From a virus, in IMG/VR virus record IMGVR_UViG_3300034064_000435, positions 1 through 25,502 of that record: 25,502 nt of DNA, one strand, 5' to 3'. A model generated the notes under the pieces. The model had not been told where the DNA came from and ran no database searches. It worked only from the letters and a program-made list of their open reading frames with translations. Below, one piece after another: positions 1 through 25,502 of the stretch. Position numbers and translations under genes: made by a program. Within the stretch, counting starts at the first letter, position 1. Each line of letters begins with the position of its first letter.

Positions 1-329
1 CTCAAGAGCACGACCAGAATATCTTTAAGGATTTTATGCAACCTAATGGGGCTGAGTTCTGTCCGTTGCTCGTACCCATCACATCAAATGGGGCTCAGTT
101 TAGGGTTAGCCGAGAAAAAATACTTGCTCTGCCCGAAGAATATCTAAAGAACCTGTTAGCTATATCTAACAAAGACCCGTTAGCTTTTCGTTTTGAATGG
201 GCGTGGGGTCTAGTTTTAGACGGATCAAAAATGGCATTCGCAAAACCGAAAGAATTAATAACACAAACAAACGAAACCAGAAACACGAAAAATGAAAACA
301 CTATTCCCGAAACAACAAGAGTCTGTTGA
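1..329 (+). CDS. C-terminal end of a DUF3431-like (glycosyltransferase-like) protein, cut by the window edge
   Basis: The reading frame is open to the left edge (first whole codon at base 3), so the gene begins outside the window; the ATG at 36 lies in frame but need not be the start. The visible 108 residues contain GAQFRVSREKIL followed by P and Y. This closely matches GAQFYVKRETIL...P...Y near the end of the DUF3431-like protein encoded at 11694-12287, including the tryptophan-containing tail (EWAWGLV versus EGMWGKVF). The last 38 bases overlap the helicase gene in another frame. The assignment rests on this within-window comparison and on memory of the family, whose biochemical role is unproven. 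If right, the phage carries two such proteins. An unrelated protein with a chance similarity of about 20 residues is the alternative. Confidence 0.55.
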   Translation, partial: QEHDQNIFKDFMQPNGAEFCPLLVPITSNGAQFRVSREKILALPEEYLKNLLAISNKDPLAFRFEWAWGLVLDGSKMAFAKPKELITQTNETRNTKNENTIPETTRVC

Positions 330-1587
330 CTTCATTTTAAAAGCACTAGAAGATCATCGCTGCGCTCTTGACTCTAGCCATACCGGTGTCGGTAAGACAG
401 TTATTGCTTGTCGCGTAGCTCGTAAATTCAGACCTTTTGTATTTGTTGTCTGCCCCAAAATTGTCATCCCACATTGGGAACGAGAACTTAAAGAGGCTGG
501 TATTAACCCGCTTTGTGTTACCAACTACGAAAAACTTAAACTTGGGAATGGGCAGTTTATCACAAAAATAGGTAAGAAACTATTTCGTTGGCACTTACCG
601 CCAAACACTCTAATCATCTGGGATGAGTGCCACAAGTGTAAATCTCCATTCAGCCAGAACTCACAGATGCTAGTAGCGGCAAAACAAGCAGGATACTACA
701 ATCTGCTTTTATCTGCCACCGCCTGCCAAGACCCAACAGAGATGCGTTCATTGGGTTTTGCACTAGGTTTGCACTCCCTCAATAAGGCCGAGAACGGATT
801 AAAAAGCTGGCCCTCTTGGATGATGCAGTATGGGTGTAGGAAGGACCAATGGCGTAACTGGGTAGCCGGACCGGTACCTAAACTCGTTCCACTTAATCAG
901 GAAATGTATTCAAAAAACTGTGTTAAGCTCACTCCGCACGACTTACCGTCTGCATTTACTGATAACCACGTCATCACTGAACCACTTGAATTTTCTTTGA
1001 GGTGGACGATTGACAACTACTACAACGAGCACGGACTTACGTCAGATGTGATTGACGATCTTCTGGAAAATAATAGCGCTAGCCAACATATTCTTGTTGA
1101 AATTCTACACGCACGTCAGCTCGCTGAAGCTGCAAAAGTGCATGATATTGTTAGCCTAATTAAGAATGCTTGCGCCGAAGGATTCAGTGTAGCGGTATTC
1201 GTAAACTTTGTTGATACTGTAAAGTCTTTGGGCCAACAATTCCCAGATGCTTCCGTTATTGTTGGTGGTCAATCGGCAATGGTGCGGGAGGTTAACGTAC
1301 AACGGTTTCAGACAAACCAAACAAACGTAATTATCTGCAACATCGCAGCCGGAGGCGTAGGCGTTTCACTACACGACACAGAAGGCGGACATCCGAGGAT
1401 GAGCCTTATCTCCCCTACCTTTAACGTCAAAGATTACATTCAGACGTTAGGTCGAATCCACCGCGCCAACGCGAAAAGTCCTGCAATCCAAAGGGTTTTG
1501 GTGGCGTCGAAAACAATCGAAGAAAAAATTGTTGACAAGTTGGAACAAAAGCGTTTGTCTCTGGACACGCTTCACGCGCAACAATAA
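292..1587 (+). CDS. SNF2/DExH-type superfamily 2 helicase
   Basis: A 431-aa ATP-dependent DNA translocase or helicase, expected to act in phage replication or recombination. The SF2 motifs appear in order: Q-motif-like start (FPKQQESV), Walker A TGVGKT (K35), DECH box (D111-H114), LSATA (141-144) and motif VI QTLGRIHRA (R388, R391). The order and spacing fit the single-subunit SNF2-like helicases of many phages; the length is short, with no accessory domains. The ATG at 292 is chosen because the Q-motif begins a few residues later. It has no Shine-Dalgarno sequence (gaaacacgaaaa upstream) and overlaps the preceding gene by 38 bases. The gene opens the replication run that continues with a nuclease, polymerase and primase. 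The family is clear, but the exact role (fork remodelling, recombination or origin melting) is not. Confidence 0.93.
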   Translation: MKTLFPKQQESVDFILKALEDHRCALDSSHTGVGKTVIACRVARKFRPFVFVVCPKIVIPHWERELKEAGINPLCVTNYEKLKLGNGQFITKIGKKLFRWHLPPNTLIIWDECHKCKSPFSQNSQMLVAAKQAGYYNLLLSATACQDPTEMRSLGFALGLHSLNKAENGLKSWPSWMMQYGCRKDQWRNWVAGPVPKLVPLNQEMYSKNCVKLTPHDLPSAFTDNHVITEPLEFSLRWTIDNYYNEHGLTSDVIDDLLENNSASQHILVEILHARQLAEAAKVHDIVSLIKNACAEGFSVAVFVNFVDTVKSLGQQFPDASVIVGGQSAMVREVNVQRFQTNQTNVIICNIAAGGVGVSLHDTEGGHPRMSLISPTFNVKDYIQTLGRIHRANAKSPAIQRVLVASKTIEEKIVDKLEQKRLSLDTLHAQQ

Positions 1588-1598
1588 ACATCAAACAT

Positions 1599-1814
1599 AT
1601 GAGCACAGACAAAAGATCCGTTAAACCAGAAAACAACCACAGTACTCCAGTTACCCTAATTGACTTTATGGCTGGCGTTGCCTTTTTAGGGTACGCCGTC
1701 AATAAATTTGAAGACATCCATATCCCTGAAGGAAGTACATTGGGCGCAGAGGCGAGCCGTGAAAGCTACGAGTGGGCTAAGGCAATGTGTGAAGCCAAAA
1801 AGAACATGCAGTAA
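1599..1814 (+). CDS. Small unknown phage protein, 71 aa
   Basis: A 71-residue ORF starting 11 bases after the helicase stop and ending one base before the next start. The N-terminus is charged and polar, followed by TPVTLIDFMAGVAFLGYAV and a C-terminal charged helix (SYEWAKAMCEAKKNM). This pattern, a short 'TLxDxxAxxxL' stretch followed by a YxxAxAM-like helix, recalls small proteins often found among phage replication genes, none with a proven function. The start is ACATATGA, a context shared with three other genes in the window, with no Shine-Dalgarno sequence. The tight packing supports it being real. No function is assigned. Confidence 0.72.
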   Translation: MSTDKRSVKPENNHSTPVTLIDFMAGVAFLGYAVNKFEDIHIPEGSTLGAEASRESYEWAKAMCEAKKNMQ

Positions 1815-1815
1815 T

Positions 1816-1995
1816 ATGATAACTGAACCAAACACCAAAACGAAAGAGGAGGCATTGATATATTTTGCCAAGATGCCCCCCATAACCAATGAGGACGGCT
1901 CGTTGAATTACGAAGCAATGGCTGGGGAGCTTCTCGCCGAGGGAGCCCCTTTTGCAGAAGTTAGCCCCTACATGAAAGCCCTTGCATTAGCCTAA
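1816..1995 (+). CDS. Small unknown phage protein, 59 aa
   Basis: The ATG at 1816 is preferred over the in-frame ATG at 1708, because the longer version would run through most of the preceding gene in another frame and the short version begins one base after its stop. The 59-aa product is acidic and probably helical (KTKEEALIYFAKMPPITNEDG, then AMAGELLAEGAPFAEVSPYMKALALA). It ends four bases before the nuclease gene. I do not recognise it. Its support is position inside a tightly packed operon and an intact frame. It could be a small accessory or inhibitor protein of the replication set, but nothing in the sequence says so. Confidence 0.62.
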   Translation: MITEPNTKTKEEALIYFAKMPPITNEDGSLNYEAMAGELLAEGAPFAEVSPYMKALALA

Positions 1996-1999
1996 GACA

Positions 2000-3130
2000 A
2001 TGACTACCGTTGACCACTCAGACCGCGCTCACGCAGAGTTCGGACCTTCATCACTCAAGTACGTATCCCTCTGTGCTGGCTATCACGGCAAGGACGGAAA
2101 CAACGCCGCGTCTATAATCGGGACACGCATCCACGAAGCTCTTGAAGTCCGTGACCCTTCCGCTCTCGAGAGCGAGGAAGAGGTACAGATCTACGAGCGT
2201 ATGATTGAGGAAGAGGATGAGGTATTCACCAACATTTTTGGTGGTACTGACGGCGTAACTATTCAGCGCGAAAACCGCCTCGTACTCGATCTCGACTGCC
2301 AGACACCAACGTTCGGTACTTCTGATATTGTTGCGTTCAAGGGCGATGTCGGCCTTCAGATTGACTACAAAACGGGCATCAGTAAGATCGACGAGCCACG
2401 TAAAAACTGGCAAGCCAAGGCATACGTACTGGCGATGTTCCAATCCACCGAACTTGAAACTATCCACTTTGCTTTCCTCGTACCGAAGCGAGATGAGATT
2501 TTGACAGGTACGTTTGAGCGTTCGGAGATGGATCAGCTCCGCAAAGAAATCTCAGACGTAATCAGAAAAGCCGAGACGACAAGACCTAAATGGGAGAATA
2601 AGAGCATCGACATCGACGATCTCAACCCCACAGTCAACTGCCGCTTCTGTCGTCACGAAGAACATTGTCCAGCATTGGGCGCTGTGGCTATCGAGGTAGC
2701 TAAACGTTATCGACCAGACTTGCTTCCAGACGGACCAATCGCTTCCGGCGAAGTTGATGATCCAGCGGCTATCGAGAAACTCTACGTTGTCGCTAAGATC
2801 GTAGAGAACTGGGCGAGCGGCATCAAGCACAAGGCTACCGGCATGGCGCATGACGGAGTTGAGTTTGACTCCCTTAAGCTGCGCTCAATGGGTTCCCTCA
2901 AGAAGACGCTTGAAAAGAACTATCTCGCGCAACTCGCTATCAAGCACGGATTAGGTCTCGATGAAGTCATTGAAGCCGCCGACTTGACAATGGGCCAACT
3001 CTCAAAAGCCCTGCACGAAAAATCCCCGAAAGGAAAAAAATCTTTTGTTGTTGACAGCTTCGAGAAAGAAGCTATTGATCTCAATATCGTTGAGGTTGGA
3101 CCGACACGATACACACTTTCCTCAAGATGA
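2000..3130 (+). CDS. Cas4/RecB-family PD-(D/E)XK nuclease with probable Fe-S cluster (DUF2800-like)
   Basis: A 376-aa nuclease of the RecB-like PD-(D/E)XK group. Visible motifs: GTRIHEAL with the family histidine (H45), TSDIVAF (D109), IDYKTG (D122-x-K124), and the QAKAYVLAM helix that carries the conserved Q and Y. Cysteines sit at C25 and at C214, C217 and C223 (C-x2-C-x5-C). One N-terminal plus three C-terminal cysteines is the layout of the 4Fe-4S cluster in Cas4/AddB-type nucleases. Phage members of this type lie beside helicase and polymerase genes and are thought to process DNA ends for recombination or packaging. Residues 250-376 carry an extra helical, charged domain not needed for catalysis. 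The start at 2000 follows the previous stop by four bases without a Shine-Dalgarno sequence. Confidence 0.88.
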   Translation: MTTVDHSDRAHAEFGPSSLKYVSLCAGYHGKDGNNAASIIGTRIHEALEVRDPSALESEEEVQIYERMIEEEDEVFTNIFGGTDGVTIQRENRLVLDLDCQTPTFGTSDIVAFKGDVGLQIDYKTGISKIDEPRKNWQAKAYVLAMFQSTELETIHFAFLVPKRDEILTGTFERSEMDQLRKEISDVIRKAETTRPKWENKSIDIDDLNPTVNCRFCRHEEHCPALGAVAIEVAKRYRPDLLPDGPIASGEVDDPAAIEKLYVVAKIVENWASGIKHKATGMAHDGVEFDSLKLRSMGSLKKTLEKNYLAQLAIKHGLGLDEVIEAADLTMGQLSKALHEKSPKGKKSFVVDSFEKEAIDLNIVEVGPTRYTLSSR

Positions 3131-3203
3131 GGATAAAGGGAGTTACGGCTGTCCCCTTCAGTAAGCATAAGCAACAACCGATCAGAAACTAGAAAACAGA
3201 CAC

Positions 3204-3833
3204 ATGAGTACAGAAGCACTAAGCACAAGCACATCGACCGGACTCGCGTTCGCAGCGCAAGACATCGACATCCCTCGCCTTAACGTCATCCAAAAGATGT
3301 CGGAAATCGAAGGGCCCATCGGATCGGTCGTTATCGACAAGGACTCAGTTCTCCTTGAAGCCGAACAGAAAACTCCGGTAGTCGTGATCGGAGCAATCAA
3401 GCGGTGGAAAGAAGATGTTCCATTCGGTGAAGACTACATCCCCAAGATCGTCTCCAACGAATCGGACGCTAAAGCCCTTGCCTCAGAGAGCAGCTACGAC
3501 GTCACGGAGTTTGCTGAAATCATCCTGCTTATCCCCCAAATCGGTGATGATGACGCATTGTTCCCCTACCCAATCGGCGACGTTAATTACCAAATTGGCC
3601 GCATCACCGTTCAGAAGGACGCCTATCGCTTGACCTACAAGCGTTTGTTCACCTTCTCGACATTCAACCCCAACGTTCCGATCTCCTCGCGTTTTTGGAA
3701 CTTTGGTACTGAGCTGATGTCCAAAGGAAAATACAGCTGGTACGTGCCGACCCTCGCACACACGAAGGACGACGCACCTGCTGAAGTCGCTGAGTTCGCT
3801 GCACGCCTTACCAAGGGAGGGAACGACCAATGA
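3204..3833 (+). CDS. Unknown replication-block protein, 209 aa; possible ssDNA-binding protein
   Basis: The N-terminus has a Thr/Ser-rich tail (STEALSTSTSTG), then AQDIDIPRLNVIQKMSEIEG, several beta-rich stretches (TPVVVIGAIKRWKED, FAEIILLIPQIGDDDALFPYP) and a C-terminal part with aromatic residues (RLTYKRLFTFSTFNP, SRFWNFGTEL, KYSWYVP). It sits between the Cas4-like nuclease and the polymerase, where comparable phages often encode a single-stranded DNA-binding or annealing protein. The basic and aromatic residues would suit that role. This is inference from position and composition, as I see no recognised OB-fold signature. The 73 bases before it contain no gene and only a weak 5-bp stem. 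Its stop overlaps the next start (ATGA). Confidence 0.8.
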   Translation: MSTEALSTSTSTGLAFAAQDIDIPRLNVIQKMSEIEGPIGSVVIDKDSVLLEAEQKTPVVVIGAIKRWKEDVPFGEDYIPKIVSNESDAKALASESSYDVTEFAEIILLIPQIGDDDALFPYPIGDVNYQIGRITVQKDAYRLTYKRLFTFSTFNPNVPISSRFWNFGTELMSKGKYSWYVPTLAHTKDDAPAEVAEFAARLTKGGNDQ

Positions 3834-4060
3834 GCACCATTGTAATCGACAACCCCCTTGCGCTTTTGAAGCGTGAGTGTGACTCCATCCGCAGTGTGAT
3901 CACTAAGATCGACGGCGATATCACCACACTTAATGATCAGATCACTGAGTTACTTACTCAGAAGTCGTCTCTCAATCTTGTGGCTACCGCCCTCGACAAT
4001 GAGATGGATCGCATCCGCCTGTCTCCACAACAGCTTGAGCTGGATCTGGAGGTAGAGTAA
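3830..4060 (+). CDS. Small coiled-coil protein, 76 aa
   Basis: A 76-residue protein whose start overlaps the previous stop by four bases (ATGA), so translation is probably coupled. It is one of very few genes here with a Shine-Dalgarno-like sequence (gggagg about 9 bases upstream, inside the preceding gene). Leucine, isoleucine and valine spaced in heptads from about residue 10 to 65 (ITKIDGDITTLNDQITELL, then LVATALDNEMDRIRL) predict a continuous coiled coil, so it should form dimers or higher oligomers. It ends with an acidic tail (ELDLEVE). A partner or accessory protein for the 209-aa product is plausible from the coupling. It is the last gene before the terminator at 4074-4111. Confidence 0.75.
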   Translation: MSTIVIDNPLALLKRECDSIRSVITKIDGDITTLNDQITELLTQKSSLNLVATALDNEMDRIRLSPQQLELDLEVE

Positions 4061-4073
4061 TAATCCCCCCATA

Positions 4074-4111
4074 CCGCACCTCGCACCTAATGGTGTGGGG
4101 TGCGGCTTTTT
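4074..4111 (+). terminator. Strong rho-independent terminator before the polymerase gene
   Basis: A 14-bp stem (4074-4087 pairing with 4092-4105, with two G-U wobbles and no mismatch), a TAAT loop and a CTTTTT tail form a textbook intrinsic terminator on the plus strand. It lies 13 bases after the stop of the 76-aa gene and only 13 bases before the ATG of the polymerase gene. No promoter is visible between them. It may therefore act as an attenuator, lowering the dose of polymerase relative to the upstream genes. Confidence 0.88.
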
Positions 4112-4124
4112 ACGCACACGACAT

Positions 4125-5897
4125 ATGATTACTTACGCAGTTGACTTTGAGTCGTATTACGACGGTGAATGCTCCATCACTACATTGGGGCCGAGGGGTT
4201 ACTTTTCACACCCTCAATTCGACGCTTACATGGTTACCATAGTAGGCGATGACGGTTTTGTTTACGCCGGATGTCCAAGAGAATTAGATTGGACGATGCT
4301 AGACGGCAATGTGGTATTGAGCCACAACGCCTCTTTCGACGAAAGCCTGTATCTCTACGGCGTTGAGGCTGGCTGGTTCAACCCATGCTCACCAGCAGAG
4401 TGGCACTGTACCGCAGATATGACAGCGTTCTTGGGTCTTCCGAGATCTCTTAAAAATGCGTCCGCCGCAGTGTTTGGCATGGAGGTCAACAAGACCACAC
4501 GTGACAACATGAAGGGCAAGCAGTGGGGCTCAATGACTGACGACTTCAAGAAGGAAGTCACCGAATATGCAATCGTTGACTCCGAACTTTGCTTGCGCTT
4601 ATGGAAGGAACTATCTGACAGATGGCCTCAGACAGAGCGCAACATTAGCGTACTCAATCGTAAAGTAGGCCAGCGCGGTTTGCCCATCGACACGACGCTA
4701 CTTAAGACAAACCTTGAACAGATACGTACTGAATTATTTAATGCAGAGCAGTCTATTCCGTGGATCGGCGACCATACACCGCTTTCTCGTAAAGCCTTCA
4801 ACGAGCAGTGCCGTGCACAAGGCATTGAGCCACCAGCTTCGCTCGCTGCTGGTAATGAAGAAGCCGACAAATGGTTTGCCGCATTCCAAGACGCGTGTCC
4901 TTGGGCGCGTGCTGTGCAGAACTACCGACGCATCAACGCGTTCTTGCGTAAGCTAGAAGCGTTCGATAATGGCACTATGCCTGACGGTAGGTACTACGGC
5001 GGACTGATGTACTGTGGCGCAAACCCCACCGCTCGCTTCAGCGGTAGCGGCGGAAACCTCAATCTACAGAACCTTCCGAGAGACGAGATGTTCGGCGTGA
5101 ACTTCCGCCACATGATTAAGCCAAAGGACGGGTACAAACTAATTGTCGCCGACTTGTCGCAGATTGAAGTTCGCACCCTATGCTGGCTCGCCGATGACTA
5201 TAAAGCTCTCGACCTTATTCGTGAGTCTGACGACATCTACCATGCGTTCGGTGTATTGCTAGGTCTCCACAACCCCGACTACGGACCACTAAGAGACTAC
5301 GATAAACAGTTGCGGCACAAAGTAAAATCCATTGCATTGGGCTGCGGCTACGGCATGGGTGCTGCGAAATTCTCCACGTTCAGCGGCATGCCGCTCGAAG
5401 AGGCGGAGAAGGCGGTCAAACTCTACCGTGATCGTATGCCTATGGTGCCAAAGTTCTGGCGTTCACTCGACCAAGACATGGCAACCGCTTGCGCTGTGAG
5501 CGAGCCGTTTCAGCTTGAGCTTCCGTCCGGTCGCGCTTTGCGCTACGGGAAGATTAAGCGCATGAAGGAGGCTGGCTCAGTCAATCGTTTCCGCTACATC
5601 GGCAAGATTGTACGTAACGGGCAAATGCGGGACTTCCCCCTGTGGGGTGGTATCCTTACCGAAAACATGTCCCAAGGATTAGCGCGAGACATTTTCTCAG
5701 ACATGATGCTTCGTGTTGACGCCGCTGGTTATCCTGTCATCCTACACGTACATGACGAAATGGTTTGCGAAGTACCGGAAGCACAAGCCGAAAGTGCTCT
5801 CGCAAAGATTATGGAGATTATGTCTATCCCACCCATGTGGATACCGGATATTCCGGTCGCCGCTGAAGGACATATCTGCGACCTTTACTCTAAATAA
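4125..5897 (+). CDS. polA-like: Family A DNA polymerase with 3'-5' exonuclease domain, Leu762 type
   Basis: A 590-aa replicative polymerase of the DNA polymerase I family. The exonuclease domain has DFE (D7, E9), HNASFD (N68, D72) and YAIVD (Y148, D152). The polymerase domain has motif A DLSQIEVR (D343), motif B with RHKVKSIALGCGYG (K and Y of the O-helix kept) and motif C VHDE (D544). Both catalytic metal-binding aspartates are present. There is no 5'-3' exonuclease domain, as usual for phages. The residue matching E. coli Phe762 is Leu405. The ATG at 4125 is chosen over an in-frame GTG at 4095 because the latter lies within the terminator stem and the exonuclease fold begins right after 4125. 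The start context is ACATATGA with no Shine-Dalgarno sequence. Confidence 0.95.
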   Translation: MITYAVDFESYYDGECSITTLGPRGYFSHPQFDAYMVTIVGDDGFVYAGCPRELDWTMLDGNVVLSHNASFDESLYLYGVEAGWFNPCSPAEWHCTADMTAFLGLPRSLKNASAAVFGMEVNKTTRDNMKGKQWGSMTDDFKKEVTEYAIVDSELCLRLWKELSDRWPQTERNISVLNRKVGQRGLPIDTTLLKTNLEQIRTELFNAEQSIPWIGDHTPLSRKAFNEQCRAQGIEPPASLAAGNEEADKWFAAFQDACPWARAVQNYRRINAFLRKLEAFDNGTMPDGRYYGGLMYCGANPTARFSGSGGNLNLQNLPRDEMFGVNFRHMIKPKDGYKLIVADLSQIEVRTLCWLADDYKALDLIRESDDIYHAFGVLLGLHNPDYGPLRDYDKQLRHKVKSIALGCGYGMGAAKFSTFSGMPLEEAEKAVKLYRDRMPMVPKFWRSLDQDMATACAVSEPFQLELPSGRALRYGKIKRMKEAGSVNRFRYIGKIVRNGQMRDFPLWGGILTENMSQGLARDIFSDMMLRVDAAGYPVILHVHDEMVCEVPEAQAESALAKIMEIMSIPPMWIPDIPVAAEGHICDLYSK

Positions 5898-5928
5898 CAA
5901 TTCCGTGTGGCCAACACGTCATCAATTG
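5898..5928. other. Nested inverted repeat between polymerase and primase genes
   Basis: The intergenic bases begin with CAATT and end with AATTG, enclosing CGTGT-GGCCA-ACACG. This is a two-part imperfect stem-loop with an asymmetric inner loop. There is no T-run after it, so it is not a normal terminator. It may be an RNA structure or protein-binding site 10 bases before the primase start, or chance. Confidence 0.35.
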
Positions 5929-5938
5929 GCACCTACAT

Positions 5939-8095
5939 ATGAAATATAGATACCTAAAAAATCATCGTGCTGCAACTGTAACTGCTGTAGCTGACCTCTC
6001 AACACTCACATTCACCAAACCGTCGTTCTCGACAAAAGCGGAGTACCGAGCATGGTGCGCCGATGCCAACACCGACCACTGCTTCTACTCAATGGCAGAA
6101 GGCGATAGCCCAAACGGACGAATCAGCGAAGACAACCCGATCAACAAACTGCACGGCTTTGTGGCTGACTTCGATGCTCCGGTCGATTGGCCGAACATTG
6201 ACAGCGTACTTAAGATCAGATGTGACGGCGGACATATGCCAACATGGCGCACTAGAACACAGTCCGGCTATATCCGTCTTGTCTGGGAGTTTGATAAGCC
6301 GATGCCACTCGCTCCAGCTCTAGCCGAATCATTTATGAAGCGGCTGTCGGATGCACTCAAGGCTTCGATGCTGCTGGCTGGCTTCGACAAAACCAGTCTC
6401 AAGCCGTCGCAGTACTTCGAAATCGGTGAAGACTGGACGCGTATCGGCGACCCGATTCCTGTATCCTTTGCCCGAACCGTGCTTCTTAAAGCGGCGAACG
6501 ATACACCGATCAGGACTGAGGATACCAACATCCCACTCGACGATGTCGCCGCTGAGGTCGCTCGCAGATTCCCTAACCGCTGGAAGGGTGAGTTTGTCGT
6601 AGGTGCTCGCGGTCCACTATTCTGGATCGACGACGGCATCGACCGCGACGGCTGTCAGGTTCGTGAAGACGGAATGATCTGCTACTCGGATCGTGCGGGT
6701 ACAGGGTTCAAGTCGTGGGCTTCGATCTTGGGCAAGCAGTTCGTCACGAAGTACGAAGAGCGGAAACTGTCTAGCCTACTAGATCAGTATTGGTTCAACG
6801 GCAAGGGATACTACAAACTTCTTAACGGCGGACCTGTTATCATCCCTAAAGAACAGCTCGTACTCGAACTCCGCAAGGCTGGCTTCTGTCCAAAACTCAA
6901 GAAGAATCAGACCGTATCCGAAGTCGAACAAGCGGTACTCACAATCTCCAACGATTGCCGTGTCGAAGAAGTCGCCCCTGTCGTGTTCTCCAAAGAACGT
7001 GTGGTCAATTTCAACGGCAGAAAGATACTCAACAACTGCCGCACTACCGCTATTCCATTTGCCGATAACGGTGATGTAGCTAACTGGCCGTGGATTAACG
7101 CATTCATTACGCCATTCTTTGCGAAGGATACTAGCGGCAACGAGACCCTGCCGTATTTCCTTGCTTGGTTCCAACGCCTGTACAAAGCCGTACTAGAGTA
7201 CCGTTTGGATCAAGGACAACTGATGATTCTGTTGGGACCAGCTGGACACGGAAAGACCCTACTCACCAACAAGATTGTCGGTGCGGCGGTTGGCGGTTTC
7301 AGCGATGCCTCGGACTATCTATCCGGCAAGACCAGCTTCAACCGCGACCTCTGCGGCTCTGCTGCTTGGGTTGTGGATGACCAAACGGCAGCATCTACCT
7401 ACGCCGACCAGCGCAAGTTCGTCGAGCTTACCAAACGCTGTGTGGCTAACCCGAGGCTTGAGTATCACGCCAAGTACGCCGATGCCATTCCGCTTCCGTG
7501 GTCTGGTCGGGTAATGATGTCACTCAATCTAGACGCCAACTCACTCGCCGCTCTGCCTTCTTTGGACAGCAGTAACCGCGACAAGATTATCGCGTTGCGG
7601 ATCAACAGCGGCCATAAGGTCAAGTTCGGTTCCAATGAGTTTGTCGAGAACACTATCAACGCGGAGATGCCGTACTTCCTCAAGTGGCTGTACGACTGGC
7701 AACCGCCGATTGAGATTAAGGACGCCAGCCGTTTTGGTGTTAAGACCTACATCGACTCGTTCATCGAGGCAGCGGCCTACGACAACAGCTCACGTTCGGC
7801 TATCGCGGAAATGGTGGAGTTCTTCGCCAAGAAGGTCCGCGAGACCGTAGCCCTTACCAAATGGCGCGGCACGCTTACCGAGTTCACAGTCGTGTTGCAG
7901 GAATGCAACGGAGGTAGGGCTGTCGGCAACAGCGGCAACCTTGAGTTCGTACGTCGCGGAATGACTGTCCTTGAGGAAGTCAGCCAGCACAATAAGAGCA
8001 TCAGGCCGGTACGAAGCAAAGGTCAAGGCGGTGGTAAGATCTGGGAGATTGATCTCTCCGAGGCTTATGACATCGACCAAGGCGGCGACTTCTAA
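5939..8095 (+). CDS. Primase (archaeo-eukaryotic type) fused to SF3 helicase
   Basis: A 718-aa protein that should prime and unwind DNA for the phage polymerase. The N-terminal half carries an AEP/RepB-like primase signature: VADFDAP with the metal-binding pair D77 and D79, then SGYIRLVWEFDKP (from S109) and a later FDKTSLKPSQYFEIGEDW stretch resembling the third motif. The C-terminal half is an SF3 helicase: Walker A GPAGHGKT (433-440, K439), Walker B AWVVDDQ (D480, D481) and sensor-like motif C MMSLNLDA (N530). The region 200-400 is a linker or middle domain. This primase-helicase fusion is common in phages and plasmids with family A polymerases. It starts at ACATATGA, 41 bases after the polymerase stop, and is the last plus-strand gene. 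Confidence 0.9.
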   Translation: MKYRYLKNHRAATVTAVADLSTLTFTKPSFSTKAEYRAWCADANTDHCFYSMAEGDSPNGRISEDNPINKLHGFVADFDAPVDWPNIDSVLKIRCDGGHMPTWRTRTQSGYIRLVWEFDKPMPLAPALAESFMKRLSDALKASMLLAGFDKTSLKPSQYFEIGEDWTRIGDPIPVSFARTVLLKAANDTPIRTEDTNIPLDDVAAEVARRFPNRWKGEFVVGARGPLFWIDDGIDRDGCQVREDGMICYSDRAGTGFKSWASILGKQFVTKYEERKLSSLLDQYWFNGKGYYKLLNGGPVIIPKEQLVLELRKAGFCPKLKKNQTVSEVEQAVLTISNDCRVEEVAPVVFSKERVVNFNGRKILNNCRTTAIPFADNGDVANWPWINAFITPFFAKDTSGNETLPYFLAWFQRLYKAVLEYRLDQGQLMILLGPAGHGKTLLTNKIVGAAVGGFSDASDYLSGKTSFNRDLCGSAAWVVDDQTAASTYADQRKFVELTKRCVANPRLEYHAKYADAIPLPWSGRVMMSLNLDANSLAALPSLDSSNRDKIIALRINSGHKVKFGSNEFVENTINAEMPYFLKWLYDWQPPIEIKDASRFGVKTYIDSFIEAAAYDNSSRSAIAEMVEFFAKKVRETVALTKWRGTLTEFTVVLQECNGGRAVGNSGNLEFVRRGMTVLEEVSQHNKSIRPVRSKGQGGGKIWEIDLSEAYDIDQGGDF

Positions 8096-8108
8096 GACAG
8101 CTACGGAA

Positions 8109-8633
8109 TTATCGAACCCGCTTCTTCGTGACCTTCACGGAGGGCGGGTTTAATTCTGAAATGGGAAGAACGTACTCGTCGGAGAACGAGAGCTTGCCGT
8201 CGTTGGGGTCCACGTTACCTTTAGGTAAGAACATCGCACGCTCCATAAACTCTTTAGCTGGTAACCAGCCAACAATCGTAGCCAATGTCATCTGTTGGTT
8301 GCACCTAACGAAATAGTAGACATCACATTTGTCACCTAGCTTTTCTTTACTGCCCTCTGCACCGTACACACGAGCCACATAATGCGGTTCTGGCACACTT
8401 GCGGCCTTTGTGGTCTTCACATCAATGGTGAGGTCTCCGGTTAGAGCGATGTCGTAGGCAAAGTTAATGTCGCCTACACGGCTGCCGCCGATCTCACGAT
8501 GGACAAGAATCTCGCCCATCATTCCAATCTCATTGCCGCGACCGCGTGCAATAGAGCCTCTGAGCACGCCCATCGCTTTCGCCTCAGCACGTGCTTGTTT
8601 CCGGTCTTCACCGGAAGGTTTGATAACTATCAT
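8109..8633 (-). CDS. PD-(D/E)XK endonuclease-like protein, 174 aa
   Basis: The start at 8633 is chosen because it overlaps the stop of the preceding gene by one base (TGATG); a longer in-frame version would run well into that gene. Candidate catalytic residues of a PD-(D/E)XK fold are present: GNEIGMMGEILVHRE (E35, E41), YDIALTGDLTIDVKTTKA (D61, D71-x-K73). The region after it (PHYVARVYG, CDVYYFVRC, then WLPAKEFMERAMFLPKG) has the alternating strand-helix pattern of the fold. Related small proteins are widespread in environmental phages and usually listed as endonucleases of unknown substrate; Holliday-junction or host-DNA cleavage is possible. It is the last gene of the minus-strand run although it looks like a DNA-metabolism gene, and it faces the replication block. 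Confidence 0.8.
   Translation of the reverse strand: MIVIKPSGEDRKQARAEAKAMGVLRGSIARGRGNEIGMMGEILVHREIGGSRVGDINFAYDIALTGDLTIDVKTTKAASVPEPHYVARVYGAEGSKEKLGDKCDVYYFVRCNQQMTLATIVGWLPAKEFMERAMFLPKGNVDPNDGKLSFSDEYVLPISELNPPSVKVTKKRVR
8115..8150. terminator. Possible bidirectional terminator at the strand switch
   Basis: AACCCGC and GCGGGTT (7 bp) enclose a second hairpin, CGTGA-cct-TCACG. The structure begins 19 bases after the primase stop and covers the last codons of the converging nuclease gene. The plus strand is followed only by TTAATT, a weak T-run. Its place between converging operons supports a terminator role, but the sequence is not a classic one. Confidence 0.4.
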
Positions 8634-9577
8634 CAGTACAGCTGGTGAATTCGATTGTGGCTGCCGGTACCATACGGATCGACATTCAATCTCGGAAGAG
8701 CAGCTCCGCGCGATGAGGCGGCTTCCTCTTCCATGAGTTGCATGCACTTGTTCCAGTGGTATTCAGCACGCTCAATGTCGGCGTTGTCTTCCATCAGACG
8801 ACCCAACAATCCTTGCTTCAAAGCCCCGACATTGCTCACATACACAATGTCGTTATCACTACGGATTGGTTGGAATGCTCGCTTGCAAAGAACATGCACG
8901 GTGGTCAACCCATTAGTGGAGCGGTTCAGCCTAAATCTCCGATAGCGGGTTACACCGGAATCAGGTCCGACTGTGGCAATCGTGGTGTCGGTGTCGGCAG
9001 CAGTAGTGCGGATATCGTACGCGTCGGTTAGTCCGTCGAACTGAATACTGATTACCGAAGTGATCGGTTCGTCAAAAGTCAGCGGAACGTCGTTGTCCGA
9101 CACGGAATCAGTAGTGGACACATAGAGCTTGTCGCCGTCAGTCGCGGTAACAACAACAGTACCGCCGTCGTTTGGATTAAAGTTATTGCGTGTGGGCGAC
9201 TGGTCCGACGGCACGATATGGAGTGTATCGGTAGCGGTTTCGATGAGGCGCTTGAGCGGATGGTAACCAGCGTCAACTAGACCCCATGTCAGGTCGCTTG
9301 AGCCGATGCCCATACCGACTGATTTAAAGTCGTGCCAGAGGGATCGAACAGGTACGGGCTGGTTATCTACGAGCGTGTGTAAAACAGCGTCGGCTTCGTC
9401 TGGCAAGGTAATGCAGTTATCGACCACCGGCAAACTGTACTGAATGGTCAGATCCCGATACGTACCCATGTTGTAGATACGAGACAGGACCTGATTCAGG
9501 CTCTGCTTAAAGCTGCCGTCCGGCTCGATGTAACTACCGAGCATTGGGATCAGCTGGTTGACAGTGGTTGCTGGCAT
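8633..9577 (-). CDS. Virion structural protein, probably neck or head-tail adaptor, 314 aa
   Basis: A 314-aa protein, beta-rich in the middle (TVVVTATDGDKLYVSTTD, TSVISIQFDGLTDAYDI) with a helical N-terminus (VNQLIPMLGSYIEPDGSF, then SLNQVLSRIYNMGTYRDL) and a helical C-terminus (KQGLLGRLMEDNADIERA, NKCMQLMEEEAAS). Helix-flanked beta cores with a terminal LMEDN..A..YW.KC..L helix are seen in phage neck and tail-tube adaptor proteins, and I recall similar sequences from environmental phages called structural proteins. The role is therefore likely but not proven. The start overlaps the previous stop by one base (TAATG), and its own stop overlaps the nuclease start (TGATG), so the three small genes are translationally coupled. 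Confidence 0.78.
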   Translation of the reverse strand: MPATTVNQLIPMLGSYIEPDGSFKQSLNQVLSRIYNMGTYRDLTIQYSLPVVDNCITLPDEADAVLHTLVDNQPVPVRSLWHDFKSVGMGIGSSDLTWGLVDAGYHPLKRLIETATDTLHIVPSDQSPTRNNFNPNDGGTVVVTATDGDKLYVSTTDSVSDNDVPLTFDEPITSVISIQFDGLTDAYDIRTTAADTDTTIATVGPDSGVTRYRRFRLNRSTNGLTTVHVLCKRAFQPIRSDNDIVYVSNVGALKQGLLGRLMEDNADIERAEYHWNKCMQLMEEEAASSRGAALPRLNVDPYGTGSHNRIHQLY

Positions 9578-9705
9578 TACTTCTTGGGTTTGACTTTAAC
9601 GTCGCCGCTGTGCAGCTCACCCTTGAGCTTGCCCTGTTCCTTACCACTAAGGGGGCTGGCTTTACTGAGCAAGTAGGCTACTTGTTTTTTGGTCTTGGTT
9701 TTCAT
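9577..9705 (-). CDS. Very small lysine-rich protein, 42 aa
   Basis: The start at 9705 is preferred over 9768 because the extra codons are hydrophobic (VSIPLLLDPVPFFLYFL) and lie over the apparent promoter and intergenic bases. The short form begins MKTKTKKQVAYLLSKASPLS and ends with a lysine-rich tail (GDVKVKPKK). Small basic proteins of this type are common next to head genes in environmental phages; their function is unknown. A DNA- or virion-binding role would fit the charge. Its stop overlaps the next start by one base. If the longer start were used, it would be a membrane-anchored protein, which cannot be excluded. Confidence 0.6.
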   Translation of the reverse strand: MKTKTKKQVAYLLSKASPLSGKEQGKLKGELHSGDVKVKPKK

Positions 9706-9714
9706 ACAGGTCAA

Positions 9715-9743
9715 AAAGTACAGGAAAAAGGGTACAGGGTCAA
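9715..9743 (-). promoter_or_regulatory. Possible sigma70-like promoter before the 42-aa gene
   Basis: On the minus strand TTGACC (9743-9738), a 17-base spacer and TACTTT (9720-9715) resemble a -35/-10 pair. The predicted transcription start falls 2-4 bases before the ATG at 9705, so the mRNA would be nearly leaderless. The host's promoter consensus is unknown, and this remains a pattern match. Confidence 0.35.
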
Positions 9744-9767
9744 GTAAAAGTGGTATTGACACACGCA

Positions 9768-10361
9768 CTAATCAAAAGTCTCTTCTATCGTATACGTTAT
9801 TTTTAAGTCATTTATTCTGCTACTAGTGGGAGAGTAGTCTACGGTCTCTTCTATAGTTGTGCTATTAACGGTTAGATCAGAAGTAGCACTACTACCTATA
9901 TAAATCTTTTCGAAATAGAAACCGTCTTCGTGTATAAACGGTCTTATTATTTCATTAAAAACCATCCAAGGGGGTGGAAAATAAGGTGCGCTGCCCGTAA
10001 CTGAACCTTCTTCTACATCATAATTTTGGCGTAGCATGGGCACAAAGTGTAAAGAATTAAAGTTGAAATCATTATTGAAAGAATGTGATAATACTGTTTT
10101 AATATCGTACTTATACGTAAACATATCAGTAACAGTTGCTTGTAGTAGTTCGTACTGCCCACCACCAATGTTTCTCTCAGACCGACGCAACCCCACCCCC
10201 TTTATTATTTTCGCATTACATGTCCACGAAGCAAAAGTTTCAATACCTGCATTAATAGCCCGACCATTACTTTGTAGTATATCAAACACTACTGTACCAA
10301 TCGAACTATATTTTTCTGTAGCAGTAGACTTAGGGAATATGGGTACAAGTTTTCCATCCAT
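9768..10361 (-). CDS. Unknown protein, 197 aa, AT-rich gene
   Basis: I do not recognise this protein. It is soluble, with no signal peptide or membrane segment. Beta-rich segments predominate: TEKYSSIGTVVFDILQSNG, then NAKIIKGVGLRR, a Gly-rich turn, YELLQATVTDMFTYKYDIK, and a Pro/aromatic patch PYFPPPWMVFNEIIRPF. The C-terminal part is rich in Thr, Ser and Ile (SSATSDLTVNSTTIEETVD). The gene is clearly richer in A and T than the replication genes (for example 17 G+C in bases 10081-10140). It follows the 438-aa gene by 12 bases, a spacer holding the palindrome GTTTAAAC. A virion or fibre-associated protein is plausible from its neighbours, and a moron of another function is the alternative. 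Confidence 0.7.
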   Translation of the reverse strand: MDGKLVPIFPKSTATEKYSSIGTVVFDILQSNGRAINAGIETFASWTCNAKIIKGVGLRRSERNIGGGQYELLQATVTDMFTYKYDIKTVLSHSFNNDFNFNSLHFVPMLRQNYDVEEGSVTGSAPYFPPPWMVFNEIIRPFIHEDGFYFEKIYIGSSATSDLTVNSTTIEETVDYSPTSSRINDLKITYTIEETFD

Positions 10362-10373
10362 AACGTTTAAACT

Positions 10374-11690
10374 TTATGTTTCTGTTGGTTTAAATTTAGA
10401 CATTGCCGATAGTTCTATCGTACCAGTCTCCCCGTCTTTATAGCAATAAAATTTTATTGGCGCACCAGACGCTAGATAGTATTCATCATTCGCCCAAGTC
10501 TCACTGTTTTCGCCCTCAAGTGTTTCAAAAAACTTGCTGTCTCCTTCCTCATCAATATCTACTGTAAAGTCTAAAACGGACGTCGTCATAGCATACATCA
10601 TCCTATACTTGTCTTGGCCGTCGGCAGATTTTATAGGTATTGGTACAAGCTCCACCATCTGTTTACCGATCTCAACAGTACTAAAATCACTTACTTCCTT
10701 GCCGGAAGCACCTTCTTTTTCTTTTGCGGCTCCTCTTCGTTTTTCAAGAATCTCTTCACGCAGCTCTTTACTTGATTTCCCTTTTGTATCAATACCTTCA
10801 GATTCGGCTATATCTTTTGTACTACGCCTGTCTCTATCTTTCCCCTCACCTCTAAGTTCGGTTTCTAGTTCGCGGTTCTTAACTTGCTCATTGAGTTTAC
10901 GAGCTTTATCAAAGTCTTCATTTTCAATAGCTTCCTCAATCTTGTCGAATATCCTATCTTTCCCACGCCGCCTCGTTCCGCCACCACCATTAGCAGCTTT
11001 AGACTCTGACTCTGCTTGGTCTATGACATCGTCAATTGTATTTCTACCTAAATCTGTTTTAAGCGATTTAGGTTTAGCCATCGAAAAACCCTCGCTGTCT
11101 GACATCCGTTCATCTTCTAGCTCCCTAGCCCTCTCTTTAAGGGTCTTTGGTTTAGCCATTGAGAACACATCATCGTCACTTTGCACCGGCTGTTGGGGCG
11201 CATTTTGTTGGTTGGTTGGTGGTGCTGGCTGACTAGCTGAGTTACTGACTTCTGCTGAATAACCACCCAATGGTGCTGGAACCAGCGACGTGGGTGGCAT
11301 ATTGATGTTATTTGCGCTGTTCCATTGTTGGGACGCGGAAGATTTAGTTTCGACATTAAAGTCTATACTACCGCCACTTATATTAGGAGACACGCCATTT
11401 ATAGTGACGTTCTTCATAGCGTCCATAAACATCCCCTTTACCGTATCTGGGGTTACAGCCTCAGTCGCCCCAAAAAAAGATAAGACAGGAAACGCTGGGG
11501 TTTGCGTACTTTGTGGCGCAATCGGGTTTTCGGTGGATTGAGGTGCTTGATTTGCTACTGTCCGTACAGCCTCCACAGACTCAGGAGATCGAGCCGGATC
11601 TCTAGGATTAGACCCCGCCTTATCTGCAAGAATATCATTCTTGCGATTATCTGGCTCAGATTTAAACTCGATGTTATTCTCCCCAGACAT
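10374..11690 (-). CDS. Large, mostly disordered unknown protein with a repeated FSMAKPK[TS]LK motif, 438 aa
   Basis: The N-terminal 175 residues are rich in Ser, Asn, Pro and Gln and probably disordered, apart from an 80-115 segment (TPDTVKGMFMDAMKNVTING) that may fold. FSMAKPKTLK (176-185) and FSMAKPKSLK (202-211) form an exact-type repeat spaced by 26 residues. A Gly/Arg stretch and long charged helices follow (about 240-330: KIEEAIENEDFDKARKLNEQ, LREEILEKRRGAAKEKEG). The last about 110 residues (FSTVEIGKQMVELVPIPIKS, then SVLDFTVDID) look like a compact beta domain. No signal peptide or membrane segment is seen. The function is unknown; a tail or internal virion protein is suggested only by location. 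The gene is AT-rich and lies three bases after the DUF3431-like gene. Confidence 0.72.
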   Translation of the reverse strand: MSGENNIEFKSEPDNRKNDILADKAGSNPRDPARSPESVEAVRTVANQAPQSTENPIAPQSTQTPAFPVLSFFGATEAVTPDTVKGMFMDAMKNVTINGVSPNISGGSIDFNVETKSSASQQWNSANNINMPPTSLVPAPLGGYSAEVSNSASQPAPPTNQQNAPQQPVQSDDDVFSMAKPKTLKERARELEDERMSDSEGFSMAKPKSLKTDLGRNTIDDVIDQAESESKAANGGGGTRRRGKDRIFDKIEEAIENEDFDKARKLNEQVKNRELETELRGEGKDRDRRSTKDIAESEGIDTKGKSSKELREEILEKRRGAAKEKEGASGKEVSDFSTVEIGKQMVELVPIPIKSADGQDKYRMMYAMTTSVLDFTVDIDEEGDSKFFETLEGENSETWANDEYYLASGAPIKFYCYKDGETGTIELSAMSKFKPTET

Positions 11691-11693
11691 AAT

Positions 11694-12287
11694 TTAATGT
11701 TGGAATACTTTACCCCACATACCTTCGAGGGCGTGACCCAAACTGATATCGGGATCAAAAGCCGCTGTATAGATACCTTTATAGTGTTCTACGGGACGCT
11801 TGAGTATGGTCTCTCTTTTAACGTAAAACTGAGCCCCGATTGAGATTGGGGTACCGGATGGGTATGGAGTACTACCCCAACCTAAACGCAGGATATGGTC
11901 CGACAGAGAATATTTCTGTACTGGCAAACCGCCGCCAGCATAACCAGCTCCTAAGTAACATACCGGATGTTCGAAGTTAGGCTCGCCAAACAAGATCTCC
12001 AAGAGATCATCCATGTGCGCAAAACAATGCGCCCAAGGATCAGCTTGAAGGAATACGGTAACCGGTAGTAGGTTGTCGTAATTATCAATAATAAATTTCA
12101 AATAATGCCCAGCCTCACGACCGGCATTTTCGATTGTTAGCGTGCGGTCAGCTGCTGTTACGTCTCGCCTATCCGCACTGTTGCTTACTGTTATTTGATA
12201 ATCCCTGTTATCTTTTTGTGGTAGATAACGTAACCAGTTCATAGGCTCCTTGTAAGAAGCCACTACAATTTCATATTGTTTGTTCAT
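11694..12287 (-). CDS. DUF3431-like protein, putative glycosyltransferase, 197 aa
   Basis: The start overlaps the stop of the Ser/Thr-rich fibre gene by four bases, implying coupled translation. DUF3431-type features run in order: N-terminal IVVASYKEPMNWL (strand plus N/E-W-L, as in GT-A-like proteins), NAGREAGHYLKFIIDNYD (54-71), TVFLQADPWAH (77-87), GAQFYVKRETILKRP (151-165) and a C-terminal LGHALEGMWGKVF. I recall DUF3431 as a family with the N-x-GRE...YL and F-LQ...H signatures and a glycosyltransferase-like look; its reaction is not established. There is no classical DxD pair, although D83 in the LQADP stretch could serve. Coupling to a fibre gene with hundreds of Ser/Thr residues suggests it may glycosylate that protein. 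A second, partial relative lies at the left window edge. Confidence 0.75.
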   Translation of the reverse strand: MNKQYEIVVASYKEPMNWLRYLPQKDNRDYQITVSNSADRRDVTAADRTLTIENAGREAGHYLKFIIDNYDNLLPVTVFLQADPWAHCFAHMDDLLEILFGEPNFEHPVCYLGAGYAGGGLPVQKYSLSDHILRLGWGSTPYPSGTPISIGAQFYVKRETILKRPVEHYKGIYTAAFDPDISLGHALEGMWGKVFQH

Positions 12288-15200
12288 ACGTATACTTCGG
12301 TTGTTTCAGTAACCCAAACACCATTTCTCCAGTGTTCAGATTGTCTAGCCACTTCAACCCAGCCGTCAAGAGATGTCGGCGTGGTCGCTGGGATAGTTAT
12401 AACCTGACCCGTAGGTAAATCAACAATTATTTCACCTCTCAAGCATTTAGGTACTGAGACCGTAAATATTGATTTACTGGTGGTGGTTGACGAGTTCTCA
12501 CCAGAAGATGAAGAACTATTTGATGAGCTGCTCGATGAACTTGTCGAAGAGCTACTAGAAGAACTGCTTGATTGGCTCCCTGACTGGCTGCTCGAAGAAC
12601 TACTGGAAGAGCTACTCGACTGGCTCCCAGACTGACTACCAGAAGAGCTGCTCGACTGACTACCAGACTGACTGCTTGACTGACTACCAGAAGAGCTGCT
12701 CGATTGGCTACCAGACTGACTGCTTGACTGACTGCCGGAAGAGCTACTCGATTGGCTACCAGACTGACTGCTTGACTGACTACCGGAAGAGCTACTCGAT
12801 TGGCTACCAGACTGACTGCTCGACTGACTGCCGGAAGAGCTACTCGATTGGCTACCAGACTGACTGCTTGACTGACTACCGGAAGAGCTACTCGATTGGC
12901 TACCAGACTGACTGCTCGACTGACTGCCGGAAGAGCTACTCGATTGGCTACCAGACTGACTGCTTGACTGACTACCGGAAGAGCTACTCGATTGGCTACC
13001 AGACTGACTGCTTGACTGACTACCGGAAGAGCTACTCGATTGGCTACCAGACTGACTACCAGACTGACTACTAGACTCGCTACGTGAAGAACTACTCGAA
13101 CTACTGCTAGACTCCGAAGAAGATCCCGAACTACTACCAGATGTATCTCCGGCCCTCTCTTCAAGCGCCGTAGTGACGTTCTGGCTTGTTTGGGGGTCAC
13201 TAGCCATAACCTCGCCGCCGCCTTTACGTGTAGCAATAGTAGACTTCTGTAAACCGGTACCGTTTTTAGAAACAGTGTTACCGGTATTAGTTGAATTCCT
13301 TGTACTAGTGCTAGTATTTGTACTAGTGCCGGTGCTTGTACCGGTACTTGTACTAGTGCCGGTACTTGTGCTTGTGCTAGTGCTAGTATTTGTACTTGTA
13401 TTTGTTCCAGTACTTGTACTTGTGCTAGTGCCGGTGTTTGTACTTGTATTCGTTCCAGTACTTGTACTTGTGCTAGTGCCAGTATTTGTACTCGTATTCG
13501 TTCCGGTACTTGTACTTGTGCTAGTGCCAGTATTTGTACTCGTATTCGTTCCGGTACTTGTGCTTGTGCTAGTGCCGGTGTTTGTACTTGTATTCGTTCC
13601 AGTACTTGTACTTGTGCTAGTGCCGGTGTTTGTACTTGTATTCGTTCCAGTACTTGTACTTGTGCTAGTGCCGGTATTTGTACTTGTATTCGTTCCGGTA
13701 CTTGTGCTTGTGCTAGTGCCGGTATTTGTACTTGTATTCGTTCCGGTACTTGTGCTTGTGCTGGTTCCGGTGTTTGTACTTGTATTCGTTCCAGTACTTG
13801 TACTTGTGCTAGTGCCGGTGTTTGTACTTGTATTCGTTCCAGTACTCGTACTAGTATTAGTTCCGGTCGAAGTGCTCGTGTTAGTGCCAGTGCTTGTACT
13901 ATTACTAGTTCCCGTATTCGTGCTTGTATTAGTACCAGTATTAGTTCCAGTACTGGTACTGGTACTGGTGTTTACACTAGTGTTATTATTAGTGCTAGTG
14001 CCAGTACTTATACTATTTGTAACAGAACTCGATGTGCTCTGCGACGTGTACTCTACACTTGCTGTAAATGCCTCAGAGGCATAATAGATTCTAGTATTAC
14101 TAGGATCAAAATCCGCTGGGGGGCCAAAAGAGAAAGAGCGTGTAAACTTAGCCTTAAGCGGTCCGTCAGGCACTCGTTTCCATGTAGGAACCGGTACGTA
14201 TCTTTCGGTGCCTACGACATTTACATCAAGAAGTACATCCGGCAGATTTTCTTTACGTAGACCGTACCATACTTGGGGGTCGGGTAAGGCTGGGAAATAC
14301 GTAATATTCCGTACGGAGTGCCACTGGTTTTTAGGTTCAATCTCAACAGTACCATAAGCACCACCTTGATTATACACGCCGCCAGTAGTGTCCGGCTCAA
14401 CAACTTCTTTAGAGACGACGAAAGGAACCCCGTACCTCTGATCTAACTGGAGACCCTCCAGTTTAGGGAAGATAGGTTCGCCATTTTCTACTGGGGCTTT
14501 AATGGTTGTCTTGATGCTCTTGCCGTCACCCAACGTAGTTACGGAACTCTCAAGAATACCGAAGCCGGAATCTGCTGGTGTTCCGTCGGCCACTAGAGAC
14601 TCGGAACGAATTGCCACAAGACCACCAAAGTCGTTAACGATAAGTTCTCCGTCAGGCAAAACAACCGGCAGCGTAACCTCAGACCGTGTAGTCTCTTTAA
14701 CCAGCTTAACATTAGGGTTGAGCTGGTCCTCAACTATCGACAGATCGTCGCCCGCTAAAGTCGGTAGGGATGCAAGGCCCTCTTTAATCTCTTCCGTCGA
14801 GATTGTAGGGATGCTTACACGAAATCTCTCAGGTACAACGTCTGGTTTCTGTATGCCGTAGCTTAATTTAAAACCTAAGAAGCTGTCTTCGATATAGGTG
14901 CGCTCCTCGATGACGTAAAGCGAATCAAACTCAGGCTCGCTCTTGGCCTGCTTCTTATCGTAGAAAACATAGTTAATGCCCTCGAAGGTACCTTCCGGTA
15001 CATCGGGCATCGGCGTTTTAAAAGCGGGAAAGTCGGGATCAAAGTCAGACCTCGGCGTGAGATAAGTCCTGATGACGACTCGAAACTCACGACCTCCGGC
15101 GTTACCGATCACATTACGGTAGCCGAATGAAAAGTTGTAACGGTCTTGCTCCTCTCGATCTGCTGCGTAGAAGAACTCAAAGATCCCGTCACGCTCGATG

Positions 15201-15391
15201 TCTACTGGCTTGACGAAGATCAGCTTGTGGTGGGGCCACTTAACGGAATCAGGATGAGCGGTCCCGTATGCAGGAATGTCGGAGCGGGTGCAGTCCTTTA
15301 CCTGACTAAACAACACATCTCCGCTGTCCGGCGTTGGATAAACGCGGCGATCTTGTCTATGCGGGGCTTGTGGTAATTGAGATATTGGCAT
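12284..15391 (-). CDS. Giant tail-fibre-like protein with two Ser/Thr-rich repeat arrays, 1035 aa
   Basis: Residues 1-448 form a folded virion-type domain (WPHHKLIFVKPVDIERDGIF, then FSFGYRNVIGN, YVFYDKK, and several beta stretches). Residues about 449-700 are built from Thr, Ser, Gly and Asn, with about ten copies of a 16-residue unit of the type GTNTSTNTGTSTSTST. A linker (about 700-753) is followed by a Ser/Gly/Gln array (753-967, unit SGSQSSSSSGSQSSSQ). Residues 967-1035 are a beta-rich end domain (SIFTVSVPKCLRGEIIVDLP, DGWVEVARQSEHW). The arrays have no hydrophobic core and resemble mucin-like or Ser-rich-repeat adhesin stalks. A particle-anchored N-domain, long stalk and receptor-facing tip would fit a fibre. 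It is coupled to a DUF3431-like gene, and the upstream fibre gene ends one base before its start. Confidence 0.85.
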   Translation of the reverse strand: MPISQLPQAPHRQDRRVYPTPDSGDVLFSQVKDCTRSDIPAYGTAHPDSVKWPHHKLIFVKPVDIERDGIFEFFYAADREEQDRYNFSFGYRNVIGNAGGREFRVVIRTYLTPRSDFDPDFPAFKTPMPDVPEGTFEGINYVFYDKKQAKSEPEFDSLYVIEERTYIEDSFLGFKLSYGIQKPDVVPERFRVSIPTISTEEIKEGLASLPTLAGDDLSIVEDQLNPNVKLVKETTRSEVTLPVVLPDGELIVNDFGGLVAIRSESLVADGTPADSGFGILESSVTTLGDGKSIKTTIKAPVENGEPIFPKLEGLQLDQRYGVPFVVSKEVVEPDTTGGVYNQGGAYGTVEIEPKNQWHSVRNITYFPALPDPQVWYGLRKENLPDVLLDVNVVGTERYVPVPTWKRVPDGPLKAKFTRSFSFGPPADFDPSNTRIYYASEAFTASVEYTSQSTSSSVTNSISTGTSTNNNTSVNTSTSTSTGTNTGTNTSTNTGTSNSTSTGTNTSTSTGTNTSTSTGTNTSTNTGTSTSTSTGTNTSTNTGTSTSTSTGTNTSTNTGTSTSTSTGTNTSTNTGTSTSTSTGTNTSTNTGTSTSTSTGTNTSTNTGTSTSTSTGTNTSTNTGTSTSTSTGTNTSTNTGTSTSTSTGTNTSTNTGTSTSTSTGTNTSTNTSTSTSTSTGTSTSTGTSTGTSTNTSTSTRNSTNTGNTVSKNGTGLQKSTIATRKGGGEVMASDPQTSQNVTTALEERAGDTSGSSSGSSSESSSSSSSSSRSESSSQSGSQSGSQSSSSSGSQSSSQSGSQSSSSSGSQSSSQSGSQSSSSSGSQSSSQSGSQSSSSSGSQSSSQSGSQSSSSSGSQSSSQSGSQSSSSSGSQSSSQSGSQSSSSSGSQSSSQSGSQSSSSSGSQSSSQSGSQSSSSSGSQSGSQSSSSSSSSSSSQSGSQSSSSSSSSSTSSSSSSSNSSSSSGENSSTTTSKSIFTVSVPKCLRGEIIVDLPTGQVITIPATTPTSLDGWVEVARQSEHWRNGVWVTETTEVYV
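12640..13070 (-). repeat. 48-bp tandem array encoding Ser/Gly/Gln units
   Basis: About eight near-identical 48-bp copies (16 codons) plus degenerate copies at the edges. Neighbouring copies differ at a few wobble sites (cttgac/ctcgac, ctgcc/ctacc), and from about 12780 to 12960 the variants alternate A-B-A-B, giving a 96-bp higher-order period. The array lies inside the fibre gene and keeps its frame. Confidence 0.9.
13380..13850 (-). repeat. 48-bp tandem array encoding Thr/Ser/Asn/Gly units
   Basis: About ten copies of a second, unrelated 48-bp unit, recognisable by gtattcgttcc on the plus strand. Copies differ mainly at synonymous positions (cca/ccg, gta/gtg, tta/ctt types), while the 16-residue protein unit is almost constant. 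It is in frame in the fibre gene and has the same period as the Ser/Gly/Gln array. Confidence 0.9.
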
Positions 15392-15392
15392 A

Positions 15393-17375
15393 TTAGGTTA
15401 CGGCTACGGCTGTTAGACGGGCTGAAATAATAGAGTATGTAGAATTAGCTGGCGAATATACGTAAGGAGCGACTTCATGGCCGCCCTCAAGATATACTAA
15501 TTTAGTAATGCTAAAAGTTACTTCATCTATACCGCCCGTATTTTCGACGGACGACGCATGAGTTTCAGACCCGTCGACCGCAACTAACGAACCACTAGGA
15601 CCGCTAAAAAGTTTAAATAGACCGTGGTTAACACCGCCCGCAGAATCAAGGTTTAAGGTAACTGTAGTAGTTACTAAAAATAGTCTATCGCTACCCGATG
15701 TATTTTTTAAAGAAAAAATATTATGTGTTTCATAGCTAAAGGTCTGAGTACTTGGGTCATAACTAGCAGCGTAAATAACTGTGGTAGTGCCAACAGCGGT
15801 GCCAACACTAAAAGGTGTAAGAGTTGAGCCGAGAGGTAACGGGATTGGTTTGTCATACACACCCCAATTGTCGTCTACAATTTGAATTGGTGTTGATATA
15901 TAAATCTCACCACGCGGCGTGACAGGATCTAATACTTTACGCCAATAGGCACTTCCGTCATATGGAGAATGTTCTTGAGTTGCCGTATAGGATGTATAAC
16001 ACCTCCAAGTACTGCCTGCATATGATACAACATCGCCGACCATATAGCCTGTTAGCTTTGTGACAATGGGGGTGCCAGCTTCCCCATTAACAGCCGGAAA
16101 CCATGAGGTTGCTAGATCAGGAGATTCAGGAGGTATAGCTTCGTTGTAGGAGGAATACCAACTAGCACCCTGTGGTTGACAATCTATCACCCAGTAACCG
16201 AGCCATCGTGCATTACTTTGTCCGTTATAATATACTGGTTTATCGTTGAAAAACCCACTGTAATACAAATCAGGAAATACTACTGAAGCCCCGTTTTTAG
16301 TTAGTTGTCCAGTTATGCGAATAATATCTGGAGGTGTAGTAGTGAAGGCGCCTCTAAAATTCCATATATCTTCGAATTCTACTGATCCACCTGAGCCAGC
16401 GGGTCCGGCTGGTCCTTGCGGGCCAGTAGCCCCTTGAGGTATAGTAAAGTTAAGTACAGCTGCACTGCTTGAGCCACTGTTTGAAACACTTGCGCTTGAA
16501 CCAGCTGCGCCAGTTGTAGTAGATCCGACAGTAACGGTAGCTGCTGCACCGTTTGTGCCCGCAGCTCCTCGCGGAATAGTAAAGTTAAGTACGGCTGCAC
16601 TGCTTGAGCCACTGTTTGAAACACTTGCGCTTGAACCAGCTGCGCCAGTTGTAGTAGGTCCGACAGTAACGGTAGCTGCTGCACCAGAAGCTCCTGTGAA
16701 CCCCGTATCTCCTTTGGGTCCGATAGGACCAGTCAACCCTTGTGGTCCAGCTACGCCCGTGTCTCCTTTGGGTCCAATAGGGCCAATCAATCCTTGTGGT
16801 CCTACATTACCTTGGTCCCCTTTCGGACCAGTAGCGCCTGTTGATCCTTGTAGTCCAACATCGCCTCTGTCCCCTTTGGGTCCAATTGGACCCGTCAACC
16901 CTTGTGGTCCGGCTACGCCCGTGTCCCCTTTAGGGCCAGTAGGGCCTGTCAATCCTTGGGGTCCGGCTACACCTTGTGAACCAGTATCGCCTTTGTCTCC
17001 TTTGGGTCCAGTAGGACCAGTCAATCCTTGGGGTCCTACGTTGCCTTGATCTCCTTTGGGTCCGATGGGACCAGTCAATCCTTGTGGCCCGACTGCGCCT
17101 GTGTCCCCTTTAGCACCGGCAGTACCTGTCAATCCTTGTAGCCCTCTAGGACCAGTTGCCCCAATGGGTCCTTGGATACCGTCATCGCCTTTATCTCCTT
17201 TTTGACCTGTAGGACCTACGGGACCAATAGGGCCAGTAGGACCAATAGGGCCAATAGGGCCAATAGGGCCAGCAGGTCCTACTATACCATCAGATATTGT
17301 AAGACTGTAACTGTTTACGTCATCTATAACATCTACAGTATTACTAGAAACTGTTACGTTGTAGCTGTCGGGCAT
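15393..17375 (-). CDS. Collagen-like tail fibre B, 660 aa
   Basis: After a short N-terminal anchor (YNVTVSSNTVDVIDDVNSYS), Gly-X-Y repeats run from about residue 33 to 231, with many GPKGDTG and GPIGPTG units that should form a collagen triple helix. Two 45-residue-spaced copies of ATVTVG...LNFTIP follow (232-315). Next is a WNFRG domain (338-440) shared with fibre A, then a chitin/carbohydrate-binding-module-like stretch (GYMVGDVVSYAGSTWRCY, 443-460, ending in AYWRKV). The C-terminal 170 residues are beta-rich and may be the trimeric tip. A role in host adsorption is likely from the layout. It follows adaptor B by three bases, and its start has no Shine-Dalgarno sequence. Confidence 0.9.
   Translation of the reverse strand: MPDSYNVTVSSNTVDVIDDVNSYSLTISDGIVGPAGPIGPIGPIGPTGPIGPVGPTGQKGDKGDDGIQGPIGATGPRGLQGLTGTAGAKGDTGAVGPQGLTGPIGPKGDQGNVGPQGLTGPTGPKGDKGDTGSQGVAGPQGLTGPTGPKGDTGVAGPQGLTGPIGPKGDRGDVGLQGSTGATGPKGDQGNVGPQGLIGPIGPKGDTGVAGPQGLTGPIGPKGDTGFTGASGAAATVTVGPTTTGAAGSSASVSNSGSSSAAVLNFTIPRGAAGTNGAAATVTVGSTTTGAAGSSASVSNSGSSSAAVLNFTIPQGATGPQGPAGPAGSGGSVEFEDIWNFRGAFTTTPPDIIRITGQLTKNGASVVFPDLYYSGFFNDKPVYYNGQSNARWLGYWVIDCQPQGASWYSSYNEAIPPESPDLATSWFPAVNGEAGTPIVTKLTGYMVGDVVSYAGSTWRCYTSYTATQEHSPYDGSAYWRKVLDPVTPRGEIYISTPIQIVDDNWGVYDKPIPLPLGSTLTPFSVGTAVGTTTVIYAASYDPSTQTFSYETHNIFSLKNTSGSDRLFLVTTTVTLNLDSAGGVNHGLFKLFSGPSGSLVAVDGSETHASSVENTGGIDEVTFSITKLVYLEGGHEVAPYVYSPANSTYSIISARLTAVAVT
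16441..16685 (-). repeat. Recent 110-bp duplication inside fibre B
   Basis: Bases 16441-16550 and 16576-16685 match at 108 of 110 positions (differences acagc/acggc and agatcc/aggtcc), offset by 135 bases, which is exactly 45 codons. They encode two copies of the Ser/Ala/Val cassette after the collagen stalk, and the frame is kept. The near-identity points to a recent duplication or active gene conversion. Confidence 0.9.
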
Positions 17376-17378
17376 AAG

Positions 17379-17741
17379 TTAGATAGTAGGATCTACTGGT
17401 GAGCCTTTAGTAATGTTCGCCCGCACAGTAACTGAACCAAAAACAAGTCGTCGTGTGCTGCCATTTCTCCTCATAAAGATATCGTACTCATAAGACCTAG
17501 ATGGGTTTAGTTCGAGGGTAGCTGCTTCCGATAGAGCGAATAAAACTTGACCCATTGAACCAGTGACTAACGTAGGTGTAAACGATACTACTTCTTTCTT
17601 AGAGCCTACTTCTCGTATGTCGGAGTGAAAAGTAGTACCCACAGATAAATCAATTAACTGTTGAGCGTCGTCGCGAATAGTCAAAACAAAATCATATTCC
17701 GCAGCTCGATCAATGGTAATGTTGTATTCGGAGGCAATCAT
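17379..17741 (-). CDS. Fibre adaptor B, paralogue of the protein at 20912-21247
   Basis: A 120-aa beta-sandwich-like protein. It aligns by eye with the 111-aa protein encoded at 20912-21247: YN-I-IA-E-F-L at the N-terminus, an IRE motif near residue 42, a P-S/T-R-S/Q-Y-x-Y/W-D segment (NPSRSYEYDIF against SPTRQYKWDFF), and LVFGSVTVRANI against LLYGTVNAVSNI at the end. Each copy lies directly before a collagen-like fibre gene, so it may attach the fibre to the particle. Similar short proteins before phage fibres, sometimes compared to BppU-type upper baseplate domains, support that idea, but no direct proof exists. It starts one base into the previous stop (TAATG). Confidence 0.78.
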   Translation of the reverse strand: MIASEYNITIDRAAEYDFVLTIRDDAQQLIDLSVGTTFHSDIREVGSKKEVVSFTPTLVTGSMGQVLFALSEAATLELNPSRSYEYDIFMRRNGSTRRLVFGSVTVRANITKGSPVDPTI

Positions 17742-18325
17742 TAGAAAATAGCGTTTGCAACGAGTCTGGCTCGTTTGATTGTAATGTCGTGGGTGGAGCT
17801 GGCATTTGCGAGCACAAGCGAAATAGTGTCATTGGTGCTAAGCTCGATCATCCATGTGGTTACCAGCTTACCTTCTTGGATATTGCTACCGGTAAACGCA
17901 CGGCATTCGGTTTCTGGTATACTGTTTCCGTTATTAGCTATACGAACAGCAAGCATTTCGTTATTACCAGCAACGCCGTCGTAGCTCCCATAGCACCAAA
18001 AGATTCTGGTGTCAGAGCCAGTATAGCGCAATCCGATCTTGTCGTTGGTAAGGGCGGTAAAGTTTACGTCGGTGCTGGTGTCGAGTGTTCCGTTAATGCC
18101 TGCTTCGACAAATTCGTTTTGTGTAATAATGTTTGTAACGGTCGTGTTGCCCTGCACACTGACCTGACCCCTTGCTGCGTTGGTTGTCTGGAATAAGTTG
18201 TTCAGATCGCCAACGTTAATGCGCTTTGGCGAACGACGGTCGTCCTGCTCGGCAATAGCCATCTTGTCGTCCAGAGTAAGGAATCTGGCTTCAGGCAAGA
18301 TGTTAATGTCGTCGAGTGTGGCCAT
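17741..18325 (-). CDS. Probable small fibre or receptor-tip protein, 194 aa
   Basis: N-terminal residues 1-50 are helical (DDINILPEARFLTLDDKMA, DRRSPKRINVGDLNN), then a short stalk, then a beta-rich head from about residue 65: NEFVEAGINGTLDTSTDVNF, DKIGLRYTGSDTRIFWCYGS, NEMLAVRIANNGNSIPETEC. The head resembles the trimeric C1q/TNF-like tips found at the ends of phage and bacterial fibres, though I cannot confirm the fold. The start follows the 94-aa gene by five bases, and the stop overlaps adaptor B. It could be a tail-tip receptor-binding protein or a decoration protein. Confidence 0.72.
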   Translation of the reverse strand: MATLDDINILPEARFLTLDDKMAIAEQDDRRSPKRINVGDLNNLFQTTNAARGQVSVQGNTTVTNIITQNEFVEAGINGTLDTSTDVNFTALTNDKIGLRYTGSDTRIFWCYGSYDGVAGNNEMLAVRIANNGNSIPETECRAFTGSNIQEGKLVTTWMIELSTNDTISLVLANASSTHDITIKRARLVANAIF

Positions 18326-18330
18326 ACGGA

Positions 18331-18615
18331 TTAGAGGGCTTTGTAGAAGATTGCGGTTCCGGTCATTCTGGTTAGCGAACCTGCTTCAATTACAAAAGGT
18401 GTTTTAATGGATGAGTTGGCTGGAAACGAAGTACCTATTAACCAACCATCGCTAGTAAGTAGAGGTCTTTCTGTTTGTGTTGGAAGTACTGGAAACGTAG
18501 TTGCAGCAAGAAACTCAACACGGTCATACTGACCCGCTGGGATTTGTTTGGAAGTTCCGACTACTAGTACGGCACCGCCGCGTCCGGCGTTTTGTTTAAG
18601 GATTGTATCAGTCAT
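18331..18615 (-). CDS. Small unknown virion-type protein, 94 aa
   Basis: A 94-residue protein, beta-rich with a Gly-rich start (LKQNAGRGGAVLVVGTSKQI) and conserved-looking strands (QYDRVEFLAATTFPVLP, DGWLIGTSFPANSSIKTPFV, GSLTRMTGTAIFYKAL). No signal or membrane segment is present. It lies between a PEPE-tailed 126-aa protein and a fibre-tip-like protein in the same operon. The composition would suit a small trimeric head or decoration protein. I do not recognise a family. The start context is ACTAACCCTATGA, G-free and without Shine-Dalgarno, as elsewhere here. The 37 bases before it hold only a GC-rich run (ggggttggggggtc). Confidence 0.68.
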   Translation of the reverse strand: MTDTILKQNAGRGGAVLVVGTSKQIPAGQYDRVEFLAATTFPVLPTQTERPLLTSDGWLIGTSFPANSSIKTPFVIEAGSLTRMTGTAIFYKAL

Positions 18616-18652
18616 AGGGTTAGTCTACAGGATTGGGGTTGGGGGGTCAAGG

Positions 18653-19033
18653 TTAAGCGTCGGCTGGCTCTGGCTCTGGCTCTGGCGTTGGCGTTGGTGG
18701 TGCCACATACTCAAAGGCTGTGCCATTAAACGCAATGTCGGCACGGCCAGCGGTAACTGGTGCACGGTTCGGGAACTGCGGCAGAGCGATCTGGTCGAGG
18801 GTCGCGTTAAGGGCGGTGCCCGTTGCGGTGTTCACTTCAAAGGTAGCCAGTGTAGTTGGCACATCGTGGTTAAGGACAGCGAGCAAACGATCTGTTGGCA
18901 AAGACCAAAACCGCTCGTTCTCGTTTTTAAGGACTGCGGCAAGGTGGTTCGCGGCTTCGGCTGCGCGGAGCACGGACTCGTCCTTAGCGGCTAAGTCTTT
19001 TTCAAGTTCTGTTTTTGGTGTGAGTAGGGACAT
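18653..19033 (-). CDS. Small unknown tail-region protein with Pro/Glu tail, 126 aa
   Basis: A 126-aa protein with a helical first half (LEKDLAAKDESVLRAAEAAN, HLAAVLKNENERFWSLPTDR) and a short beta part (TALNATLDQIALPQF, VTAGRADIAFNGTAFEYV). The C-terminus is a Pro-Thr then Pro-Glu repeat (PPTPTPEPEPEPADA) encoded by 6-bp tandem units. The FW-SLP-DRLL-AVLN segment recurs in small proteins of environmental phages; its function is unknown. It starts CACTACTATGTC, again G-free, seven bases after the collagen fibre A stop. The hexamer units could change number without frameshift. A tail-fibre chaperone or assembly role is possible but not visible. Confidence 0.72.
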   Translation of the reverse strand: MSLLTPKTELEKDLAAKDESVLRAAEAANHLAAVLKNENERFWSLPTDRLLAVLNHDVPTTLATFEVNTATGTALNATLDQIALPQFPNRAPVTAGRADIAFNGTAFEYVAPPTPTPEPEPEPADA

Positions 19034-19040
19034 AGTAGTG

Positions 19041-20912
19041 TTAGGCTATTTTTCTGGCGATAATATAAGACCGTTTCCTTGTAATGCTCGGAACTGCTGG
19101 AGTGGTGGTATTTTGAGAGAACTCAATAGACACTTCTGTGTTATTTGTAACGACCTCAAGAAGACCCATCAACTGTCTTTTACCGGTTAAAGCGAGAGTA
19201 CTAGCTGTTATTGGTCTTTGTGAAATTGTTAGGTTATCACTTGGAACCATATTATTTTGTGTAATAGCACCATCAGCTCCGTAAAGCTCGAATAGTGTAG
19301 TTTTTATAACATTATTGGCCCTTAATCCAAAAACAAAGCCACCATTGTTTGCGGCTGCGGTAGCCGCGATACAGCAATCTATTTGATACATGCCAATAGG
19401 CAGAGTCACCGAAGTGAGCTTGATTGGTGTGTTGTTAGTAGATTCTACATTTTCTTCTTTTATTCCAACATAGGTTGCTCCATAACGAGCGTCACCCAAA
19501 GCTCTGGTAACTGCGCTTGTGCCGTTGGTCAACGCCTGTCCTGTAAGTTCAACCTGCCCACTGAAGGTATTATCGCCAGTAAAGGTTTGGTTTCCGGCTC
19601 GTCGTGCAATGTTCGTATTACAGGAAATAGTATTTGTTCCAGTGTTAAAAGACAGCCCGTCTCCCATGGTCAATGGCAGATGGGCAACCCAAACGGCACT
19701 ACTAGCTGTGGCGTTAGTGCATTGATAGGAGATCCCATCGTCTAAGACCCAAAGCGATCCGACAACAAAACCTTTTGTGCTGTCATCAGCAGCCGTTGGT
19801 GTAGTAGTGCCGCAATGGTCAACGCGACGTATTCCAAAGCCGTACTGATCCATTGTGTACAAGCGTCCGGCGTCCCACTTGAGTTCATAGGATAGTGAGC
19901 ACTTAAGAGCTACGCCTTTGTTGCCGCCTAAGCCAGCATCGGTAGTTCCTTTACTGACGCTTGAGCCGTTGTCGAAGCCAACTCCGTAACCGCTAAAAGA
20001 TGCAGTCTGTATACTAGCGCCATCATCACTTGTTACTGTTAGATTACTCGCTCCATCTGTATTTAGCGTAATAATATTACCATCTGTATCCCTCCCAACA
20101 GTAACAAGAGCGGGAGTAATACTTGCATATCGGTCATACGACTCTACGCCAGTGTATTGTTTAGCTGAAAAACCACCACTACTAACTACCGATCCTAAAT
20201 AATAGTTGTTGACATCTGGAGTTGTGCCGAGCGTAATAGTAGCATCGGCGTCCATCGTGCCGCCAGCGAGAGGTAAATCATTAATAGCGTCTTCGCCTTT
20301 CGCGGCGATAAGTAACCAGTATTCGCTGCCGACCTCTGGAACCTGTGGCGATTCGGTATCAACTGTGTAAGCGGTGGTGCAATACCAAGTCTCGCCTTCG
20401 TAGGTTACGACATCGCCGATTTCATAGTTATGGGGAATCTTTGTGAGGATCGGTTCGCCTGTTTCATTACCAAACCTTTCAGGCCACGCAGTAACTAATA
20501 CAGGATCTAAAACATCTTGTGCGCTGTACCAACCTGCAGTGTTAAAAAGCGTTGTAAATAGACTCCAAGCATTTTGAGGAACTAGCCATTTAACATAAGA
20601 ATAACCGTCAAGGCTTGTGTATTGTGGTTTCCCATTCAATTCGCCGTCATAAAACAAGTCTGGAAAAACCACCGGAGTCGATCCGTTGGATGCCGTCAAC
20701 TCGCCTGTGATGCGAATGGAGCTTGGCAGAAACCCTCCCCTAAAATTCCACAGCGCGTCTGTTCCGTCTGCTCCGTCTGCTCCGTCTGCTCCGTCTGCTC
20801 CGTCTGCTCCGGCTGGTCCGGCTGGTCCTTGGACGCCAGTATTCAGGGACAACTGAAGCTCCGTTCCTTCGACAACGGATAGTTTGTACTTTGATGTTTC
20901 GTTACTAGCCAT
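19041..20912 (-). CDS. Collagen-like tail fibre A, 623 aa
   Basis: A short N-terminal anchor (SKYKLSVVEGTELQLSLN) precedes a brief collagen-like stretch (residues 26-52: GPAGPAGADGADGADGADG). Then come the WNFRG domain (55-160) and the carbohydrate-binding-module-like stretch YEIGDVVTYEGETWYC (163-178, ending EYWLLI), both shared with fibre B. A long beta-rich shaft (210-480) contains repeats such as SNLTVTSDDGASIQTASF, and a possible trimeric tip occupies the last about 140 residues (VNATPIKLTS-like segment, MYQIDCCIAAT, RKRSYIIARKIA). It is therefore a paralogue of fibre B with a short stalk and a different distal part. The start overlaps the stop of adaptor A by one base (TAATG), and a host-adsorption role is inferred. 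Confidence 0.88.
   Translation of the reverse strand: MASNETSKYKLSVVEGTELQLSLNTGVQGPAGPAGADGADGADGADGADGTDALWNFRGGFLPSSIRITGELTASNGSTPVVFPDLFYDGELNGKPQYTSLDGYSYVKWLVPQNAWSLFTTLFNTAGWYSAQDVLDPVLVTAWPERFGNETGEPILTKIPHNYEIGDVVTYEGETWYCTTAYTVDTESPQVPEVGSEYWLLIAAKGEDAINDLPLAGGTMDADATITLGTTPDVNNYYLGSVVSSGGFSAKQYTGVESYDRYASITPALVTVGRDTDGNIITLNTDGASNLTVTSDDGASIQTASFSGYGVGFDNGSSVSKGTTDAGLGGNKGVALKCSLSYELKWDAGRLYTMDQYGFGIRRVDHCGTTTPTAADDSTKGFVVGSLWVLDDGISYQCTNATASSAVWVAHLPLTMGDGLSFNTGTNTISCNTNIARRAGNQTFTGDNTFSGQVELTGQALTNGTSAVTRALGDARYGATYVGIKEENVESTNNTPIKLTSVTLPIGMYQIDCCIAATAAANNGGFVFGLRANNVIKTTLFELYGADGAITQNNMVPSDNLTISQRPITASTLALTGKRQLMGLLEVVTNNTEVSIEFSQNTTTPAVPSITRKRSYIIARKIA
20763..20807 (-). repeat. 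Five 9-bp repeats encoding GAD units
   Basis: tccgtctgc on the plus strand repeats five times without change, encoding Gly-Ala-Asp triplets of the collagen-like stretch. The perfect short repeats are a slippage hotspot where gain or loss keeps the reading frame and changes stalk length by one triplet. Confidence 0.85.
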
Positions 20913-21247
20913 TAGACGTTGCTGATATTGCTTACGGCGTTGACTGTGCCGTAAAGGAGTTTGGTTACGTTGTTATCCGAAGCGGTCCAAAAGAAGTCCC
21001 ACTTGTACTGTCTGGTCGGACTGAGGAGCTTTGTCTGGTCATTTGTTAAGACAAACTTAAGGGTTCCGTCGCCTTCGGAAGTGACGGTAAACGCGGCTAC
21101 AAGAGGCTTTTTGTGCTCCTCGCGGATCTCTGCAATGTAGGTCGATCCGCTAAAATTAACGGGATCTTCAAAAGCATCAAGCACCCGCAGCGTAAAAGAA
21201 AAGTCTTCCCCGCAGGCAATAGAAAAATTGTAGTTAGCTGCGCTCAC
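20912..21247 (-). CDS. Fibre adaptor A, GTG start, 111 aa
   Basis: The only good start is GTG at 21247 (GTGAGCGCAGC); no ATG fits the frame near it. The product YNFSIACGEDFSFTLRVLD..., with IREEHKKPLVAAF, SPTRQYKWDFFW and LLYGTVNAVSNI, is a clear paralogue of the 120-aa adaptor at 17379-17741. It comes directly before fibre A with a TAATG overlap, just as adaptor B precedes fibre B. It should be a beta-rich attachment or baseplate-type domain. A promoter-like pair (TTGACA, TACCCT) lies close upstream, and the start is preceded by the 52-base gap after the amidase gene. Confidence 0.76.
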   Translation of the reverse strand: MSAANYNFSIACGEDFSFTLRVLDAFEDPVNFSGSTYIAEIREEHKKPLVAAFTVTSEGDGTLKFVLTNDQTKLLSPTRQYKWDFFWTASDNNVTKLLYGTVNAVSNISNV

Positions 21248-21254
21248 GGCCTAT

Positions 21255-21283
21255 AGGGTAAGCAGCACTAACCAATTTGTCAA
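21255..21283 (-). promoter_or_regulatory. Possible promoter for the adaptor A and fibre operon
   Basis: On the minus strand a perfect TTGACA (21283-21278), a 17-base spacer and TACCCT (21260-21255) precede the GTG start by 7 bases, so transcription would begin about at the start codon. The -10 match is weak. A second candidate with the same geometry precedes the 42-aa gene. Confidence 0.35.
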
Positions 21284-21299
21284 CTACGTTTTGTGGGTT

Positions 21300-21854
21300 T
21301 TACCCCAAGTAGTCTGATAAAGCCTTAGAGTAAGCTGCCGCAATGACAGGCTTGTTAGCGGTGTAGAACTCGGTCTCCTTTTTATTGGAGCCGAAAAAAG
21401 GCTCAAGAATAATAGCCGGACAGCGTGTGATACGCAGGAACAGACTGCCGCGATCCTCCCTGTCGGACGGTTTAACGCCTCGCACTTTAGCGTCAGGGAA
21501 TGCTTCTTTAAACGACTGGTTAAAACAACTCGCCAGCTTCTGGCTTTTCACGCCACGAAACCAGTGCAACCACTCATGGCCCTCAGCAAAGGGGCCAGCG
21601 GCATTGAAGTGAAGCTCAACAGCTACAGTAACACCGAGCTTTGCGAGGTGGTCGGATAGCCAACACATGGCGCTTGAATAGGAGCCACCGTTGTACTCGT
21701 CAATAACGTGTACTTTGTAGCCTTCTTTCCGTAGGAGGTCAGCGGTAAGACGCCCAACATCGCTATTGAAAGTGTGCTCACTAACACCATTTGTGTTGGT
21801 GGCACCGTTGTCACCGCTTCTGCTGTGTCCAATACAGATTCCGATGACGCTCAT
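21300..21854 (-). CDS. N-acetylmuramoyl-L-alanine amidase (Amidase_3), endolysin
   Basis: A 184-aa, single-domain zinc amidase that cleaves the amide bond between N-acetylmuramic acid and the stem peptide of peptidoglycan. The metal ligands and catalytic residue are visible: IGHS (H10), SEHT (E26), ELHFN (H82) and LEPFFG (E151). There is no signal peptide or cell-wall-binding domain, so access to the wall depends on the holin. The two small membrane genes just upstream complete the lysis cassette. The start ACATATGA has no Shine-Dalgarno sequence and shares its context with plus-strand replication genes. The size fits small phage Amidase_3 lysins. Confidence 0.93.
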   Translation of the reverse strand: MSVIGICIGHSRSGDNGATNTNGVSEHTFNSDVGRLTADLLRKEGYKVHVIDEYNGGSYSSAMCWLSDHLAKLGVTVAVELHFNAAGPFAEGHEWLHWFRGVKSQKLASCFNQSFKEAFPDAKVRGVKPSDREDRGSLFLRITRCPAIILEPFFGSNKKETEFYTANKPVIAAAYSKALSDYLG

Positions 21855-21872
21855 ATGTTTAGATTATGTGCT

Positions 21873-21897
21873 GTAAGTCAACTTATACTTGACTTAC
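21873..21897. promoter_or_regulatory. Perfect 9-bp inverted repeat before the amidase gene
   Basis: GTAAGTCAA and TTGACTTAC (21873-21881 and 21889-21897) are perfect complements spaced by 7 bases. The right arm contains the stop codon of the small membrane gene, and the amidase ATG lies 19 bases beyond the left arm. It may be an mRNA hairpin limiting amidase translation or an operator. There is no T-run of terminator type. Confidence 0.55.
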
Positions 21898-22064
21898 TCC
21901 TTAAAAATCAAACGCCACAGGTGAATAAGGCCGACAACCAAACCAATGGTGAGGGAGCTAATTCGAATACTGTATTCGACTTGTTCCTGTAGACTGGTGA
22001 TGACACCGAGCCACGGGGCGATTGATCCGATAGGACTGTCTAGCACCTTACCGAACGCATTCAT
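21894..22064 (-). CDS. Small single-span membrane protein, candidate holin or antiholin, 56 aa
   Basis: I translated this 56-aa frame directly; it is short but well placed. An N-terminal half with polar and Pro/Trp residues (MNAFGKVLDSPIGSIAPWLG) is followed by a charged linker and one transmembrane span (ISSLTIGLVVGLIHLWRLIF) with a short basic/acidic end. The start overlaps the 50-aa gene by one base (TAATG), and its stop lies in the inverted repeat before the amidase. Together with the 50-aa protein it resembles the paired membrane genes of phage lysis cassettes. Holin and antiholin roles are guesses based on position. Confidence 0.68.
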   Translation of the reverse strand: MNAFGKVLDSPIGSIAPWLGVITSLQEQVEYSIRISSLTIGLVVGLIHLWRLIFKE

Positions 22065-22216
22065 TACTTGTTGTCGCGGGCTTTGATAAGACCAACTCCG
22101 GCAGTAACGGCAGCAAAGGCCGCCATAAAGTCAGGAGCCCCACCGTTAAGGACCTGCACGCCAACATTGGCGAGCGTGGCAACAATAGTCAAGATACCAA
22201 GTACAGTAGTTTTCAT
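22064..22216 (-). CDS. Small holin-like membrane protein, 50 aa
   Basis: The frame runs from ATG at 22216 and encodes MKTTVLGILTIVATLANVGV followed by an alanine-rich second hydrophobic stretch (FMAAFAAVTAGVGLI) and a short charged end (KARDNK). Two hydrophobic segments in 50 residues with a basic/polar tail is typical of small holins and related phage membrane proteins; I recall very similar 50-60-aa sequences in many phages. The stop overlaps the next start (TAATG), and the amidase follows. The start is preceded by G-free aataacact. Function by position: forms the lysis hole or aids it. Confidence 0.74.
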   Translation of the reverse strand: MKTTVLGILTIVATLANVGVQVLNGGAPDFMAAFAAVTAGVGLIKARDNK

Positions 22217-22220
22217 AGTG

Positions 22221-22472
22221 TTATTTAGGTTGTGGCTTCTTCATAGCCGATTCGACAGCGGACATGAAATCCATATTACCGCCTTCTTCCTCCATCTCGC
22301 CACCTTCTTCCTCCATCTCTTCACCCTCTTCTTCCTTCTCTTTCGGAACAGGCATGCCGTTAACGGCAAGGGCGTAGAGCATATTGTCCCGCACTTCGAA
22401 AGTTACGGGCATATCAAACTGTGGTTGGTCAGGAAGTTCAAGACCTTCAGGTACTGGGATGTAGGCAGGCAT
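22221..22472 (-). CDS. Small acidic protein after the capsid gene, 83 aa
   Basis: The start at 22472 (CTACTATGCC) is preferred over an in-frame ATG at 22490, which would lie inside the 22487-22516 hairpin. The protein has a Pro-rich N-terminus (YIPVPEGLELPDQPQFDMPV), a short beta segment, and a strongly acidic middle (residues 45-67: EEEG, EMEEEGG twice) before a basic helix end. Acidic small proteins next to the capsid gene may mimic nucleic acid, act as scaffolds or decorate the head; none of this is proven. No signal peptide or membrane segment is seen. Confidence 0.72.
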   Translation of the reverse strand: MPAYIPVPEGLELPDQPQFDMPVTFEVRDNMLYALAVNGMPVPKEKEEEGEEMEEEGGEMEEEGGNMDFMSAVESAMKKPQPK

Positions 22473-22486
22473 AGTAGGAAAGGGTA

Positions 22487-22516
22487 GCACCCTGTAGTTT
22501 TTAAGCTACAGGGTGC
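22487..22516. promoter_or_regulatory. Perfect 11-bp hairpin between two small genes
   Basis: GCACCCTGTAG and CTACAGGGTGC pair perfectly across an 8-base loop, 14 bases before the 83-aa start and 9 bases after the 52-aa stop. No T-run follows on either strand. It may stabilise an mRNA end or tune expression between capsid and lysis genes; a weak terminator is possible. Confidence 0.6.
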
Positions 22517-22525
22517 AGGTTGGGT

Positions 22526-22684
22526 TTAGGGAGGTGTGAGTGCAGTGATTGCTACAATCAACTCAGCCATTGTGATAGTCTTAGGGCGTTGAGCCGAGAC
22601 ATCATAGATCTGAACTAGATCACCGGCAGCGACATTAGCGCCAGCAATTTGTGGGACAATAGGTGCGTCATCGAGTGTGGGCAT
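22526..22684 (-). CDS. Very small protein after the capsid gene, 52 aa
   Basis: A 52-aa frame, translated directly, between two hairpins. MPTLDDAPIVPQIAGANVAA is followed by GDLVQIYDVSAQRPKTITMA and a helix AELIVAITALTPP. The 'DLVQIYDVSA...K.IT..EL' pattern recurs in small proteins or fibre-base segments of environmental phages, where it is thought to belong to virion or fibre-attachment proteins. The start context GACTATGCC and the tight spacing support it. Function unknown; a head-decoration role next to the capsid gene is only a guess. Confidence 0.65.
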   Translation of the reverse strand: MPTLDDAPIVPQIAGANVAAGDLVQIYDVSAQRPKTITMAELIVAITALTPP

Positions 22685-22700
22685 AGTCGTAAAGAGGTAG

Positions 22701-22731
22701 GCTAGGGGCTCCCGTTATGGGAACCCCTAGC
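22701..22731. terminator. 13-bp hairpin just after the capsid gene
   Basis: Bases 22701-22713 pair with 22719-22731 (one C-A mismatch, loop GTTAT), starting 7 bases after the capsid stop. On the minus strand only CTACCTCTTT follows, so it is not a standard terminator. It may act as a partial terminator or protect the 3' end of abundant capsid mRNA. Confidence 0.5.
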
Positions 22732-22738
22732 GGGTTAA

Positions 22739-24061
22739 TTAGGCAGCAGGAGTTGCGCTCGTACGCTGGAACAGCACCACGAAACCGAACTCGGTTTTGA
22801 TGGGCTTCGAAGCGGAAGCGAGAACACCACGGAAGAAACCGATAGTACCATCGGGGTTGAGGTCGACGGAAGGGATGTTCTTCCATGCGAACTTACCACG
22901 GTAGTTGACGGGATCGAAGGTCAAGCCATTCGAACCAGTGATCGGCTCAGGAATCTGCGACTCCATCACGTCTTGGTGAAGGATGTAAGCAGCTTCGTAA
23001 GGAGCAGTTTCGTACGCAGCGTTTGGAGTGATGATACCACCTGTAGCAGTATAGGGCTGCACGCGAGTGACAACACCAGTACCAGAAGTGGTAGTAATCG
23101 TGAAACGAGGAGCGAGATCGTCGATCAGGTGGTAGAAACCACGGAAGGACTTCTCAACACCGAGCGGCGCGATGAGTTCCGAAACCTTAGCGTTGTTGTA
23201 GCGAACGTCGTCGCGGAAACCAGCTTCGGTTTGGAGGGCGTAGGACGCTTCCGACGAGCACACGAGCGCGAAGACAGGACGGGCGTTCTCACGACCGTAG
23301 GCATTCGTACCGGCACCGGCGCGAACCAAACGGAAGTAGATCGAGTCAAGGATCTTGTTGCTGATGTTTGCGTTAGGAACAATCGAAGGATTGTCATCGG
23401 CGTCGATCAGGTCAAGTGCGCTTGTAGAAGTATTTTCAACCGTAGCACCAACAGCATCGGTGGTACGAATGGCGGTTCCGCTTGCAAGGCACGAAACAAG
23501 GTTAGCAGCGATACGATCATACTCATCACGATAACGCTCTTCCCACGAGTACTTGGTAGCATCGACGAGGGCGTCCATGACAGCGCGAAGTTGCTCGGTG
23601 CGGTAAGCAGCGAAGCGGAGGTCTTCGACGTTGATCTTGGGCGACTCGACAGTGGCTCGTTTCAACGAGTACTGCTTGAGTTGGCGACCGAACGAGATGA
23701 ACGACTTGCCGCTACCAGCACCGATGTTGGTGTCCTGTGCGCCAGTAATGATCTGGTCGAGGGTGCTCGAAGTGGCGAGCGACTCAGCAGGGTTGGCACC
23801 GACTTCGGTCCAGCTGTTGCCGAGGGTCGAACCGTTAGCGGTAGTGGTCGGGAGGGCGCGGTCGTAGATCAGAGTTCCGAGGGTGTAGCCCATTCCGTCA
23901 GGAAAGGAAGTCTGCTTGATGAGGTCCATCCAAGGCGACACGTGCAACGTGCGGCGATGAATGTCTTGTCCGATACGGTTAGCCTCTTGTGTGAGGATCG
24001 TATCAATAGCGGTGGTCGAATTGGTTGGATTCGAGAAAGTTTGTCCAGATTGAACAGCCAT
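22739..24061 (-). CDS. Major capsid protein, 440 aa
   Basis: The N-terminus AVQSGQTFSNPTNSTTAIDT leads into helical and beta segments typical of a phage coat protein: QEANRIGQDIHRRTLHVSPW, GYTLGTLIYDRALP, SFISFGRQLKQYSLKRATVE, AYRTEQLRAVMDALVDATKY. The length, absence of membrane or enzymatic motifs, position directly after a scaffold-like gene, and G-free leader all fit the major head protein; the overall style is that of HK97-fold capsids, but I cannot confirm the fold by eye. A 47-base stretch with no G precedes the ATG on the mRNA. The codons are GC-leaning and even, unlike the AT-rich genes at 9768-12290. The stop is followed by a 13-bp hairpin. Confidence 0.85.
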   Translation of the reverse strand: MAVQSGQTFSNPTNSTTAIDTILTQEANRIGQDIHRRTLHVSPWMDLIKQTSFPDGMGYTLGTLIYDRALPTTTANGSTLGNSWTEVGANPAESLATSSTLDQIITGAQDTNIGAGSGKSFISFGRQLKQYSLKRATVESPKINVEDLRFAAYRTEQLRAVMDALVDATKYSWEERYRDEYDRIAANLVSCLASGTAIRTTDAVGATVENTSTSALDLIDADDNPSIVPNANISNKILDSIYFRLVRAGAGTNAYGRENARPVFALVCSSEASYALQTEAGFRDDVRYNNAKVSELIAPLGVEKSFRGFYHLIDDLAPRFTITTTSGTGVVTRVQPYTATGGIITPNAAYETAPYEAAYILHQDVMESQIPEPITGSNGLTFDPVNYRGKFAWKNIPSVDLNPDGTIGFFRGVLASASKPIKTEFGFVVLFQRTSATPAA

Positions 24062-24163
24062 AATAGTAGGTAGTTAGAAGTTAAAAGGTTGTTAAAGTTA
24101 AAGAATACACGGGTGTCGCTGAAGCAGACGACAGGCGCATGGGCCTTAGCTTCAAGTTACCTT

Positions 24164-24268
24164 TCAAGCCGTCTCACCTACTAGAACCGTGTTTGCTTTT
24201 GGCTGGTACGGAGCGGACCTTCGGTGTCGCAACTTTTGGGGATGCGGGTAGCTTCGTACAAATTGCAT
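24164..24268 (-). CDS. Possible 34-aa basic peptide in the capsid leader
   Basis: An ATG at 24268, inside the inverted repeat, opens a 34-codon frame ending in TGA at 24164. It encodes a basic peptide (MQFVRSYPHPQ, then RHRRSAP, ending VLVGETA). No Shine-Dalgarno sequence or strong context is seen. It could be a leader peptide acting in cis on capsid expression, or chance. Low confidence. Confidence 0.25.
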   Translation of the reverse strand: MQFVRSYPHPQKLRHRRSAPYQPKANTVLVGETA

Positions 24269-24297
24269 TAGTTGTCAACACAAAACTGTACGAAGCT
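24250..24297. repeat. Perfect 11-bp inverted repeat with nested palindrome
   Basis: AGCTTCGTACA (24250-24260) and TGTACGAAGCT (24287-24297) are exact complements 26 bases apart. Between them lies the 9-base palindrome GTTGTCAAC. On the plus strand the right arm is followed by GTTATTTTT, so a terminator would act against antisense transcription. On the mRNA strand there is no T-run, so an operator or RNA switch is likelier. Confidence 0.65.
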
Positions 24298-24308
24298 GTT
24301 ATTTTTGA

Positions 24309-25442
24309 TTACCTGCCAAACGCAGCAGTGACCGCATCAAGGAACGACTTGCCGTCTGGCATTGTCGGCGCACCAGCAGAGTTGAGGGAACCGCCTCCGG
24401 CTTTCGGAGCGGCGCGGTCGTACTCTGCAAGCCTTTCGGTCAGCGTGTCGATCTCCTTCTGAAGGTTCATGTACTGCGCGGCCATCTTCGGCAACAGCTT
24501 TGCGGCCATAGCTTGGTAGGTACCGGTTACAGGATCAAGGGTAGAGGGTTCAAGTTCGGCTGCCTCTTTGGCAATCGCACTAAGATCCACGCCTTCCATA
24601 CCGGAAAGGAATGTGAGTTTATTCTTGAGCTTGTCAGCAACCGAGTTAGCAGCCTCCTGACGCTGTTGCACGCGCTGAATGAGGGTTTGCTGCTGGCGTT
24701 GGCTTTCGAGGGCCTCAGCTTCACGCAGGGCGGCTTCAGCGTGCTGCTGGAGTACGTTGCGTTGCTCAAGGATAGGACGGACCTCTTCAATGATCTTATA
24801 CACGCGGAACTTGTCGCGGTCGCTGGCGTTGGCGAGGAGTTCGGAAAGTTGTTCCTCCTGCACGGCTTCGTCGCTTTCCGCAATTACCTCAATAAGGGTA
24901 TTGGAATCCAGCGAGTACTTCTCCGCAATCCCGTCAGCTTCCTGCACAAGGTTGGCAAGTGGTTGCTCCACAAGGGATTTGTAGGCGTGACTACTTTCCA
25001 GCTTGCTCACAAGCATCTGTTGCTCGTAAGTAGCAATGCGTTCCTGCAATTGCTGGTACTCAGGATTATCAGCAAGGGCTTGTAGCTCCTGCAAACGGGA
25101 TTCTTTCTGGTTGACAGCCTGTTCCAGCTCTTCGGCGCGGCTACGGTAGGTCTTAAGCTCAGACTTCAGCTCTTTAAAACGCTTCGCTGCTTGGGGTGTC
25201 CAGTCTTTGGGTTCCTCAAGGGATTCGATGTCGGACAGGGGGTTAGATTCAGTAGTGGTATCTACCGCTTCCGTTTGAGTTGTCTTGGCTTCCACCGCAG
25301 CGGTTTCCTTTACAGGCTCTGGTGTGGACTCGACTGGGTTATCCATCGACGCGAAGAACGAATCGAGGGACTCGACGAAGCCGCCATTATCTGGGGCTGA
25401 ACTGGTTTCCGCTACTGCGGCTTCTGGTGCTGGGGTGCTCAT
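24309..25442 (-). CDS. Capsid scaffold-like protein, 377 aa
   Basis: The N-terminal 75 residues are acidic and Pro/Thr/Ser-rich, probably disordered (PAPEAAVAETSSAPDNG). From about residue 80 to 310 long charged helices with heptad spacing (KRFKELKSELKTYRSRAEEL, EYQQLQERIATYEQQM, EALESQRQQQTLIQRVQ) predict coiled coils. The C-terminus (KAGGGSLNSAGAPTMPDG, then DAVTAAFGR) ends in a short helix that could bind the coat protein. An acidic start, coiled-coil body and short binding helix, directly before the capsid gene, is the standard phage scaffold layout. Nothing indicates a protease domain. The start follows the previous stop by three bases in a G-poor context (ACGAATAAATTATG). Confidence 0.85.
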   Translation of the reverse strand: MSTPAPEAAVAETSSAPDNGGFVESLDSFFASMDNPVESTPEPVKETAAVEAKTTQTEAVDTTTESNPLSDIESLEEPKDWTPQAAKRFKELKSELKTYRSRAEELEQAVNQKESRLQELQALADNPEYQQLQERIATYEQQMLVSKLESSHAYKSLVEQPLANLVQEADGIAEKYSLDSNTLIEVIAESDEAVQEEQLSELLANASDRDKFRVYKIIEEVRPILEQRNVLQQHAEAALREAEALESQRQQQTLIQRVQQRQEAANSVADKLKNKLTFLSGMEGVDLSAIAKEAAELEPSTLDPVTGTYQAMAAKLLPKMAAQYMNLQKEIDTLTERLAEYDRAAPKAGGGSLNSAGAPTMPDGKSFLDAVTAAFGR

Positions 25443-25445
25443 AAT

Positions 25446-25502
25446 TTATTCGTAGTGGCTCCATTCTTCTAGATTCTGGCCTTTAGTTGGTGGGGCCTTA
25501 GT
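25446..25502 (-). CDS. C-terminal end of the gene before the scaffold, cut by the window edge
   Basis: The minus-strand frame is open to the right edge and ends in TAA at 25446, three bases before the scaffold start. The visible end is KAPPTKGQNLEEWSHYE, a hydrophilic tail. In most phages the gene before the scaffold is the portal or a head-maturation protein, so this may be the portal end, but 18 residues cannot show that. Confidence 0.45.
   Translation of the reverse strand, partial: TKAPPTKGQNLEEWSHYE

Follow-up and report, generated by a model that had tools for sequence, protein, structure and literature searches.

A Ser/Thr-rich stalk and an overlapping DUF3431 gene: a candidate fibre glycosylation pair in uncultured phages

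Introduction

Could a phage carry, in two overlapping genes, both a fibre-like protein and the enzyme that decorates it with sugar? The question arises from a viral record of 25.5 kb, the whole of which (25,502 nt) is referred to here as the window. In its fibre region, on the minus strand, a stalk-like protein with long Ser/Thr-rich arrays is followed by a gene encoding a DUF3431 protein. Virion glycosylation is known from a few mycobacteriophages. In Che8 and its relatives it is phage-encoded, and the glycans are placed at the C-termini of capsid and tail-tube subunits (Freeman et al., 2023, as cited in PMC12619734 and PMC11256854). An acceptor-enzyme pair in environmental phages, if real, would widen this range, and a pair as compact as the present one would be a minimal system in which acceptor and enzyme are known from the outset. 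Glycosylation of the stalk would also be the first functional lead for the DUF3431 family, for which a literature search returned no named activity. An Aspergillus member of this Pfam family is encoded next to a putative glucan synthase gene; a membrane anchor is predicted for it, with a large part of the protein outside (PMC5519750). The phage form differs from it in being about 200 aa long, in having no membrane anchor and in being paired with a stalk.

Organization of the Stalk and DUF3431 Genes

The features of the locus are as follows.

10374..11690, minus strand: 438-aa protein with a PDN-type N-terminal motif, 3′ neighbour of the DUF3431 gene
11694..12287, minus strand: DUF3431 protein, 197 aa, ATG start, predicted GT-A fold glycosyltransferase (Pfam, 18 homologues, AlphaFold2 model, PDB fold matches)
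12284..15391, minus strand: stalk-like protein, 1035 aa, ATG start (ORF; N- and C-domain relatives in IMG/VR)
12284..12484, minus strand: conserved C-terminal domain of the stalk, PKCLR...IPATxP...EVARQSEHWxxGxWVTExxEV (alignment and scan)
12446..13165, minus strand: array 2, Ser-rich (SQSSSQSGSQSSSSSG), 48-bp unit, about 9 copies
13253..14083, minus strand: array 1, Thr-rich (TGTNTSTNTGTSTSTS), 48-bp unit, about 12 copies
15393..17375, minus strand: collagen-like tail fibre, 660 aa, upstream neighbour of the stalk (Pfam Collagen, 100 bits, and PHROG tail fibre matches)

Within the stalk, a conserved N-domain (aa 1-436) precedes the Thr-rich array (437-713), a short linker, the Ser-rich array (743-982) and a conserved C-domain (about aa 985-1035). 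The protein had no match in Pfam, PHROG or NCBIfam, and its N- and C-domains had no significant match in the PDB by sequence; the adjoining tail-fibre genes suggest that it is a virion fibre-like protein. At the junction with the DUF3431 gene (...GAAGTATACGTATGAACAAACAA) the stalk TGA and the DUF3431 ATG share the bases ATGA. Together with the ORF coordinates, this bears out the four-base stop-start overlap of a 1035-aa and a 197-aa ORF described in the initial annotation.

Array 1 comprises 277 aa (71 Ser and 123 Thr) and array 2 comprises 240 aa (159 Ser and 6 Thr), with Ser and Thr making up about 70%. Long Ser/Thr arrays are thus present as first described, with a measured total of about 517 aa, slightly above the earlier figure of 470; the term "mucin-like" suits their Ser/Thr density but not their near lack of Pro. 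None of the six Ser codons or four Thr codons is missing from the arrays. Differences between the 48-bp units are synonymous in 50 cases and nonsynonymous in 5, against a chance expectation of about 25% synonymous, the copies not being independent of one another. The codon variety and the synonymous excess indicate that the Ser/Thr content is kept by selection at the protein level and is no DNA-level accident. DNA slippage alone as the origin of the arrays is ruled out by this excess (50:5). Array length varies among near-identical phages, with lengths of 1035 aa in the window versus 939 aa in L003, and of 1062 aa (L012), 1218 aa (L013) and 1254 aa (L014); short-read assembly of repeats may contribute to these differences.

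Predicted Fold of the DUF3431 Protein

The 197-aa protein matches PF11913 at 57.2 bits (cut-off 25), confirming the DUF3431 signatures recognized earlier from the sequence alone, while nothing was found for it in PHROGs or NCBIfam, or in the PDB by sequence. The motif elements of the window's copy are NxGRE (aa 54-58), FxQ (79-81), H87 and H185, and across 18 homologues the residues N54, G56, R57, E58, Y62, Y70, F79, Q81, H87, P108, F154, Y169, H185 and F195 are invariant. An AlphaFold2 model with these 18 homologues had a pLDDT of 89.9 and a pTM of 0.90; with only 6 sequences the model was of insufficient quality (pLDDT 49.6), and the structural matches obtained with it were set aside. The top Foldseek matches in the PDB were GT-A enzymes, namely alpha-1,3-galactosyltransferase (E 2.7e-4) and the Bacteroides GT6 enzyme BoGT6a (E 4.2e-4). 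With VIA-align, all 50 PDB matches listed were GT-A-fold glycosyltransferases or polymerases (Z 7.7-8.8), the wall teichoic acid enzymes RmlT (Z 8.8) and TarP (Z 8.6) being among the first, with about 148-149 residues aligned at 3.3 Å. Among viral structure models, the best match (E 1e-9) was to a phage protein whose name assigns it to the GT-A type. A Z score of about 8 might by itself reflect a common arrangement, but the uniformity of the list and the coverage of three quarters of the protein favour the GT-A reading. The suspected glycosyltransferase-like fold is thus clearly borne out by structure prediction (AlphaFold2 model, Foldseek and VIA-align), and we consider the DUF3431 protein, as modelled, to be a well-supported GT-A-fold protein.

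Judging by the order of structural elements in the model, the NxGRE helix and the following strand with FxQ probably sit where the GT-A donor loop and the DxD motif would be. A classical DxD was not found in DUF3431; Q81-x-[D/E/N]83 stands in its place, with an invariant Q and a variable third position. The DxD motif is common in the GT-A fold but not universal, and metal-independent GT-A enzymes without it exist, so its absence is compatible with activity. DUF3431 resembles TarP, TarS, RmlT and BoGT6a (the last described as "metal-independent" in its PDB title) in predicted fold, whereas it is smaller, shares only about 8-15% identity with them and has Q-x-[DEN] in the place of DxD.

A Defined Slot Behind Array Stalks

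How closely is DUF3431 tied to Ser/Thr stalks? A scan started from DUF3431, with no use of the stalk, gave four loci, each of them right behind an array stalk (4/4). A DUF3431 motif scan of IMG/VR gave 13 loci, 11 of which lie directly behind a Ser/Thr stalk gene, while the other two belong to clusters of sugar genes, in phages that have a stalk and DUF3431 pair as well. The reach of these scans is limited to close relatives, and the motif behind the 13 loci was learned from stalk-linked copies. No close relative outside stalk-bearing phages was found in the IMG/VR motif scan. The expectation that DUF3431 would accompany Ser/Thr arrays in other phages, and never occur without such a partner, held for each close relative found. 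INPHARED phages and plasmids contained no DUF3431 relative and INPHARED phages no relative of the stalk N-domain, and pattern scans of GTDB genomes gave no confirmed DUF3431 relative.

Relatives of the stalk N-domain were found at 25 IMG/VR loci and relatives of the C-domain at 28, all of the latter with Ser/Thr arrays (28/28). Stalk relatives with different middle regions have neither long arrays nor the array-type form of the C-domain. The gene after an array stalk is either DUF3431 or directly a PDN-type protein (e.g., PDNTDPRGQNI, PDNEDKRPPDII), which indicates a defined slot for DUF3431, occupied in some lineages and empty in others. The slot is filled in 11 of 21 array lineages and empty in about ten. 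Behind array-less stalk lineages, by contrast, DUF3431 was found in 0 of 12 (Fisher p 0.002, indicative given shared ancestry). The copies of the eleven lineages have 32-97% identity to that of the window, the DUF3431 start overlaps the stalk stop or falls within 18 nt of it in all stalk-linked cases, and tandem duplicates occur in L070, L071 and L074. The stalk C-termini of L006 and L073 are nearly identical, one being followed by DUF3431 and the other not; the slot of L073 holds a short Pro-rich ORF. In array lineages with an empty slot, searches of whole records (up to 70 kb) did not find DUF3431 elsewhere, as far as the records extend. The existence of about ten such lineages makes the enzyme an optional companion of the stalk and not a requirement. 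Array composition is similar with and without DUF3431, as is array length where DUF3431 is present in a single copy.

Sugar Gene Contexts

Some relatives carry further sugar genes. In the L084 phage, the region 3′ of the stalk and DUF3431 encodes matches to GT2 (36 bits), GT64 (24.6 bits, just above the cut-off), GT61 (68 bits), GT4 (57 bits) and RmlC (135 bits), and this glycosylation island ends before a conserved structural gene. G033 and G034, relatives of L084 with the same stalk type, have neither DUF3431 nor the island between the matching neighbours. A 429-aa fusion form of DUF3431 lies in a cluster with RmlC (221 bits) and two methyltransferases in two phages, both of which also have the stalk and DUF3431 pair, and a GT2-like gene is carried by L004 and L006. 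Counter-examples are the GT1 genes of DUF3431-less G033 and array-less G014, and L028, in which an NAD epimerase gene lies close to an array-less stalk. RmlC occurs in 3 of 13 records with DUF3431 versus 0 of 16 without it, a difference that is not significant (p 0.08) and in which two of the three are close kin.

Comparison With Known Glycosylation Systems

Bacterial serine-rich repeat glycoprotein (SRRP) loci place an acceptor with two Ser/Thr arrays next to cytosolic glycosyltransferase genes, with accessory glycosyltransferases that vary between islands, and are defined by accessory Sec genes (secA2, secY2, asp) together with GtfA/GtfB (PMC7661464). Like the Gram-positive loci, the phage pair sets an acceptor candidate with long Ser/Thr repeats (277 and 240 aa) beside a putative glycosyltransferase gene; unlike them, it stands in a tail-fibre context and its enzyme is a DUF3431 protein. 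Neither accessory Sec genes (secA2, secY2, asp) nor GtfA/GtfB were found among the window ORFs and the neighbours examined, and the stalk, which begins MPISQLPQAPHRQDRR and ends VTETTEVYV, has no signal peptide or LPxTG anchor as read from its sequence. The resemblance to SRRP loci proposed in the initial annotation therefore holds for the logic of a Ser/Thr acceptor beside an enzyme gene and fails for membership (no accessory Sec genes, GtfA/GtfB or LPxTG). By analogy, the phage pair would work like a reduced bacterial SRRP locus, yet it is not an SRRP locus.

Glycosyltransferase genes are present in these phage genomes by prediction, as the DUF3431 GT-A fold in the window and as Pfam GT2, GT64, GT61 and GT4 matches in the L084 phage. 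As in Che8-type phages, they are linked to a structural protein, here a putative one predicted from metagenomic contigs. The long Ser/Thr stalk, the overlapping gene pair and the enzyme family set the present case apart from Che8-type phages.

Proposed Mechanism and Alternative Explanations

The pairing of stalk and DUF3431, the slot, the motif conservation and the sugar islands suggest the arrays as the target of DUF3431 as the simplest account. We consider it probable, with moderate confidence, that one gene of the pair specifies an acceptor and the other the enzyme that modifies it, DUF3431 being a phage protein O-glycosyltransferase that would act on the stalk. The two long arrays, held between conserved N- and C-terminal domains, would offer Ser/Thr hydroxyls to a small, soluble, putative glycosyltransferase of predicted GT-A fold, which would move sugar onto them from a host or phage sugar nucleotide, inside the infected cell and ahead of virion assembly. 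In some relatives, additional phage genes (glycosyltransferases, RmlC and methyltransferases) may extend or modify the glycan. With DUF3431 as an optional cassette in a fixed slot, stalk glycosylation would be a changeable trait, potentially useful for shielding or adhesion. Uncultured phages with the pair, which is present in about half of the array lineages, may in this way glycosylate their own fibre. Evidence against array glycosylation by DUF3431 comes from the array lineages that have no DUF3431, the independence of array composition from DUF3431, the sugar genes found in phages without DUF3431, the missing DxD and the lack of a Pfam, PHROG or significant PDB match that would place the stalk in the virion. 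The broader proposal is tentative, and we would put it slightly short of an even chance: that DUF3431 represents a previously unrecognized protein O-glycosyltransferase family, and that a cassette of two genes lets these phages make a glycosylated fibre, its enzyme gene being gained, duplicated or lost in one slot, making the virion sugar coat evolutionarily switchable.

Three other explanations bear on the same observations. DUF3431 may be a real glycosyltransferase with a different acceptor, such as another fibre of the cluster (the collagen-like fibre or the neighbouring 438-aa protein) or a glycan of the host surface that is changed to block superinfection. This is unlikely. In its favour, the slot is flanked by the stalk gene and another gene of the fibre region, array stalks without DUF3431 exist, and phage glycosyltransferases that modify DNA or host serotype have been reported (PMC12619734). 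DUF3431 nevertheless tracks Ser/Thr stalks and does not follow the array-less members of the stalk family, and its sequence appears to lack the hydrophobic membrane segments that serotype-converting transferases typically have. A still less probable reading takes the arrays as unmodified flexible linkers and DUF3431 as a passenger gene in a variable slot. It would accommodate the half or so of array lineages that have no DUF3431, the Pro-rich ORF of L073 and the differences in array length among near-identical phages, but it sits poorly with the presence of DUF3431 in the same slot of eleven lineages at 32-97% identity to the window's copy, with the tandem duplicates (L070, L071 and L074) and with the lack of close DUF3431 relatives outside stalk-bearing phages.

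Genes immediately after tail-fibre genes often encode fibre assembly chaperones, and DUF3431 might be a fibre-specific chaperone on a degenerate GT-A fold. Its position, its overlap with the stalk gene and the missing DxD are as expected of such a protein; even so, we regard this role as very improbable, given that DUF3431 is missing behind many members of the stalk family, some of them with arrays, that the invariant residues are mostly polar (N54, R57, E58, Q81, H87, H185) and include expected elements of a GT-A donor site, and that a second form of the domain sits in a sugar gene cluster.

As a separate point, array length may follow DUF3431 copy number, as two related phages (L071 and L074) would suggest.

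The following loci in related phages carry DUF3431 or other sugar-related genes:

L071:8209-9524, L074:8209-9512 and L070:1812-3115, tandem DUF3431 gene pairs
L040:5814-10854 and L042:5036-9290, cluster of sugar genes
L118:16815 to L119:2212, island of phage glycosylation genes

At each tandem locus a single stalk gene is followed by two diverged DUF3431 copies, and the longest arrays among the stalks seen (1170 aa in L071, 858 aa in L074) both accompany such a pair. Stalk length varies even among near-identical phages (1062 aa in L012, 1218 aa in L013 and 1254 aa in L014) because the arrays differ. In L073, a short Pro-rich ORF (MNSTLNLPELPEEPTLPPLPPLPALPSLPELPKLKPLPPLPEPT; 395-597) occupies the DUF3431 slot.

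The sugar gene cluster, found in two related phages, encodes RmlC and two methyltransferases, together with a protein of 429 aa whose N-terminal DUF3431 domain is followed by an unassigned C-terminal half. The glycosylation island, situated behind the fibre genes, comprises four glycosyltransferases and RmlC, and is missing from two relatives with the same stalk type.

In the window, the collagen-like fibre gene carries a near-perfect 135-bp duplication and Gly-x-y arrays (16441-17375). The gene at 17379-17741 weakly resembles LtfC, which suggests assembly of the L-shaped tail fibre type.
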